Below, piece by piece: positions 1 to 64,000 of a DNA stretch of 64,000 nucleotides (the first letter of the stretch is position 1; every line of letters begins with the position of its first letter). The stretch lies in NCBI RefSeq assembly GCF_040362765.1, contig NZ_BAABWK010000002.1:558001-622000 (forward strand), given 5' to 3'. The position numbers and the translations under genes were made by a program. Origin of the DNA: Pyruvatibacter sp. HU-CL02332. Its GTDB lineage: Bacteria; Pseudomonadota; Alphaproteobacteria; CGMCC-115125. The notes beneath the pieces are model-generated. The model saw only the letters and a program-made list of their open reading frames with translations, was not told the origin of the DNA and did no database searches.

Positions 1-1
1 T

Positions 2-712
2 GCCGCCTTTACGCTTGTGACGCCCGAGGACAAGAAGTATCTGGATGCCGTTGAAAAGCTGACAGAACAGAAGATTGAGCACTGGACAGGCGAAGAGGCA
101 CCAGCCGCGTCGCCCGCCGAGGACACGGAACCTTCAACTGAAGCTGAAGTCGCTCCTGCGCAAGAGACTGCAACTACGGAGGCTGATCCAGCACCGGAGG
201 CAGCGGACACCAATACTGCAGAAGCAGCAGACCTGCCGGAAACGACCGATGTGGTTGATGCAAAAGCGGACGAAGCGGAAACGCAATCATCTGAAGATGA
301 TGCCGCACGTGCCCCTCGCCGTGGTCGCCGTCGCGGTGGCAGAGGGCGTGGACGCAACCGTCGCAATAAGGACGCCGATGCATCCGAAACCGGTGAAACG
401 GACCTGGAAACATCTGGTGAAAACACAGAAGCAACCGAGTCCGGCGCCGATACTCAACCGGATGCAGAAACTCCTTCACCGCGTGGGCGTGGTCGCCGTC
501 GTAACAACAATGACGGCGGGAATGGTCGCGGCAATGGTGGTGGCCGTCAGGAACGCATCATCGGCATGGGTGATCACGTTCCGGCATTTATCCTCCGTCC
601 AGTGCGCCCTGCAAAAGCAGCGGCTGAAGCTGCAGCAGCGGAGCAGGCGGTCGAACAGTCTGATCCATCGACAAGCTCTGATTCCGAAACACCGGAAAGC
701 GACGCGGCCTAA
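2..712 (+). CDS. DEAD-box RNA helicase, C-terminal part (truncated by window edge)
   Basis: The frame is open from base 2, and the first residues (AAFTLVTPEDKKYLDAVEKL) match the last strand and helix of the RecA-like domain 2 of RhlE-type DEAD-box helicases. The catalytic core lies outside the window. What follows is a disordered tail: an acidic Glu/Ala/Thr-rich stretch, an Arg/Gly tract (RRGRRRGGRGRGRNRR) near the middle, another acidic stretch, a second RGRGRR-type tract and an Ala/Glu-rich end. Such tails usually bind RNA or protein partners. RNase E in this window carries very similar acidic and RGRGRN tracts, so a shared RNA-degradation role is possible, but this is inference. An ATG at 17 is an internal methionine-like artefact, not the real start. 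Confidence 0.85.
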   Translation, partial: AAFTLVTPEDKKYLDAVEKLTEQKIEHWTGEEAPAASPAEDTEPSTEAEVAPAQETATTEADPAPEAADTNTAEAADLPETTDVVDAKADEAETQSSEDDAARAPRRGRRRGGRGRGRNRRNKDADASETGETDLETSGENTEATESGADTQPDAETPSPRGRGRRRNNNDGGNGRGNGGGRQERIIGMGDHVPAFILRPVRPAKAAAEAAAAEQAVEQSDPSTSSDSETPESDAA

Positions 713-732
713 AGCCTGCCTTGCGGTTTCCT

Positions 733-841
733 AACCAAGAATTCACTGGATTTGCTGAGCAGACCCAGTGCATCTTGCTGTTCAAATTGTATTGGCATTC
801 TTAGTGACATTTGTTGGTGCTCTTACCAATTGTTCACTGGA
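733..841. repeat. Imperfect 18-bp direct repeat upstream of the DUF1329 gene
   Basis: Bases 733-750 (AACCAAGAATTCACTGGA) and 824-841 (TACCAATTGTTCACTGGA) match at 14 of 18 positions, with TTCACTGGA identical, 91 bp apart start to start. They flank the non-coding DNA between the helicase and the DUF1329 gene. A pair of binding sites for an unknown regulator is one reading; chance is not excluded. Confidence 0.4.
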
Positions 842-843
842 CT

Positions 844-870
844 AAAATAGTAAGTTGGCCTTACTATTTT
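844..870. promoter_or_regulatory. Perfect 10-bp inverted repeat, operator or weak terminator
   Basis: AAAATAGTAA (844-853) and TTACTATTTT (861-870) are exact inverted repeats with a 7-base spacer, 49 bp before the chosen DUF1329 start. The stem is AT-rich and ends in four T residues. It could end helicase transcription or act as an operator for the next gene. The position just ahead of a gene favours an operator. Confidence 0.5.
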
Positions 871-919
871 CGTAATGTTGGCCTCTGAAAGATGGACTCA
901 TCGTAGGGAGACGCGTTCC

Positions 920-2293
920 ATGGCTCTATTTTCATCGCGTATGCTGGCAGCAATCGCTGCATTACCGGCACTCGCACTATCAACAACTGCTTTTGCAGCG
1001 GTCCCAGCCGAGATGGCAAAGCGGCTTGATCAGGACCTCACGCCGCTTGGCTCTGAGCGCGCAGGCAATGCAGATGGAAGCATCCCGGCTTGGACGGGCG
1101 GGATCAAGGCTCCCCCCGCTGGCTTCCAGAAGGGTACCCATCACATCAACCCGTATGCGGGTGAGCAGCCTCTGTTCACAATCACACGGGAGAACATGGG
1201 CCAATACGCGGACCGGATTGCCGGACCGCAAAAGGCATTGCTGGAAAAGTACGGTGATACATTCAAGATGAATGTCTACAAGTCGTACCGTAGCTGTGCC
1301 CAACCTGAGTTTGTCTATGAGGCCAATCGCAAGAATGCTTTGACTGGCACAATCGCTGACGCTGGCAATGGCGTTGACAATGCATTCATGGGCAAGCCAT
1401 TCCCAATTCCAAACTCAGGCTATGAAGTGCTTTGGAACCATTTCCTTGGTTTTGCGAACCACAAGATTCAACGCCAGTTTGCCGCCGTGATCCCGACAGC
1501 GTCAGGTTCATATACAAAATACTCGGCTCAGGACGACGCCATCGTCCGCTGGAACGATCCAAAGTTTAAAACGGCCTCTGATCTCGATAATATCTTTGCG
1601 CTCTACATTCTCCACACGCTGGAGCCAACGCGCGTTGCAGGCAATGTGATCCTTGTTCACGAGACCCTCAACCGGCTCTCCGATCCTCGTAAGGCGTGGC
1701 AGTACTCACCAGGCACGCGACGCGTGCGGCGCGCTCCGAATATTGCTTATGACAATCCGGGCACAAATTCTGATGGTGCCACAACTTCGGATTCATTTGG
1801 CGGATACAATGGCGCCCCTGACCGCTACACGTGGACCGTCAAAGGTCGGCAGGAAGCCTACATTCCCTACAACAACTATGACCTCTACTCGAACAATCTG
1901 AAATACGAAGAGATTATCAATCCGCGCCACATCAATACGGATCATGTACGCTACGAACAGCACCGGGTCTGGCAGCTTGAAGCTAATCTCAAGCCATCCA
2001 CGCGCCACGTCTACTCACGTCGCGTCTTCTATCAGGATGAGGACACCTGGGGCATCGTGTCATCAGAACTGTATGATGCGCGCGGCGAACTCTGGCGCGT
2101 CCAGGAGCAGTATCCCATCGTCTTCTATGACGTCCCGGTGTGCGGCGCGAGCATGGGTGGTGCCTATGACTTCACCAATGGTCGTTACGTGCTGGTTGGC
2201 ATGATCAATGAAGAAGAACCCATCAACTTCTACGCCAGCGAGTTGAACGAAGATCGCTACACACCTCAGACCATTCGGACGATCGGGCGCTAG
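920..2293 (+). CDS. DUF1329 domain protein, exported
   Basis: This encodes a 457-aa protein with a classical signal peptide: MALFSSRML, then a hydrophobic Ala/Leu stretch ending in an AFA-type cleavage site near residue 26. The mature part starts with the EMAKRLDQDLTPLGSERAGN segment and continues through tryptophan- and tyrosine-rich repeats (PAWTGG, NHFLGF, YDVPVCGA) typical of DUF1329. That family is thought to have a LolA/LolB-like fold and often sits with lipid, sterol or aromatic-compound export genes. I chose the ATG at 920 because GGGAG precedes it and it begins the signal peptide; an upstream in-frame ATG at 875 would bury the peptide. A strong intrinsic terminator follows. The exact ligand is unknown. 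Confidence 0.85.
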   Translation: MALFSSRMLAAIAALPALALSTTAFAAVPAEMAKRLDQDLTPLGSERAGNADGSIPAWTGGIKAPPAGFQKGTHHINPYAGEQPLFTITRENMGQYADRIAGPQKALLEKYGDTFKMNVYKSYRSCAQPEFVYEANRKNALTGTIADAGNGVDNAFMGKPFPIPNSGYEVLWNHFLGFANHKIQRQFAAVIPTASGSYTKYSAQDDAIVRWNDPKFKTASDLDNIFALYILHTLEPTRVAGNVILVHETLNRLSDPRKAWQYSPGTRRVRRAPNIAYDNPGTNSDGATTSDSFGGYNGAPDRYTWTVKGRQEAYIPYNNYDLYSNNLKYEEIINPRHINTDHVRYEQHRVWQLEANLKPSTRHVYSRRVFYQDEDTWGIVSSELYDARGELWRVQEQYPIVFYDVPVCGASMGGAYDFTNGRYVLVGMINEEEPINFYASELNEDRYTPQTIRTIGR

Positions 2294-2315
2294 AAGGCGC
2301 GACTCGGAGAAACAG

Positions 2316-2347
2316 GAGCCCCGCAGTTTGCTGCGGGGCTCTTTTTG
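2316..2347 (+). terminator. Intrinsic terminator after the DUF1329 gene
   Basis: GAGCCCCGCAG (2316-2326) pairs with CTGCGGGGCTC (2331-2341) around a TTTG loop and is followed by TTTTTG. It lies 22 bp after the stop codon. Confidence 0.9.
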
Positions 2348-2356
2348 TTGGGCCCT

Positions 2357-2866
2357 TTATGCTGGCACAAACTCGTCACGCGACATTGCATAGATCGGTA
2401 GATCATTGCCCTTGCTGAGGAACTTTCCATCAATCCTCTCTCCAAGCTTTTCAGCAACTCGAATAGATGCCGCATTTTGCGGATCAATCATGCTGATGAT
2501 GCGGGGCATTCCCAGATCTTCAAACATCCACTGCGCACAGGCACGAGCTGCTTCAGGGGCATAGCCCTGTCCCCAACTTGGCCGGGCGATCTGCCAGCCG
2601 AGCTCCGCTTGTGGCCAATCGATTGGGTGGTAAGGGCCACATAGTCCCACAAATCGGCCCGTGAACTTTTCCTCGATTGCAAACTCACCATAGCCGCGCA
2701 ATACCCACTGCCCTGCCCATTTGGCCATGCGCCGCCACGCATCCGCTTTGTCTCCCACACCACCAACGAAGCGCATGGCGTCGTCATCAGCAACCATCTC
2801 GGCATAGGCATCAATATCATCTGCCCGGAACTGCCTGAGCAGCAAACCCTCAGTTTCTATTTCCAT
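2357..2866 (-). CDS. GNAT family N-acetyltransferase (RimJ/RimL type)
   Basis: The 169-aa product begins MEIETEGLLLRQFRADD and ends in the conserved NAASIRVAEKLGER motif near residues 135-148, the hallmark of RimJ/RimL-like GNAT acetyltransferases. These transfer acetyl from acetyl-CoA to an amine such as a protein N-terminus or small molecule. Other conserved parts are the GELGWQI-like strand (AELGWQIARPSWGQGYAPEAA), which carries the acetyl-CoA-binding Q/RxxGxG/A loop. I chose the start at 2866 because GGAG lies 8 bases upstream. A further upstream ATG at 2899 falls inside the neighbouring terminator and adds no family sequence. The substrate is not predictable. Confidence 0.85.
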   Translation of the reverse strand: MEIETEGLLLRQFRADDIDAYAEMVADDDAMRFVGGVGDKADAWRRMAKWAGQWVLRGYGEFAIEEKFTGRFVGLCGPYHPIDWPQAELGWQIARPSWGQGYAPEAARACAQWMFEDLGMPRIISMIDPQNAASIRVAEKLGERIDGKFLSKGNDLPIYAMSRDEFVPA

Positions 2867-2883
2867 CTTTGACTCTCCAAATG

Positions 2884-2914
2884 AAAAGGGCGGCCCCAAG
2901 CGGGCCGCCCTTTT
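2884..2914 (-). terminator. Bidirectional intrinsic terminator between ALDH and GNAT genes
   Basis: AAAAGGGCGGCC (2884-2895) pairs with GGGCCGCCCTTTT (2902-2914). On the minus strand the hairpin ends in TTTT, 22 bp after the dehydrogenase stop, so it terminates that gene before the acetyltransferase. The plus-strand T run makes it bidirectional. Confidence 0.85.
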
Positions 2915-2935
2915 ATCTTGGAAGTATGGCAGTAG

Positions 2936-4399
2936 CTACTTTTTGATCATCGACAGAACGCGTTTACGCTTCTTGTCGTCGTATGGCGGACGGAACATTT
3001 CCGCGACCATTTTTGCCTTGGACTGGTGATAGACAGCCTTGGCGTGGCTGAAGGTGCGGAAGCCATCGACGCCGTGATAGGAGCCCATGCCTGAGGGGCC
3101 GACGCCGCCGAAGGGCAGGTCTTCCATGGACACATGCATAATCACGTCATTAACAGTCACGCCACCCGAAGTGGTGTTGTCCAGAACCCGGCGCTCTTCT
3201 TCGGAATCCTGACCGAAGTAGTAAAGACCAAGAGGCCGATCCTTGGAGTTCACGTATTCCAGAGTTTCCGATACGTCCTTGTAGGTCTTCATCGGCAGAA
3301 CCGGGCCGAAGATCTCATCCTGAAGAACCTTCATGTCCTCTGTCGGGTTCTTGATGATGGTCGGCGGAATCTTGTTGTATGGCTGCTGAGAGAAATCCTC
3401 ATTCGCAGGGTTGATCTCAATGACTTCCCCACCCTTGGCCTTTGCATCTTCGATATAGCCCGTGATGCGATCATAGTGGCGATCATTGATGATCGATGTG
3501 TAGTCAGGATTGTCCTTCATGGTTGGGAACATCTTTGTCACAACCTTCTGGGCGCCCGCCACAAACTCGTCCGCCTTCTCTTCAGGTACCATGACATAGT
3601 CAGGAGCCAGGCAGATCTGACCAGCGTTGAGGGTCTTGCCAGTCATCACACGTGCAGCCACGTCTTCCATGTCGCTGTCACGGGAAACAATGACGGGAGA
3701 CTTGCCGCCCAGTTCCAAGGTTACCGGAACCAGGTTTTCCGACGCAGCACGCATCACGTGCTTGGCAATCGAGCCCGCACCTGTGAACAGCAGATGATCA
3801 AAGGGCTGTTTGGAGAATGCTTCGCCCACAGCAGGGCCACCGGTAATAACGGCGACTTCGGTCTCGTCATAGGCTTCGCGGAACATCTTTGCCATCAGTT
3901 CAGAACACGCAGGCGTGAACTCTGACGGCTTGATCATTGCCCGATTGCCCGCCGCAAACACACCAGCAAGCGGTGCAAACGTCAGATTAAACGGGAAGTT
4001 CCAGGGGCTGATGATGCCGATGGTGCCCAGCGCCTGATATTCCACATGCGCTTTTGCGCCGAGTAGGCCGAGCGGAAACTGCAGCTTACGCTTTTCAGGG
4101 CGCATCCACTTTTCCATGTGCTTCTTGGCATGGTCCAACGGCCCAACGGAGCCCATGACGTCAGTCATCAATGAAGCAACCGGTGCGCGGTTGCCAAAAT
4201 CTGACGTCAGCGCATCTACGATTTCGTCCTTGTTATCCACCAAAAGCGCGATGGAACGATCGATCCAGTCCTTTCGGCGCTTTACGCTTGCGGGGCCCTC
4301 TTCGATATGGGCCTTTTTCTGGCGATCCAGAATGGCGCGAATGCCGTCTGAAATAGCGTCCGCGCTTGATGTATCGGGCGTCGATTCCATAACGCTCAT
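2936..4399 (-). CDS. Coniferyl-aldehyde-type NAD(P)+ aldehyde dehydrogenase
   Basis: The 487-aa protein is a complete aldehyde dehydrogenase, oxidising an aldehyde to the acid with NAD(P)+. Visible signatures are PWNFP (132-136), the general base Glu229 in LELGG and the nucleophile Cys263 in GQICLAPDY. The C-terminus PFGGVGPSGMGSYHG with HAKAVYHQS matches the coniferyl aldehyde dehydrogenase subfamily (ALDH3-like, about 470-490 aa) rather than betaine or succinate-semialdehyde enzymes. The ATG at 4399 follows GAGG and opens MSVMESTP; an in-frame ATG at 4441 is less likely. A native substrate could be a fatty or aromatic aldehyde, so the subfamily name should not be read as proof of lignin use. 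Confidence 0.88.
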   Translation of the reverse strand: MSVMESTPDTSSADAISDGIRAILDRQKKAHIEEGPASVKRRKDWIDRSIALLVDNKDEIVDALTSDFGNRAPVASLMTDVMGSVGPLDHAKKHMEKWMRPEKRKLQFPLGLLGAKAHVEYQALGTIGIISPWNFPFNLTFAPLAGVFAAGNRAMIKPSEFTPACSELMAKMFREAYDETEVAVITGGPAVGEAFSKQPFDHLLFTGAGSIAKHVMRAASENLVPVTLELGGKSPVIVSRDSDMEDVAARVMTGKTLNAGQICLAPDYVMVPEEKADEFVAGAQKVVTKMFPTMKDNPDYTSIINDRHYDRITGYIEDAKAKGGEVIEINPANEDFSQQPYNKIPPTIIKNPTEDMKVLQDEIFGPVLPMKTYKDVSETLEYVNSKDRPLGLYYFGQDSEEERRVLDNTTSGGVTVNDVIMHVSMEDLPFGGVGPSGMGSYHGVDGFRTFSHAKAVYHQSKAKMVAEMFRPPYDDKKRKRVLSMIKK

Positions 4400-4824
4400 G
4401 TTTGTTTCCTCACCTTGGTCCGGAGCGCCGATGCCTGGCACCCCAATAATTTACGCATTCAATCGAGACTGCCGATGCTCGCACTTTAATGCCCGGCAGG
4501 ATTACAGGGTGGGCCAACCTGTACATCCGGCGAAAAACCCTTTCGCCACAAGCACATGCTAGCTTCATGACGCGGACTATAGCGCGACAAACAGCAACTG
4601 GCGAGAACCAGCCGTTTTCAAGCATTTCTGCAACCTTTATCTCTCAATACGGGATTTTAGAACAGTCGGGCATTTAACGCGGCTTTAAGCCGTCTTGCCG
4701 GACAATGCGCTCATTCAAGGGTGCGTGGACGAGCCGACAATAAGCTCAAGGTTTAGACCGCACCCGATTTCTAGGATTCGCCGTGCAACGTCGCGCGGCA
4801 CAGAGTTTTTTCGGGGGTTTCCAC
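4400..4824. other. Divergent intergenic region between ALDH and diguanylate cyclase genes
   Basis: There is no gene here. It must hold the promoters of both divergent genes. The only recognisable site is the TTAA-N7-TTAA motif at 4674-4688, described separately. Short open frames in this stretch have no ribosome sites or family resemblance. Confidence 0.6.
4674..4688 (+). promoter_or_regulatory. CtrA-box-like site TTAA-N7-TTAA
   Basis: TTAACGCGGCTTTAA fits the full CtrA recognition pattern (TTAA, seven bases, TTAA) used by the alphaproteobacterial cell-cycle regulator CtrA. It lies 137 bp before the GTG start of the diguanylate cyclase. The match is exact for the eight fixed bases; binding is inferred. 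Confidence 0.5.
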
Positions 4825-5877
4825 GTGACCGACGCGAGCACCATGACAAATCCTAAAGCTCTGGCTGAAAAGGCCATTTCTGAGATGGATTCGCGCTCGA
4901 TTGATCCCACACCGGAGAACTACGAGCTTTGGTACACCCACGCGACGGGTGCAAATCCGGGCCTCAATCGCGAGATTGAAAAACTCGAGGACGCCGGCAA
5001 TAGCCTTGATGCTGAGCACCTGGAGAAAATCCGTACAAAGCACATGACGCCTGCAAACAATGACACTGCCATTCTGGAGATGGGTGGCAAGTTGGAAGAC
5101 GAATTGTCCGGCGTTATGGCGATGTTGGAATCCGCCACCAAGGATACTGGTGCGTACGGAGACTCGCTTAGTGATGTGAGTGCGGCACTCGACACCGAGC
5201 GCTCTCCTGCAGAAGTCCGTGTACTGATGGAAACATTGGTGACAGCGACCCGTACGATGGAAACTCGCAGCAAGCAGCTGGAGGAACGTCTGCACGAGAG
5301 CAAGGCAGAAGTCTCGCAACTGCGCACGAACATGGAAGAAATCCGCACAGAGGCCCTAACCGACCAGCTGACCGGTCTTCCCAATCGTCGCAATTTCGAC
5401 GACAGTGTTGCTGCTTCCATGGAGAAAGCTGCAGAAGAAGGCACGCCCTTCACACTTATTCTTGGCGATATCGATCACTTCAAGAAGTTTAATGACACCT
5501 ATGGTCACCAAACCGGAGACCAGGTGCTCAAGCTGGTAGCGCAGTGCATGCGCCACCATGTCAAAGACCCTCTCAAGCCAGCCCGGTATGGTGGTGAGGA
5601 ATTTGCGCTCATCTTGCCCGACATTGAACTGACCGCTGGCGTCAAGCTTGCTGATGAAGTTCGACGCACCATTGAGAGCAAAGAACTGGTCAAGAAGTCG
5701 ACTGGTGAAAATCTGGGTGCTGTAACCATGTCATTTGGCGCAGCTTTGTTCGAACCTGGAGAGAGCATCTCAGACCTTATCAAGCGGGCTGATGCATGCC
5801 TTTATTCTGCAAAACATGCAGGTCGCAACCAGGTGAAGTGGGAAGTTGACGCTGACCTTGAAGCGATTGCCAGCTAG
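4825..5877 (+). CDS. GGDEF diguanylate cyclase
   Basis: The 350-aa protein would make cyclic di-GMP from two GTP. The N-terminal part (KALAEKAISEM to PTPENYELWYTHATG) matches a sensor region common in alphaproteobacterial cyclases. A coiled-coil segment (about 130-175) follows, then the GGDEF domain starting LTDQLTGLPNRRNFD. The active site is GGEEF at 256-260. The usual RxxD inhibitory site five residues upstream is KDPL, so product inhibition is probably lost. The enzyme has no membrane segment. I prefer GTG 4825 because GGGGG sits 7 bases upstream; ATG 4843 lacks a ribosome site. A CtrA-like box upstream suggests cell-cycle or motility control. Confidence 0.9.
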   Translation: MTDASTMTNPKALAEKAISEMDSRSIDPTPENYELWYTHATGANPGLNREIEKLEDAGNSLDAEHLEKIRTKHMTPANNDTAILEMGGKLEDELSGVMAMLESATKDTGAYGDSLSDVSAALDTERSPAEVRVLMETLVTATRTMETRSKQLEERLHESKAEVSQLRTNMEEIRTEALTDQLTGLPNRRNFDDSVAASMEKAAEEGTPFTLILGDIDHFKKFNDTYGHQTGDQVLKLVAQCMRHHVKDPLKPARYGGEEFALILPDIELTAGVKLADEVRRTIESKELVKKSTGENLGAVTMSFGAALFEPGESISDLIKRADACLYSAKHAGRNQVKWEVDADLEAIAS

Positions 5878-6052
5878 GCATCCGATCAACAGTCTTCAGA
5901 AAACCTAGCCAACCCCTACGTAACATCGTCCAGCGCACATGGCGTGATGCTTTCAGGCATTGTGTCTGTTGATATTGCCGTAATCCGCCGTTTGACGGCG
6001 AACGCTGGGCCGGTATTGTCGCTCGCAAATCAACACTGCGAGGCGGCCTGCG

Positions 6053-6847
6053 ATGGACATGATTACCTTCGAGAAGCACGATACCGGTGTGGCGGTTGTC
6101 ACACTAAATCGTCCTGACGTGCTCAACAGCATGAACCCACAATTGCTGGACGAAGTGCGCACTGCCATCCGACAGACGCGCGATGATGCAGATATTGGCG
6201 CATTGGTTATTACCGGTGCGGGTCGCGGGTTTTGTGCGGGTGCGGATCTGACGGCGGGTTTCAAACCTCCTGCGTCAGCCACCATCGGTGACGGTGTTGC
6301 GCATAGCATGGAAATCGGGTTCAACCCGATGATCCGCGAACTCGCGGAACTGCCAAAGCCAGTTGTCTGCGCCGTAAATGGCATGACAGCCGGCGGCGGC
6401 GTTGGTCTCGCGCTGGCTGGGGATATTGTATTCGCGGCTCGTTCTGCCAGCTTTGTGCAGGTGTTTGGCCCCAAGCTCGCCCTCGTCCCAGACTGCGGCG
6501 TGACATACTTCATGCCCCGCCTCATCGGTCAGGCGCGCACCCGAGCCCTTGCCATGAGCGGTGATAAACTTTCAGCCGAGCAAGCAGCAGACTGGGGCCT
6601 TATCTGGGCCTGCGTTGATGACGACAAACTGATGGATGAAGCAATGGCCTATGCTGAGAAGCTGGCGGCAGGTCCTACAGAAGCCTTTGGTGACATCAAG
6701 CAGGTACTGGACGTGACGTTTGACAATGATCTCAATGCCCAGCTCGACCTTGAAAAAGAAACCCAGCGCAAGCGCGGCAATCACCCAAACTTTACTGAGG
6801 GCGTGTCGGCTTTCATGGAGAAACGCGCTCCGAATTTCTCGCGCTAA
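6053..6847 (+). CDS. Crotonase-family protein, PaaG-like enoyl-CoA hydratase/isomerase
   Basis: The 264-aa protein has the crotonase fold: GRGFCAGADL forms the first oxyanion-hole strand (near residue 60) and NGMTAGGGVGLALAGDIVFA the second (about 107-126). The segment LVPDCGVTYFMPRLIG follows the PaaG pattern (PDxG), not the two-glutamate pattern of classical enoyl-CoA hydratases. The enzyme therefore more likely isomerises or hydrates an unusual acyl-CoA. It is 36 bp upstream of a second family member and probably co-transcribed with it. An alternative ATG two codons downstream (6059) is possible. Confidence 0.85.
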   Translation: MDMITFEKHDTGVAVVTLNRPDVLNSMNPQLLDEVRTAIRQTRDDADIGALVITGAGRGFCAGADLTAGFKPPASATIGDGVAHSMEIGFNPMIRELAELPKPVVCAVNGMTAGGGVGLALAGDIVFAARSASFVQVFGPKLALVPDCGVTYFMPRLIGQARTRALAMSGDKLSAEQAADWGLIWACVDDDKLMDEAMAYAEKLAAGPTEAFGDIKQVLDVTFDNDLNAQLDLEKETQRKRGNHPNFTEGVSAFMEKRAPNFSR

Positions 6848-6883
6848 CAGCGCCAACAAAACTCGACAACCGGGAGAGACTTC

Positions 6884-7696
6884 ATGGAATTCAATAAAGT
6901 CAAAGTTGATATGGATGGCGACGTTGCCATCCTCACCCTTAATGATCCAAAGGCCCTCAATGCCGTGTCACCCGACATGCTTGAAGGTCTCGCAGACGCA
7001 CTAGAATGGATTGATACACCTGACAATGGTGTGCGCTGTGTGGTCATGACTGGCGAAGGTCGTGGATTTTGTGCAGGTGCCAACCTGGCGGGAGGCCGTC
7101 CTGGTGAACGCCCCGGCGAACAGCGGTCAAATGCACAGCCAGACGCCGGGCAGGCACTTGAGCAAAAGTACCACCCAATTCTCCGCAAAATTCGCAAGCT
7201 GAAGATGCCTTTTATCACGGCCGTAAATGGACCGGCTGCTGGTGTCGGCATGAGCTTTGCGCTTATGGGCGACATGGTTCTTGCAGCCAAGTCTTCATAC
7301 TTCCTGCAAGCTTTTCGCCGCATTGGCCTGGTCCCGGATGGTGGGTCTACATATCTCCTGCCCCGACTGATTGGCGTTGCGCGCGCCAAGGAACTTTCAC
7401 TCCTCGGTGAAAAACTACCTGCTGATACAGCTCTTAGCTGGGGCCTCATCAACCGGGTGTATGAAGACGATGCGCTGATAAGTGAAGCAAAGGCGATGGC
7501 AAAAGAGTTGGCTTCAGGTCCGACCCGCACCCTTGGCCTCATCCGAGAAGCCTATGCCGACAGCTTCGATAACACCTATGAAGAGCAGCTCGATAAGGAA
7601 CGCTGGCTGCAGCGTGAAGCTGGCCGTACAGAAGACTTCAAGGAAGGCGTGAAAGCGTTTCTTGAAAAGCGCCCGGCTGCTTTCAAAGGCAATTGA
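6884..7696 (+). CDS. Crotonase-family protein, PaaG-like enoyl-CoA hydratase/isomerase (second copy)
   Basis: The 270-aa protein is a clear paralogue of the gene before it, with GRGFCAGANL (about 62-71), NGPAAGVGMSFALMGDMVLA and GLVPDGGSTYLLPRLIG in the PaaG-like position. The start has GGGAGAG 6 bases upstream. The Pro/Gly-rich insert after residue 75 (GGRPGERPGEQRSN) replaces the lid found in the first copy, so the two may act on different acyl-CoA chains or form a mixed trimer. A terminator follows. Beta-oxidation of fatty or aromatic acids is the likely setting. Confidence 0.87.
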   Translation: MEFNKVKVDMDGDVAILTLNDPKALNAVSPDMLEGLADALEWIDTPDNGVRCVVMTGEGRGFCAGANLAGGRPGERPGEQRSNAQPDAGQALEQKYHPILRKIRKLKMPFITAVNGPAAGVGMSFALMGDMVLAAKSSYFLQAFRRIGLVPDGGSTYLLPRLIGVARAKELSLLGEKLPADTALSWGLINRVYEDDALISEAKAMAKELASGPTRTLGLIREAYADSFDNTYEEQLDKERWLQREAGRTEDFKEGVKAFLEKRPAAFKGN

Positions 7697-7716
7697 GCTT
7701 TTTAAGCTCGGACGAC

Positions 7717-7753
7717 AAAGGCGGCAGGTCCTAGGACTCTGCCGCCTTTTTCT
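7717..7753 (+). terminator. Intrinsic terminator shared by convergent genes
   Basis: AAAGGCGGCAG (7717-7727) pairs with CTGCCGCCTTT (7739-7749), followed by more T residues. The loop contains the palindrome GTCCTAGGAC. It ends the crotonase pair and overlaps the last codons of the opposite TfoX-N gene. Confidence 0.85.
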
Positions 7754-8177
7754 TTGATGCTTTTTTCAAAGCTGATCTCTTCGTACGCGGTTTCTTTGGC
7801 TTTGGCGGTGCACCCGGGCCCTTGCGCTGGGACGGTGGCTTGGCTGCATCCGCACGTAGCGCTACGCTAACTGCATCGCGGGCCCATGAAACAAATTCGT
7901 CCGGCTCATCAAACAGCCTTTCCGGTGCCTGCCAGTACGACATCACGCCGCGTTTGCCGGCCTTCGTCTCATAGGTGAATGGTTCCATGCCTTCCGCCTC
8001 GAAGGCTGGTTGGTTCTGATCATCAACCTTCAGATACAAAACCTCATTCGCGATAAGCCCGAACATCAGCCCATCCGCAAAAAGACCCGACCCGCCAAAC
8101 ATCCGGCGTGACTTTACCGGTCCCAGCGGAACAAGCATCTCAATGAGAAATTGTGTGTATTCGTTGGATACGGCCAT
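7731..8177 (-). CDS. TfoX N-terminal domain protein
   Basis: The 148-aa protein carries a TfoX-N domain (residues about 5-105): VKSRRMFGGSGLFADGLMFGLIANEVLYLKVD is diagnostic. The family was named after the competence regulator TfoX/Sxy, but stand-alone TfoX-N proteins are mostly uncharacterised. After residue 105 the chain turns into a basic Pro/Lys/Ala-rich tail (RKGPGAPPKPKKPRTKR) that could bind nucleic acid. The gene is only 27 bp from sufA and could be read from the suf operon, although no functional link is known. Confidence 0.85.
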   Translation of the reverse strand: MAVSNEYTQFLIEMLVPLGPVKSRRMFGGSGLFADGLMFGLIANEVLYLKVDDQNQPAFEAEGMEPFTYETKAGKRGVMSYWQAPERLFDEPDEFVSWARDAVSVALRADAAKPPSQRKGPGAPPKPKKPRTKRSALKKASKKKAAES

Positions 8178-8204
8178 GGCAGTTAAACTGCCGCAATGTG
8201 CGCC

Positions 8205-8582
8205 TTAGGTCGAGGGGCGTTCTTCGGCAACGGGCGCTTTGGCCGGAGTTAGCGTTACGCTTTCACCGCAGCCACATGCATCCGTCTGGTTGGGATTGTT
8301 GAACACAAAACCTGACCGTAGCTTGGTTTCCTCATAGTCCATTTCCATGCCCAGCAGGAACAGGATGGACTTGGCATCAATCAAAATCTTGACGCCTTTG
8401 TCCTCCACCACTTCGTCCAGTGGTGCAGTTTCAGTGGCATAGTCCAGCTTGTAAGCCATACCTGCACAGCCGGCATTCTCGAGACCAAGACGCACGCCCA
8501 CAATTGGCTCCTCGGATCGGTCGATAATCGCCTTAATCCGTTCAGCGGCTGTGTCGGTCAGCGTTATTACTTGTCCTGCCAT
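8205..8582 (-). CDS. sufA: A-type Fe-S scaffold/carrier protein SufA (HesB/IscA family)
   Basis: The 125-aa protein delivers Fe-S clusters from the SufBCD scaffold to target enzymes. The three conserved cysteines of the A-type family are present: Cys39 in NAGCAGMAYKLDY and the pair in ACGCGES near residues 107-109. The short acidic/Pro-rich tail (PAKAPVAEERPST) is extra. It is the last suf gene of the operon, following sufT by 73 bp. Confidence 0.93.
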   Translation of the reverse strand: MAGQVITLTDTAAERIKAIIDRSEEPIVGVRLGLENAGCAGMAYKLDYATETAPLDEVVEDKGVKILIDAKSILFLLGMEMDYEETKLRSGFVFNNPNQTDACGCGESVTLTPAKAPVAEERPST

Positions 8583-8655
8583 CTCTCTACTCTCTTAGGT
8601 ACACCCTAACATGTGCTTACGGAGGGGCATCACTTCAAGACGCCCTCCGACAAGG

Positions 8656-9054
8656 TCAAAACATGTTGAGCGCAACTCTTGCTTCATCGGACATCCGCTC
8701 AGGGGTCCAGGGTGGGTCGAAAACAAGGTTTACCTTCACATCGCCCACGCCATCGACAGAACTGATTGCGTCGCTCACCCACTGGGGCATTTCACCTGCG
8801 ACGGGGCAGCCTGGGGCTGTAAGTGTCATGTCCACCTCGATATCCCGATCGTCTGAGACATCAATTTTGTAAATCAGTCCAAGCTCATAGATGTCTACCG
8901 GGATTTCCGGATCGTAAACCGTCTTGATTGCACCGATGAGATCGTCGGTCAGCATGTCCAGTTCACCCTGTGGGATGGCTGAACCATTGACCTGCGCTTC
9001 ATTGCTGGCAGGTTCCGCAGCTTCTGTCTGTGTTTCAGTCATGAGTTTATCCAT
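8656..9054 (-). CDS. sufT: SUF system Fe-S assembly protein SufT (DUF59/MIP18 family)
   Basis: The 132-aa protein contains the DUF59 domain: DDLIGAIKTVYDPEIPVDIYELGLIYKI, LTAPGCPVAGEMP with its conserved cysteine, and the NLVFDPPWTPERMSDEAR tail shared by SufT proteins. SufT supports maturation of Fe-S enzymes, mainly under high demand. A variable Thr/Glu/Ala-rich leader of about 30 residues precedes the domain. The ATG overlaps the sufS stop codon (TAATG), which is why I chose 9054; ATG 9042 is an alternative. Confidence 0.92.
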   Translation of the reverse strand: MDKLMTETQTEAAEPASNEAQVNGSAIPQGELDMLTDDLIGAIKTVYDPEIPVDIYELGLIYKIDVSDDRDIEVDMTLTAPGCPVAGEMPQWVSDAISSVDGVGDVKVNLVFDPPWTPERMSDEARVALNMF

Positions 9055-10319
9055 TACCCAAGAAACTCCCGCGCCTTTTCAAGCGCTACAACAAACGCGT
9101 CAACATCTGCGCGCGTATTGTACATCGCGAATGAGGCACGCGCAGTGCCAGGCACACCGAGGTGAGCCATCAATGGTTCAGCGCAGTGCTGACCAGCCCT
9201 AATGGCAATACCGGACCGGTCAATGATCGTTGCCACATCATGCGGATGGGCGCCTTCCATTGAGAACGACATGATTGCACCCTTGCCCGGCATAGTGCCG
9301 TGAATAGTAATCCAGTTAAGGTCCTGAACCTGCGCTGTTGCATAGGCAATCAAATCTGCTTCGTGAGCACGGGCCGCTGCACGGCCAACACTGTTCACAT
9401 AGTCAATTGCTGCACCAAGTCCAATCGCCTGCACAATCGGAGGTGTTCCCGCCTCAAACTTGTGGGGCGCATCTCCATAGGTGATTTCGTCCATGTGGAC
9501 TTCACGGATCATTTCTCCGCCGCCTTGATAGGGCTGCATCTCTGCCAGCAATTCTGCCTTGCCAAAAAGCGCACCAATGCCGGTCGGACCGTAGAGTTTG
9601 TGTCCGGTCATCACGTAAAAATCGCAGCCGATCTCCTGGACATCCACATCCATGTGAACGGCGCCTTGGCAACCGTCAATAAGAACGGCTGCCCCATGAG
9701 CGTGCGCCATGTCCGTGATCTTCTTGGCATCCACGACACTGCCCAACACATTTGACATGTGCGTCATAGACACGAACTTCGTTTTGGGACCAAGGGCTGC
9801 TTCAAAAGCAGCCATATCCAGCGACCCATCATCCAGCACAGGAACCCATTTCAGGACCGCGCCCTGACGCTCGCGCAGGAAATGCCAAGGCACGATGTTG
9901 GAGTGGTGCTCCATCATCGACACAATAATCTCATCACCGGGCTGAATGATCGGCTGCAGGTAGCCCTGCGCCACGAGGTTCATGGCCTCGGTTCCACCTT
10001 TAGTGAAAATAACTTCGTCAGTTGTCGGCGCATTCAGCAGTGCCCGCACTTTTTCTCGCGCGTCTTCAAAGGCCTGCGTAGACGCATTTGCCAGATAGTG
10101 CAGACCGCGATGTACGTTTGCGTAGTCATTCGCATACGCGTCGCGGATCGCGTCCAAGACCTGCACGGGTTTTTGCGCCGAGGCGGCATTGTCCAAATAG
10201 ACGAGTGGTTTCCCGTAAATTTCCCGGGAGAGAATCGGGAAATCTGCGCGAACACGCTCTACGTCAAACTGCTGCTCATCGTTCGGTGCCGGACTGGATA
10301 TGGTTGCGGCTTCGCTCAT
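9054..10319 (-). CDS. sufS: SufS cysteine desulfurase (type II)
   Basis: The 421-aa pyridoxal-phosphate enzyme removes sulfur from cysteine for the Suf scaffold. It has the N-terminal DFPILSREIYGKPLVYLDNAAS motif, the PLP lysine in TGHKLYGPTG and the catalytic Cys379 in RAGQHCAEPLM, the short-loop arrangement that separates SufS from IscS. The start overlaps the sufD stop by 4 bases (ATGA), and its own stop overlaps the sufT start, so translation is coupled on both sides. No SufE partner gene is seen in the window. Confidence 0.95.
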   Translation of the reverse strand: MSEAATISSPAPNDEQQFDVERVRADFPILSREIYGKPLVYLDNAASAQKPVQVLDAIRDAYANDYANVHRGLHYLANASTQAFEDAREKVRALLNAPTTDEVIFTKGGTEAMNLVAQGYLQPIIQPGDEIIVSMMEHHSNIVPWHFLRERQGAVLKWVPVLDDGSLDMAAFEAALGPKTKFVSMTHMSNVLGSVVDAKKITDMAHAHGAAVLIDGCQGAVHMDVDVQEIGCDFYVMTGHKLYGPTGIGALFGKAELLAEMQPYQGGGEMIREVHMDEITYGDAPHKFEAGTPPIVQAIGLGAAIDYVNSVGRAAARAHEADLIAYATAQVQDLNWITIHGTMPGKGAIMSFSMEGAHPHDVATIIDRSGIAIRAGQHCAEPLMAHLGVPGTARASFAMYNTRADVDAFVVALEKAREFLG

Positions 10320-11668
10320 AGGGATGCCTCTTGTGCCGTATCCTTTGGCGCGCCAAGACGCTCTGCCAGAAGCGTCTTTAGAGCCACAGCGATCTCACCG
10401 TCGTCGAAGCCATCCACCACATCATCGAGGAACCCGGCAACAAGCAATGCACGGGCGGTGTTCTCGTCGATACCGCGGCTCATCAGGTAGAAAATGGCGT
10501 TTTGATCCGGTTCACCGATCGCAGAACCGTGGGCGCAAATCACATCATCGGCGTAAATTTCCAGCATCGGCTTTGCATCCATTTCAGCCTTGCGGGAAAG
10601 GAGCAACGCTCGAGCTTGCATCTGCGAGTCAATTTTCTGCGCATCCTTACGCACCAGGATAGATCCCTGGAAAACTCCGCGTGACGCGTCATCCAGCACT
10701 GAGCGGAAGGTCTCTTCGCTTTCGCAATTGGGAACCGCATGATCAACAAACAAGGTGTTGTCCATCACCGCTGCATCACGCAACAAGGATAGCCCGCTGA
10801 TGCTGGCCTTTGTGTTTTCGCCAGCAAAGTGCAAGTGCTCATCGGTGCGGGCTTTACCCGCACCGACTGCGAGACCGAGTGTTTCGTAGTTTGACGCCTT
10901 GCCAAGGGTCACCGACTTTTTTCCAACGCGGACGACGTCTTCGCCATCCGCACATACGGTGGCGTGACGCAGCGATGCATCATCACCAACCACAAGTCGC
11001 AACGCTCCTGTTGAAAAGACCGGCGCCTGCTCATCGTCGCCCCGGGTTTCAAGCAAAGTGAGCTGCGCACCCTCCTCGAGGACGACAAGGCTGCGCGTGT
11101 GGAAGTGGGTACTGACGTCGCCAATTGCACGCCATTGGACTTCAATGGGCTTATCGACTTTCACGCCTGCTGACACACGAATTACAACGCCATCAATCGC
11201 GTATGCCGCATTCAGAGTGGCAACGGCATCCTGAGGTGCGATGGAAGACTCCAGCGCTTCCGATACCCAGGCAGCTTCACTGTTCAATGCCTCTGCATAG
11301 CTCAATAGCTCAACACCATCAGGCAGGCCATTCAGGGACGAGCCGGCCGTATCAAATCGCCCGTTGATGAAAACCGCGATGTGCCGGTCTATTTCAGCAA
11401 AGATGTCCGTGGCAGGGTCGGTTGTGTCAGCGCTGGACGCTGCGGGCGTGACGGCAAGTGGACCTGCCTTGGCCAACATCTGGCGCAGATCAAAGTAGCG
11501 ATATTCTTCGAGCCGCCTGTTCGGCAACCCTTCGACCGCAAACGCCTCAATCGCTTTGGAGCGCGCACTTGATTGATACGCGGCACCGGGCAGCACTTTT
11601 GCTGCCGCTGCGTGGTCATCCACGAGGCCGGTTTCAATGTCTAGAGGTTGAACTGCTACTCTCGCCAT
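10316..11668 (-). CDS. sufD: SufD, Fe-S scaffold complex subunit
   Basis: The 450-aa SufB/SufD-family protein forms the SufBC2D complex that builds clusters. The conserved C-terminal beta-helix core includes the CESEETFRSVLDDASRGVFQGSI-like run (about 315-337), QKIDSQMQARALLLSRKAEM and the DDVICAHGSAIGEPD motif with its conserved His and Cys. The N-terminal 100 residues are helical and variable, as usual for SufD. Only 2 bases separate it from sufC, and it overlaps sufS. Confidence 0.94.
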   Translation of the reverse strand: MARVAVQPLDIETGLVDDHAAAAKVLPGAAYQSSARSKAIEAFAVEGLPNRRLEEYRYFDLRQMLAKAGPLAVTPAASSADTTDPATDIFAEIDRHIAVFINGRFDTAGSSLNGLPDGVELLSYAEALNSEAAWVSEALESSIAPQDAVATLNAAYAIDGVVIRVSAGVKVDKPIEVQWRAIGDVSTHFHTRSLVVLEEGAQLTLLETRGDDEQAPVFSTGALRLVVGDDASLRHATVCADGEDVVRVGKKSVTLGKASNYETLGLAVGAGKARTDEHLHFAGENTKASISGLSLLRDAAVMDNTLFVDHAVPNCESEETFRSVLDDASRGVFQGSILVRKDAQKIDSQMQARALLLSRKAEMDAKPMLEIYADDVICAHGSAIGEPDQNAIFYLMSRGIDENTARALLVAGFLDDVVDGFDDGEIAVALKTLLAERLGAPKDTAQEASL

Positions 11669-11670
11669 GA

Positions 11671-12420
11671 CTAAGCCGCGTCGCTCTTGATATCTGCGTA
11701 ACCGGACTCTTCGACTTCACGGGCCAGTTCCTTAGGACCTGACTTCACAATCTTGCCGCCAGCCAGAATGTGCACATGGTCTGGGACGATGTGATCGAGC
11801 AACCGTTGATAATGGGTAATCACCAGCATGGAGCGCTCAGGTGAGCGCAGTGCATTCACACCTTCAGCAACAACACGCATTGCATCCACGTCGAGACCTG
11901 AGTCTGTTTCATCAAGCACCGCAAATGTCGGCTCCAGCAGGGCCATTTGGAGTGTTTCGGCGCGCTTCTTCTCGCCGCCGGAAAAGCCAACATTAAGCGG
12001 ACGCTTCAGCATGTCATCGGTGATGTTCAAGGACTTGGCTTTTTCACGTACCAGCTTGAGGAACCTGACCGCATCCAACTCATCTTCACCGCGCGCAACC
12101 CGAACAGCATTGAGAGCTGTTTTCAGGAACGTCATTGTGGTGACGCCGGGCACTTCTGTTGGATACTGAAAGGCGAGGAACACACCCGCAGCGGCACGTT
12201 CATTGGGCTCGAGTTCAGTGAGGTCCTTCCCATTGAAGAGAATTGACCCGCCGGTCACGTCATATCCCGAACGCCCTGCAAGCGTGTAAGACAGCGTTGA
12301 CTTGCCAGAGCCGTTGGGCCCCATGACTGCGTGCACCTCACCGGGGTTGAGGGTGAGATTGATCCCTTTCAGGATTTCCTTGCCGCCGACTTCTACGTGC
12401 AGGTCTTTGATTTCAAGCAT
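11671..12420 (-). CDS. sufC: SufC, Fe-S assembly ATPase
   Basis: The 249-aa ABC-type ATPase powers the SufBC2D scaffold. Walker A is GPNGSGKST (about 35-43), the signature is VGFSGGEKKRAE, and Walker B FAVLDETDSGLDVDA contains the SufC-specific DETDSGLD. I chose the ATG at 12420 (MLEIKDLHVEV), which gives the normal family length. An in-frame ATG at 12471 would lie inside the small ORF upstream. The start is 1 base after the stop codon of that small ORF. Confidence 0.95.
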   Translation of the reverse strand: MLEIKDLHVEVGGKEILKGINLTLNPGEVHAVMGPNGSGKSTLSYTLAGRSGYDVTGGSILFNGKDLTELEPNERAAAGVFLAFQYPTEVPGVTTMTFLKTALNAVRVARGEDELDAVRFLKLVREKAKSLNITDDMLKRPLNVGFSGGEKKRAETLQMALLEPTFAVLDETDSGLDVDAMRVVAEGVNALRSPERSMLVITHYQRLLDHIVPDHVHILAGGKIVKSGPKELAREVEESGYADIKSDAA

Positions 12421-12421
12421 T

Positions 12422-12571
12422 CTAATTGTCCGTATTCCGCGAGAATGTGGTGGCGCCGAGCGCAATGCCAAGACCAGCCCCTACAGCTATCCAGGTGCTG
12501 AGTTCATCGGCCGCAACGCCTATAGCGACGCCGATTCCAGTGCCGATCGCAATCCAGGTGCCCATGTTCAT
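12422..12571 (-). CDS. 49-aa glycine-zipper membrane microprotein between sufB and sufC
   Basis: An open frame of 49 codons fills the whole gap between sufB and sufC. Its ATG overlaps the sufB stop codon (TAATG at 12573-12569) and its TAG is one base before the sufC ATG, so it is read in a coupled way. The protein has two hydrophobic stretches rich in small residues: TWIAIGTGIGVAIGVAAD (about 5-22) and TWIAVGAGLGIALGATTF (26-43). These form two nearly identical TWIAxG-xG-GIAxG repeats joined by ELS, with a short polar tail SRNTDN. That suggests a two-helix hairpin packed by glycine zippers. I do not recognise a family. It could be a membrane anchor for the Suf machinery, but this is inference. 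Confidence 0.7.
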   Translation of the reverse strand: MNMGTWIAIGTGIGVAIGVAADELSTWIAVGAGLGIALGATTFSRNTDN

Positions 12572-14031
12572 TAGCCGACGCTCCCTTCAAGGGAGATACC
12601 CACCAGCTTCTGGGCCTCAACCGCAAATTCCATCGGTAGCTGCTGAAGCACCTCGCGGCAGAAGCCATTTACCAGCAACGCCACCGCTTCTTCCTCCGGC
12701 AAACCACGGGCCTGACAATAGAAGAGCTGATCTTCCGACAGCTTCGACGTGGTTGCTTCGTGTTCCAGAACAGCCGTCGGGTTGCGGCTTTCGATATACG
12801 GCACTGTATGAGCCGAGCATCTGTCGCCAATCAGCAGGCTATCGCACTGGGTGAAATTGCGCGCGTCTTCGGCAGACGGATAAATGCTCACAAGGCCGCG
12901 ATAGGCGTTGGAGGATTTACCCGCTGAGATACCTTTTGAAATGATCCGGCTCTTTGTGTTCTTGCCCAGATGGATCATCTTGGTGCCGGAGTCGACCTGC
13001 TGTGCCCCGTTTGAAATGGCGATGGAATAAAATTCACCCGACGAGTTGTCTCCTCGCAGCACGCAGCTGGGGTACTTCCAGGTTACTGCCGAGCCGGTTT
13101 CAACCTGCGTCCAGGAGATCTTTGAGTTGTCTCCGCGGCAGTCTCCGCGCTTGGTCACGAAGTTGAAGATACCGCCCTTGCCGTCTTCATCGCCCGGGTA
13201 CCAATTCTGAACCGTCGAATATTTGATTTCAGCATCATGGTGGGTAACAAGTTCCACCACCGCAGCATGGAGCTGGTGCTCGTCCCGCATGGGGGCCGTG
13301 CAACCTTCCAGGTAGCTCACATATGACCCTTCATCTGCGATGATGAGGGTGCGCTCAAACTGTCCGGTGTCACGTTCGTTGATGCGGAAATATGTCGACA
13401 GCTCCATTGGGCAGCGAACACCCTTGGGGATGTACACAAACGATCCATCAGAGAAAACGGCAGCGTTCAAGGCTGCAAAATAGTTGTCTGTCGCAGGCAC
13501 AACACTGCCGAGATACTCTTTTACCAGTTCGGGATGAGAGTGTACGGCTTCCGAGATCGGGCAGAAAACAACGCCGGCCTCGGAGAGCTTCTCCTTGAAC
13601 GTTGTGACAACGGACACACTGTCGAACACGGCATCAACGGCAACGCCGGCGAGCATCTTTTGTTCGTTCAATGGAATCCCGAGCTTCTCATAGGTGCGCA
13701 GGAGTTCGGGATCGACTTCATCGAGGCTCTTTGGTCCATCACCCTGACTCTTGGGGGCTGAGTAATAGTAGTAGTCCTGATAGTCGATTTTTGGATAGTT
13801 GACCTTGGCCCAGTCGGGCTCTTCCATTTCCAGCCAACGGCGGAAGGCTTCAAGGCGGTACTCGAGCATCCACTCGGGCTCACCCTTTTTGGCCGAGATG
13901 AACCGGACGGTGTCCTCATTCAAACCCTTGGGAGCTTTGTCGCTCTCAATGTCCGTATAGAAACCATATTTGTACTTGTCGCCCTGGCCGAGGCCTTCGA
14001 CGTCGCGCACTGTTTCTTGAACCGCTGCCAT
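12571..14031 (-). CDS. sufB: SufB, Fe-S scaffold protein
   Basis: The 486-aa protein is the main scaffold on which the nascent Fe-S cluster forms. It shows the full SufB pattern: [23 protein letters not shown] at the N-terminus, [25 protein letters not shown], the [17 protein letters not shown] segment and the C-terminal [19 protein letters not shown] motif with the active cysteine. The length is typical. It starts 9 bases after the desulfurase gene ends and overlaps the small membrane ORF downstream. Confidence 0.96.
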
Positions 14032-14039
14032 ACTCTTAC

Positions 14040-15242
14040 CTATTCACCTGCAGTTCGGGCCGCGTGGCCGTCACTGGAAACATGGCCCGCGTCAGCGGGG
14101 CGAATTCTCTTCAAAGCCTGCTCGAGGGCAGAGCAAAACCGTTCAACGTCCTGATCGGTCGTATTCCACCCCATGGACACGCGAATCGCGCCGCCCGCAC
14201 GACTTTCGTTGATACCCATAGCTTCAAGCACATGGCTGCGCGCTACTTTACCGGACGAGCACGCAGAGCCCGAACTGACACAGACCCCACCAAGATCAAG
14301 CGCCATCAAAAGCGTCTCTGCCTTCACTCCATCAAATGCAATGCAGCTGGTGTTTGGCAACCGCTCTACCGCAGGGCAGATCACCGCACCAACATGACCC
14401 ACGGCCTCAGCGATTTGGAGAGCGCGGACCTCCAGCTCATCCCGAAGTGGCGCCAGAGCCTGAAGCTGAGCCTGATTTTCTGCTGCTTTGTCTGCAGCAG
14501 CACCAAAGCCTGCAATTCCAACGACATTCTCAGTGCCAGCGCGGCGGCGCAACTCTTGCCCTCCGCCGCGAAGCATCGGCTCAACACGCCCTTTACCACG
14601 CACAACCAACGCACCAACGCCCTGCGGACCACCTATCTTGTGTGCGGAAAGGGCCATCGTATGAGCACCGCTCAAAGGAGACAGCGGCAATTTGCCCACG
14701 TGCTGAACGGCGTCCACATGCACGCGACCGCCGGCTTCTATAACGCATTGCATGATTTGCAGAACCGGTTGGATGGCGCCCGTTTCATTGTTGGATGCCA
14801 TCACACATACAAGAGCTGGCCGCGCATCCGCCTGCAGATCGTCAACAAGTGCACCAATATTGGCCACACCATTTGAATCGACGCCAAGTTGCTTGACATC
14901 AACGCCGCTTGCCGCTGCCGTATCGATGACGCTTGCGTGTTCCGTTGCCACGACGATCAAACGCTCAATGGCTCCCGACGCCAAAGTCCCCATGATTGCA
15001 AGGCTGTTGGCTTCGGTCCCACCAGAGGTAAACACAATTTCATCCGGCACGGCCGACACCAAGGATGCAACACTTGCGCGCGCGTCTTCCACAAGGCGCC
15101 TGGCCACCCTGCCCGCCCGATGGACGGATGATGGGTTGCCACCACCGGCGAGCGCATCCATGGCAGCTACCATGGCTTCGCGCGCTTCGGGACGCAGTGG
15201 CGCCGTCGCATTGTGATCAAGATATGTGGTTGCTTGTGCCAC
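14040..15242 (-). CDS. NifS/IscS-like cysteine desulfurase of the suf operon
   Basis: This second desulfurase of the operon (about 400 aa) belongs to the type I class. Evidence is [18 protein letters not shown] at the N-terminus, the PLP lysine in [17 protein letters not shown] and the long-loop active site [18 protein letters not shown]. No iscU lies nearby, so it may supply sulfur for SufB or for tRNA and cofactor thiolation. I chose the GTG at 15242 ([11 protein letters not shown]), with AGGA upstream. The frame stays open to an ATG at 15434, but that would add 64 unrelated residues and overlap the regulator gene. Confidence 0.88.
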
Positions 15243-15294
15243 GTTTGGTGGATGGTCCTGCTGGTTTGGGTTTGAAATACCGCTCGTTGGCGGC

Positions 15295-15846
15295 CTATTC
15301 GCCGGCCACGACTGCACCAGAATAGCTGGTCGCTTGTGCAGCCGATTGCGATGAGCCGGACGTTGGAGATGCTTGGGACCCGATCTGCGATCCTTCGCCA
15401 CTTTCAGCATCCTCATAAATGCCGCTGCGTCCAAGCACCCGACGATTGATTACGTCGTCCAGCGAGACTTCGCTGAGGAACAGGTGTATCTGACGGCTCA
15501 ATTCGTCCCAGAGGTCATGGGTAATGCAGCGTGCGCCATTGCCAAGGCACCCTTCACCGGAACTCTCCTTGCAGCGGGTAGCTTTGATTGGCTCATCGAC
15601 GGACAGGATGATGTCGGACACCTGAATGTCTTCTGGATGACGCGCGAGATGGTAGCCGCCGCCTGGGCCGCGGACACTCTTCACGATGCCTGCCCTGCGA
15701 AGCTTTGCGAACAACTGCTCGAGATAGGACAGTGAAATTTCCTGACGGCCCGCAATCTCGCCGAGAGAAACCGGCTTCTTGCCGCCAAAACGGGCAAGAT
15801 CCGCCATTGCCATGACCGCATACCGGCCTTTGGTACTAAGTTTCAT
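15295..15846 (-). CDS. Rrf2/IscR-type Fe-S regulator of the suf operon
   Basis: The 183-aa regulator has the winged-helix Rrf2 domain (MKLSTKGRYAVMAMADLA to VRGPGGGYHLAR) that binds DNA. Three cysteines, in TRCKESSGEGC and NGARC (spacing C-x7-C-x6-C), correspond to the 2Fe-2S-binding triad of IscR (C-x5-C-x5-C in Escherichia coli) and so may sense cluster status. The last 45 residues form a Ser/Gln/Ala-rich tail not found in E. coli IscR. Its place as first gene of the suf operon and an IscR type-1-like box upstream argue for autoregulation. Confidence 0.92.
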   Translation of the reverse strand: MKLSTKGRYAVMAMADLARFGGKKPVSLGEIAGRQEISLSYLEQLFAKLRRAGIVKSVRGPGGGYHLARHPEDIQVSDIILSVDEPIKATRCKESSGEGCLGNGARCITHDLWDELSRQIHLFLSEVSLDDVINRRVLGRSGIYEDAESGEGSQIGSQASPTSGSSQSAAQATSYSGAVVAGE

Positions 15847-16089
15847 AAGGTCTTCTCCGTCGGCATAGCCGCTGTATGGCTATCACCGTGATGAGGTATC
15901 CCAAACTGACCACATCTGTGCCCAACAGAATGCGGCAGCTAAGCTACCAATGACCCCCATTTTTAAGTGCCAAGTGATAACCCCACATGGCCCTATGCAA
16001 GTGCCGCTGCGCTGACCTCGCGCGGAATGCTTGCAATCGCCATATCCGCTTATGCTAAGAGAAGCATCAGCCTGGCGCTACAAGAGCCA

Positions 16090-16119
16090 GAAATAATAAA
16101 CCCGAGTGTTTTAGTCAAG
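16090..16119 (-). promoter_or_regulatory. suf promoter with IscR type-1-like box
   Basis: On the minus strand TTGACTAAAACACTCGGG (16118-16101) fits the E. coli IscR type-1 consensus (YYGACTRWWWYAGTCRRS) with one mismatch in that core. TTGACT at 16118-16113 can serve as the -35 element and TATTTC at 16095-16090 as the -10 element with 17-bp spacing. The box overlaps the -35 and spacer, a position suited to repression by holo-IscR. Confidence 0.6.
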
Positions 16120-16132
16120 AAAAGGATGCGGG

Positions 16133-16160
16133 AAAAAGCCCACTAAAATGGGCCTTTTTT
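16133..16160. terminator. Bidirectional hairpin with T runs, isolated between divergent promoters
   Basis: GCCCA (16138-16142) pairs with TGGGC (16149-16153) around CTAAAA; AAAAA precedes it and TTTTTT follows. It looks like an intrinsic terminator, but no annotated gene reads into it in either direction. It may end a short RNA or insulate the two promoters. Confidence 0.55.
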
Positions 16161-16174
16161 GTGTGTGGGTATTC

Positions 16175-16200
16175 TAAACCAACCTTCTAAGGTTGGTTTA
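16175..16200. promoter_or_regulatory. Perfect 12-bp inverted repeat, likely operator
   Basis: TAAACCAACCTT (16175-16186) and AAGGTTGGTTTA (16189-16200) are exact inverted repeats with a 2-base spacer, ending 28 bp before the hydrolase ATG. The left half also forms direct TTCTAA repeats at 16172 and 16185, 13 bp apart. A dimeric regulator site for the hydrolase gene is the simplest reading; the regulator is unknown. Confidence 0.55.
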
Positions 16201-16228
16201 ATCAGCCACCCCGCGGTGTAAAACATCC

Positions 16229-16906
16229 ATGCCCGACGTGATTTTCAACGGCCCTGCGGGCCGTATCGAAGGCCGCTACCACCATCAAGGCAAGCCAAAC
16301 TCCCCAATTGCTCTGATTCTTCATCCGCATCCGCAGTTCGGCGGCACCATGAACAATCAGACGGTCTACGAACTTTTCTATATGTTCGCCAATCGGGGTT
16401 TCTCTGTGCTGCGCTTCAATTTCCGCGGTGTCGGGCGCAGCCAGGGAGGCTTCGACGGTGGGATTGGCGAGCTGTCCGATGCAGCCGCAGCCCTTGACTG
16501 GCTCCAGACCTACAATGTCGATAGCCGCACCTGCTGGGTAGCCGGTTTCTCATTCGGCGCTTGGATTGGCATGCAGCTGTTGATGCGTCGCCCAGAGATA
16601 GACGGCTTCATCTCTGTTGCACCGCCTGCCAACTCTTATGATTTCAGCTTCCTTGCCCCCTGCCCGTCATCAGGCATTTTTGTGTCTGGTGATCAGGACC
16701 AGGTGGCACCAGTCGACGATGTGGAAAAACTCGTTGAGCGACTGCGCGCACAAAAGGGCATCACCATCGATCAGGAAGTCATCAAAGGAGCAAACCACTT
16801 CTTTGAAACCGGCTCCAAACCGATGCTTGATACGGTTGCCGCCTATCTCGACCGACGCCTTATTGAAGATCAGCAGGCCAAGGATGCCAAGAAAGACGGC
16901 AAGTAG
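16229..16906 (+). CDS. Alpha/beta hydrolase (COG2945-like)
   Basis: The 225-aa protein has the alpha/beta-hydrolase core. The oxyanion region is LILHPHPQFGGTMNNQTV (about 30-47), the strand-helix FRGVGRSQGGFDGGIGE follows, and the nucleophile elbow is GFSFGAWIG near residue 110. The acid lies in VSGDQDQVAP (about 152) and the catalytic His in GANHFF (about 191). The closest family is the small esterase/hydrolase group often annotated only as alpha/beta hydrolase. Ser in GFSFG is the predicted nucleophile. The natural substrate is not known. Confidence 0.85.
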   Translation: MPDVIFNGPAGRIEGRYHHQGKPNSPIALILHPHPQFGGTMNNQTVYELFYMFANRGFSVLRFNFRGVGRSQGGFDGGIGELSDAAAALDWLQTYNVDSRTCWVAGFSFGAWIGMQLLMRRPEIDGFISVAPPANSYDFSFLAPCPSSGIFVSGDQDQVAPVDDVEKLVERLRAQKGITIDQEVIKGANHFFETGSKPMLDTVAAYLDRRLIEDQQAKDAKKDGK

Positions 16907-16933
16907 TATCCGCTGCCTGCACCCAAGATGACC

Positions 16934-18067
16934 CTAGGCGGCGCGCGTGCTGGTTTTGTGTAGCGTGCCGCCAGTCATCGGTTCTGACACACCTGTTGTT
17001 GTTGGCACTGATAACGGCAATCCCTTTAGATTGCGCACGGCCAGGTAGGCAAACGCCTCAGCCTCCAGCGTATCGCCACGCCAACCTGCTTCTTCAGCTG
17101 CGATCACCCGCACTCCAAGCCGCCGCGCAAGTTCACCCATCAAGACCGGGTTACGCCGCCCTCCACCGACCACAATCCACTGCTTTGGCGGCTCTGGAAG
17201 GTGCTCCAGTGCGCGGGCAACGCTTTCAACTGTGAAAGCCACCAATGTCGCAGCCCCGTCTGCATTTGATAGATCCGCTGCTGCCTCAGCTGAAAAATCC
17301 AGTCGATCAAGCGATTTGGGCGGCTTGCGGTCGAAATATGCGTTGGTCAGCATGGTGTTCAGCACTGACTCATTGACCGTGCCTGCCTTGGCGAGGGCGC
17401 CATTATGATCAAATGGCTCGCCTATTTTCTCTAGCGCCCACTCATCGATCAATGCATTGGCAGGGCCCGTATCAAAGGCAACCGGGTCTGGACCGTCAGC
17501 CGAGCCAATCCAGGTGACATTGCCAATCCCGCCAAGATTCAGCACCGCCAATGGATGGCCGCTCATTTCATTGGCAAGGGCAAGATGATACAGCGGCGCC
17601 AAGGGCGCACCCTCGCCTCCTGCGATCATGTCTGCGGACCGAAAGTCGTTCACCACGTCAATGCCGGTTTCAGCGGCCATCAGCGAACCATCGCCAAGTT
17701 GCAGCGTCCATCCTTGGTCCGGCCTGTGCGCCACGGTCTGACCATGAAAGCCAATCACATCAATCTCGGAGGCCGACATATTGGCCTCACTCAGCAGCTG
17801 GTTCACAACATTTGCCTGCATGAGGGTAATGTCACGTTCCAGCGCGAGTAGGTTTTGAGGTAGCGGGCGTGGGGCAGACAGTGCCATTGCGCCAGCCAAC
17901 TCGCCGGCCACCCGGTCTCGCAATGCCCTTGGATAAGGTATTGCCAGAGACGGCCCGGCCTCTACATGAGTGTGTCCGTCGGTTGTCAGAATGGCAGCAT
18001 CAACCGCATCCATAGACGTACCACTCATGAGCCCGATGGCTTTATAGACTTCCTTGGCATCAGACAT
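16934..18067 (-). CDS. anmK: Anhydro-N-acetylmuramic acid kinase
   Basis: The 377-aa sugar kinase phosphorylates and opens 1,6-anhydro-MurNAc released by peptidoglycan turnover, giving MurNAc-6-phosphate for recycling. Family marks are AIGLMSGTSMDAVDAA near the N-terminus, the GFHGQTVAHRP motif, LNLGGIGNVTWIG and FDTGPANALID. I chose the ATG at 18067 (MSDAKEV) because GGAG lies 7 bases upstream; ATG 18091 would add eight unmatched residues. It is divergent from tyrS, an arrangement common in alphaproteobacteria. Confidence 0.93.
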   Translation of the reverse strand: MSDAKEVYKAIGLMSGTSMDAVDAAILTTDGHTHVEAGPSLAIPYPRALRDRVAGELAGAMALSAPRPLPQNLLALERDITLMQANVVNQLLSEANMSASEIDVIGFHGQTVAHRPDQGWTLQLGDGSLMAAETGIDVVNDFRSADMIAGGEGAPLAPLYHLALANEMSGHPLAVLNLGGIGNVTWIGSADGPDPVAFDTGPANALIDEWALEKIGEPFDHNGALAKAGTVNESVLNTMLTNAYFDRKPPKSLDRLDFSAEAAADLSNADGAATLVAFTVESVARALEHLPEPPKQWIVVGGGRRNPVLMGELARRLGVRVIAAEEAGWRGDTLEAEAFAYLAVRNLKGLPLSVPTTTGVSEPMTGGTLHKTSTRAA

Positions 18068-18227
18068 TGTCGGGCTCCAATCATATGGCATGTCTGCCGC
18101 TCACTACGCGACGCTTTGCGTTGGCAGGCCGACATGCTAATCCCCCGCCTTCACGGAACCAACATCGATCACCTGCCGTTTCCTTTAGGCCTACACGCCT
18201 TCAGCACCCAATCAAAGCGACCAGATC

Positions 18228-19478
18228 ATGCCGAGCTACAAATCAGACTTTCTGAACCACCTCGAAGAGCGGGGTTTCATTGCACAATGCTCTGATGCCG
18301 AAGCGCTTGAAGAAAACCTCTCAAAGGGTGTGGTGACGGGCTATATCGGCTTTGATTGCACGGCTCCAAGCCTACACGCAGGCTCGCTTGTCCAAATCAT
18401 GATGCTGCGGGCGCTCCAAAAAGCAGGCCATCGCCCCATCGTGGTGATTGGCGGCGGAACCACGCGTATTGGCGATCCCTCTTTCCGGGACTCAGCGCGG
18501 CCCCTGCTGGACGATGAAGCGATCGCAAAAAACAAAGAAGGCATCCGGAAGGTTTTTTCCAAGTTTCTCAGCTTCGATGATGGACCCACCGGCGCCCTGA
18601 TGGTGGACAATCGTGAATGGCTGGACGGACTTGATTACGTCGATTTCCTTCGAGATGTGGGCCGCCACTTCTCGGTCAATCGGATGTTGTCTTTTGAAAG
18701 CGTGAAGGCTCGGCTGGAGCGTGAACAGAACCTTTCGTTCCTGGAATTCAACTACATGATCATCCAGGCCTACGACTTCGCGGAGCTCTACCGCCGGTAC
18801 GACTGCACCTTGCAAATGGGTGGGTCTGATCAATGGGGCAATATCGTCAATGGCATCGACCTTGGACGGCGCATGGACGACTCATCGCTCATCGGACTGA
18901 CATCACCACTTCTCACAACATCGTCGGGCACAAAGATGGGCAAGACGGCCGATGGCGCGGTCTGGCTCAATGAAGACATGTTGCCTGCCTATGACTACTG
19001 GCAGTACTGGCGCAATTGTGAGGATGCAGACGTCGGCAAGCTTTTGCGGCTCTTCACGGATCTGTCTCTTGATGAAATAGGTCGGCTCGAGAAGCTCGAG
19101 GGAGCAGAGCTCAATGATGCCAAGAAGGTTCTGGCCACCGAAGCAACGGCTATGGCGCACGGGCGCGCTGCCGCTGAAGCAGCCGAGGAGACAGCGCGCA
19201 AAACCTTTGAAGAAGGTTCCGTCGCATCCGACCTGCCAACGGTCGAACTAGCTGCTGATATGTGGGCTGATGGACTTGGTATGCTGACAGCTCTTGTTGA
19301 AGCAAAGCTGAGCTCTTCTACCAGCGAGGCCCGTCGTCTCGTGCAGGGCGGCGGCGTGCGCATCAATGATGATCAGGTCAGCGACTGGCGCCGCTCTCTG
19401 GGTGAAGATGACATGCGCGATGGCGCCATCAAACTTTCTGCCGGCAAAAAGCGCCACGTATTGATCAAGAAGGCTTAG
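18228..19478 (+). CDS. tyrS: Tyrosyl-tRNA synthetase
   Basis: The 416-aa class I synthetase attaches tyrosine to its tRNA. The HIGH equivalent is HAGS at 50-53 and the KMSKS equivalent is KMGKT at 236-240. [19 protein letters not shown] is the tyrosine-binding core of TyrRS. An S4 RNA-binding domain forms the C-terminus ([18 protein letters not shown]). The length is normal. Transcription diverges from anmK across 160 bp. Confidence 0.96.
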
Positions 19479-19482
19479 TCAC

Positions 19483-22400
19483 CTAGCCGTCATCATCTGC
19501 ACCCCGCGCACTGCTTTCCGGCGCGGCCTCTGCTGTGGCGTCTATGTTGGTCGGCGGACTGTTCTCAGGCGAGGCATTGGATTCATTTGGCGCGGTCGTT
19601 TGAGCCTCGTCACTGGCACTGCCGCCGATCTCAAAAATGCGGCGCAGGATGCCCGGCAAAAGCGCAGCTGCAGGATTTACGATCACTTCCGGATCGTCGG
19701 ATTTACCCGAAATTCCGTAGGTGATGCCGAAAACGCCCTCGCCTTCGCGGCCAACGAAAAGTTCGCCGATGACCGGGATGTTCCCGAGAAAGCTATTGAC
19801 GGTGTAGGCCGGAATGATCGTGCCACCCAGGTCAATCTCATCGGTCTCACGGTCAACATGTCCCTTGATGGTTGCACCGATCGCTGGTCCGGACAGGATC
19901 GCATCTTTCAGGTCAATGGCTCGCGCGTTGACCCGCACCGGTGCGTCCAACCGCGTGAACAAGATGCCTTCACCCTGAAGCGTGTCGCTGATGCCCGTCA
20001 GTGAGCCAAGTGTCAAAACATCTGCCACGATAGGTGCATTGCGTATGCGCAATGTGTTGCCGGTCAGGCGTCCCTCCAGGGGACTGCCGTCCAGTCGGTC
20101 ATCAATCTCCGCTGAAAAGTCCACATTGCCGCCATCCATATTGTTGTAGAGATCCAGCCCCCGAAGCACGGCACCTGCATTGCGAGATGTTGCCTCGACC
20201 TTTCGGGTCCCATAGGTTGTCGGCTTCATCTCAATGTCGAGTTCGCCACCGGTCTCAAATACACCGTCCACGGATAATTCCTGCATACGCGAGCCAACCA
20301 TCTTCAAGGATGCTGTCACGTCGGTAAGCACTTCCCCGACATGGGCTGTGACCCGATCGACGTTGGCATTTGCCAGAATAACCTCATCAGACACTTCGTC
20401 CCCTTCAGAGGGTGTTGCGTCTGCGAACAGGTCATCCAGAAAATCCCGGGCATCAAATGCGGGGCCATTCACGTCAATCCGAACTATTCCGTCTTCAGGG
20501 GACCGCACGGCAACGCCAGACAGGTCGGTGCCATTTGCCAAGAGCAAACGTGAGACGGACGCGTGCTGCATTGTTCCGTTTGGATCAAAAAACGCGCTGC
20601 CCTGCAGCTGAACGCCCTGACCTGACATGCTCATTCCCGACAGAGTTATGCTGCCATCATCAGCTTGCGTGTAATTGCCAGCGAGAGTTGCCGGAATGCC
20701 AGGGTCTTTGCGCCAAGCAATCAAAGGCTCCACAACTGTCACAGGGCCGAGGTCAGCTTCAAACTCTGCTGTCGCGATATCGGGGCCCCGTCCCTTCAAA
20801 ACTGCCTGCACAGGCAATGAACCCTGAATGTTTCGGACTATGCCCACGCCAAGCTGAGTGCGGGTGGCATCATCAAAAACGCCTGTGACATCAAATGTGC
20901 TGCCTGGTCGTTTGCCTGCGTTGAAATCCTCCACCCATTTCAGTGCGATTGGCGTTCCAGCCAGCACCATAGTGCCGTTGGCTCTGAGATGCGTGTTCGA
21001 CACGGTGAAAGCCATGTCACCGCCGTTGAGAGTTACACCCTCGCTGATATCCGGCATATCAAGCTGCGTTGCGCGGCCGGAAGCTCCAAACCCGACGTCC
21101 TCGAACAACAGCAAACTACGCATTGGGAGCGTTACTTTGATCTGAGTTGTTCCTGTCCCTGAGACCTCATTTGGGTCGAGGCCAAAGCGGCTTATGTAGC
21201 CGAGGGGTTCCTGATCAATTAGCGACAGAATAGCGGTCATGGATCCAGCCGCCTTCACATCAATGAATGCGTCATTGCCTCGAATGTGGAAGTCCTCTGT
21301 CTTGAAGCTTCCGTCAGTTACCTGAATGAGGCCACCTGACGGCGGGGCAATTTCACCTCCGACCATCTTGGCCTCAAACGCATTGCCTTTCAGATTCAAG
21401 GACCCGCGCGCATAGCGAATGGGAGAGAGATCGCCCAGGTAGCGCACCTGCATGTCTGCAAATTTCACATTGAGCGAAACGGCCTCGTCCGGCAGAGGCG
21501 TCGCATCGAGTGCGCCATCAGGGGCATCGATTTTGAGAACCCCTTGATCCAGGTATCCTCCTGTAATGTTTGAGACAACCCAATCGCGCGCACCGGTGCC
21601 TACTCTCGGTGGCCAAATCTGCATCAAGTCACTTACGAGGAGTTGCTCGATCTCACCATCAAGCACAACCGAGAGAGGGTCTTCACTCAAACCGGAGATC
21701 TGCCCAGCGACCGATACATATCCTTCGCCAAGTGCCATCGATGCATTCTCGATGTCCAGACGGCCATCATTGAGAGCATATTTCAATGTTGCTTCCAGCC
21801 CATCGACCCGCGCGATACCTACGGTCACATTGGGAACATTGATGGCAACCGGTTGCGTCTCGACGGACAAATACACTTCTTCAATGGCGCCGGTATCATT
21901 AACGGTGATCTCGCCGCGACCAGCTACAGACAGGTCTATGGCCTCACCTTTAACGGCAAACTCATCCAATTCGACAACACCGTCCGGCCAGGTCACTCGG
22001 CCTTTGATGTGCGCGCTATCAATCTCATAACTCCAGGGGCGAGGGGTGTATGGCGGCGGGATGTCCTCAGGTTGCGGCTTGCCATCATATCCGAGCGGTT
22101 TTGGCGGGTAGAAAGGCTCAGGCTCATTGATCGGCAGTACCAGTTCTCCAGCGCCCGCATTCAAATCAACTTCGAGGTCCGCAATGGAGAGGCCGTTTCG
22201 ATTGAGCTTCGCTATTACCCGGCCTGAAACAGCGCTGTTGATCATTGCGAGTGGTTCAAGAGCAACCATTGTCCGGGCGAAATCCGGAAGCATGATGTTG
22301 TTGAGGTTCGCTACGATGACCACAGGTTCATCAGCACCAGACGCACGAACTGTTCCTATGAAATCCCACTCCCCACCAGGAGATAGGACATGAGCATTTA

Positions 22401-23097
22401 TGACGCCGGCCATCCCGATTGGTGTGTTCCGAAACTCAAGCCCCACATCGGACGCCAGCCAAAGACCACCGGACCGTTGATCAAACACGGTAATTGCAGC
22501 GTTGCGGATGCTCAGCCCTTCAAGATGTCGACCTGCATCTGCATCGTCTCCAGGAGATGCCACAGCCTCAATCAACGTGGCCAACAGAGCATCGCCTTCC
22601 TCTGACACCGCTGGCTCTGGAGCGGGAAGAGCAGCGCCATTTCTGGTAAGGCCGAAGCTGATTGTGCCTTCTGCACTTCGCACCAGCGTTAATGATGCGC
22701 CTTCGAACACAAGCTTTTTTGGTACAAGTCGGCCCGCGAGTGCGGCACGCAGGTTGAAGTCGATTGCCAGTTTTGGCACCGACACAACCTCCTGATCTTC
22801 TTCACCCAGGATGACGACATTGACCGCCTGCAGCTCCAGGGCCCCTTGCCCGTCCGCCCAGGCAATGACCATGTCTTCGATATCGATGCGATTGTCAGGC
22901 AATTGATCGTTGGCGGCCTGTTCGACAAACGGCGTCAAAAAGCTGACCGGCAGTGGCCCCTGCGACAAACGCCATGCAGCGGCTGCGGCAAGCAGCAAGG
23001 CAACGGCGGAAAGCCCCGCAACAACTTCGAGCGCGATTTTGGTAGCCGGACGGATCAAAAGGTCTGTATCTCGTTTCCTGTGTGCTGCCCTGCACAT
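19483..23097 (-). CDS. Large AsmA/YhdP-like envelope protein
   Basis: The 1204-aa protein has one transmembrane helix near residues 20-43 (ALEVVAGLSAVALLLAAAAAW), preceded by basic residues. A long, mostly beta-rich periplasmic part follows, typical of AsmA/YhdP (DUF3971) proteins that bridge the envelope and move phospholipids to the outer membrane. The C-terminal third (GILFTRLDAPVRVNARAIDLKDAILSGP, GGTIIPAYTVNSFLGNIPVIGELFVGREGEGVFGI) is the AsmA_2-type C-terminal domain that diagnoses the family. The last 45 residues are acidic and Ala/Pro-rich. It is tail to tail with tyrS (4 bp gap) and divergent from bcp. The start codon is uncertain. Confidence 0.8.
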   Translation of the reverse strand: MCRAAHRKRDTDLLIRPATKIALEVVAGLSAVALLLAAAAAWRLSQGPLPVSFLTPFVEQAANDQLPDNRIDIEDMVIAWADGQGALELQAVNVVILGEEDQEVVSVPKLAIDFNLRAALAGRLVPKKLVFEGASLTLVRSAEGTISFGLTRNGAALPAPEPAVSEEGDALLATLIEAVASPGDDADAGRHLEGLSIRNAAITVFDQRSGGLWLASDVGLEFRNTPIGMAGVINAHVLSPGGEWDFIGTVRASGADEPVVIVANLNNIMLPDFARTMVALEPLAMINSAVSGRVIAKLNRNGLSIADLEVDLNAGAGELVLPINEPEPFYPPKPLGYDGKPQPEDIPPPYTPRPWSYEIDSAHIKGRVTWPDGVVELDEFAVKGEAIDLSVAGRGEITVNDTGAIEEVYLSVETQPVAINVPNVTVGIARVDGLEATLKYALNDGRLDIENASMALGEGYVSVAGQISGLSEDPLSVVLDGEIEQLLVSDLMQIWPPRVGTGARDWVVSNITGGYLDQGVLKIDAPDGALDATPLPDEAVSLNVKFADMQVRYLGDLSPIRYARGSLNLKGNAFEAKMVGGEIAPPSGGLIQVTDGSFKTEDFHIRGNDAFIDVKAAGSMTAILSLIDQEPLGYISRFGLDPNEVSGTGTTQIKVTLPMRSLLLFEDVGFGASGRATQLDMPDISEGVTLNGGDMAFTVSNTHLRANGTMVLAGTPIALKWVEDFNAGKRPGSTFDVTGVFDDATRTQLGVGIVRNIQGSLPVQAVLKGRGPDIATAEFEADLGPVTVVEPLIAWRKDPGIPATLAGNYTQADDGSITLSGMSMSGQGVQLQGSAFFDPNGTMQHASVSRLLLANGTDLSGVAVRSPEDGIVRIDVNGPAFDARDFLDDLFADATPSEGDEVSDEVILANANVDRVTAHVGEVLTDVTASLKMVGSRMQELSVDGVFETGGELDIEMKPTTYGTRKVEATSRNAGAVLRGLDLYNNMDGGNVDFSAEIDDRLDGSPLEGRLTGNTLRIRNAPIVADVLTLGSLTGISDTLQGEGILFTRLDAPVRVNARAIDLKDAILSGPAIGATIKGHVDRETDEIDLGGTIIPAYTVNSFLGNIPVIGELFVGREGEGVFGITYGISGKSDDPEVIVNPAAALLPGILRRIFEIGGSASDEAQTTAPNESNASPENSPPTNIDATAEAAPESSARGADDDG

Positions 23098-23297
23098 ATG
23101 CGCGACAACAGCTGGCTTTCAGCTAATTCGGTGAAAGCCCTATCGAATCAACGCCCATAATGGCAAAAACCGTCGCCAAAAGAGTGTACAGAGGTGCCCA
23201 AAACCTCTCCGCGCACCATATTGCTCAATTATGGCCTTTGCGCGTCATAGGCGTCGACACAAGCCGCCCGACCAGCAACTTTACAGGAGACTTTAAA

Positions 23298-23768
23298 ATG
23301 GCGAGCGAACTGGCAGAAGGCACGAAAGCCCCGGCATTTTCCATGCCGACAGATGGCGACGGTAAGACTGCCCTCAAGGACTACAAAGGCCAGCCGCTGG
23401 TTTTGTACTTCTATCCAAAGGACGACACGTCAGGTTGCACAAAGCAGGCAATTGGTTTCACGGAGCACTTGAAGGCATTCGAGAAAGCCGGAGCGGCCAT
23501 TCTCGGGGTATCACGCGACCCTGTGAAGAAGCATGACAAATTCAAAGATAAGCATGACCTCAAAATCACGCTTGGGTCCGATGAAGAGGGCAAGGTGACA
23601 GAAGCATATGGCGTCTGGGTAGAAAAGAGCATGTACGGCCGCAAATACATGGGCATTGAGCGCTCTACCTTTCTGATTGACGGCAAGGGAAAAATTGCCC
23701 GGGTCTGGCGCAAGGTTAAAGTTCCAGGGCACGTGGAAGAAGTCCTTGAAGCTGTCAAAGCGCTTTGA
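23298..23768 (+). CDS. bcp: Bcp-type thioredoxin-dependent peroxiredoxin
   Basis: The 156-aa enzyme reduces hydroperoxides. The peroxidatic cysteine is in YFYPKDDTSGCTKQAIGF; the residue five positions later, cysteine in classical Bcp, is isoleucine here, so it should work in a one-cysteine way or with a distant resolving cysteine. The C-terminus IERSTFLIDGKGKIARVWRKVKVPGHVEEVL is typical. I chose the ATG at 23298 because AGGAGA sits 7 bases upstream and MASELAEGTKAPAF matches family starts; the frame stays open from 23160. It overlaps the next gene by four bases. Confidence 0.92.
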   Translation: MASELAEGTKAPAFSMPTDGDGKTALKDYKGQPLVLYFYPKDDTSGCTKQAIGFTEHLKAFEKAGAAILGVSRDPVKKHDKFKDKHDLKITLGSDEEGKVTEAYGVWVEKSMYGRKYMGIERSTFLIDGKGKIARVWRKVKVPGHVEEVLEAVKAL

Positions 23769-24577
23769 GCTCAACATCACCCACTCTTGGCCTCGCCGCC
23801 CAAGCAGTCGCTGTGCTGATGACTGCCAATGCGTCTCAAAAGGCGCTGGCGGTCCGCCAGATGGCTGCCGACTGGCGCAGCGGCAAATTGCAGTGGCCTG
23901 GCATAGAGGTCGATGTGCCAGACCGTCCGGCTCGCCCAAGCAAACCTGAGCTGCTCGCGCCCCGCGCCATGAAACGTCGTGGACCAGGCAGTTTGGCCGG
24001 GCGCACCGCCCTTCTTCATGCCCTTGCCCATATAGAACTCAATGCGATTGATCTGGCCTGCGATCTGCTTGCCCGGTTCACTAGTGATGGCGATACCCCC
24101 CTGCCGGCAGCGTTTGCAGATGACTGGGTGAAAGTGGCCGACGAAGAAGGCAAACATTTCTTGATGCTGGAAGCGCGGCTCCGCGAACTGGGTGCCGCCT
24201 ATGGCGACCTTCCAGCTCACGACGGGCTTTGGCAGGCTGCCGAAGCCACATCTCATGACTTTGCGGCCCGTCTGGCTATTGTTCCGCTCGTTCACGAGGC
24301 TCGCGGGCTTGATGTCACCCCGCAAACGGTTTCTGCATTGGAACGCGCCGGCGACCAGATAAGCGCCAGGGTCCTGCAGACCATCTATGACGACGAGATT
24401 GGCCATGTGTCCGCCGGGGTTACCTGGTTCTCCGACGCAGCCAAGCGTCGCAACAAGGACCCAAGAGAGCTTTTTGACGCATCGGTTGATGCCTACCACA
24501 CGGGTAAGCTTAAAGGCCCCTTCAATGAGGATGCGCGACGTGAAGCAGGGTTGGCCGCATTGCTTTGTGGCACATGA
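23765..24577 (+). CDS. DUF455 family ferritin-like protein
   Basis: The 270-aa protein belongs to DUF455, a ferritin-like group with a likely di-metal site. HIELNAIDLACDLLARF (about 90-107), DDWVKVADEEGKHFLMLEARL, the VHEARGLDVTPQTV segment and DDEIGHVSAGVTWF supply the conserved Glu and His ligands. Function is unknown; MiaE-like or stress roles have been suggested for relatives. The start is a TTG that overlaps the bcp stop (TTGA), implying coupling with the peroxiredoxin; an ATG at 23819 is the alternative. Confidence 0.85.
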   Translation: MSSTSPTLGLAAQAVAVLMTANASQKALAVRQMAADWRSGKLQWPGIEVDVPDRPARPSKPELLAPRAMKRRGPGSLAGRTALLHALAHIELNAIDLACDLLARFTSDGDTPLPAAFADDWVKVADEEGKHFLMLEARLRELGAAYGDLPAHDGLWQAAEATSHDFAARLAIVPLVHEARGLDVTPQTVSALERAGDQISARVLQTIYDDEIGHVSAGVTWFSDAAKRRNKDPRELFDASVDAYHTGKLKGPFNEDARREAGLAALLCGT

Positions 24578-24702
24578 CCTGCATCGCTTTTGACATCTCC
24601 TTGTTCGGGTTGGTGAAAGCTATTTTTCCTCCGAATTCTGCGGGAAAATTTCGTATGGCCAGGGCTGACCGCAGTTACCTGTCCGCTTTTGAAACGCTTC
24701 TG

Positions 24703-24751
24703 GGTTGATTTCGATTAACCAGGTTAGGGAATCTTAACCTCAACCGGTTGA
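24703..24751. promoter_or_regulatory. Cluster of GGTT/AACC dyads before the M23-bactofilin operon
   Basis: Within 49 bases there are four overlapping dyads: GGTTGAT...ATTAACC (24703-24720), TAACCAGGTTA (24716-24726), AGGTTA...TAACCT (24721-24740) and the perfect palindrome TCAACCGGTTGA (24740-24751). Two TTAACC motifs at 24715 and 24734 resemble CtrA half-sites. The cluster ends 62 bp before the operon start, a sensible place for an operator. Confidence 0.5.
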
Positions 24752-24813
24752 AATCGCTCAAGCAATACGGTTCTATGCCTCTTCTTGGGGGCTCAGACGC
24801 TTAGAGGGGTAGA

Positions 24814-26166
24814 GTGTCAAATAACTCCGATTTTTCGGGTTCGGTGGTACGGGGGTTCCGCCGGATATTCACCGAACGCCAGTTCTATCTGCGCAGCCAT
24901 GGACAGGTCCAGTTCATGGCCCTTTCCGCATGGACACAGGCCGTATTGGCGCTGGGCGCCGTCTTTTTCCTAGGTTGGGTCGGCTTCACATCGGTGAACG
25001 TGGTTTTCCAAGACCAGATCATCGCAGCCAAAGACCGCAAGTTCATTCGGATGCAGTCTGCCTATGAGCAGCGCATTGCAGAGATGCAGTCTTCATATGA
25101 CGAAGTGTCCACTGAAATGGTTCTGGCCCAGTCGCGCTTCCTGTCGCAGACGAGCGATCTGGAAGCGAAGCATGGTCTTCTGGCGGACCTTTTGAACCAT
25201 AGTCGTGAAGTGCGCAGTCAGCTTGATGACATGCGCAAGAAAGTTGCCGGCCTGCCTGGTACAAACAGGCGCAAGGCTGACGGTGAAACCCGCATCATGC
25301 TGCGTCCTGCACCCGTCGAAGGTGCGTTTCGCGAGAGCCGGGTTCAGGTTTCGCCACCACATCTCAACATGAACAGTGCCAGCGGCCAGGGTGGTGCATA
25401 CACCGATCTTGCTCAGGCTGCCGACGGCCTTCGCCATGAAGAAAAAGTGGCGTTCATGGATCACCGTCTCGAAAATCTGGACCTTGTGCAGCAGCATCTG
25501 GTCAACCGGATCGAAGAAGAGACTGATCTTGAGATCAAAGAGATTGAATCGATCATCCGCATGACCGGTTTTGACCCGGATGCGATGGCCGAAGACATGA
25601 CTCTTGAGGCCGTGGCTGAAGGCGGTCCGTTCATCAACTTCGCGGACACTGTCCTGCCAGATGGCGAGACCAGCGAAGGCTTTGATCGACAGATTTTCCG
25701 GGTTGCTACCAATCTGGACCGAATTTCCGTTCTCAATCAGGCACTTCGGCAGCTGCCGCTTGCAAAGCCTATTTATGGCATTGAGACGACAAGTAACTTC
25801 GGCGCGCGCGTTGACCCCTTCAACCGCAAGCTTGCTTTCCACTCCGGCATTGATTTTGCCGGACCCTATGGCACCAAAGTGCACGCTCCCATGGCCGGTA
25901 AGGTCGTATATGCGGGGTGGCGTGGGGCCTATGGGCGGTTCGTCGAAGTTGACCATGGAAATGGCATAAAGACGCGCTACGCTCACCTAGCCAGCATTAA
26001 AGTCAAAGTTGGCGACGTTGTTGAGTTTCGCGAAACTCTTGGCAAGGTAGGATCATCCGGTCGCTCCACAGGCCCGCACCTCCACTATGAGGTCTGGGTT
26101 GATGGAAAAGTCCAGAATCCAGCCAAATTTTTGAAGGCAGGTCAGTATGTTCTCGAAGAAGGATAG
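24814..26166 (+). CDS. M23 family (LytM-type) peptidoglycan metallopeptidase
   Basis: The 450-aa inner-membrane protein has a basic cytoplasmic N-terminus, one transmembrane helix (about 40-60) and a long coiled-coil region (about 66-150 and 210-250). The periplasmic LytM domain (about 325-445) carries the zinc ligands His343/Asp347 in HSGIDFAGPYG and the active HLH at 422-424 (GPHLHYEVW), so it should be an active endopeptidase cutting peptide crosslinks. The start is a GTG after AGGGGT. It overlaps the bactofilin gene by 20 bases, the conserved M23-bactofilin pairing in which the cytoskeletal protein localises the hydrolase. Confidence 0.92.
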   Translation: MSNNSDFSGSVVRGFRRIFTERQFYLRSHGQVQFMALSAWTQAVLALGAVFFLGWVGFTSVNVVFQDQIIAAKDRKFIRMQSAYEQRIAEMQSSYDEVSTEMVLAQSRFLSQTSDLEAKHGLLADLLNHSREVRSQLDDMRKKVAGLPGTNRRKADGETRIMLRPAPVEGAFRESRVQVSPPHLNMNSASGQGGAYTDLAQAADGLRHEEKVAFMDHRLENLDLVQQHLVNRIEEETDLEIKEIESIIRMTGFDPDAMAEDMTLEAVAEGGPFINFADTVLPDGETSEGFDRQIFRVATNLDRISVLNQALRQLPLAKPIYGIETTSNFGARVDPFNRKLAFHSGIDFAGPYGTKVHAPMAGKVVYAGWRGAYGRFVEVDHGNGIKTRYAHLASIKVKVGDVVEFRETLGKVGSSGRSTGPHLHYEVWVDGKVQNPAKFLKAGQYVLEEG

Positions 26167-26743
26167 CGGTAGCGTGGCAAAAGCCGCCCCCGCACCCGCA
26201 CCACGTCGCGGACGTTCCGCACCGTCGATTATCTCAGACGACCTTGTCGTCCACGGCAACCTCATTGCAACCGGTGACATTCAGATTGATGGCACGGTGG
26301 AAGGTGATGTCCGCAGCCAGTCATTGACTGTCGGCGAACACGCAACCATTACCGGCGCCGTGATGGCTGACGACATTGTTGTTCGTGGCCGTATTGTTGG
26401 CTCCATTCGCGCTCGCCGTGTACAGCTCGCAACCACTTGCCACGTTGAGGGCGACATCCTCCACGAAGCTCTGGCTGTTGAAACAGGCGCCTTCTTTGAA
26501 GGCAATTGCCGACATTCAGATGACCCCCTGGGTGATGAAATGCCATCATCAGCCCCGAACACTGAGGCACCTGCGTCTCTCAAGATTGCAGATGCACAAC
26601 GCCCGACGTCTGAAAAACAGGCTCCGTCGGCGCCCGCTGCCAAGTCTGGCAACACAGCTTCTGGTTCAAAGTCAGATGACGGTAAGGGTGGCGTGGTCGT
26701 AAAGGACGGCGCGGTTGTGGTTCGCCGCCCAGCTGCCCAGTAG
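26147..26743 (+). CDS. Bactofilin (polymer-forming cytoskeletal protein)
   Basis: The 198-aa protein has the bactofilin beta-helix core (about 25-120): SIISDDLVVHGNLIATGDIQIDGTVEGDV, then repeated short strands with a hydrophobic residue about every fifth position (TITGAVMADDIVVRGRIVGSI). The tails are disordered, a Lys/Pro/Arg-rich N-terminus and an Ala/Ser/Lys-rich C-terminus, as in BacA-type proteins. It assembles filaments without nucleotide and recruits cell-wall enzymes. The ribosome site AGG lies within the end of the M23 gene, so the two are coupled. A terminator follows. Confidence 0.94.
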   Translation: MFSKKDSGSVAKAAPAPAPRRGRSAPSIISDDLVVHGNLIATGDIQIDGTVEGDVRSQSLTVGEHATITGAVMADDIVVRGRIVGSIRARRVQLATTCHVEGDILHEALAVETGAFFEGNCRHSDDPLGDEMPSSAPNTEAPASLKIADAQRPTSEKQAPSAPAAKSGNTASGSKSDDGKGGVVVKDGAVVVRRPAAQ

Positions 26744-26762
26744 GCAATCCAGGTATTAGACG

Positions 26763-26795
26763 AAAAGGCCCGCGGAATGCTCCGCGGGCCTTTTT
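26763..26795 (+). terminator. Intrinsic terminator after the bactofilin gene
   Basis: AAAAGGCCCGCGGA (26763-26776) pairs with TCCGCGGGCCTTTTT (26781-26795) around an ATGC loop, 19 bp after the stop. Confidence 0.92.
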
Positions 26796-26830
26796 GTTTT
26801 CAGCATTCAGTGACAGGACTTCGACGTCAG

Positions 26831-27962
26831 CTATTCCGCGACCTCGGCTGTAGCCTGTTCTTTGTCTTCTACCTTGTTAGCGAGCGCTGCCGCCAGGAAC
26901 GGGTCAATTCCACCATCAAGCACGGCGGAGGGATTACCGATCTCCACGCCAGTACGCAGATCCTTCACCAACTGATATGGCTGCAATACATAAGACCGGA
27001 TCTGGTGCCCCCAACCGATGTCGGTTTTGCTGGCTGCCTGCTCCTGGGCCTCTTCTTCACGCCGCTGTAGCTCAGCTTCATAAATGCGCGCCCTTAGCAT
27101 CGTCCAGGCTGTTGCCTTGTTCTTGTGTTGCGAGCGCTCATTTTGGCACTGAACCACAATTCCCGTCGGATTATGAGTGATGCGAACCGCACTGTCCGTC
27201 GTGTTGACATGCTGCCCACCGGCGCCAGATGCGCGGTAGGTATCGATACGAACGTCGGACTCAGGGATATCGATCTCAATCGAGTCATCGACAATGGGAT
27301 AGACCCAAACGCTGGCAAAACTTGTATGACGGCGCGCCTGACTGTCGTAAGGCGAAATGCGTACCAGACGATGGACACCGGATTCCGTCCGCAGCCAACC
27401 ATAGGCGTTATGGCCTTTTATCTGCAGCGTTGCGGATTTGATGCCGGCTTCTTCACCCTGGGTTTCTGCAACAAGATCTACCTTGTAGCCCTTGGCTTCG
27501 CCCCAGCGCATGTACATGCGCAGCAACATCTGAGCCCAATCATTGGACTCGGTGCCACCAGCACCGGCGTGGACTTCCAAGTAGGTATCATTGGAGTCTG
27601 CTTCTCCAGACAGCAATGTCTCAAGCTCACGTTCCGCAGCGAGGTCACGCGCAGCCCTCAAGCTGGCCTCTGCTTCAGCGACCACTTCTTCGTCGCCCTC
27701 TGCTTCGCCCATCTCAATGAGCTCCACGTTGTCAGACAGTGCGCTTTCAAGGTCGCGGTAGTTTTTCAGTGCGGTTTCGAGCCGAGTGCGATCACGCATT
27801 ACAGCTTGTGCCTTTTCGGGATCGTCCCAGAGGCTTGAATCTTCTGCCCGCTCGTTGAGCTTCTCTAGTTCCCGTTCCGTCTCGACCGGGTCAAAGATGC
27901 CTCCTCAGCAGCGCAAGCGACTGCTGGAGTTCGTCAACGAGATCACGGATCTCGGCACGCAT
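26831..27962 (-). CDS. prfB: Peptide chain release factor 2, with programmed +1 frameshift
   Basis: RF2 reads UGA and UAA stop codons. The gene starts at ATG 27962, runs 23 codons ([20 protein letters not shown]...), meets an in-frame TGA at 27893-27891 and must shift +1 to continue from GAC at 27892 as [20 protein letters not shown]. The joined product is about 376 aa. The signals are the internal Shine-Dalgarno AGGAGG, then CAT CTT TGA C, matching the classical autoregulatory site: low RF2 favours the shift. The GGQ motif is in SGAGGQHVN and the stop-recognition tripeptide is SPY ([11 protein letters not shown]). Reading only the downstream frame would wrongly give a truncated 322-aa protein. 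Confidence 0.95.
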
Positions 27963-28088
27963 GGATACTCTCCTGAAATCCGTCTTCCGGCGGCGGCTTT
28001 CCCCGTTCTGCCTACACAGTGAGTAGGAAGATGCCGCCTGCTGGTCAGACGTAAATGTGAAGCGCGGAACCTAGGCCCGGAAGGCCGG

Positions 28089-30581
28089 TCAGTAAAGCCC
28101 GCCAGTGCCTGTTCCCAATGTAGGGACAGGTGGAGGTGGTGTGCTGTCGCCTGACACATATGTGTCCGTTGTAGTGCCCCGCAAAACTTGCGACGGCGCG
28201 CGAGGTTCTGTTCCAGCCTTGAAGGCTTCCAGAATGGCTCCATCACTACCGGGTCGCGCGATCAGGCCAGATTTCCCATTGACGCGCACAAGCGTGACGC
28301 CCGGTGGAATACGGAATGGAAGTGCCGGCTTGTCGGCAAGAGCTTCGCGCATCACATCGCGGAACACAGGTGCCGCAAGACCACCGCCCGTTTCGCCGCG
28401 CCCCATTGGTTTGGGCTCATCAAAACCAACGAATACACCAAGTGCCAGGTCTGGCGAGAACCCGACAAACCAAGCATCCTGCTCACGGTTTGTGGTTCCC
28501 GTCTTGCCTGCCAGGGGTTTGCCAATGGAGGCAATAGTACGCCCGGTGCCGCGTTGCACGACGCCGCGAAGCATCGACACGACCTGGTAGGCTGTACGCG
28601 GATCAATAACCCGTTCTCGTGTGTCCGAGATGTTAGGCGATGCCTGACCTGCCCATTCGTTGGCAGCACAGCCAAGACACTCACGGACATCGTGGCGATA
28701 AATGGTGCGACCGTAACGGTCCTGAATTCGGTCAATCAGAACGGGCTCGATTTTCTTACCGCCATTCACCAACATCCCGTAGGCGTTTGTCAGCTTGAGC
28801 AAAGTCGTTTCACCGGCGCCCAATGACATGGACAGGACGGGCATCATGTCATCCATGATGCCAAAGCGACGCGCGTACTCGCTGACCTTTTCCATGCCGA
28901 CAGCCTGCGCCAGCCGCACCGTCATTACGTTGCGTGATTTTTCCAGTCCGAGGCGAAGTGTCGATGGTCCGTAGAATGTACGTGAGTAGTTTTCCGGTTT
29001 CCAAAGCGCAAGGCCTGGTCCCTGCTCGATAACGAAGGGCGCATCCAGAACAAGACTGGATGGCGTGTAGCCATTATCGAGGGCAGCTGCATACACAAAT
29101 GGCTTGAACGATGACCCGGGCTGACGAATGGCCTGTGTCGCGCGATTGAATTCAGAAAGCTGGTAGCTGAAGCCACCGACCAGAGCGAGGACGCGACCAG
29201 TGTGCGGATCAATTGCGACGACTGCCCCGTTTACTTCTGGAATCTGTCGCAGCGCATAACGTGCCTGGCCAGAGGACCCATCTTCGGCAACGGCGGGAGC
29301 GACCCAAATGACGTCACCGCCACTAAGTACCTGTGTCGCGTCAGTGATCTCAGGTCCCGTTTTCCTGTTGTTGGTGGACGCCCGCGCCCATGTGACTTCA
29401 GATAGCGGGATGAACCCCGTCTCACCTGGATCAACCATACGGCCGGCTTCGTCTACGTCGGGGCGCAGACCAATCTCAGCGCCTTCCGCAGTGACGTCCA
29501 GGACAACGGCCAGACGCCATGGTGCAAGATCGCGCGCTGTGTCCATGCCGACAAGTGCTTTTGGCCAATCCGCAGTCCAGTCGGTCGCCTGATCCATGCT
29601 GGCAAATGCACCGCGCCACCCATGGCGCTGATCATAGGCCACCAGCGTTTCGCGAAGGGCTGATCGAATGATGGCCTGAAGGTTTGTGTCCAGGGTCGTG
29701 CGGACCGAAAGACCACCATCGTAGATCTTCTCCTCGTCATACATGCTGATGGCACGACGACGCACTTCCTCGACAAAGAACTGAGTTTCAACGATCTGTG
29801 CGCCTGATGGACGAGGTGTGATGTTGAATGGTTCAGCGCGGGCAACAGACGCCTCAAATGGGGTGATCCACTCATTCTCCGTCATCCGGGAAAGCACCCA
29901 GTTGCGCCGGGCAACAGCCCGCTCGCGCTGACGGAATGGATGATAGTTGTTAGGTGCCTTAGGCAAGGCTGCGAGATAAGCCATCTCGCCAAGGGTCAAT
30001 TCATCAAGCGACTTTCCGAAGTAGTTGAGTGCTGCGGCAGCGACACCATAGGAGCCCAGACCGAGATAAATTTCATTGAGATAGAGCTCAAGGATACGCT
30101 CCTTGGAGTACGCAGTCTCAATCCGGCGGGCCAGAAGAGCTTCTTTGATTTTACGCTCGAACGACACTTCGTTGGTCAGAAGAAAATTCTTGGCGACCTG
30201 TTGAGTGATCGTGGAAGCACCTTCCAAACGGCGGTTGTTCACATAGTTGGCAACATTGGAGACAGTTGCACGCAGAACACCGAAAATGTCGACGCCCTCG
30301 TGGTCAAAGAAGTTTTTGTCTTCCGCGGACAGGAAGGCGTTGATCAGGTCTTTGGGAATGGCTGTGATCGGAACATACAAACGCCGCTCACGCGCAAATT
30401 CAGCAATCAGGGAGCCATCGCCTGCATGGGCACGCGTCATTACCGGCGGCTCATAGTGGGCCAGTTGGTCATGAGGAGGCAGATCCTGCGAGAAACTCCA
30501 CAGCAAGAAAGCCACGCCCAATGCCACGCCCGCTACGAGCACAACACCTGCAACCCCGAGGTAAGCAAGAATTCTCATCAT
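28089..30581 (-). CDS. mrcA: Penicillin-binding protein 1A
   Basis: The 830-aa bifunctional enzyme polymerises and crosslinks peptidoglycan. A transmembrane helix (about 5-30) precedes the GT51 glycosyltransferase domain, whose EDKNFFDHEG (catalytic Glu87) and STITQQVAKN motifs are present. The transpeptidase domain carries SSFK (Ser490, Lys493), SRN (549-551) and KTGT (693-696). Between them is an OB-like PBP1A insert (about 320-440). It sits downstream of amiC and 126 bp upstream of prfB on the same strand. The organisation is standard for alphaproteobacteria. Confidence 0.95.
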   Translation of the reverse strand: MMRILAYLGVAGVVLVAGVALGVAFLLWSFSQDLPPHDQLAHYEPPVMTRAHAGDGSLIAEFARERRLYVPITAIPKDLINAFLSAEDKNFFDHEGVDIFGVLRATVSNVANYVNNRRLEGASTITQQVAKNFLLTNEVSFERKIKEALLARRIETAYSKERILELYLNEIYLGLGSYGVAAAALNYFGKSLDELTLGEMAYLAALPKAPNNYHPFRQRERAVARRNWVLSRMTENEWITPFEASVARAEPFNITPRPSGAQIVETQFFVEEVRRRAISMYDEEKIYDGGLSVRTTLDTNLQAIIRSALRETLVAYDQRHGWRGAFASMDQATDWTADWPKALVGMDTARDLAPWRLAVVLDVTAEGAEIGLRPDVDEAGRMVDPGETGFIPLSEVTWARASTNNRKTGPEITDATQVLSGGDVIWVAPAVAEDGSSGQARYALRQIPEVNGAVVAIDPHTGRVLALVGGFSYQLSEFNRATQAIRQPGSSFKPFVYAAALDNGYTPSSLVLDAPFVIEQGPGLALWKPENYSRTFYGPSTLRLGLEKSRNVMTVRLAQAVGMEKVSEYARRFGIMDDMMPVLSMSLGAGETTLLKLTNAYGMLVNGGKKIEPVLIDRIQDRYGRTIYRHDVRECLGCAANEWAGQASPNISDTRERVIDPRTAYQVVSMLRGVVQRGTGRTIASIGKPLAGKTGTTNREQDAWFVGFSPDLALGVFVGFDEPKPMGRGETGGGLAAPVFRDVMREALADKPALPFRIPPGVTLVRVNGKSGLIARPGSDGAILEAFKAGTEPRAPSQVLRGTTTDTYVSGDSTPPPPVPTLGTGTGGLY

Positions 30582-30816
30582 CTGGTCAGATACGTCCCCG
30601 GTCGTATGAAGTCGCTCGAAGCCTTAAGGCCCGCGCGCGCAAATGTGCTCTTGAAGCTGAACAAATGTGGAGCCTGCACATGTCTATCGCCGAGCGAGCG
30701 TGCATCTTCAAGAGTAATCCCATGTAGTGGTGAATTATGGCACGCCCGTGGCCTGCTTTTCCAATCACGACAGGCATTTAGCGGCAGGGTTGAACCACAT
30801 ATTTTTCGCAAATCGG

Positions 30817-32082
30817 CTATTGGCTGGCCTCCGCCAATCGCTCGGCAAAGTAGGCGTCAACGCCGCGTGCGATTGCCTGCGAGGTCTTCTTTCGCCAGCT
30901 TGAAGACGTGAGGCTTAGCTCGTCATCTGAATTGGTTAAGAAGCCCAGTTCGATCAGGACAGACGGAACATCCGGCGCCTTCAACACTCTGAAACCGGCA
31001 AACCGGTGCGTGTTGCGCAGGATTTTGGTGACTTCAGACATTTTGGGGATCACGGTCTGCGCAAAGCGGACCGACAGGTTCTTCGTTTCGCGCTGCGCGA
31101 GGTCAATGAGGATATCACGCACCTCGTCGCTATCCCCGCCAAGATTCACACCTGCAATAACGTCAGCGTCGTTTTCCTTGCGAGCCAGGCGCGCTGCTTC
31201 AGCATCAGACGCTTTTTCCGACAAGGTGTAGACTGAGGCGCCGCGGACATCCCGCCGTTCAATCGAGTCCGCATGAACGGAGATGAAGAGGTCGGCATTG
31301 TGGCGGCGAGCGATCGCTACCCGCTCTCTGAGCTCAATGAAGATATCGGTGTCGCGCGTCAGGTGGACCTCGTACCTGCCAGTAGACTTCAGGGCTTCGC
31401 CCAGGGACTTGGCAAACGCCAGTGTCACGTTTTTCTCGCGCGTTCCGCGGCCGCCCAGTGCGCCGGGGTCGACGCCCCCATGGCCGGCATCAATGACAAC
31501 AATCTTTCGAGCATTGGTGACGGGTTTGGCACTTGGCACGTCTGGCGTGGGTTTGGTGGCCACAGGTGTTGCGGGCGCTGCATCCGGCCAGCCGGCAGCT
31601 GCTCTGAATGAGGCATCTGGTGTGCTGACAAGATCGAACACAATGCGCCAGTTCTTATTGTTGGTCGGATCTGGCGGCAGCACGAAAGAACGCGAGATTT
31701 TTGCTGGCCCGGAGAGATCAATCACGACACGAGCGTTGCCGGGACGGAAGAGACCGTAACGGAATGAGCTAACCAGTCCGCGGCCGGCAGGGACGAAGTC
31801 CGAGGCCAGTTCCCAATCGAGTGCCGGAAGGTCAATAATAAGGCGGTGAGGGTCGGCCAAAGTAAAAGCCTTGGCTTCCACTTTTCCGCTCAACTCCAGC
31901 ACAAAACGGGTCGTCTCACCGCTCTTACCTAGTCGCACATCAATTACAGACGGAGCGACATCCTGCGCATATGCAGGGACCACCAGATTCGCACCGAGTG
32001 CGCCGCAAATGATTGCGGCGGCACCCAGCAAGCGCTTCAACACTTGAACAGGTTTCCTGGAAAAGAGATGTGAGATCGGCAT
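30817..32082 (-). CDS. N-acetylmuramoyl-L-alanine amidase, AmiC type
   Basis: The 421-aa exported amidase has a signal peptide with a basic start (MPISHLFSRKPVQVLKRLL) and a cleavage site near PAYAQ (residue 40). An AMIN domain (about 45-150) for septal targeting follows, then a linker with Pro/Thr-rich repeats and an Amidase_3 catalytic domain. Zinc ligands are seen in IDAGHGGVDPGALG (His), the VHLTRDTD/HADS region (SVHADSIERRDVRG) and the Glu in VLIELGFLTNSDDE. It cleaves peptide stems during division. ATG 32082 is chosen because the signal peptide begins there; ATG 32133 gives 17 extra residues. Confidence 0.92.
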   Translation of the reverse strand: MPISHLFSRKPVQVLKRLLGAAAIICGALGANLVVPAYAQDVAPSVIDVRLGKSGETTRFVLELSGKVEAKAFTLADPHRLIIDLPALDWELASDFVPAGRGLVSSFRYGLFRPGNARVVIDLSGPAKISRSFVLPPDPTNNKNWRIVFDLVSTPDASFRAAAGWPDAAPATPVATKPTPDVPSAKPVTNARKIVVIDAGHGGVDPGALGGRGTREKNVTLAFAKSLGEALKSTGRYEVHLTRDTDIFIELRERVAIARRHNADLFISVHADSIERRDVRGASVYTLSEKASDAEAARLARKENDADVIAGVNLGGDSDEVRDILIDLAQRETKNLSVRFAQTVIPKMSEVTKILRNTHRFAGFRVLKAPDVPSVLIELGFLTNSDDELSLTSSSWRKKTSQAIARGVDAYFAERLAEASQ

Positions 32083-32813
32083 TACGGCAGATTTCCGGGC
32101 ATTTGAAACCGGTGCTGGACAATCCACCAACAACGGGAGCGAGTACTAAACGGCTAGAATCCGCCAAAATCAGGGCTCAGCCGCACATTGACCACGAATA
32201 ATAAGTGGCAAAGGATTAACCGCTCATAAACCATCTCGCCCGCAGGCTCACTCTCGAGCCGTTTTTCGGCAGGATTGGCACATGTGTATCGTGCCGCTTG
32301 CATGTCACGGGACGGCCCGGCTACAACTTAAGCCGTGCAAATGACGGACACGCGCGCAATCAGGGGCAAGAAATCCCTGAAATCCGCGAAATCTCTCATA
32401 AAAGCACGTCTTTTTCAGGTGACTCGTTGGGGACCGGCTCGTTGGCCGGATAGACGATCATCAGAACGTATGAATTTTGACCGTATCAGGCACGCCACCC
32501 TCAAATCGTTGGCGACGTCTGAGATCGAGACAACCGCTTGGGCCCAATCGGCAAGACTGCCGGTCTACGCCCACCTTGAAAACTGAACCAATGACCGTTT
32601 CTCGACCCAGCACAGCACGCAAATTCGCCTTCAGGCGAACCGCGGCTTTGCGGGCGCTATTCGGACATGCGCCATCGAGCGCGTGGACGCGAAACGGCAT
32701 TCCCTTATCCCTTATTGCGCGCCGCGCGGCAGAGATGCCCGCCCGGACACCTCACCGCTTGTTTGCAGGTGAAGTAAGCCCGGCCAGCGCCGGCGCGCCT
32801 GGAGAACATGCCC
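32083..32813. other. Long divergent region and rne leader
   Basis: About 730 bases contain no convincing gene. Small open frames here lack good starts and family resemblance. The region must hold the amiC promoter and a long leader for rne; leaders of several hundred nucleotides are known for autoregulated RNase E genes. A TTAA-N7-TAAA near-match to a CtrA box is at 32216-32230. The last 35 bases before the start can fold GC-rich pairs around GGCCAGCGCCGGC. Confidence 0.55.
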
Positions 32814-35645
32814 ATGGGCAAGAAAATGCTGATAGACGCGGCCCACCGGGAAGAAACCCGCGTGGCCATCGTCTCGGGAAATCGTGTCGAGAACTTCGAC
32901 TTTGAATCCGAGGCCAAACGTCCCTTAAGGGGCAATATCTATCTCGCGAAAGTCACACGCGTTGAACCGTCACTTCAGGCTGCCTTCATTGAGTATGGCG
33001 GCAACAGGCACGGCTTTCTTGCGTTCAGCGAAATTCATCCTGACTACTATCAAATTCCTGTCGCGGACCGCGAAAAGTTGTTGGCTGAAGAAGCCGCAGA
33101 GGAATTCGATGAGGATGACGACAATTACGATGAAGATGACGATGGCGACACAGACGCTGCCTCAGACGAGAGCGATGATGCCTATGACATAGGCGCTCAT
33201 GCTTTTGAAGCAGACGATGAGAGCGAAAACGGTGAAGGCGAAACCTCCGTCGATGAGGCAGATGCACCTGCGATAGCAGCTGAGGCTGCGTCGACAGAGA
33301 CCGTCAGCGAAGATGTCTCCGACGATGAAGATGCTGTCGACGATGATGGCGATCTGCCAGAGACCAACATCGAAGAGATCAACGACGAAGACAGTGCCGA
33401 AGAAGTTACATCCTCAGACGAGGATGACGACATCGACACAAGCGAGGATGATGACGAAAGCGACGACCAGAGTGACGAAAACTCTGAGGCGTCCAGCGAT
33501 GAAGATGAGACAGTCGCAGCCACCGACGGTGAAGACGAAAAGAAGTCTGACAATCGCGGTCGTGGACGCGGGCGCGGCCGCAACGGAAACCGGAATGGTG
33601 GACGTGGTTCCTCGCGCGGTCGCAATGGCCGAAGCGGCGATCGTCGCCCGAGCCGCCGCAGCCGCTCGCGTCACTACAAGATTCAGGAAGTCATAAAGCG
33701 CCGCCAGATCATGCTGGTACAGGTCGTAAAAGAAGAGCGCGGCAACAAGGGCGCAGCACTCACGACCTATCTGTCACTTGCTGGCCGCTATTGCGTCCTG
33801 ATGCCCAACACCGCACGCGGTGGCGGCATCTCACGGAAAATTACCAACACGTCTGACCGTCGCCGCCTCAAAGAAGCGATGAATGAGATGGACGTGGCAA
33901 CCGGCATGGGCCTTATCGTCCGCACCGCCGGCGCAAATCGCACGAAGGTCGAAATCAAGCGTGATTTCGATTACCTGCTGCGACTTTGGGAGAACATTCG
34001 CGACCTGACGCTCAAGTCTTCTGCTCCGTGCCTGATTTACGAAGAAGGCGATCTGATCAAGCGGTCCATCCGTGACCAGTATTCCAAGGACATCGACGAG
34101 ATCATTGTTGATGGTGACAAGGCGTACAAGGAAGCCAAGGACTTCATGCGCATGCTCATGCCGAGCCATGCGAAAAACGTGAAACGCTACAAGGATCGCG
34201 AGCCGCTGTTGCAGCGCCATGGTGTGCAAAGCGAGCTTGATGCTCTGCTTGAGCCAACTGTTACGCTTAAGTCAGGCGGTTACATCGTCATCAATCCGAC
34301 GGAAGCGCTTGTTTCCATTGACGTTAACTCCGGCAAATCCACCAAAGAACACAATATCGAGGCGACTGCCGTTTCCACGAACCTGGAAGCTGCCGAAGAG
34401 ATCGCGCGCCAGCTACGGCTTCGCGACATGGCCGGTCTTGTCGTCATCGACTTCATCGATATGGATGAGCCGCGCAACAATCGCGCCGTTGAACGCAAAC
34501 TCAAAGATAGCCTGAAGCAGGATCGAGCCCGCATCCAGGTTGGGCGAATTTCTTCATTCGGCCTTCTTGAAATGTCACGTCAGCGCATGCGCTCCGGCGT
34601 ACTGGAGGGGTCAACTGACACCTGCCCACACTGTCAGGGAACAGGCATGATCCGGTCGACGGAATCTGCTGCACTTCAGGTGTTGCGTGCCGTTGAGGCT
34701 GAAGCCCTCAAGGGTCGGGCAAAGGCGTTGGATGTTAACGTCCCAATGGACATTGCGGTGTTTATTCTCAATCAGAAACGCACCACTCTGCTGGATATAG
34801 AACGTCGTGGTCGTGTCTCGATCTACATGGTTGCTGATGCTTCACTGATCTCTCCTGACTATTCCATCAAGCGCACGGATGAACGCACACCAGATGTGTC
34901 TGTTGATACGGACGCGTTGAGCATGGAAAGCGCATTCGACGAAGAAGAAGATGCAGCACTCGACGCGCAGGCTGAAGCTGCGGCGCGTAGCGAAGAAGAA
35001 GCAGACGCGTCAGCTAATGCCGGAAGCAATGACGGTGTTGAGGCCGATGGTGACGCAGAGGACAAGCCCAAGCGTCGGCGTCGTAGGCGTCGCGGTCGCA
35101 AGTCAGACTCTGATTCTGCGGAAAATGGTGCAGCCGAGGATGGCGACGCCTCTGAGGCCTCAGCAACCGATGCATCTACCTCTGAAGATGGTGACGACGA
35201 GACGCCGGAGCTTGATGAAGATGGCAAGCCGCGCAAGCGCCGCCGCCGTGGCCGCCGAGGTGGCAGGCGTCATCGTAGGACGGCTGATGCGGATGATAAC
35301 GGTACTTCAACAGACACAAATGGTGAGGTCGAAACGACAGCTGACGCATCTGGTCCCGGCGTAGAGATCGATCCATCCACGTCCCATGAGGAGGAAGAAG
35401 CGCCGGTATTGGTAGCCTATTCTTCAGGTGCATCAGAGCCGATGGTCGTGGACCAATCGCAGACACCCGCTGAGTCCACCACCATTACTCCTACCAGCGA
35501 AACTGAGGACGAAGCAGAGAATGCTGTGGCGGATACAGCGCCAGCATATGTTGCTCAGACTGAAGCTCCGGTGGAAGTGGAAAAGGCAGAAAAACCTGCT
35601 GAACCAACCAAGCGCGGATGGTGGCAGCGTCGACTGTCCAGCTAG
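32814..35645 (+). CDS. rne: Ribonuclease E
   Basis: The 943-aa endoribonuclease initiates mRNA decay and rRNA/tRNA processing. The start MGKKMLIDA has GGAG nine bases upstream; ATG 32808 is too close to it. The S1 domain (from about 36) is split by a very acidic insert of about 150 residues, followed by an RGRGRGRN tract, and resumes at RHYKIQEVIKRRQIMLVQV. The DNase-I-like catalytic region has SIDVNSGKST and VVIDFIDMD, giving the metal-binding aspartates. CPHCQG forms the Zn-link. The tail (about 690 on) alternates acidic and RRRRRGRK-type blocks, likely RNA and degradosome binding. Confidence 0.95.
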   Translation: MGKKMLIDAAHREETRVAIVSGNRVENFDFESEAKRPLRGNIYLAKVTRVEPSLQAAFIEYGGNRHGFLAFSEIHPDYYQIPVADREKLLAEEAAEEFDEDDDNYDEDDDGDTDAASDESDDAYDIGAHAFEADDESENGEGETSVDEADAPAIAAEAASTETVSEDVSDDEDAVDDDGDLPETNIEEINDEDSAEEVTSSDEDDDIDTSEDDDESDDQSDENSEASSDEDETVAATDGEDEKKSDNRGRGRGRGRNGNRNGGRGSSRGRNGRSGDRRPSRRSRSRHYKIQEVIKRRQIMLVQVVKEERGNKGAALTTYLSLAGRYCVLMPNTARGGGISRKITNTSDRRRLKEAMNEMDVATGMGLIVRTAGANRTKVEIKRDFDYLLRLWENIRDLTLKSSAPCLIYEEGDLIKRSIRDQYSKDIDEIIVDGDKAYKEAKDFMRMLMPSHAKNVKRYKDREPLLQRHGVQSELDALLEPTVTLKSGGYIVINPTEALVSIDVNSGKSTKEHNIEATAVSTNLEAAEEIARQLRLRDMAGLVVIDFIDMDEPRNNRAVERKLKDSLKQDRARIQVGRISSFGLLEMSRQRMRSGVLEGSTDTCPHCQGTGMIRSTESAALQVLRAVEAEALKGRAKALDVNVPMDIAVFILNQKRTTLLDIERRGRVSIYMVADASLISPDYSIKRTDERTPDVSVDTDALSMESAFDEEEDAALDAQAEAAARSEEEADASANAGSNDGVEADGDAEDKPKRRRRRRRGRKSDSDSAENGAAEDGDASEASATDASTSEDGDDETPELDEDGKPRKRRRRGRRGGRRHRRTADADDNGTSTDTNGEVETTADASGPGVEIDPSTSHEEEEAPVLVAYSSGASEPMVVDQSQTPAESTTITPTSETEDEAENAVADTAPAYVAQTEAPVEVEKAEKPAEPTKRGWWQRRLSS

Positions 35646-35663
35646 TGCAAAGTTGCCAAGCGT

Positions 35664-36827
35664 TTAGTCTACTTGGCTCAGTTTCATGGCTTTCAGACGC
35701 TTTACAGCTTCAACCATATGGCTTGTCGGCCCTGCGAATGAAAAACGCAGGGTCGTCTTGCCGGCTTCTGGATCAAAGTCTGTACCCGGGGTGACGGCAA
35801 TGTTCGCCTCCTCAAGAATGAGGCGACACAGTGCTTCGCTATCCCGTGTCAGATCACTCACATCAGCATAGATGTAAAATGCACCATCTGATGGCGCGAG
35901 TTTTGTAAATCCTACACTGGGCAAGCCATCCATTAGGACGTCCCGGTTGGCACGGTAGACGGCAAAATTGGATTCCAATTCAGGTGTTGCGTCAAACGCC
36001 TCGACAGCCGCGATCTGGCTAAGAGTTGGCACTGAAATGAAAAGGTTTTGAGCCAGTCTCTCTATTGGTCGCACCATCTCGTACGGCGCGATCATCCAGC
36101 CGATGCGCCACCCGGTCATGGAATAGTATTTTGAGAAACTGTTGATGACGATGGCATCAGGGTTGGACGCAAGTGCCGTTGCTTCAGGCACGGTCCCGTA
36201 GGTCAGCCGATGATAGATTTCATCACTGATAAGCGCGAGGCCATGCTGTTGCGCCACTTTTCCTATGTCTGCAAGTTCGCCTGGCTCGATCATCGCTCCC
36301 GTTGGGTTGGCGGGGCTCGCTATCAAGACACCGTCTAGCTTTGTTCTACGTGCAGCCTCATCGAGGGCCTCGGCTGTCATCTGGTAGCCAGAACTTGCGC
36401 CCGTTCGGACCGGAACCATTTCCAAATCCAGAGCCTTGATGATGTTGCGATAGGCAGGATAGGCAGGCATTGCCAGAGCAATTCTGGCACCGGCATCAAA
36501 GGCTGCGAGAAATGCCAGCTGGAACCCGCCAGAACTTCCAGAGGTAACGATCACCTGATCAGCAGAAACGGCTGTGCCGTAAGCTTCGTCATAGTGACGC
36601 GCAATGCGTGCGCGCAACTCCGGCAGGCCCAGCGCTTCTGCATAGCCCAACCTGTCAGCCTGCAGTGCCTGAGATGCAGCGCTCAACGCCAGCTGTGGCG
36701 CAGGCGTGCCGGGCTGCCCCACTTCCATATGGATCACATCATGGCCGTCGGCCTCACGCTGATTTGCAGCACGCATGACGTCCATCACAATGAACGGGTC
36801 GACCTGACCGCGATTGGAAAGCGTCAT
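35664..36827 (-). CDS. PLP-dependent aminotransferase, class I/II
   Basis: The 387-aa aminotransferase has the fold-type I pattern: MEVGQPGTPAP near residue 40, TSGSSGGFQLAF binding the phosphate, SPANPTGAMI, DEIYH and the PLP lysine in SFSKYYSMTGWRIGW. The C-terminal Arg (TLRFSFAG) binds the substrate carboxylate. This group includes aspartate and aromatic or branched-chain enzymes, so the amino donor cannot be told. Nine bases separate it from the gamma-glutamyltransferase-like gene upstream, so they are one operon. Confidence 0.88.
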   Translation of the reverse strand: MTLSNRGQVDPFIVMDVMRAANQREADGHDVIHMEVGQPGTPAPQLALSAASQALQADRLGYAEALGLPELRARIARHYDEAYGTAVSADQVIVTSGSSGGFQLAFLAAFDAGARIALAMPAYPAYRNIIKALDLEMVPVRTGASSGYQMTAEALDEAARRTKLDGVLIASPANPTGAMIEPGELADIGKVAQQHGLALISDEIYHRLTYGTVPEATALASNPDAIVINSFSKYYSMTGWRIGWMIAPYEMVRPIERLAQNLFISVPTLSQIAAVEAFDATPELESNFAVYRANRDVLMDGLPSVGFTKLAPSDGAFYIYADVSDLTRDSEALCRLILEEANIAVTPGTDFDPEAGKTTLRFSFAGPTSHMVEAVKRLKAMKLSQVD

Positions 36828-36836
36828 GTGATGCGA

Positions 36837-38321
36837 CTAAAGCGGTGGGAAGCCAAGAACACCAAGGCCTGCACCCTTTGGGTCTGCGCCAAACACGCAA
36901 CTTGCGCCTTCTCGGGGCGCGCCACCGGGACACGCAACCACGTTCAGCAGACTTTGCGCGTTGCTCACTGATGAGCGGTGCACAGCTTCCAATGTAGTCG
37001 ACGTGCCGACCAGAGCATTTGCCGCCTCTAGAACAGATGCAGACGCCTGTGGACCCCCAGCTGCTGCGCCAGCAAAGAAGAAGGTGCCATTGAAGTCATT
37101 GGCAACAATTGCCGGTGCCAGAAAGGCTCCAGCAAGACCGAAGCCAGGGGCATCAGGCGCACGTGCCGGAACAATCCCCGTGCCGGGTACCATGCGTCCT
37201 GTTCCAAATGGTCCATTCATCGTCACGGCACATGCAGCTGCATCGCCACCAGCTGTCGCAACAACGAAACCGGTCGATCCAAATGAACCAGGCAGGTTGG
37301 TCTCAGCCCCTGCCCGCGCCAACTCAGCTTGAGCGGCACGCATCAGTTCGCCGCCATTCAAGCTCTGCGCGGCGGGCCAGATTGATGCCATGTAGGCGCC
37401 TGCGCCTGTGTCTGCAGGCGGAACGGAAAGGGTTTGGTCTCCGATTTTGAAGGTCTGCGCGGGCTGTGTTGATGGACGGTAGGCGCGCAATTCATCAAGC
37501 GTAATGGCACTGCCAAGGCGTGCTGCTTCCTGCGCAAAGGCCGTCGCAATTTCACCGCTGTAGATGCCGCTTGGGCCACCAGCGCGTGCGCGCCCCAGTG
37601 CTGCGGCAAGACCTTTTTGCACCAGCAAGTCGCCTTGCTGAAGTCCACGTCCATTAGGACCCAGATACACTTCGGCCAGTTGTGGAAGCGAACGAATGGC
37701 GGGTGCGAGCGGACCAATCTCACTGGCGAGCGCACGGGAGACTTCATGTCCTTTGGCTGCCAATACCTCTGCTGGGGCCACAAGACTGGACCAGGGTGAT
37801 GTCCCATGAACAGCATGCATCAAGGCAAAGCCGCGGACATTGCCTGGAACCGCTACCGGACCGCCCGCGCGAGAGCGACGTGCGAGGAAATTGTAACTGG
37901 TGACTTCGCGCGCTTCAGGGTCATGAACAAGACAGATCCCACCGCCGCCAAGCCCTGCTTCATGAGGCATCGTAACTGCGAGATTGAAATAGAGCGCTGT
38001 AATGGCATCAACTGCTGTGCCGCCGTTTTCAAGCACGGTGCGGGCCGCAAGCGACGCGCGGGGCTCGTCGGAGGCAATTGCGCCGACAAAAACGGAGTTG
38101 TCGGGGCCATCAATGAGCTGCAATCCGGTGTTGTTCTGGGCACTCCCCTTGAACTCAGCCGTTGCCAGGCCGCCTTCTTCACCACTAGATGAACAGGCTG
38201 CCAGAATCCCACCAGCCATGATGACTTTGGTCAGAATGACTGCTGAACGCCTGAATTGGGCACCGACTGCCTTTTTACGGCCATGCCAACGGATTATTTC
38301 TGGAATCACGTTCAACTCCAC
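36837..38321 (-). CDS. Gamma-glutamyltransferase-like lipoprotein (divergent)
   Basis: The 494-aa protein resembles gamma-glutamyltranspeptidase: GGTAVDAITALYFNLAVTMPHEAGLGGGG is the typical N-terminal substrate region, and FGSTGFVVAT...VTMNGPFGTG lines up with the autocleavage site, with Thr in place of the nucleophile Thr. It is odd in having a lipoprotein-type signal (AGGILAACSSSG, cysteine near residue 42) and in replacing the usual TTH at the nucleophile with STG. Activity on glutathione is uncertain. A precursor cut between about 330 and 350 would be expected if it processes itself. The neighbour is an aminotransferase. Confidence 0.75.
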   Translation of the reverse strand: MELNVIPEIIRWHGRKKAVGAQFRRSAVILTKVIMAGGILAACSSSGEEGGLATAEFKGSAQNNTGLQLIDGPDNSVFVGAIASDEPRASLAARTVLENGGTAVDAITALYFNLAVTMPHEAGLGGGGICLVHDPEAREVTSYNFLARRSRAGGPVAVPGNVRGFALMHAVHGTSPWSSLVAPAEVLAAKGHEVSRALASEIGPLAPAIRSLPQLAEVYLGPNGRGLQQGDLLVQKGLAAALGRARAGGPSGIYSGEIATAFAQEAARLGSAITLDELRAYRPSTQPAQTFKIGDQTLSVPPADTGAGAYMASIWPAAQSLNGGELMRAAQAELARAGAETNLPGSFGSTGFVVATAGGDAAACAVTMNGPFGTGRMVPGTGIVPARAPDAPGFGLAGAFLAPAIVANDFNGTFFFAGAAAGGPQASASVLEAANALVGTSTTLEAVHRSSVSNAQSLLNVVACPGGAPREGASCVFGADPKGAGLGVLGFPPL

Positions 38322-38517
38322 GCGAGGTTCGCTTTCGTTAGATTGACGGGCAATTTCGCCCTGCCTACCGTGAGATGCAAGCAGGCAACCGGCCCTGCCG
38401 CGACTTAACCAAGGGCGAGTTTAAGCTTTGCTCTTGTTCACAGTGGTGTTCTCAACTGCGAATAAGAGCTTTGTAGCGGATTTGTTCACGCTGAACAGAG
38501 GGGCCAAGCGGAAATAT

Positions 38518-39894
38518 ATGTCAACAGCAACACGCTCACAGAACCTGACACCCAAGCGCGCACTGACAGGAAAGCTCTTCCTTCAGTCAATTTGCGTGAT
38601 GTTGGCTCTTATCCTGCCGACTCAACAGGCATTTGCGATATCTCTGATTCGCGATGCTGAGACGGAGCGGTTCATCCGAGTCATTTCAGAACCCATTTTC
38701 ATTTCAGCGGGCCTCAACCCGCGAGCCGTGAACACCTATCTGATCAACGCTTCATCGATCAACGCGTTTGTGACAGGCGGTCAAAACGTCTTCATGCACA
38801 CAGGTACGCTTCAGCAGGCAGAAACGCCGAACGAAGTGCTGGGCGTTATGGCCCATGAAACGGGTCACATAACCGGCGGGCATCTCAGTGGTCGGCGCGA
38901 AGCTTTCGAGAATGCTGCGGCGCCGGCGATCGTCGGATATCTACTCGGCATCGGCGCAATTGTTGCCGGTGCCGGCGATGTAGGACTTGCGCTTATCACA
39001 GGTGGCCAGACTGTGGCCCAGCGTGGCCTTCTTGCCTACACACGAACTCAGGAGGCTTCTGCTGACCAGGCTGCCCTCGATTTTCTGGAACGGACCGGTC
39101 AAAGCGGCGAAGGGCTCGTGAGCTTCTTCGACAAGCTTGCAGATCAAGAAGCGCTTTCCGAGCGGTCGCAGGACCCCTATGTCCGCACACACCCCCTGTC
39201 GCGCGAACGTATTGCAGCGCTGCAAAACCGTGTCGACAAATCTCCATTCCGGGATGTCAAAGACCCCGAAGAATGGCAACGCATGCTGGATATGGTGAAG
39301 GCCAAACTGCACGGCTTCATTGACCGTCCACAGGTCACATTCCGTCGCTATCCTGAAAGTGACCAAAGTGCGCCCGCACGGTACGCCCGCGCCATTGCTC
39401 TTTACAAAATACCGAACACTGATCGCGCAATTGCCGAGATAGATGCGCTGATTGCCGACTATCCAGAGAACGCCTACTTCCAGGAGTTCAAAGGCCAGGC
39501 TCTTTTTGAGTCCGGGCGCTCGGCGGAAGCTGCCGAAGCATATGCGGCTGCAGATCGCCTGCTCCCCAATCAACCTCTCTTGATGGTTGGGCTGGGTCAG
39601 TCACTGGTGGGAACCGGAGACAAGGCAAACATCACGAAGGCGCGTGAAATACTCGAACGGGCTACGCAGATAGAACGGGACTACCCCACCGCTTTTCGCA
39701 TTCTTGCTCAGGCATATGCTGATGAAGGTAATCAGCCGATGGCAGCTCTTGCCACAGCTGAGCAAAATGTAGCCTCGGGTAGACTGCCTGATGCAAAGCA
39801 ATGGGCCTCGCGTGCAAAGCGGGGACTGCCTGTGGGAAGTCCCGCTTGGCAGCGAGCCGATGACATTTCCCGGATCGAAAACCCCGATATCTAG
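38518..39894 (+). CDS. BepA-like M48 metalloprotease with TPR tail
   Basis: The 458-aa exported protease has a signal peptide (hydrophobic 21-40, TQQAFA) and a zinc site HETGH at 113-117 in MAHETGHITGGH, with further ligands in QEASADQAALDF. The C-terminal half is a TPR-like array (YARAIALYKIPNTDRAI, AEAAEAYAAADRLLPNQPLLM, REILERATQIERDYPTAFR). This is the BepA/YfgC layout, which degrades or assists stalled outer-membrane proteins such as LptD. The start at 38518 follows GCGGA; ATG 38428 would add 30 residues before the signal peptide. Confidence 0.9.
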   Translation: MSTATRSQNLTPKRALTGKLFLQSICVMLALILPTQQAFAISLIRDAETERFIRVISEPIFISAGLNPRAVNTYLINASSINAFVTGGQNVFMHTGTLQQAETPNEVLGVMAHETGHITGGHLSGRREAFENAAAPAIVGYLLGIGAIVAGAGDVGLALITGGQTVAQRGLLAYTRTQEASADQAALDFLERTGQSGEGLVSFFDKLADQEALSERSQDPYVRTHPLSRERIAALQNRVDKSPFRDVKDPEEWQRMLDMVKAKLHGFIDRPQVTFRRYPESDQSAPARYARAIALYKIPNTDRAIAEIDALIADYPENAYFQEFKGQALFESGRSAEAAEAYAAADRLLPNQPLLMVGLGQSLVGTGDKANITKAREILERATQIERDYPTAFRILAQAYADEGNQPMAALATAEQNVASGRLPDAKQWASRAKRGLPVGSPAWQRADDISRIENPDI

Positions 39895-39937
39895 CAAGCT
39901 GCTCCAACCCAAAATTTTCCCGTTTCAGGAACTTTAG

Positions 39938-40735
39938 ATGACCACGACATGGATGAAGACCTCTGGGCAACGCCTGCGCAAATTGTGTGCTGCCTTTGTG
40001 ATGGTGTTTGCAGTGGGGACAACTTCAACATCTGCGCAAGAGGCTGCAAAAGACATCTTTAGTGATGTCCAGAAAGAAGCAATTGGCGAGGTCATTCGTG
40101 ATTACCTGATTGCCAATCCGCAGTTGATGCTGGAGGTCATGGAAGCGCTTGATGCGTATGAGAGCCAAGCTGAAGCTGTTCAACAACGCGTTGCCATAGA
40201 AACCAATCGGGAAGCACTTGAGCGTGATGGTTATTCATTTGTCGCGGGCAATCCAGACGGCGCCATAACCGTCGTGGAGTTTTTCGACTACCGGTGCCCC
40301 TATTGCAAACAGACCGGCGACGACATGGCTGAACTTGTCAAACGCAATGATGATGTGCGCTTGGTTCTGAAAGAGTTTCCGATCCTGGGACCTAACTCCA
40401 CGATTGCGTCTCGTGCAGCCATTGCTGCCATTCCACAAGGCAACTATCTCGACTTTCATTTTGCGCTTCTTGGGGTCGAAGGCACCCTTGACCGTGACAA
40501 GGTAATGGAAGTTGCAGAGGCTCAGGGGCTTGATGTGGACAAGCTCTCAAGTGCCATGGAGAGCGAACGGGTCGATACGATCATTGATGACAATCGGGCA
40601 CTTGCGCGCGAGATCGGCGTTCGGGGTACACCCGCCATCGTCATCGGCGACGAATTGGTGCCGGGTGCTGCTCCACTCGATGTGATTGAGGCCCGCATAC
40701 AGGCCATTCGTGATGCGGCGGCTGAAGCAGGCTAG
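39938..40735 (+). CDS. DsbA-family periplasmic thiol oxidoreductase
   Basis: The 265-aa protein has a signal peptide (cleaved near TSAQ, residue 34), a helical N-terminal segment (about 40-95) and a DsbA/Com1-type thioredoxin fold with active site CPYC at 120-123. The cis-proline sits in [12 protein letters not shown] near residue 228. The extra N-terminal helices resemble those of the ScsC/BcfH oligomeric group, so disulfide isomerase or oxidase activity is possible. AGGAAC precedes the ATG. Its stop codon shares a CTAG palindrome with the thiG stop. Confidence 0.9.
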
Positions 40736-41556
40736 ATCAAACCCGCAAGCGGCGAGCTTGGATCTGCATACCGCTTTTTCGGCATTCTGCCAGCTAGGTA
40801 TGCGTCGCGGCCTGCCTCGACGGCATGCTTCATCGCCCGGGCCATCCGGATGGGATCGCGCGCTTCGGCAATGGCGGTATTCATCAGCACCCCATCGCAT
40901 CCCAATTCCATTGCAACTGCAGCATCCGATGCAGTTCCAACACCCGCATCAACAAGCACCGGCACGTTTGCCTGCTCCTTGATCAAGCGGATGTTAACCG
41001 GGTTTTGAATGCCAAGCCCCGACCCAATAGGTGCGCCCAAAGGCATGATGGCGCAGCACCCCATCTGTTCGAGCTCGCGAGCCATAATCGGGTCATCACT
41101 GCAATAGACCATCACATCAAAGCCCTCGGAAATCAGTAGCTCTGCTGACCGCAAGGTTTCGCGCATGTCCGGATAAAGCGTTTTCTGGTCGCCGAGCACT
41201 TCCAGCTTCACCAGTTTCCAGCCGCCTGCCTCACGTGCCAGACGCAATGTGCGCACTGCATCTTCGCCGGTAAAGCACCCGGCCGTATTGGGGAGATATG
41301 TGTAACGCGCTGGATCAACAAAATCCGCAAGCCGGGGCTGCGTGGGATCTGTCAGGTTCACGCGCCGAATAGCGACGGTGACAATTTCGGCACCCGAAGC
41401 TTCTGCTGCATCGGCATTTTGCTGATACGACGCGTACTTGCCCGTCCCGATAATCAGGCGCGACGAATATTCCTTGCCCGCGATCACCAGCGGGGTGTCC
41501 TGAACGGATGGCGTTTCTGTTTCCGCAGATTCTGGCGATGCCGTAGCGTTGGACAT
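40732..41556 (-). CDS. thiG: Thiazole synthase
   Basis: The 274-aa enzyme makes the thiazole ring of thiamine from deoxyxylulose phosphate, dehydroglycine and ThiS thiocarboxylate. The Schiff-base Lys is in [10 protein letters not shown] (about 140-149); [13 protein letters not shown] and [12 protein letters not shown] are the phosphate-binding parts. The first 25 residues are an acidic extension absent from many ThiG. It lies next to thiS. No thiC or thiE is in the window, and I saw no TPP riboswitch. Confidence 0.94.
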
Positions 41557-41599
41557 AATCGGCTGGGTCTCTCAGTTGACGTTGGTATCTGACAAAGGC

Positions 41600-41809
41600 T
41601 TAGCCGCCACCGACGAACTGCACAATCTCAATACGATCGCCGTCGGACAAAATAGTGACCTCGTATTGCGACTTCGGCACAATCTCGAGGTTTCTTTCCA
41701 CCGCGATTTTTGTTGGTTCAAGACCAAGCAGCACCAGCAATCCCTGAACGTTTGTGCCTGGCGCAACATCCCGCACTTCTCCGTTCACGGTCACACTTTC
41801 GGTGTCCAT
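41600..41809 (-). CDS. thiS: ThiS sulfur-carrier protein
   Basis: The roughly 70-aa ubiquitin-like protein carries sulfur as a C-terminal thiocarboxylate to ThiG. MDTESVTVNGEVRDV, then TKIAVERNLEIVPKSQY and the ending IEIVQFVGGG are characteristic. The frame is open to 41956; I chose ATG 41809 because the family starts about here. ATG 41860 is another possible start. It is 43 bp upstream of thiG on the same strand. Confidence 0.85.
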   Translation of the reverse strand: MDTESVTVNGEVRDVAPGTNVQGLLVLLGLEPTKIAVERNLEIVPKSQYEVTILSDGDRIEIVQFVGGG

Positions 41810-42110
41810 TTTTCTGGAGACGGTATTGGCTGCTATGGACTGTGTAGAATCTGACGTCATGGCCGGATAATGGTGCGCGCACGGCTGCTTTTCAACGGCT
41901 TCGCAAGCTCTTGCAGACAAGATAGAGCCCCAATTCGATGCAATTGACTGCTTCAAAGGCAGAGCTTTGCGGTGGGCCGCCTCTCAAGTATAAGAAGTAA
42001 CGTTCTAACTGCCTGAAATTGCCCGCATTTCGTAGGTTTTCTGGCCCACCAGTCGCTCACCCGCCCCTGCGGTCTGCTGCGATCCAACAAGTAAAGAGGT
42101 TGCCTGAGCG

Positions 42111-42560
42111 ATGACGGCGACGATTTTTGTCCTCAATGGCCCCAATCTCAACATGTTGGGGCAGCGTGAGCCTGAGATTTACGGCGCTGACACGCTGGCG
42201 GACGTCAAAAAACGCTGCGTGACAAAGGCCGCTGCTCTTGGGCTTGAGATAGATTTTCGCCAGTCCAACCATGAGGGCGAACTTGTGAGCTGGCTGCAAG
42301 AGGCACGTGACGCTGCGTCAGGCATTGTTCTCAATGCTGCCGGGTATACCCATACCTCGGTTGCCATAAGAGACGCCGTGCTTGCGTGCGAAAAACCTGT
42401 TATCGAAGTCCATCTTTCGAATCCCTATTCCCGCGAAGAGTTCCGCCAGCATTCCTTTATCTCAGACGTCGCTGCAGGCGTAATCTGTGGCCTTGCTGGC
42501 AAAGGATATGAATTGGCACTCGACGCACTTGCCGACATCTGCGGCGTGTCCGACAACTAG
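42111..42560 (+). CDS. aroQ: Type II 3-dehydroquinate dehydratase
   Basis: The 149-aa enzyme catalyses the third step of the shikimate pathway. Signatures are [20 protein letters not shown] (catalytic Tyr on the lid), [33 protein letters not shown] and [17 protein letters not shown]. The position upstream of accB and accC is conserved in alphaproteobacteria. GAGG about ten bases upstream supports the ATG at 42111. Confidence 0.95.
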
Positions 42561-42624
42561 GACACCTGCACCACACTTTTCAAAGCTGCGTGGCAACACG
42601 CACCTCGCCGATACGGAGATCTTG

Positions 42625-43107
42625 ATGAGCGATTCAAATTCGGGCAGCGGCCCGGTCAACAAAGAAATGATCCGTGAACTCGCGGACCTTCTCAAAGAGA
42701 CCGAGCTGAACGAAATCGAAGTTGAAACCGAAGAGTTCAAGATCCGAGTGGCCCGTGGTGCCGGAGGTGGGACGGTCTCTTATGCCCCTCCACCTGTTGC
42801 TGCAGCGCCGGCTCCAGCGCCCAGCGCGGCCGCGGCAGAAGCTGCTCCTGCTGCAGCTGACCTTTCCAATCATCCAGGTGCCGTTGCGTCCCCGATGGTA
42901 GGTACGGTGTACGTATCCCCGGAACCAGGTGCTGCTGCATTCGTCAAGGAAGGCGCAACGGTTTCGCAGGGCGACACGCTTCTTATTGTTGAAGCTATGA
43001 AGACCATGAACCCGATACCCGCCCCCAAGAGCGGCACGGTGAAACAGATTCTCGTTCAGGATGCCCAGCCGGTTGAATTCGGTGAAGTTCTGATTGTTAT
43101 CGAATAA
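42625..43107 (+). CDS. accB: Biotin carboxyl carrier protein of acetyl-CoA carboxylase
   Basis: The 160-aa carrier holds the biotin that shuttles carboxyl groups for malonyl-CoA synthesis. The N-terminal region ([20 protein letters not shown]) interacts with AccC, an Ala/Pro-rich linker follows (about 48-75), and the biotin lysine is in [10 protein letters not shown] near residue 126. GGAG lies 8 bases before the ATG at 42625. The frame extends upstream into aroQ but with unrelated sequence. It is 39 bp before accC. Confidence 0.95.
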
Positions 43108-43146
43108 GAAGCCTGCAAAGGCACAGGCGGGAACGGGAACGCTGAC

Positions 43147-44487
43147 ATGTTTAAGAAAGTTCTGATTGCCAATCGCGGTGAGATTGCCCTGCGCATTCAA
43201 CGCGCGTGCACCGAGTTGGGCATTGCAACAGTTGCGGTACATTCCACCGCTGACGCTGATGCCATGCATGTGCGCCTGGCAGACGAGAGTGTGTGCATTG
43301 GCCCAGCGCCCGCGTCGGAAAGCTATTTGAACATTCCAGCGATCATCTCAGCCGCTGAGATTACCGGCGCTGATGCAATCCATCCCGGCTATGGCTTTTT
43401 GTCTGAGAACGCCAACTTCGTATCGATCGTCGAAGAGCATGGCATCACCTTCATTGGACCGACGGCGGAGCACATCCGAGTGATGGGCGACAAGATTGCC
43501 GCCAAACAGACAGTGAAGAAGCTCGGCATTCCCGTTGTGCCTGGATCAGACGGTGCCCTTACAGATGCTGCGGCGGCAGCAAAAGTTGCTGAGGACATCG
43601 GCTACCCCGTCCTCATCAAGGCGGCAGCGGGTGGTGGCGGGCGCGGCATGAAGGTCGCCCTCAATCGCGGCGAGCTTGATAACGCTGTTTCCACAGCCAG
43701 AGCGGAATCCAAAGCAGCCTTTGGTGATGATGCGCTCTACATGGAGCGTTATCTGGGCAAACCGCGCCACATCGAAATTCAGGTCTTTGGCGACAAGCAC
43801 GGAAATGCGGTTCACCTAGGTGAGCGCGACTGCTCATTGCAGCGCCGTCACCAAAAAGTACTTGAGGAGTCTCCTTCTCCAGCCATCACGCAGGAAGAGC
43901 GAGACAAGATCGGCAAAGTCGTTGCCGATGCAGTTCGCGGATTGGGATATATCGGTGCGGGAACTATTGAGTTCCTCTACGAGAATGGCGAGTTCTTTTT
44001 CATCGAAATGAACACGCGTCTTCAGGTCGAACATCCGGTTACTGAAATGGTCACAGGCTTTGACCTGCTGCGTGAACAAATTCGTGTTGCTGCCGGCATG
44101 CCGCTCAGCTTTACGCAGGAAGACGTGGTCATGAAAGGCCACGCCATAGAATGCCGTATCAATGCGGAGCATCCTGAAACCTTCACGCCATCGCCAGGCA
44201 CCATTACGGATTTTCATCCGCCTGGAGGGCTCGGGGTACGCATCGATTCTGCGGTTTACTCTGGCTACAAAATTCCGCCGTACTACGACAGCATGATTGG
44301 TAAGCTGATTGTGTATGGATCTGATCGCGAGGAATGTCTGGCGCGCTTGCGGCGCTCCCTGCGTGAATTCGTGGTCGGTGGAGTCAACACCACCATTCCG
44401 CTTTTCGGTCGTCTTCTCGAAGAAGAAGACATCCAGACCGGCAATTATGACATCCATTGGCTGGAACGGTTCCTGGGCCTGAAATAG
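43147..44487 (+). CDS. accC: Biotin carboxylase subunit of acetyl-CoA carboxylase
   Basis: The 446-aa ATP-grasp enzyme carboxylates biotin on AccB. Present are [30 protein letters not shown] (ATP loop, about 158-170), [19 protein letters not shown] and the active [12 protein letters not shown] with conserved Arg and Glu. The C-terminal [12 protein letters not shown] region is standard. The length matches other AccC proteins. It forms an operon with accB and then aat. Confidence 0.97.
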
Positions 44488-44501
44488 CGCTCTGAACACT
44501 T

Positions 44502-45176
44502 ATGATCGACGACGATACGGATACTGACGGCGAGATAACCGCAGACATATTGCTGCGCGCCTACGCCTATGGGGTGTTTCCCATGGGTGAATCCCGCGAT
44601 GACCCGTCGCTCTATTGGGTTGATCCGCAGGAGCGTGGGATCATTCCACTCGACGATTTCAAGCTGCCTCGCAAGCTGCGATCTACTGTTCGCAAATGCC
44701 CATTCAAAGTCACCATCGACACTGAATTCAGGGCAGTGATGGAGGCATGCGCGTTGCCGGCACCAGGCCGCTCCGGCACCTGGATAAATGACCGCATTGT
44801 CGATTTGTACTGTGAGCTACATGAACGCGGCTATGCCCATTCCGTGGAGTGCTGGAAGGACCAGCAACTCGTCGGCGGCCTCTACGGCGTATCACTCGGC
44901 GCGGCATACTTTGGTGAGAGCATGTTTTCGCGCGAAACCGATGCCAGCAAGATTGCACTCACCTACCTCGTCGCACGTCTGAGGCGAGGTGGTTTCAAGT
45001 TGCTGGATACTCAGTTTGTAACCGACCACCTGGCTCAGTTTGGTGCGGTGGAGATTCCCCGCGACGAATATCGCCGACGACTAGCGGAAGCGATTACTCT
45101 GCCGTCAGATTTCTATTCGCTTGATGCAGGTGCTGCCGCGGAAGAAATCGTGCAGTCCGTCAACCAAACATCATAA
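44502..45176 (+). CDS. aat: Leucyl/phenylalanyl-tRNA-protein transferase
   Basis: The 224-aa enzyme adds Leu or Phe to proteins with N-terminal Lys or Arg, marking them for ClpS/ClpAP. Hallmarks are [62 protein letters not shown] and [17 protein letters not shown]. It is 14 bp after accC. Its last 64 bases overlap the oppositely oriented DUF2155 gene, a tail-to-tail overlap larger than usual. Confidence 0.95.
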
Positions 45177-45607
45177 ACAGGGTGCTCAAGGGCATTCAGT
45201 CCGGGAGATGATGCCAGCATCCAGCCACTAAAAATGGGCTCTGGCTCGGTCGTGATCTCTTCGTTGACCGGGTACTCACGCACTTCCAGAAAAGCGATCG
45301 TTTTAGGTGGGTCTTCTGGACGGGCCTTCTCGCATGCACGCACCACGATGCCCAATGTCCCAAACCGGAGTGGCGTATCCAGCTTCACACGCATTGGATG
45401 GGTGCGAGCTGTGATCTTGTTGAGACCCATCAAGTTCGCTGTGTCAGGTGCAAGTTCGACTTCAACCACAGCTTCTTCAGTGACAATCTCGCCTTCAGCC
45501 TCCTGAGCAACAGCGTGGGCCGCAAATCCGGCAATGAGTAGAGCAATACTCATGACACGAAAAACAGTCTTCATGCCCATATGCCCAACGCTTCCAAACA
45601 AACTCAC
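45113..45607 (-). CDS. DUF2155 domain exported protein
   Basis: The 164-aa protein starts with a hydrophobic signal region ([24 protein letters not shown]) and contains the DUF2155 domain ([33 protein letters not shown] and [26 protein letters not shown]). The pair of conserved cysteines ([13 protein letters not shown]) may form a disulfide. Function is unknown; the family is alphaproteobacterial and linked with NDUFA12-like and aat genes. The GTG at 45607 overlaps the MlaD stop (GTGA); ATGs at 45580 or 45574 may be the true start of the signal peptide. Confidence 0.88.
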
Positions 45608-46059
45608 TCGCTGTCGCCCCCACCAGCACTGAAGACCGCCTGGCTTACGAGACCAATCAGATCAACCGAGCCTTGGGCAAATTGGATTTCGTCACCAGCC
45701 TCGAGCATGTCCTCGCTGCCTCCCGGTGTAAGGGAAATGTAAGAGCCACCCAGCAAACCTTCTGACGTGATCTTTGCGCTTGTGTCTTCTGGAAGCGCCA
45801 CTTTGGGATCAACTGTGATCGTCACCCTTGCCACATAGGTAGAGACATCCAACTCCTGTTCCGTCACGGACCCGACCTTGATGCCAGACAGACGAACATC
45901 AGCACCTCGCGCCAAGCCGTCCACCCGATCAAAATCTATGGTTAGGTCGTATCCGGACGTCGCGCCGGCATCTGTGGAGCTGTAGGCAAAAAACAGAAAA
46001 ACTGCCGCTATGGCGATGACAGCAGCTCCGGTCAGGGTCTCAATAATTGAAGACTGCAT
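45604..46059 (-). CDS. MlaD-like MCE-domain lipid-transport protein
   Basis: The 151-aa protein has an N-terminal transmembrane helix (VIAIAAVFLFFAYSS, about 14-30) and one MCE domain (about 38-115): FDRVDGLARGADVRLSGIKVGSV, then ITVDPKVALPEDTSAKITSEGLLGGSYISL. This is MlaD, the hexameric ring that takes phospholipids between membranes. The permease and ATPase genes (mlaE, mlaF) are not nearby, which is usual for this orphan locus. It overlaps DUF2155 by four bases, and lies 80 bp after the NDUFA12-like gene. Confidence 0.9.
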   Translation of the reverse strand: MQSSIIETLTGAAVIAIAAVFLFFAYSSTDAGATSGYDLTIDFDRVDGLARGADVRLSGIKVGSVTEQELDVSTYVARVTITVDPKVALPEDTSAKITSEGLLGGSYISLTPGGSEDMLEAGDEIQFAQGSVDLIGLVSQAVFSAGGGDSE

Positions 46060-46139
46060 CGTGGGATCCTTCGTTGCCTCTTTAAATCAGCCCTCTACCC
46101 GCTGGTGACGGCTGAACGCACGGAATGTCGGGTTACGCT

Positions 46140-46523
46140 TTATTCGGGTTTCCAGGCCTCATAGTCACCAGCTGTTTTTGCTCTTGGAGCGCCGGTAATG
46201 AGTGAACCTGCAGGGCGGTACGCCTGTTGGGAGCCCGTGAGATTGGGCTGGTGTGGTTTTTCCCATTCCCGCGGCGTGTAACCGGTATCAGCAGGCGCGA
46301 CATCAACTGTTTGATGAAGCCATCCATGCCACTCCGGCGGCACCCGGGATGCCTCAGCAAGACCGTTGTAAATCACCCAGCGGCGCTTGGAGTTCTTACG
46401 ATCGGAATAGTATTTATTGCCCTGGCTGTCTTCTCCGACCAACTGGCCACGCTTGAACGTCCAAAACCGGGTGCCGATCGTCTGACCGTTCCACCAGCTG
46501 AAAATTTGTCTGAACCACATCAT
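46140..46523 (-). CDS. NDUFA12 family accessory subunit of complex I
   Basis: The roughly 127-aa protein matches the alphaproteobacterial homologue of mitochondrial NDUFA12: FSWWNGQTIGTRFWTFKRGQLVGEDSQGN, YYSDRKNSKRRWVIYNG, EASRVPPEWHGWLHQTVD. It is an accessory subunit of NADH:ubiquinone oxidoreductase. I chose ATG 46523 (or 46520, next codon), since the frame above has no family sequence. The C-terminal 40 residues are Pro/Gly-rich and variable. Confidence 0.9.
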   Translation of the reverse strand: MMWFRQIFSWWNGQTIGTRFWTFKRGQLVGEDSQGNKYYSDRKNSKRRWVIYNGLAEASRVPPEWHGWLHQTVDVAPADTGYTPREWEKPHQPNLTGSQQAYRPAGSLITGAPRAKTAGDYEAWKPE

Positions 46524-46681
46524 GAATTTGCTGCTCGCACCAAGCCTAGGGATGTCTATTTCGACCCGCCAAGATTGCCCGCGAGTCCCAAAGGATTTTG
46601 CGCAATATGCCACTCTGGCCGGTATAGCGTCCACCCTTTGGAAAGGTGCTGTTTCGCCACACAGATAGATCCTGGTTTGGT

Positions 46682-47284
46682 CTAGATTTCCCAGACTTCC
46701 TCTGCATCTACATCTTCAACGACAGCTGCCGCGACTGGCGCAGGAGCAGGCCTTTTAGGTGCGGGTGTTGAGGGTATCTTGGCCGGGCGCCCCGTCGCGC
46801 CGCCGCTGGGCGTTATGTCGCCAGGGTCACGCAATACATAGTGATCACCATCGAGCAGGAAAATCCGCTTGTCGGCCCTCACCCACTGGATACGTTTGAG
46901 GAGATTTGCCGGCACAATCGGTTTTGCAACAAAGTGATTGGCGCCTGCATCCATTGACGCTTTCACAACTTCTGGCTTGGTGTGAGCTGTGAGCATGATC
47001 GCGGGCGTGCGAGCCGCAGCACCACTGTCTTTGTGGCGCAGGTGACGCAGGAAGGCGATCCCGTCCATGGGCTCCATATGCCAGTCGCACAGGATCAGGT
47101 CCGGCGTTTTGGCATTGATCATCTCCAATGCAGTCGCGCCGTCGCCGGCAAACCGCAGGTCACGCGTTCCAAAAGCAAGAAGCAGTTCCTTCAGCAGCCG
47201 TCGGGTGTTTGCATTGTCGTCAACCGCAACAATCCCCACGCCTGCCAGAACCCCAAGCCCTGGTTTTTGGTCTTTCCCCGGCAT
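46682..47284 (-). CDS. Stand-alone response regulator (CheY-like)
   Basis: The 200-aa protein has a receiver domain (about 15-140) starting GIVAVDDNANTRRLLKELL with the acidic pair, the phosphoacceptor Asp in LILCDWHMEPMDG, the Thr in MLTAHT and the Lys in HFVAKPI. After it comes a short helical segment (ANLLKRIQWVRADKRIFLLDGDHYVL) and a Pro/Ala-rich tail. There is no output domain, so it may work by protein contact. No partner histidine kinase is adjacent. I chose ATG 47284, with GAGG upstream. TTAA-N6-TTAA lies 127 bp before it. Confidence 0.88.
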   Translation of the reverse strand: MPGKDQKPGLGVLAGVGIVAVDDNANTRRLLKELLLAFGTRDLRFAGDGATALEMINAKTPDLILCDWHMEPMDGIAFLRHLRHKDSGAAARTPAIMLTAHTKPEVVKASMDAGANHFVAKPIVPANLLKRIQWVRADKRIFLLDGDHYVLRDPGDITPSGGATGRPAKIPSTPAPKRPAPAPVAAAVVEDVDAEEVWEI

Positions 47285-47594
47285 TCTTGCCTGCCTCGCC
47301 CCAACGATGTCTTGGACTGCTATGGCGAAAAACCGCCTACGCTCCAAAACAGACTTCACTCCACCCGGCCATTTCTTTCCGGGATGCTGTGCAGTGTGAC
47401 CCGAATCGCCTTAAGACTGCTTAACGCCTCGGATTTTTCTCATCCTTTTGCGAATGGCTGAAATTCTTGTGTCGACATAGATGTCTTGACCCAGAGGCCA
47501 GATATGCACCATATTTTGTTAACCATGTATGCGTAACCACAAAATATTGTGGCTACATGGGATTTGAGATCACCTTGGTCGTTGGGGGCGAACC
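47285..47594. other. Divergent region before the ribonucleotide-reductase-like gene
   Basis: No gene is present in these 310 bases. The right half holds a promoter-like TTGACC (47486-47491) and CATATT (47510-47515) with 18-bp spacing, two NrdR-box-like 16-mers (47506-47521 and 47537-47552) and a TTAACCAT CtrA-type half-site at 47519-47526. The left half serves the response regulator and contains TTAA-N6-TTAA at 47411-47424. Confidence 0.6.
47506..47552. promoter_or_regulatory. Tandem NrdR-box-like sites
   Basis: CCACAAAATATTGTGG (47537-47552) matches the NrdR consensus ACACWATATATWGTGT at 13 of 16 positions and has perfect 6-bp inverted arms. GCACCATATTTTGTTA (47506-47521) matches at about 11. 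The start-to-start distance is 31 bp, three helical turns, the spacing known for paired NrdR boxes. Box one covers the -10 element, and box two ends 42 bp before the ATG of the NrdJ-like gene. Confidence 0.7.
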
Positions 47595-50438
47595 ATGCAG
47601 ATCGGACGCCACTACACCGATAAAGTAACTGGTCCCTATGCGGGTCAAAGCTTCAGGCGGGTTCGTGTCGAGGACGCGGATGGCAATATGACCTGGGTCT
47701 TTGCACCTACTACGTGGCCGGTCAGTGTAGCCACCGCGTTCAGCGGGCATGCCCTGTTGGCTGAAGCGGTGCCTAGCGCCCGCCGCCAGCTCCACGAGCC
47801 CAAAGTCCCGTCTGCCTTACGCCGGTATGTCGCGCTGGAAAGTGACAGCCAATCAGCCAATCCTGCTTTTGCATATGAAGTAGATGTCCGAAGTGCGCTT
47901 GATCGCGTAGCAGGAGCTCTGGCACGACAAGGTCTGATCGCCGGGTACTTTGATGGCGCAGTAGATGCCCTTGCCTTCCATGATGAGCTTCGTGCTGCGC
48001 TCGTTTCGCGAAAGATCACCCTGGCCTCTGAAACCTGGCAGCGGGTTGGTCGAGATTGGGCTTATGGATATGGTCAACGCACAACGACAAATCCGGACAA
48101 CAAACCTTCGCCCGTTTCATTTGCCCTGAGCGAGAGCATCAGCAGCGACGGGTTCTTGACGCGCATTGCGTCAGATGCCCGGCGTGAGCAAGACGCTGCG
48201 GCGCTGGCTCTTGGTCGCAACTCTCTTTCAGACCTCACACAATTGATTAAGCGCGCATTGGCAGATGGCGGCCCAAATGTGGGAAAGAACCCGGCCCTGG
48301 AAACTGCACTAGCGGATGCCAGGAAACGAGGCTTGCCTGCCGCTGTTGCCCGCCGTTTGCTTGATGAATGGATTGTCGGCAACGACAGTTGGCCTGACGC
48401 TGACACACATCTGGATGACGACTCTGACATCTGGGACCTTCTTGGCACCCAGACGCCATATGCTGTCCGCAAATCGAACACCTGTGATGAAACATGGACC
48501 GAACCCCTGGCCCTCTCAGCGTTACGAGGTGGTGCTCCAGGTGTGTGCTTTGAAAAGTCATTGCAAGACAGCTGCCTTACTCCAGTTGAACAGCTTGTCC
48601 TGACACCCAGCGGCGTGGCCGCCCCAGCAGGATTTACGCCGTCAGGCGCTGTGGATTTGCTGGCTTTCACGATGCCAGACCTTGAAACAAATGGGGCTTC
48701 CGGACGCATAGACATCGACGGATTGGTGCATTCCGTCCGGCTGCTGACTATTGCACTGGACATTGCGCATGATGATGCTGGCGTGCCGTCTGAGCTGCGG
48801 CCGATTGCAGTTGCGCCCATGAATGTTGCAGCAATGCTCATGAGCCAAGGCGCGGCCTACGGTTCTGACGAGGGGCGGGCCCTTGCAGCATCAGTTTGCG
48901 GTCTGGTCACAGCAACTGCAGCGGCAACAAGCGCTGGGTTGGCAGCAGCACTCGAGCCAGCCTCAATAAAGAACTCGGGGAAAGACTCCGCCGCGCGTCT
49001 TCGCAAGATGCAAAACACTCTGCTTGGCAATGCAGGCGCATTCAGCGCACATCCATCGCCACCACTCTATCCGCACACCCCCCAGCAAGCTGGCATACTG
49101 CAGGCGGCACGCGATATTTTGGACCGTGCCATTGATAAAGCGGAAGAAACGGGGCTTCGCAATACCGCTCTAACGACTGTGTCGGATGACACTGTTTTAA
49201 TGGATCTATTGGGCGCCGAGTCGGCAGCCCTTTCACCTGTCCGAACACTTGTTAAGTACCGACGGCTGACACCAGAGCTGGATGCTGAAGCGATTTACAA
49301 GGTCGTGTCGCCAGCAGTTCCCTCAGGTTTACGCGCGCTTCGTCATGACGACGCTTCGATCGATTCCATTCTGGGTCATTTGGTCGGGCGCGGTTCTCTG
49401 CATGGCGCACCGGGCGTCAATTATGACATTCTGCGCTCAAGGGGCTTCACTGACGAAGATATCGAAGTCACAGAAAGTGCCTTAGCGACCGCGAGTAACA
49501 TTCGGGCGGTGTTTACGCCGTATGTGCTGGGCTGGGATGGAGATTTTTACGCACAGAATGATGAAGACATTTTGGCGGGACTGGGTTTCTCGACCTGGGA
49601 TATCGAACACGCCAACTTCCATTGCTGCGGTGCCCTGACCCTTGAAGGATCAAGAGACTTACCAATCGAGCATCTGCCTGTGTTTGACTGTGATGAGCCG
49701 CTCGGCGAAATCGGAACACGCCACGTCGGCACGTCAGATCGTCTCTTGATGGCGCAGGCTGTTCAGCCGTTTGTGACGGATGGTTTGGCCCTTGACCTGC
49801 AGCTGCCCCGCGAGACAACTGTTGACGGTATCCGCGCGCTCTATCAACAAGCAGAAGACATGGGTCTAGCGTCGATCCGCCTCAACCGGAGGGGTGCGGC
49901 CCTCAGTGACGCTCTGGACTATGATGATCTGTTAGACGACTTTCCTCGCGACGAGCTGGATGAGGTACGTACGGATGTTACCGACAACATCTATGTACGC
50001 TCAGTTGAATCAGATGATCTACCGCAGCCCGCTCCACTGCCTGCTGACAACGCGGCGCTCAATGCCGCCATTTCTTTAGGCTTGAAGCATGGCGTGCCAG
50101 TAGAAGCATTTCTGGAGGCGTTTTCAGCTCTGCCGACATCTGATGGAAAAGACGTGCTGAGTGGCACCCTTTCAGCACTGGCCACATCATATTTGGACCA
50201 ACCGGTCCTGCAAGACGCGGACTCAGATTGTTCGGATTTCTACGGAGATGAAGCGGATCTTGCGGCGACAGATCTTCGCGATCCATTCGTGCGCAGCACC
50301 CGCGCACGATCAGGCCAAGTTCAAAATTCAGAAGAAATTGGGACCAGCACCGACACATCGGTGCCGGACCCCTCACGAGCTTTCGGTGATCCGGCCCTTT
50401 CGCCCCCCAGCGTTTCAGGCCGCCCCCGAGAGGAATAG
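47595..50438 (+). CDS. NrdJ-like protein, degenerate class II ribonucleotide reductase (probable pseudoenzyme)
   Basis: The intact 947-aa frame aligns by eye end to end with the long B12-dependent reductase NrdJ (about 1200 aa): RHYTDKVTGPYAGQSFR at the start, GYFDGAVDALAFHDELR and RDWAYGYG (116-160), SDEGRAL (424-430), EHLPVFDCDEPLGEIGTR (692-709), DGLALDLQLPRETTVD and AAISLGLKHGVPVEAFLEAF (824-843). Key catalytic parts are missing. The thiyl-radical NPCSE motif is TPSGV (337-341), PTGT is gone from 527-534, DCDTTG is DLLGAE, and the redox Cys of QPHACF is Ser175. About 150 barrel residues and the C-terminal cysteine cluster are absent, and the last 70 residues are disordered. It is unlikely to reduce nucleotides. 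NrdR-like boxes precede it. Confidence 0.75.
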   Translation: MQIGRHYTDKVTGPYAGQSFRRVRVEDADGNMTWVFAPTTWPVSVATAFSGHALLAEAVPSARRQLHEPKVPSALRRYVALESDSQSANPAFAYEVDVRSALDRVAGALARQGLIAGYFDGAVDALAFHDELRAALVSRKITLASETWQRVGRDWAYGYGQRTTTNPDNKPSPVSFALSESISSDGFLTRIASDARREQDAAALALGRNSLSDLTQLIKRALADGGPNVGKNPALETALADARKRGLPAAVARRLLDEWIVGNDSWPDADTHLDDDSDIWDLLGTQTPYAVRKSNTCDETWTEPLALSALRGGAPGVCFEKSLQDSCLTPVEQLVLTPSGVAAPAGFTPSGAVDLLAFTMPDLETNGASGRIDIDGLVHSVRLLTIALDIAHDDAGVPSELRPIAVAPMNVAAMLMSQGAAYGSDEGRALAASVCGLVTATAAATSAGLAAALEPASIKNSGKDSAARLRKMQNTLLGNAGAFSAHPSPPLYPHTPQQAGILQAARDILDRAIDKAEETGLRNTALTTVSDDTVLMDLLGAESAALSPVRTLVKYRRLTPELDAEAIYKVVSPAVPSGLRALRHDDASIDSILGHLVGRGSLHGAPGVNYDILRSRGFTDEDIEVTESALATASNIRAVFTPYVLGWDGDFYAQNDEDILAGLGFSTWDIEHANFHCCGALTLEGSRDLPIEHLPVFDCDEPLGEIGTRHVGTSDRLLMAQAVQPFVTDGLALDLQLPRETTVDGIRALYQQAEDMGLASIRLNRRGAALSDALDYDDLLDDFPRDELDEVRTDVTDNIYVRSVESDDLPQPAPLPADNAALNAAISLGLKHGVPVEAFLEAFSALPTSDGKDVLSGTLSALATSYLDQPVLQDADSDCSDFYGDEADLAATDLRDPFVRSTRARSGQVQNSEEIGTSTDTSVPDPSRAFGDPALSPPSVSGRPREE

Positions 50439-50515
50439 CCCACCTTAAGAAGGCGCGAGCAACCAAGCCCCCCAAGCGCGGTTTTTCGCATAAACAAAGA
50501 TACCCCAAGACGACT

Positions 50516-50546
50516 AAAGGGCTCCTCGTTGCGAGGAGCCCTTTTC
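50516..50546. terminator. Bidirectional terminator between the NrdJ-like gene and aspS
   Basis: AAAGGGCTCCTCG (50516-50528) pairs with CGAGGAGCCCTTTT (50532-50545) around TTG. It can stop both convergent transcripts; the minus-strand side reads TTT after the stem. Confidence 0.85.
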
Positions 50547-50576
50547 TCTGCCTGCCAATCATTATAGTGCAGGCGT

Positions 50577-52361
50577 TTATTCTTTAGGTGCCGTGGAACG
50601 AATGCTCAGCTCGCGCATCTGATGCGCGCTGGCTTCAGCTGGTGCTCCCATCATCAGGTCCTGGGCCTGCTGGTTCATGGGGAACATTGTCACTTCACGC
50701 AGATTTTCTTCACCTGCCAGCAACATGACGATGCGGTCGATCCCTGGTGCGATGCCACCATGCGGCGGCGCGCCATAGCGGAACGCATTCAGCATGCCGC
50801 CGAACTTTTCCTCCACAACTTCGGGACCGTATCCGGCGATCTCAAAGGCCTTCATCATGATTTCTGGCCGATGGTTACGAATGGCACCTGACGACAACTC
50901 AATGCCGTTGCACACGATGTCGTACTGGTAGCCGTTGATCTCCAAGGGGTCTTTCGTCTCAAGAGCTTCAAGGCCGCCCTGGGGCATGGAGAACGGGTTG
51001 TGAGAGAAATCGATCTTCTGTTCGGTTTCATCAAACTCGTACATCGGGAAATCGACGATCCAGCAGAACTCAAACTTGTTCTCGTCGATGAGCTCGAGTT
51101 CACGGCCAAGCTGCTGGCGCGCCTGCCCGGCGAAATCCACAAACTTGCCTGGAATACCACAGGTAAAGAACACCGCATCGCCCGCGTTGAGGCCAAGTTC
51201 TGTACGCAGAGCTTCTGTCCGCTCAGGCCCGATGTTCTTGGCAAGCGGACCGGCACCAACGACGCTGCCCTCTTCTTCGCGGAAGAAGATGTAGCCTAGA
51301 CCCGGCTGACCTTCCTTCTGCGCCCAGGAATTCATCCGGTCACAGAATGCACGACTTCCGCCGCCCGGTGCGGGGATTGCCCAGACACGCACCTTGTCAT
51401 CTGCAGCAATCTGTCCGGCAAACACCTTGAAGCCAGAATCGCGGAACGTTTCCGTTGCATCAGACATTTCAATCGGGTTGCGGAGGTCTGGTTTGTCAGA
51501 CCCGTATTTACGCATTGATTCTGCGTATGGGATGCGCGCGAATTTTTCTGACACCGACTTGCCGTTGCCGAACTCGATGAACACGTCGCGCAGGATGGGT
51601 TCAACTTCCTGGAAGATGTCTTCCTGCTCTACGAAACTCATTTCGATGTCGAGCTGATAGAATTCACCCGGCGACCGGTCTGCTCGCGCATCCTCATCAC
51701 GGAAGCACGGTGCGATCTGGAAATACTTGTCAAAGCCCGCAACCATGATGAGCTGTTTGAACTGCTGGGGTGCCTGGGGAAGTGCATAGAACTGGCCAGG
51801 GTGCATCCGGCTTGGCACCAGAAAGTCACGTGCGCCTTCCGGCGAAGATGCCGTGAGGATTGGCGTTTGGTATTCGCCAAATCCAGCCTCAGTCATACGG
51901 CGGCGCAAATCCGCAATGATGCGTGACCGCAGAACAATGTTCTGATGGATGCGTTCGCGGCGCAGATCAAGGAACCGATAGCGAAGACGGGTGTCTTCTG
52001 GATAGTCCGTGTCCCCGAATACGGGCAGCGGCAGCTCCTGCGCTTCCGACTGGACTTCCACCGACGTGATGCGGATTTCCACAGCACCGGTTGGCAGCTT
52101 GTCATTTACGGTCTCATCCGAACGGGCGACGACTTCACCCTCAATGGTTACAACCCATTCCGACCGCATTTCCTCAACGCTTGGAAAAGCCGGGCTATCT
52201 GGATCTGCCACGCACTGCGTCAGACCATAGTGGTCGCGCAGATCAACGAACAGCAGGCCTCCATGGTCGCGCACACGATTGACCCAGCCAGACAGTTTTA
52301 CAGTCTTGCCAACGTCTTCGGCACGCAGCTGGCCGCAGGTATGAGAGCGGTAACGGGTCAT
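50577..52361 (-). CDS. aspS: Aspartyl-tRNA synthetase
   Basis: The 594-aa class IIb synthetase has an OB-fold anticodon domain ([21 protein letters not shown]), motif 2 [10 protein letters not shown] with the [11 protein letters not shown] strand, the bacterial GAD insertion (about 300-420) and motif 3 [22 protein letters not shown]. Many alphaproteobacterial AspRS also charge tRNA-Asn, a question the sequence does not answer. I chose ATG 52361 ([10 protein letters not shown]) because relatives start there; ATG 52385 adds eight residues. It diverges from rnd. Confidence 0.96.
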
Positions 52362-52543
52362 GGCGGTAAAAGCCTTGTCAGTCATGGGTTCCGGAGGGCT
52401 CGCCAGCCTGAGCAAATCAGGTTTGAGCGGTTGCGGCGGAGAAGCGCATAGGGGCGCGGGTCTTGTCAAGATTCCAGCCGCCAATCAGCCTTATCAACAG
52501 GGACTAGCGACAATTTGCGCGGGTTCAGTTATAGCATTGAGAT

Positions 52544-53713
52544 ATGGACATTATTTCTACCACAGAGGCCCTCAACGCGGCCTGCGCCACCCTTTCAAGC
52601 GAAACCTATGTGACTGTCGATACGGAGTTCCTGCGGGATTCCACCTATTGGCCGGTCCTCTGCCTTATTCAGGTTGCCGCTCCAAAAGGTGAGGCATTGA
52701 TCATTGATCCGCTGGCGGATGGCCTGGATATGGCCGCGTTTTACGCCCTTATGGCTAATAAATCGGTCATCAAGGTGTTTCATGCCGCCCGTCAGGACAT
52801 CGAAATCTTCTGGCACGAAGCCAAAACACTGCCCGATCCGCTGTTTGATACGCAGGTTGCAGCCATGGTCTGTGGATTTGGCGACTCTGTCGGCTACGAG
52901 AACATCGTAAAGCGGGTTACCGGCGAGCAAGTGGACAAGTCTTCCCGGTTCACGGATTGGAGCAGACGTCCGCTGACCGACAAGCAATTGCGGTATGCAG
53001 CTGCCGACGTGACCCATCTACGCCAGGTGTATGAGCATCTTGGGCGGCGGATTACGAAATCGGGCCGCGCTGAGTGGGTCGCTGAAGAGATGGCAATTCT
53101 TCAGGATCCGGACACTTATGAAGTGAAACCCGAGAATGCCTGGAAGCGTCTCAAACTGCGCAATCGGAGCCGCAAGGCTGTGGCAGTGCTGATGGAAACT
53201 GCAGCATGGCGTGAACGGGAAGCCCAGGGGCGCAACGTTCCACGTGGCCGTATTCTCAAGGACGATGCGATTCAGGAGCTGGCAACACAGGCGCCGACCT
53301 CCACGGAGGCCTTGGCCAATCTACGGGCCGTGCCTCGTGGTTTTTCCCAGAGCCGCCACGCCAAAAGTCTATTGGATGCAGTTCAAGTTGGCCTCAACAA
53401 ACCCTCGGGTGACGTTCTGATGCCAGAGGCGCCTGAACAACTTCCGCAGGGGTTGGGACCGACAGTCGAACTTCTGAAGGTATTGCTCAAATACAAATGC
53501 GAAGCGCATGACGTCGCACAAAAGCTCATCTGCAACGTTGCTGACCTCGAACGGATTGCAGCAGATGACAATGCCAATGTGTCCGCGTTACGGGGATGGC
53601 GGCGCGAAATATTCGGCAATGACGCTCTGGATCTGAAGCATGGGCGCCTGTGTCTGGCGATCGAAGATCAAGTAATCAAGCCGGTCCGCCTTGAGCAGAA
53701 GGCCGCAGAGTAG
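52544..53713 (+). CDS. rnd: Ribonuclease D
   Basis: The 389-aa DEDDy exonuclease trims the 3' ends of tRNA and other stable RNA. The exonuclease motifs are VDTEFLR (Exo I), [13 protein letters not shown] (Exo II) and the Tyr/Asp pair in [11 protein letters not shown] (Exo III). HRDC-type domains follow (about 210-290 and 300-370). It diverges from aspS by 182 bp and converges with ppx across 11 bp. The pairing aspS-rnd is common in alphaproteobacteria. Confidence 0.94.
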
Positions 53714-53724
53714 CTTTTGGATCG

Positions 53725-55248
53725 CTAAACGTCAGACACCTGTATGTCAGCTTCAACGCCCATTGCGCGTGCCAGTGCGGAGAGGCGTTTGGCCACCACC
53801 TCGCCTAACAGATCCCGCTTGGCGGATGGTACCAGCAGCGTGAGCATGCCCGGCTCCGGCTTGAGCCTGAAACCCGTTACAAGTTTTGGCGCCCCAGCTG
53901 AAATTGTATGCCCAAGCCTCAAGGCAAGCCCGACAGCAGAGGCACGACGCGTCCGGTCCTCGTTCAGTAACGCCAACACATGGTCATGATCGCCAGTGCC
54001 AAGACCGCTGCGGTATCGATTGGCGACCGCAAGGCTGAGGTAAACGCGACCCGGATGATCAATACCAGACATCGGTGCGCGCAAGATTTCTGTGAGAACG
54101 TGCTGAGAGCGATAGTCCGGGTGAATCCGCCAGGCCATGTCGCTCAGGTGGCAGGCGGCCTGATGGAGCCGTCGCTCATCCTTGTCAGCTGTCATCAAAG
54201 GCCCCGCCTTGAAGAGCGGCGCGGTAAAGCGCTCAAGCTCCTCCCCATGTTCCGGGAAGCGTCCAAGTCGGCGCCCGACGCCTCGCGACCAACTCAAAAG
54301 TGGATCGACCTTGCGTTCGTCTGCAGTAAGGCGGGCATAGAGCAAGCCTTCACGGACACCATAGGCCGAGATGACCATCTTGGAGGCGCCTATGGTCTCG
54401 AGCGTTTTTTCAAGCACCAGCGCCGCATAAGGAAGCGTCTCCAGACGTTTGCGAGAAATATCGGGCACACGCTCCAATGATTTGGCGCTCTGACCGGAAA
54501 CAACTCGTGCGATCTCTATGGCTTCACTCTTGCGAACTGAATAGGCCTGCAGAATACGCAGCGGGTAGTCTTCGCCATGCATGTGCATCCGCGCCAAATT
54601 CCGCCAGTTGCCGCCCACTGCATAGAAGTTTTTGACTGATTTCTGGGGCTTCCAGTCCATTTTGCTGAAGGCTTCGGTCACCAGTTTGCGGGCCTTGCTG
54701 ATGTCGTTGCCCGACAGGTCCATCAATCGCAGAGGCCCCACCGGCAGAGTTACACCTTCGCCATATCGGCCATTGGCAATATCCACCAGTTCGAGACTGC
54801 CACCACCCAGATCACCGACAATGCCATCTGCTTCGGGGAAGCCGGCCAGTACGCCTTCTGCTGCATATCGTGCTTCATCCTGACCGGAGAGGATGGAAAT
54901 TCTCGCACCACATAAATGTTCGGCGCGTTCGATGAAGTAGTCCCCATTGGAGGCTTCACGCACCGCAGCGGTTGCTACCGCATCGACATTGGCAATACCC
55001 AGTGCGCGCGTCAGCCCGCGAAAACGCGCAAGAGCTGCCAGCGCACGGTCAATTCCCGCAGGGTCCAACTGGCCGGTCGTGCCGACTGTACGGCCAAGCC
55101 CGCACAATACTTTTTCGTTGAAGATGGGAATAGGTGTACGGCGATGGTCCGCATACACCACAAGGCGCACCGAATTTGACCCGATGTCGATGATGCCTAC
55201 CCCTTCACTCAGGTCAGGCACCTCGCGCAATCTCAGCGCGGTTGGCAT
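53725..55248 (-). CDS. ppx: Ppx/GppA-family exopolyphosphatase
   Basis: The 507-aa ASKHA-fold phosphatase removes terminal phosphate from polyphosphate or pppGpp. The phosphate-1 loop is GIIDIGSNSVRLVVY (about 17-31) and phosphate-2 is GDLGGGSLELVDI (about 146-158). The conserved Glu is in SGQDEARYAAEG. The C-terminal half is helical with a metal-dependent HD-like region (HQAACHLSDMAWRIHPDYR). The gene sits 76 bp after ppk1 on the same strand, so polyphosphate synthesis and breakdown are controlled together. Confidence 0.9.
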   Translation of the reverse strand: MPTALRLREVPDLSEGVGIIDIGSNSVRLVVYADHRRTPIPIFNEKVLCGLGRTVGTTGQLDPAGIDRALAALARFRGLTRALGIANVDAVATAAVREASNGDYFIERAEHLCGARISILSGQDEARYAAEGVLAGFPEADGIVGDLGGGSLELVDIANGRYGEGVTLPVGPLRLMDLSGNDISKARKLVTEAFSKMDWKPQKSVKNFYAVGGNWRNLARMHMHGEDYPLRILQAYSVRKSEAIEIARVVSGQSAKSLERVPDISRKRLETLPYAALVLEKTLETIGASKMVISAYGVREGLLYARLTADERKVDPLLSWSRGVGRRLGRFPEHGEELERFTAPLFKAGPLMTADKDERRLHQAACHLSDMAWRIHPDYRSQHVLTEILRAPMSGIDHPGRVYLSLAVANRYRSGLGTGDHDHVLALLNEDRTRRASAVGLALRLGHTISAGAPKLVTGFRLKPEPGMLTLLVPSAKRDLLGEVVAKRLSALARAMGVEADIQVSDV

Positions 55249-55323
55249 TTATGTCCCCCACACAGCACAGGCTGCTTGGTTATCTGTCGCCAGCAAAGGC
55301 CGGAACCAGACTCATACACCAAT

Positions 55324-57540
55324 TCAGTCGGCAGATGTGCGGAAACGAAACTGCTTGGGCAGGCTTTCTTCAAGCGCTTTGCCACGCCCTGAAAGGCTGG
55401 GGTTTGTCATGAAGTATTCGTGGGCATTGAAGGGTTTTTTATCGTCACTCAATACTTCACGCACATAGGAGCCATCCGGCATCAAATCCCAGCTTTGGAG
55501 ATTGTCCTCCAGATTAGCAACCATGATCTGGTCAAGAATCTGCTCATGCACCGTGGCGTTTTCCACTGGCACAAGGGTTTCAACGCGGCGGTAGAGATTG
55601 CGCGGCATCCAGTCAGCGGATGAGATGTAAATCTTCGCCTTGGCATTGGGTAGAGTGTCGCCGTTACCGAAACACACCACTCGAGAGTGCTCCAGAAAAC
55701 GGCCAACGATACTTTTGACGGCAATGTTTTCTGAAAGGCCCGGCACCCCTGGACGCAGGCAGCAGATGCCCCGCACCACCAGTTCGACTTTCACACCGGC
55801 CTGACTTGCAAGATACAGCGCATCGATTACTGAGGAATCGACAAGAGAATTCATCTTGGCCCACACAGCGCCCGGGCGACCTGCTTTCACGTGCTCGATT
55901 TCTTTTTCGATGTGCTCGATGAGTAAATTGCGCAGTCGCAGCGGCGACAAAGCGAGTTTTTCCAGATCAACAGGCTCGGCATAGCCTGTGATGTAATTGA
56001 ATGCGCGCGCGGCGTCCCGTGCCAATACAGGGTCTGACGTGAAGAGCGATAGATCGGTGTAAATCTTGGCTGTGATCGGGTGGTAGTTGCCGGTGCCAAA
56101 ATGGCAGTAGGTGCGCAGCTCGCCACCTTCCCGACGAACAACCATGGACATCTTGGCGTGGGTTTTAAATTCAATGAAGCCATAGACAACCTGCACCCCG
56201 GATCGTTCCAGATCTCGGGCCAGCTTGATATTGGCGGCCTCATCAAATCGCGCCTTCAATTCCACAAGCGCCGTCACTGACTTGCCGGCCTCGGCGGCCT
56301 CGACCAGTGCGCGCACAATGGGGCTGTCAGCCGATGTCCGATACAGGGTCTGCTTGATGGCCACGACGTCCGGATCATTGGCTGCCTGCCGGACAAACTG
56401 AACCACCACATCAAAACTCTCATAAGGGTGATGAACCAGAATGTCTTTTTCGCGAATCGCAGCAAAGCAGTCGCCGCCGTGATCTCGAATGCGCTCAGGG
56501 AAGCGGGCGTTGTATGGAACGAATTTTAAGTCCGGTCGATCATCAACGATCAGTTGTGACGTTGACGCGAGCCCTACAAGACCATCCACGAGGATGACGT
56601 CTCGCGGGCTTACTTCCAGTTCGGAAATCACCAGCTTGCGCAAACGCGCGGGCATGTCGCTGGCGATCTTGAGGCGGACCACACTGCCGCGGCGGCGGCG
56701 TTTCAACGCACTTTCGAAGAGCCGCACCAGGTCTTCTGCTTCTTCTTCAATTTCAAGGTCGCTATCGCGGATGATGCGAAAGACACCGGATCCTTTCACC
56801 TCATAACCAGGAAAGAGACGGCTTGAGAACAGGCGAATAACTGCTTCAAGGGTGATGAAGCGGATGACTTCCTTTCCATCTTCAGACGAATTGGGGAGCC
56901 TTACGAAACGTTTGATCTGGCCGGGAATAGGTAACAGCGCTGACAACTGCTGACCGTCGCTCTCCCGTCGCAAATCAAGCGCCATGGAGATTCCCAGATT
57001 TGGAATGAACGGGAACGGGTGAGCCGGATCTACGGCAAGGGGCGTCAGAACCGGGAAGACTTCCTCCAGGAAGAAACCTTCCAACCAGTCTTTCTCAACG
57101 ACGGTTAATGCCTGTTCATCGACGACGTTGATACCCGTCGCGCTCAACAGCGCATGTAGATTGCGCCACATGTCCTGTTGAGACCGCATGAGTATTCCGG
57201 CTGCCGCGTTCACCTGCTCAAGCTGTTGGGCAGGTGTGAGACCCTCCTGGCTAAGCGTGTCGACGCCGGCCTGAACCTGACCGTGCAATCCGGCGACACG
57301 AACCATATAAAATTCGTCGAGGTTGGACGCTGAAATCGACAGGAACCTCAACCGCTCGAGCAATGGATGGGTCTCATTGCCGCTTTCTTCCAGGACGCGC
57401 CCGTTAAAGGCCAGCCAGGAAAGCTCACGGTTTATGAAGCGCTCATTGGAGTCAGCTGCAATGTGCGCAAATTCAGCTCCCTTGCCCTCGCTGGATGGCT
57501 GGGTGGCGGCAAAGGGCGTTACATTTGTTTCAGCGGTCAT
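55324..57540 (-). CDS. ppk1: Polyphosphate kinase 1
   Basis: The 738-aa enzyme polymerises ATP gamma-phosphate into inorganic polyphosphate. The phospholipase-D-like domains carry the autophosphorylated His in [20 protein letters not shown] and a second conserved region [17 protein letters not shown]-terminal marks are [18 protein letters not shown] and [23 protein letters not shown] chose ATG 57540 (MTAETNV) for its GGAAA ribosome site; ATG 57552 is four codons further up. It is paired with ppx downstream. Confidence 0.95.
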
Positions 57541-57673
57541 GTCTGTTTCCATATCGTGTCGGGCCGCATCCCAGCCGGTGCGGCGAACACAAAATCATCC
57601 AATCTGAATGCAGCCATCGCACTTGGGTGTGACGGATAGATGACAGTATCAGTTTTGGGGGCTAGAGCCCAAA

Positions 57674-58369
57674 CTACGCTTTGTCGGCGGAGGCCTTCAA
57701 CACGTCTCGAATGACCTTCATGTTGAGGCGCCTGCCATGGCTCAGAGCATGAAAATCGATTTTCTCAACGATTGAGCGGGCTGCGTGAGCTGACCGGTCG
57801 ATCCTGTGCGCAATGTATTCCAGCATGTCCGGGCTCGCATGTACGCCACGCTCCGCAAAGAGTTTGGCGATCAGCTGAATGAGCAACATGTCGTCGGGCT
57901 CAAGCAGTTGCACATGAGGGGCTGCCTTCAGCCGAGACATCAGGTCTGCCAAGGGAAAATGTAGTGTGCCCGGAGCCGTTGTGCAGGTGAGCATCAGGCT
58001 TGCCCCCTTCTCACGCGCGAAATTCAGCAAGTGAAAGAGTGCCGCAGGGTCACGCAATAGCTCTATATCTTCGACAACAAGTCCACCGCCTGTCAGAAGC
58101 TCAGGAACATTTTCTCGTGTCAGGTCCATGGCATTGCAGGACGCAGCATTCGCCCCGGCTCTCCATACATCCGCGAGATGCGTCTTGCCGCTTCCCTCTG
58201 GACCGCTGAGCACCACGATGGGCTGAGGCCAATCAGGCCATTTGTCGACCCACGCAACCGCAACGGCATTGCTCTGCGACACCAAAAAATCATCGCGGCC
58301 CTGCGCAGGTCGGTGATCAAGCGGCAGAGGTATCTGAGGTCCAGTTGCTGTGGACCCCGCCTTACTCAC
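57674..58369 (-). CDS. DnaA-related ATPase, Hda/HdaA-like replication regulator
   Basis: The 231-aa protein has the AAA+ part of DnaA but no DNA-binding domain IV. Walker A is GPEGSGKTHLADVW, the Walker B region is GGLVVEDIELL and sensor 2 lies in RIDRSAHAARSIVEK. The first residues GPQIPLPLD match a QxPLPL beta-clamp motif, as in Hda/HdaA, which makes DnaA hydrolyse ATP after initiation. I chose GTG 58369, overlapping the transporter gene by 8 bases; ATG 58417 is an alternative. Alphaproteobacterial orthologues sit next to perM. Confidence 0.88.
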   Translation of the reverse strand: MSKAGSTATGPQIPLPLDHRPAQGRDDFLVSQSNAVAVAWVDKWPDWPQPIVVLSGPEGSGKTHLADVWRAGANAASCNAMDLTRENVPELLTGGGLVVEDIELLRDPAALFHLLNFAREKGASLMLTCTTAPGTLHFPLADLMSRLKAAPHVQLLEPDDMLLIQLIAKLFAERGVHASPDMLEYIAHRIDRSAHAARSIVEKIDFHALSHGRRLNMKVIRDVLKASADKA

Positions 58370-59429
58370 GATGATTGCCCTTGTAGAGATCGCTCTTGAG
58401 GTACTCGCCAATGCCAAATCGCGTCAGGACTCCGATGAGAGCTGCCAGCGGCAAGGCGAGAAGTACACCGACGAAACCAAAGAGCGTTCCGAATGCAAAG
58501 AGTGCGAAAATTACCCAAACCGGGTGCAACTTGACGCGGGAGCCCACAAGCCAAGGGGTGAGGATGTTTCCTTCAATAGCCTGTCCCACGAAGAACACCG
58601 CCGCGACGGCTCCTATCATCAGGGGGTCAGGCCAGAACTGAATGAGAGCCAAGCCAACTGAAAGGAACATACCCACCAGTGCCCCGACAAACGGAATGAA
58701 GCTGACCAGACCGGCAATGAGCCCGACCACCAGTCCGAAATCCAATCCAATGATGGAAAGCGCTGTTGCGTAGAATGTGCCCAGCACAAAACACACAGTC
58801 ACCTGCCCACGCACAAAGCCCGAGAGCATTCCATCCATCTCGCCAATCAGGCGGCGCACAGTGGTTGCATGGTCGCGGGGTAGCCAGCTGTCCATCTGCT
58901 CAACCATCCGGTCCCAGTCAAGCAACAGATAAAACGCGACCACGGGCGTCACAAAGACCAATGACATGAAGCTTACGAATGCCAGGCCACCGCTAATCGC
59001 GCGCTGGAACACCTGCCCTGCCCAGCCGAACGCAGATTTGGCGATGTCGGTGAAGGCCGCGCGCGCATCCGTATCAAAGCCTGCAATGAATTCTGCAATG
59101 CGGCCATCCATGATTCTGTCAAAGAGCTGGCGCAGTTGGTCGACATAGCCGGGAGCGCGCTCAATGAACTTGATGATCTGGTCCTGCAGCACAGGCAGTA
59201 CGAGCACCAAAACCAGAATGAAAATCAGCAGGCCGACAACTGAAATCACGCTGGTAGCCGCCATACGGCTAAGGCCCAAGTCCTCAAGACGGTCTGCAGC
59301 GGGGTCCAGAAAATAGGCAATGGCCATGCCGGCCACGAACGGCAACATGATGCTGCTCAACAGGTGCAGCACCAGCCCAAATACAATTGCCACGACCGCC
59401 CAGATGAGCGCCTGCCTACCGATGGTCAC
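58362..59429 (-). CDS. AI-2E family transporter / PerM-like permease
   Basis: The 355-aa integral membrane protein has about 8 hydrophobic segments: two near the start (IWAVVAIVFGLVLHLLSSIMLPFVAGMAIAYFLDP), then VISVVGLLIFILVLVLVLP, and a block at the end with FVPFVGAL-like and GTLFGFVGVLLALPLAALIGVL motifs. The family (DUF20/PerM) includes the AI-2 exporter TqsA. The true substrate in this setting is unknown. GTG 59429 overlaps the stop of the CDP-alcohol gene (GTGA) with AAGGA upstream; ATG 59480 overlaps it by 55 bases and is unlikely. Confidence 0.85.
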   Translation of the reverse strand: MTIGRQALIWAVVAIVFGLVLHLLSSIMLPFVAGMAIAYFLDPAADRLEDLGLSRMAATSVISVVGLLIFILVLVLVLPVLQDQIIKFIERAPGYVDQLRQLFDRIMDGRIAEFIAGFDTDARAAFTDIAKSAFGWAGQVFQRAISGGLAFVSFMSLVFVTPVVAFYLLLDWDRMVEQMDSWLPRDHATTVRRLIGEMDGMLSGFVRGQVTVCFVLGTFYATALSIIGLDFGLVVGLIAGLVSFIPFVGALVGMFLSVGLALIQFWPDPLMIGAVAAVFFVGQAIEGNILTPWLVGSRVKLHPVWVIFALFAFGTLFGFVGVLLALPLAALIGVLTRFGIGEYLKSDLYKGNHRE

Positions 59430-60016
59430 TTGGGTGTTTCCTTTTGGTCCTGAGGTTCGGTTGTTGTGTCGGTCTCCCACGCGCTGACATCGCGCACCCA
59501 GTCAACAAGGTAGCTTGCACCTGAAACAACTGTCGTCAGTCCTGTGAAGTATGCAGCCAGGACGAGCGTGGCGCCGAAGGTTGATTCAAACTGGAACCCC
59601 AGGACAGCCAGCACAGCGGCCGCGTATGCAATTTGGGCCGTTGTGTTGATTTTACTCACCATCAACGGTCGCATTGTGACCACAAATCCAATGAGCCAGG
59701 AGATCAAAACTGCCCCGACGATCAGGACATCACGACTGACCACAAGAATGACGAGCCAGTTGGGAATGAGGTCCTGCAGACCCAATGAGACAAAGATTGA
59801 CACCAGCAGTGCTTTGTCAGCCACTGGGTCCAGATAGGCTCCAAGGGCGGTGGTGTAGCCAAAACGCTTGGCAATGAAGCCGTCCACACCATCAGAGATG
59901 CCGGCCGCCACAAAAACCCAGAAGGCTGCTTCAAACGCCTGATTGCCAATCAGGTAGATAATCACGGGGACTAGAATTAGTCGTCCCAGCGTTATCAAAT
60001 TTGGGATAAAGCTCAC
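59426..60016 (-). CDS. CDP-alcohol phosphatidyltransferase
   Basis: The 196-aa membrane enzyme transfers a phosphatidyl group from a CDP lipid to an alcohol, making phosphatidylglycerophosphate or a relative (PgsA family). The catalytic motif reads DGVDGFIAKRFGYTTALGAYLDPVADK: DGxxAK, then Gly and the two metal-binding Asp. Five to six hydrophobic helices are visible. It overlaps DUF2066 by four bases at its start and the transporter by four at its end, so the run is translated as a unit. Confidence 0.88.
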   Translation of the reverse strand: MSFIPNLITLGRLILVPVIIYLIGNQAFEAAFWVFVAAGISDGVDGFIAKRFGYTTALGAYLDPVADKALLVSIFVSLGLQDLIPNWLVILVVSRDVLIVGAVLISWLIGFVVTMRPLMVSKINTTAQIAYAAAVLAVLGFQFESTFGATLVLAAYFTGLTTVVSGASYLVDWVRDVSAWETDTTTEPQDQKETPK

Positions 60017-61317
60017 CGGTTTGGGGAACTTGCGTTCTGGCGGGTCAAGCGGTCGGCAATGGCCTCATCATCCGGCAAACCACGGGAGGGTGCGGGTGAT
60101 GCACTGCCGGGTGCGGTTCTGGTTGGGTTGGCAACTGGCGATGGTTCGGTGGCCTCAAAAGAGTCGTTCAAGATAGGAGCCGGGGCCGCTGCGGCTGATG
60201 AAAATGCCAGTGTCCAGACACCCCCTTCGTCCAGAAGGCGTAACTGACGTTGGGCAAGGTTGGAGCCCAGGGCTGGCATTGGGCCCGATACCCGCAAATT
60301 GACCTGCGCGCCCCGAGGTGAAATCGCTACAACGTTGACACTCTGAACGATGGATGCCGAATTCAGACGCTGGCGAATTGCAGCCCATTCAGCGAGCGAC
60401 GCAAATTCAACCGATACGGCCACCGTTTGCTCAAGGCCAAAAGCAACCGCATTTTGCGTTTTCCAACTTGCAATGAGTGAGTTGCGTATGCCTTCGGCAC
60501 CGGCAAGTGACGCAGCTTCAATAGTATCACCCTGAAAGTTCCGGCGTGTCTCATCCACACCGCGCGGTGTGACCCGATAAAGAGTGACCTCAAGCTGGTT
60601 GCCGTCTCCACCGCGTGCATGAGCCACAAGCACCTGCTCAACACCATACCGGCCTGCAATTTGTTCAAGCGCTGCCCAGTCCGCCCCGATGGCTCCACCA
60701 GCATCAATGGCAGAAAAGTCCTGCAAGTCACCAAGAGCCAGGCGGATGGGAACGAGAGAGTTGGACAGCCCGATGGATTCCCAGGCGGCACGCCATGGAT
60801 TGGGTTCATCAAACAGAACGCGAACGCCGGGCGTGTCCAATACAGGAAGAAGCAGGCTTGGCGCTGCCTGGTTCTCCGTAAACCGGACACCGGATTGGCG
60901 CAGGAAGCGGCGCACCTGCTGCGGGTTCAACCGCGCGGTCACATCACCAAGATATCGCGTGCCGGAGGCTCTCTCATTGGCAATGCCAATGCCCGTCACG
61001 AGCAATTCGCCATCTGCTGCAGTTAGCTCGGGAAGGCGTGGCCAATCGGAGTAAAGCGTAAACCTGCGCAGCACTTCATCAGCGGCTTTGATACGCCCTT
61101 GCGTCAATGCTTTCTCACGTGCCTGGCCCGCGTCAGCGCCTGTCGCGTCAACCGAAACGCCGGTCACCGTATAGATGTCAGAAGATGCCTGCGCCCATGC
61201 GGCACTAGAAAACATGCCTGCCAGCCCGATGAGGACCGCTGCAAATACCAATTGCGAGAGGCCAAATGGGCGTACCGCCTCATCCAACGCGCGCGTCGCA
61301 GCTTGTGCCAAACTCAT
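60013..61317 (-). CDS. DUF2066 domain protein, exported
   Basis: The 434-aa protein has a hydrophobic leader (LVFAAVLIGLAGMFSSAAWAQ, about 22-42) and the DUF2066 domain (YTVTGVSVDATGADAGQAREKALTQGRIKA, TARLNPQQVRRFLRQSGVRFTE). A Pro/Ser/Thr-rich tail (about 370-434) ends the protein. No function is known; it is found upstream of pgsA-like genes in many alphaproteobacteria. I chose ATG 61317, although its AGGAG is only 3 bases away; ATG 61341 is an alternative. It diverges from purM. Confidence 0.85.
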   Translation of the reverse strand: MSLAQAATRALDEAVRPFGLSQLVFAAVLIGLAGMFSSAAWAQASSDIYTVTGVSVDATGADAGQAREKALTQGRIKAADEVLRRFTLYSDWPRLPELTAADGELLVTGIGIANERASGTRYLGDVTARLNPQQVRRFLRQSGVRFTENQAAPSLLLPVLDTPGVRVLFDEPNPWRAAWESIGLSNSLVPIRLALGDLQDFSAIDAGGAIGADWAALEQIAGRYGVEQVLVAHARGGDGNQLEVTLYRVTPRGVDETRRNFQGDTIEAASLAGAEGIRNSLIASWKTQNAVAFGLEQTVAVSVEFASLAEWAAIRQRLNSASIVQSVNVVAISPRGAQVNLRVSGPMPALGSNLAQRQLRLLDEGGVWTLAFSSAAAAPAPILNDSFEATEPSPVANPTRTAPGSASPAPSRGLPDDEAIADRLTRQNASSPNR

Positions 61318-61541
61318 CTCTCCTACCTTACAGGACCGCATCTTGAACTCTTTTCACCCCATAAGGGCGCAGCAACTATATCATTTCTGCCCATCAAATG
61401 GCCCACATTCATCATTCCGGCCGGGCTTGCATTCTTGAGGGCTTTGGGCTCGTTTAGGCGCTCGCTGGCCTGGGAGCAAGACTCAGGGCATACAGCCAGC
61501 GGAATGCGGCCAAAAACTGACTTTTATCGCACGAGGACGAG

Positions 61542-62585
61542 ATGGCGGATCCAGCGCAGGGCGCGAAACGCAATGGCATTACCTATGCCGATGCTGGCGT
61601 GGATATCGATGCAGGCAATGCACTGGTGCGGCTGATTGCCCCAATGGCCAAGGCGACCCGGCGTCCGGGCGCGGATAGCGATCTGGGCGGGTTTGGTGGC
61701 CTTTTTGATCTGAAAGCCGCGGGCTTCACAGATCCAATTCTGGTGGCAGCGAATGACGGCGTCGGCACCAAGCTACGTCTTGCGATTGATACCGGCATTC
61801 TGGACACAGTCGGCATCGACCTTGTGGCGATGTGTGTCAATGATTTGATCGTTCAGGGCGCCGAGCCACTTTTCTTTCTCGACTATTTTGCAACCGGACA
61901 TCTGGACGTTGAGTCCGCCGCCAAAGTTGTGTCGGGCATAGCTGAAGGTTGCCGCCTTTCAGGCTGTGCCCTTATCGGCGGCGAAACCGCTGAGATGCCT
62001 GGCATGTATCAAGGCGACGACTTTGATCTGGCCGGGTTTTCGGTTGGTGCCGCTGAACGTGGCTCGCTCTTGCCCCGCAACGACATGGCGCCCGGAGATA
62101 TCATCTTGGGCATGAGCTCCAGCGGCCTTCATTCCAATGGCTTCTCGCTCGTACGTCGGCTCATCGCTGACGCCGGTGCCAAGCTCGAGGCTCCAGCGCC
62201 TTTCGAGACCGATGCCGCGACGCTTGGGGAAGCACTGCTTACGCCGACCCGGTTGTACGTCACCCAGCTGCTGCCCAGCATCAAGGCAGGGCATATCAAG
62301 GCACTGGCGCATATTACCGGTGGCGGTTTCAGCGAAAACATTCCTCGGGTGCTGCCTGAGAACCTTGCTGCGGACATTGGCTACACAGCCTGGGACATGC
62401 CGCCGGTCTTTGACTGGCTTCAAAAACTGGGTGGTATGGCGGACGCTGAAATGCGGCGAACCTTCAACTGCGGCATCGGCATGATTGCTGTCGCGTCTCC
62501 TGGAGATGATGCCGAAGCTGTCACGGCCAGTCTGAATGAGCTGGGCGTTCCGACCCGCCAGATCGGGGTGATCACGTCCGCATGA
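61542..62585 (+). CDS. purM: Phosphoribosylformylglycinamidine cyclo-ligase (AIR synthetase)
   Basis: The 347-aa enzyme closes the imidazole ring in purine synthesis. Marks are [47 protein letters not shown], the ATP loop [29 protein letters not shown] and [16 protein letters not shown]. The ATG is preceded by GAGGAC. Its last four bases overlap purN (ATGA), as in most alphaproteobacteria. Confidence 0.96.
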
Positions 62586-63235
62586 AGATCGCTATCCTGA
62601 TTTCCGGCCGCGGAAGCAATATGGAACGGCTGATAGAAGCCGCCTCCGCCCCGGACTACCCGGCTGAGATCGTTAAGGTCATCTCTAATCGACCGGATGC
62701 GTCCGGTCTGCAGACGGCCGCAGATGCGGGTATCGCTACCCAGTCGATTGATCACAAGAGCTACGCCACCCGTGCTGACTTTGATGCCGCACTGGAAGCT
62801 GCCTTGAATGAGGCTGACGTGGATCTCGTATGCCATGCGGGCTTCATGCGTATTCTGACCGACGAGTTTGCCGCACGGTGGGAAGGTCGCATGGTCAACA
62901 TCCATCCGTCTTTGCTGCCTTCTTTCAAGGGCATTCGCGTCCAGCAACAAGCCATTGATGCCGGTGCTACGATTTCAGGATGCACGGTCCACTACATCAT
63001 TCCTGCGCTCGACAGTGGCCCCATCATTGCTCAAGCGGCTGTGCCAGTCCTGACAGATGACACGGCAGAAGCGCTCTCGGCACGCATCCTTTCAGCCGAG
63101 CATGTGCTGTATCCCGCTGCGGTCAAATTGATTGCTTCAGGCAGCGTGAAGCTTATTGATGGCAAGGTGGTGCGCAGCCTGGATGCAAAAAGGGCGGACA
63201 CTGAGTGCCCGCCCCTCTTTTCGCCGCAGCCGTAA
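62582..63235 (+). CDS. purN: Phosphoribosylglycinamide formyltransferase (GART)
   Basis: The 217-aa enzyme formylates GAR with 10-formyl-THF. [16 protein letters not shown], the folate-binding [12 protein letters not shown] segment with catalytic Asn replaced by the usual context [12 protein letters not shown], and [20 protein letters not shown] are typical. The C-terminal 30 residues ([15 protein letters not shown]) are an extension whose DNA also encodes a terminator-like hairpin. It overlaps purM by four bases and converges with ndk. Confidence 0.95.
63187..63221 (+). terminator. Terminator-like hairpin inside the purN 3' end
   Basis: Starting from AAAAGGGCGGACAC, the left arm pairs with GTGCCCGCCC (63205-63214) with one mismatch, and a CTCTTTT tract follows. 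It lies before the purN stop at 63235, so the end of the protein overlaps it. Confidence 0.6.
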
Positions 63236-63254
63236 GGCCTTTGCGAGTCAGCAA

Positions 63255-63677
63255 TTAGCCAACAATTTCGTCGTCTGAGAAGAAGTACTTGATTTCTTCA
63301 GCAGCTGTTTCCGGTGCATCTGAACCGTGTACGGAATTAGCTTCAATGCTTTCAGCAAAATCCGCGCGGATTGTGCCTGGTGCTGCTTCAGCTGGGTTGG
63401 TTGCACCCATGACTTCACGGTTCTTTGCGATGGCGTTTTCACCTTCAAGCACCTGAACAACAACAGGACCTGATGTCATGAATGCCACAAGATCGTTGAA
63501 GAATGGGCGCTCGCTGTGGACGGAGTAGAAGCCTTCTGCTTTTTCCTTGGTCAGCTGCAGGCGCTTGGACGCGATGACGCGCAGGCCTGCGGTTTCCAGC
63601 CGGTCGATGACCTTGCCGGTGATGTTACGCTTGGTTGCATCGGGCTTAACGATAGAAAAAGTGCGCTCAAGAGCCAT
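63255..63677 (-). CDS. ndk: Nucleoside diphosphate kinase
   Basis: The 140-aa kinase balances NTP and dNTP pools. The active His is in [13 protein letters not shown] (about 115), preceded by FAESIE; the N-terminus [35 protein letters not shown] and [14 protein letters not shown] are classic. ATG 63677 gives the normal length; the frame stays open to 63746 but without family sequence. AAAGG lies upstream of the ATG. Confidence 0.96.
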
Positions 63678-63944
63678 GAGAATGTGCCTTTCAGGTTGGC
63701 ATGTCGCGGTAGCATTCCTGCTGTCACTGGCAAAGATCCCGGCCACCGCATTGCATCAATGCAAAACGGGCGGTGGACATCTGCTGGGGGACGCTTAGAA
63801 GTACCGTCTTTCTGGGAAATATGATCTCGGGGATTGCCGCCTTAAGAGCCGCAAATTCGGGCGGGTTATAGCCGCCGCTGTTGCACTCCTGCAAGCACCC
63901 AAAAGTCACACTGCAAGGGCCCCGCCGGGGCAAATGTCGTCGCC

Positions 63945-64000
63945 ATGCTGCAAATCAACGAACTGACCTACCGCATTGGCGATCGGGTATTGATGGAAAA
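63945..64000 (+). CDS. ABC-F family ATPase, start only (truncated by window edge)
   Basis: The last 56 bases encode MLQINELTYRIGDRVLME, the usual opening of ABC-F ATPases such as EttA/Uup/YheS, whose members act on the ribosome. Only the first 18 residues are visible, so the subfamily cannot be told. The ATG at 63945 follows GGGG-rich sequence. Confidence 0.6.
   Translation, partial: MLQINELTYRIGDRVLME

Follow-up and report, generated by a model that had tools for sequence, protein, structure and literature searches.

Why would a bacterium keep an unbroken gene for a ribonucleotide reductase whose catalytic residues are gone? The question is posed by a 947-aa open reading frame (ORF) within 64,000 nucleotides of DNA from Pyruvatibacter sp. 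HU-CL02332 (this whole stretch is called the window here). A first-pass annotation, made from the letters alone, had read this ORF as an intact pseudoenzyme related to the class II reductase NrdJ.

Homology of the 947-aa protein

The frame opens with an ATG that aligns with the start of NrdJ, and two Pfam domains were found within it:

47595..50438, + strand: dead-NrdJ ORF, 947 aa; ATG aligned with the NrdJ start, stop at 50438
47805..48008, + strand: class II N-terminal domain PF08471, residues 71-138; Pfam match over cut-off
48699..49421, + strand: what is left of the PF02867 barrel domain, residues 369-609; Pfam match over cut-off

The PF02867 match reached 1.3e-11 and the PF08471 match 3.6e-06. 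The NCBIfam model of NrdJ, NF005736, matched the ORF at 2.6e-86, yet its 290 bits stayed below the cut-off of 1737. NrdJ of Rhodobacter sphaeroides (7b9q/7b9p) was matched by the protein at 2e-64. For the reductase-like protein PRK06948 (NF005401), the genus ORF scored 27.5 bits versus a cut-off of 906. The proposed class II relationship is thus borne out by significant matches to PF02867, PF08471, NF005736 and 7b9q/7b9p. The two regions that had been claimed to be NrdJ-like, one at the N-terminus and the other the KHGVPVEAF block near the C-terminus, both align with NrdJ. Homology together with the conserved locus described below shows that the ORF descends from NrdJ; by sequence and locus, its ancestor is the live NrdJ (NF005736/PRK07562; 7b9p/7b9q).

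Lost catalytic and structural parts

To locate the losses, 17 live NrdJs were aligned with the 4 copies of the genus, 11 of the 31 copies from family f64 and one copy each from families f146 and f151. The radical cysteine of the finger loop (NxCxE), which is C in 17/17 live NrdJs, is L or V in 4/4 genus copies, where the N of this motif is missing and the E has become P or D. The second active-site redox cysteine is T or V in all four (Cys in 17/17 live NrdJs), and the first falls in a stretch that is missing from 4/4 genus copies. PTGT, intact in 17/17 live NrdJs, is replaced in each genus copy. The C-terminal zinc ribbon with its redox pair has 0 of 6 cysteines left in 4/4 genus copies versus all of them in 17/17 live sequences. 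Two of these sites can be placed in the window:

48600..48668, + strand: finger-loop remnant, residues 336-358; without the second redox Cys, the radical Cys and the N and E of its motif
49182..49229, + strand: site of PTGT...DCDTTG in live NrdJ, residues 530-545; replaced, by alignment

In addition, about 100 barrel residues (reference columns 188-290) are only 2% occupied in the genus copies. The loss of the catalytic and redox cysteines, of PTGT and of the C-terminal cysteines had been recognised correctly from the sequence; the missing barrel stretch measures about 100 residues here (roughly 150 in the first-pass annotation). Among the loci examined at this stage, NrdJ-like ORFs without both NPC[SGR]E and PTG[TS] occurred only in this genus and in genomes G279 and G356. 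The TSCPD domain (PF12637) had no match in the gene's own genome, and the corresponding region of the genus copies showed 31% identity over 62% of the columns in our alignment. Unlike live NrdJ, the genus copy is therefore without radical cysteine, redox cysteines, PTGT, the first part of the barrel, TSCPD and zinc ribbon; what it shares with live NrdJ is a recognisable N-terminal domain, the helical insert and the C-terminal helices. A PF12637 match is present in the control genome, that of Caulobacter vibrioides.

Judged by its place in the fold, the missing stretch (columns 188-290) probably represents helices A and B and loop 1, the elements to which PMC9669993 assigns the dimer interface and specificity site. 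With this segment missing, the genus copies are unlikely to dimerise or to bind effectors in the canonical way. The suggestion of dNTP binding at the specificity site, made in the first-pass annotation, is disfavoured to the extent that this identification of the segment is right. A different binding role would be that of a B12 sensor or store, if the dead NrdJ still bound adenosylcobalamin. Its descent from a B12 enzyme would agree with such a role, but part of the barrel is deleted, and we consider this reading very unlikely.

The most constrained part of the protein could be modelled together with the helical insert:

49245..49928, + strand: residues 551-778, most constrained part and helical insert; models onto 7b9p 695-916

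The model of this fragment has a mean pLDDT of 71.8, with 78-92 over fragment residues 21-90, the helical insert. It matches 7b9p 695-916 with Foldseek at 2.3e-10 and with VIA-align at Z 13.9 (rmsd 6.0 over 204); model and match alike rest on an alignment made of NrdJs. Read in this way, the predicted core fragment agrees with NrdJ in the structural comparison that the first-pass annotation had called for. The alignment finally used for modelling consisted of pieces covering the shared core only. A full-length AlphaFold model from an alignment of distant NrdJ pieces was too poor to read (pLDDT 43.6). Two further alignments were rejected, one of whole NrdJs, in which the deletion was apparently misplaced, and one that included pieces of the N- and C-termini, which it misplaced.

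Genomic context

The dead gene is flanked on one side by accC, aat, DUF2155, mlaD, ndufa12 and a response-regulator gene and on the other by aspS, rnd and ppx, where accC, aat, aspS, rnd and ppx are names that we presume for these genes. Its closest neighbours are:

46140..46634, - strand: homologue of NDUFA12 (PF05071); a conserved neighbour of nrdJ, live or dead
46682..47359, - strand: response regulator (PF00072), by domain match
50577..52484, - strand: aspS by its sequence; conserved neighbour on the other side

Live nrdJ adjoins ndufa12 in 9 of the 11 loci examined, the exceptions being G031 and G018. In G012, which has a live nrdJ, a response-regulator-like ORF was seen at the same place, as judged by eye. 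The dead copy adjoins ndufa12 in 3/3 regions of the genus, 7/7 of f64, 1/1 of f146, 1/1 of f9, 2/2 of f99 and 0/1 of f151; the dead copies of f64 and f146 occupy the same locus as the genus copy. Both the ancestral nrdJ locus and the same fate in other lineages go beyond the first-pass annotation. Since ndufa12 is shared with the live nrdJ loci, the dead gene is most simply nrdJ itself and not a stray copy. That is, the dead gene is the orthologue of nrdJ, silenced in its ancestral place.

The adjacency of ndufa12 in most regions examined could also be taken to mean that the protein is selected for work that has nothing to do with dNTPs, such as Fe-S or respiratory-complex assembly, and that the NrdR boxes described below are left over. 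However, the dead nrdJ points away from ndufa12, and the adjacency is inherited, as ndufa12 also adjoins live nrdJ. We regard such a job as improbable, and return to it with the TSCPD domain.

With regard to other reductases, class I NrdA and NrdB are present elsewhere and a further NrdJ was not found, which answers the question of whether nrdAB or a complete nrdJ exists besides this gene. NrdA was detected in G000, G001 and G003, i.e. in 3 of the 4 genus genomes, and as a fragment in G002, which is incomplete; NrdB was detected in the same three; and a live NrdJ was found in none of the four.

Selection in the genus

If nrdJ became redundant after NrdAB, it might simply be a relic on its way out, with a frame that is by chance still unbroken. 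The gene is open in 4/4 genus genomes, where the three relatives are 82, 56 and 47% identical to the window copy, and no frameshifted copies were found among these four (the G002 copy lacks its 5′ end, where the contig stops, and that genome is 81% complete). For the closest pair, G000-G003, dN/dS of the whole gene was 0.156. It was also computed per 75-codon window, with dS near saturation in wider pairs. Within G000-G003, dN/dS dropped to 0.015 at residues 601-675, with 0.082 and 0.068 in the flanking windows, and rose to 0.32-0.33 at residues 751-900. In the last 47 codons it reached 0.52, at a dS of only 0.12. Codon-level constraint is thus found mainly at residues 526-750.

Eight neighbour genes showed dN/dS values of 0.008-0.115, all below that of the dead nrdJ, so the constraint on the latter is moderate. 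Being the highest of the nine genes compared is what one might expect of a relic, but the overall value of 0.156, the 0.015 in the core and the open frames in 4/4 genomes, down to 47% identity, argue against it, and we consider this explanation quite unlikely. The gene is not a decaying pseudogene, as its four frames are open and its dN/dS is not near 1. Taken together with the missing catalytic residues and the NrdA and NrdB elsewhere, this upholds the earlier proposal of a protein without reductase chemistry that is nevertheless selected: the enzyme is very probably dead but under selection.

A search of 385 genomes of the class with a profile of the genus protein gave matches in 254; genus members scored 1519-1764 bits and the best other match 305. 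As 131 of the 385 genomes had no match to this profile, many lineages can do without the protein. At least 7 of these 131 keep a TSCPD remnant.

Dead NrdJs in other lineages

Non-catalytic parts of NrdJ are kept under selection in other lineages, too. In family f64, 53 of 60 genomes matched the dead G279 copy. We checked the motifs in the best 30 of the 53 matching genomes, plus G356: 30/30 best matches lack both NPC[SGR]E and PTG[TS], although two of these frames are 5′-open. Both motifs are likewise missing from the whole frames of the copies in G185 (f146) and G220 (f151). The f64 copies and these two lost catalysis as the genus did, with the loss of the same residues and of a comparable stretch of the barrel. 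The proteins of f9 and f99, two families with small genomes, measure about 275 aa and contain little but the TSCPD domain. An NrdA-length match was present in 18/18 genomes with dead copies elsewhere, five of which also had a further barrel protein. A copy on a Tistrella plasmid was rejected as a dead NrdJ, since its motifs are those of live NrdJ.

The lineages differ in the parts that they keep. Dead copies of f64, G185 and G220 retain TSCPD and the four zinc cysteines, whereas the genus copy has lost both. For the helical insert, identity to the live consensus is 47% in the genus versus 37% and 35% in the f64 group, and G220 is without most of the insert. The TSCPD part of f64, f146 and f151 shares 84-88% of its residues with the live consensus. 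In 13/13 aligned rows from these three families, the four cysteines matching the proposed zinc ligands of S. nassauensis are kept and the two matching its redox pair are lost (numbering of the C-terminal cysteines as used for S. nassauensis in PMC5704485). According to that paper, changing one of the four predicted zinc cysteines left the zinc content undiminished. Two CxxC pairs are kept in 28/30 f64 copies (not in L133 and L140). Tail cysteines number four in both f9 copies read to the end, and the f99 copies have none.

These lineages also bear on whether nrdJ is a relic. Elsewhere, dead or remnant NrdJs range from about 800-970 aa down to about 275 aa, and two f64 copies look broken (G393 with one in-frame stop, G394 with two frames), as expected of a gene that is vanishing. 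In contrast, the TSCPD part of f64 has a dN/dS of 0.005-0.035 in 7/7 pairs, three of which share G385, versus 0.058-0.385 upstream of it.

From its position, we take TSCPD to be the domain that is called IscU-like in the C-termini of class II reductases. On this assumption, its close agreement with the live consensus in f64, f146 and f151 would favour a job unrelated to dNTPs. According to PMC9669993 (section 8), which does not use the name TSCPD, the IscU-like domain of these C-termini has no reported role. Against such a job stands the loss of the TSCPD domain in this genus.

How often NrdJ died was addressed with three trees. For 21 taxa, a tree of six neighbour genes, which were present in 20, 19, 16, 21, 7 and 10 of them, placed the genus beside G012 with its live NrdJ (support 68) and f64 with f146 (support 96). 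The tree of retained NrdJ columns, from which f151, f146 and two f64 rows had been dropped beforehand, united the genus with f64 (support 100) and rejected the genus with G012 (AU p 0.003). As the branches of the genus and f64 are both long, attraction is possible in this tree. The loss in this genus may have been shared with f64 or separate. The TSCPD tree, many of whose supports are weak, joined f64 with f146, kept f9 and f151 apart and placed f99 on a long branch within f64; with f64 plus f146, f9 and f151 apart, at least three losses are likely.

Upstream region

Upstream of the dead nrdJ, we found a promoter-like site and two NrdR-like boxes:

47486..47515, + strand: promoter-like site TTGACC-18-CATATT; -10 overlaps NrdR-like box 1
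47507..47520, + strand: NrdR-like box 1, CACCATATTTTGTT; 2 mismatches to CACWAWATWTWGTG
47538..47551, + strand: NrdR-like box 2, CACAAAATATTGTG; 0 mismatches to CACWAWATWTWGTG, 31 bp from box 1

Here, CACWAWATWTWGTG is taken as the NrdR-box consensus. The two boxes lie whole helical turns apart (31 bp). The promoter-like site is weak alone, with 1 found versus 1.9 expected in shuffles. Single boxes mean little as well: the window holds three matches versus 0.91 expected, and three are reached in 7 of 100 shuffles.

Pairs were sought with a rule that was set after the pair had been seen (30-33 bp apart, at most 5 mismatches in all). The scan covered 577,494 bases: the window itself plus 26 regions selected for their nrdJ, of which L093 overlaps with the window. 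Pairs meeting the rule occurred at 6 distinct places, every one upstream of nrdJ: before the dead gene in G000, G003, G402 and G388 and before the live gene in G006 and G018. Looser pairs precede the live nrdJ of G044 and G032. No pair was found before 7 of the 11 live nrdJ genes (350 nt scanned) or before the dead nrdJ of G356, G404, G185, G220, G242 and G101. Pairs were weak in G279 (8 mismatches) and G001 (7 in all), and that of G209 (6) is far upstream. In the shuffles for this upstream scan, only base composition was preserved. The scan did not include G399, whose copy had escaped the motif used, and for G394 it began at the second of two frames and so says nothing about a pair there.

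Upstream of nrdA in this genome, there was no pair 30-33 bp apart but only sites 21 bp apart (718, 739). Between its nrdA and nrdB, a pair with 3 and 1 mismatches is spaced by 31 bp (L001 3226, 3257). Before the dead nrdJ, box 1 overlaps the -10 of the promoter-like site; likewise, an NrdR box overlapping the -10 is reported for RNR promoters of P. aeruginosa in PMC4409342. The sequences strongly suggest that the dead nrdJ keeps tandem NrdR boxes, and with them what seems to be its old control. A role near a real reductase would fit such NrdR-like boxes.

The 3′ element

A further conserved feature overlaps the end of the gene:

50395..50550, + strand: 3′ element conserved as DNA, which overlaps the end of the coding frame; two CCCCCC-loop hairpins and a terminator hairpin

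The C runs (CCCCCC) of the two hairpin loops lie at 50403 and 50468. Across the stop codon, 156/156 bases are identical between G000 and G003, versus a pS of 0.44 for the gene, and the fold of the + strand has a z of -3.9, terminator included. This would be expected if the transcript and not the protein were kept, namely as a 3′ regulatory RNA whose loops are C-rich and which depends on the promoter of nrdJ. But codon constraint sits mainly at residues 526-750, far from the element. Moreover, among 55 genomes outside the genus only G031 matched, by 21/22 bases that lie inside a long open frame and are without the C run. An RNA of this kind is thus a very unlikely reason for the gene's retention. 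The C-terminal peptide GDPAxSPPSVSGRxRE, considered as a protein feature, was reassigned to the overlapping DNA/RNA element. Rfam (gathering threshold) and ARAGORN yielded nothing in 44000-54000. The element is compared here with 6C RNA.

A proposed role for the dead NrdJ

Because it is intact, in place and apparently under its old control, the protein probably has another job, perhaps in regulating DNA-precursor supply. We lean towards a selected, non-catalytic binding partner protein that would be linked to dNTP supply. Through its tandem NrdR boxes, the dead nrdJ would still be switched together with the reductase genes by the dNTP level, and a fall in dNTPs would bring about synthesis of the protein. 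The retained helical insert and the helical half of the old barrel could then serve as the interaction surface. The likeliest partner would be NrdAB, or else a protein that once bound NrdJ; that the class I reductase NrdAB itself is the partner is conceivable but doubtful. If it were, the dead NrdJ might tune or scaffold the enzyme that took its place.

More broadly, we tentatively propose that long NrdJ has a second, non-catalytic function on which selection acts independently of nucleotide reduction. After the takeover by NrdAB, nrdJ might stay in its locus, in some lineages apparently under NrdR control, as a regulator or scaffold of DNA-precursor supply, with lineages keeping different working parts (the helical insert here, the TSCPD/IscU-like domain elsewhere). 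A reductase that is dead in place, selected and seemingly controlled by NrdR suggests that NrdJ does more than chemistry.

Enzymes that turned non-catalytic are a known kind. The herpesvirus proteins UL45 and M45 are of class I ancestry and act on host signalling. Like the dead NrdJ, these R1 homologues (HCMV UL45, MCMV M45) are inactive homologues of a reductase large subunit, but they are viral. HCMV UL45 is described as such an inactive homologue in PMC5469499. Among the literature matches listed, non-catalytic reductase homologues comprised viral R1 only, and a bacterial example, i.e. an NrdJ pseudoenzyme, was absent. If TSCPD is the IscU-like domain, the lineages that keep little besides TSCPD would make its function directly testable without a catalytic background.

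DNA elements of the dead NrdJ and nrdA-nrdB regions

We found a DNA element that runs across the stop codon of the dead NrdJ gene and comprises two hairpins, both with CCCCCC loops, and a terminator:

window 50395-50550, DNA element spanning the stop codon, two hairpins plus terminator

All 156 of its 156 bases are identical between the genome under study and G003, a second genome of the genus. When the four genus genomes were searched, the complete element was found at a single location, across the dead-NrdJ stop codon. Rfam gave no match for the element, although its layout resembles that of 6C RNA.

Between nrdA and nrdB of the genome under study, a pair of NrdR-like boxes was located with a spacing of 31 bp:

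L001 3226-3270, NrdR-like box pair

Dead NrdJ copies and remnants in other families

The dead NrdJ of G220 (family f151) lies outside the usual nrdJ locus, and contig C13 of this genome carries a second, near-identical copy cut by the contig. Two copies in family f64, those of G394 and G393, appear broken:

L198 8513-11251, dead NrdJ of G220, 912 aa
L195, dead NrdJ of G394, split over two frames
G393:C15:186662-187942, dead NrdJ of G393, in-frame TAA

In families f9 and f99, both small-genome lineages, a protein of about 275 aa is retained. It consists mostly of the NrdJ TSCPD domain and is encoded at the nrdJ locus in 3 of the 3 regions examined:

L172, L173, L176, L178, L179 and L180, regions with the approximately 275-aa TSCPD proteins
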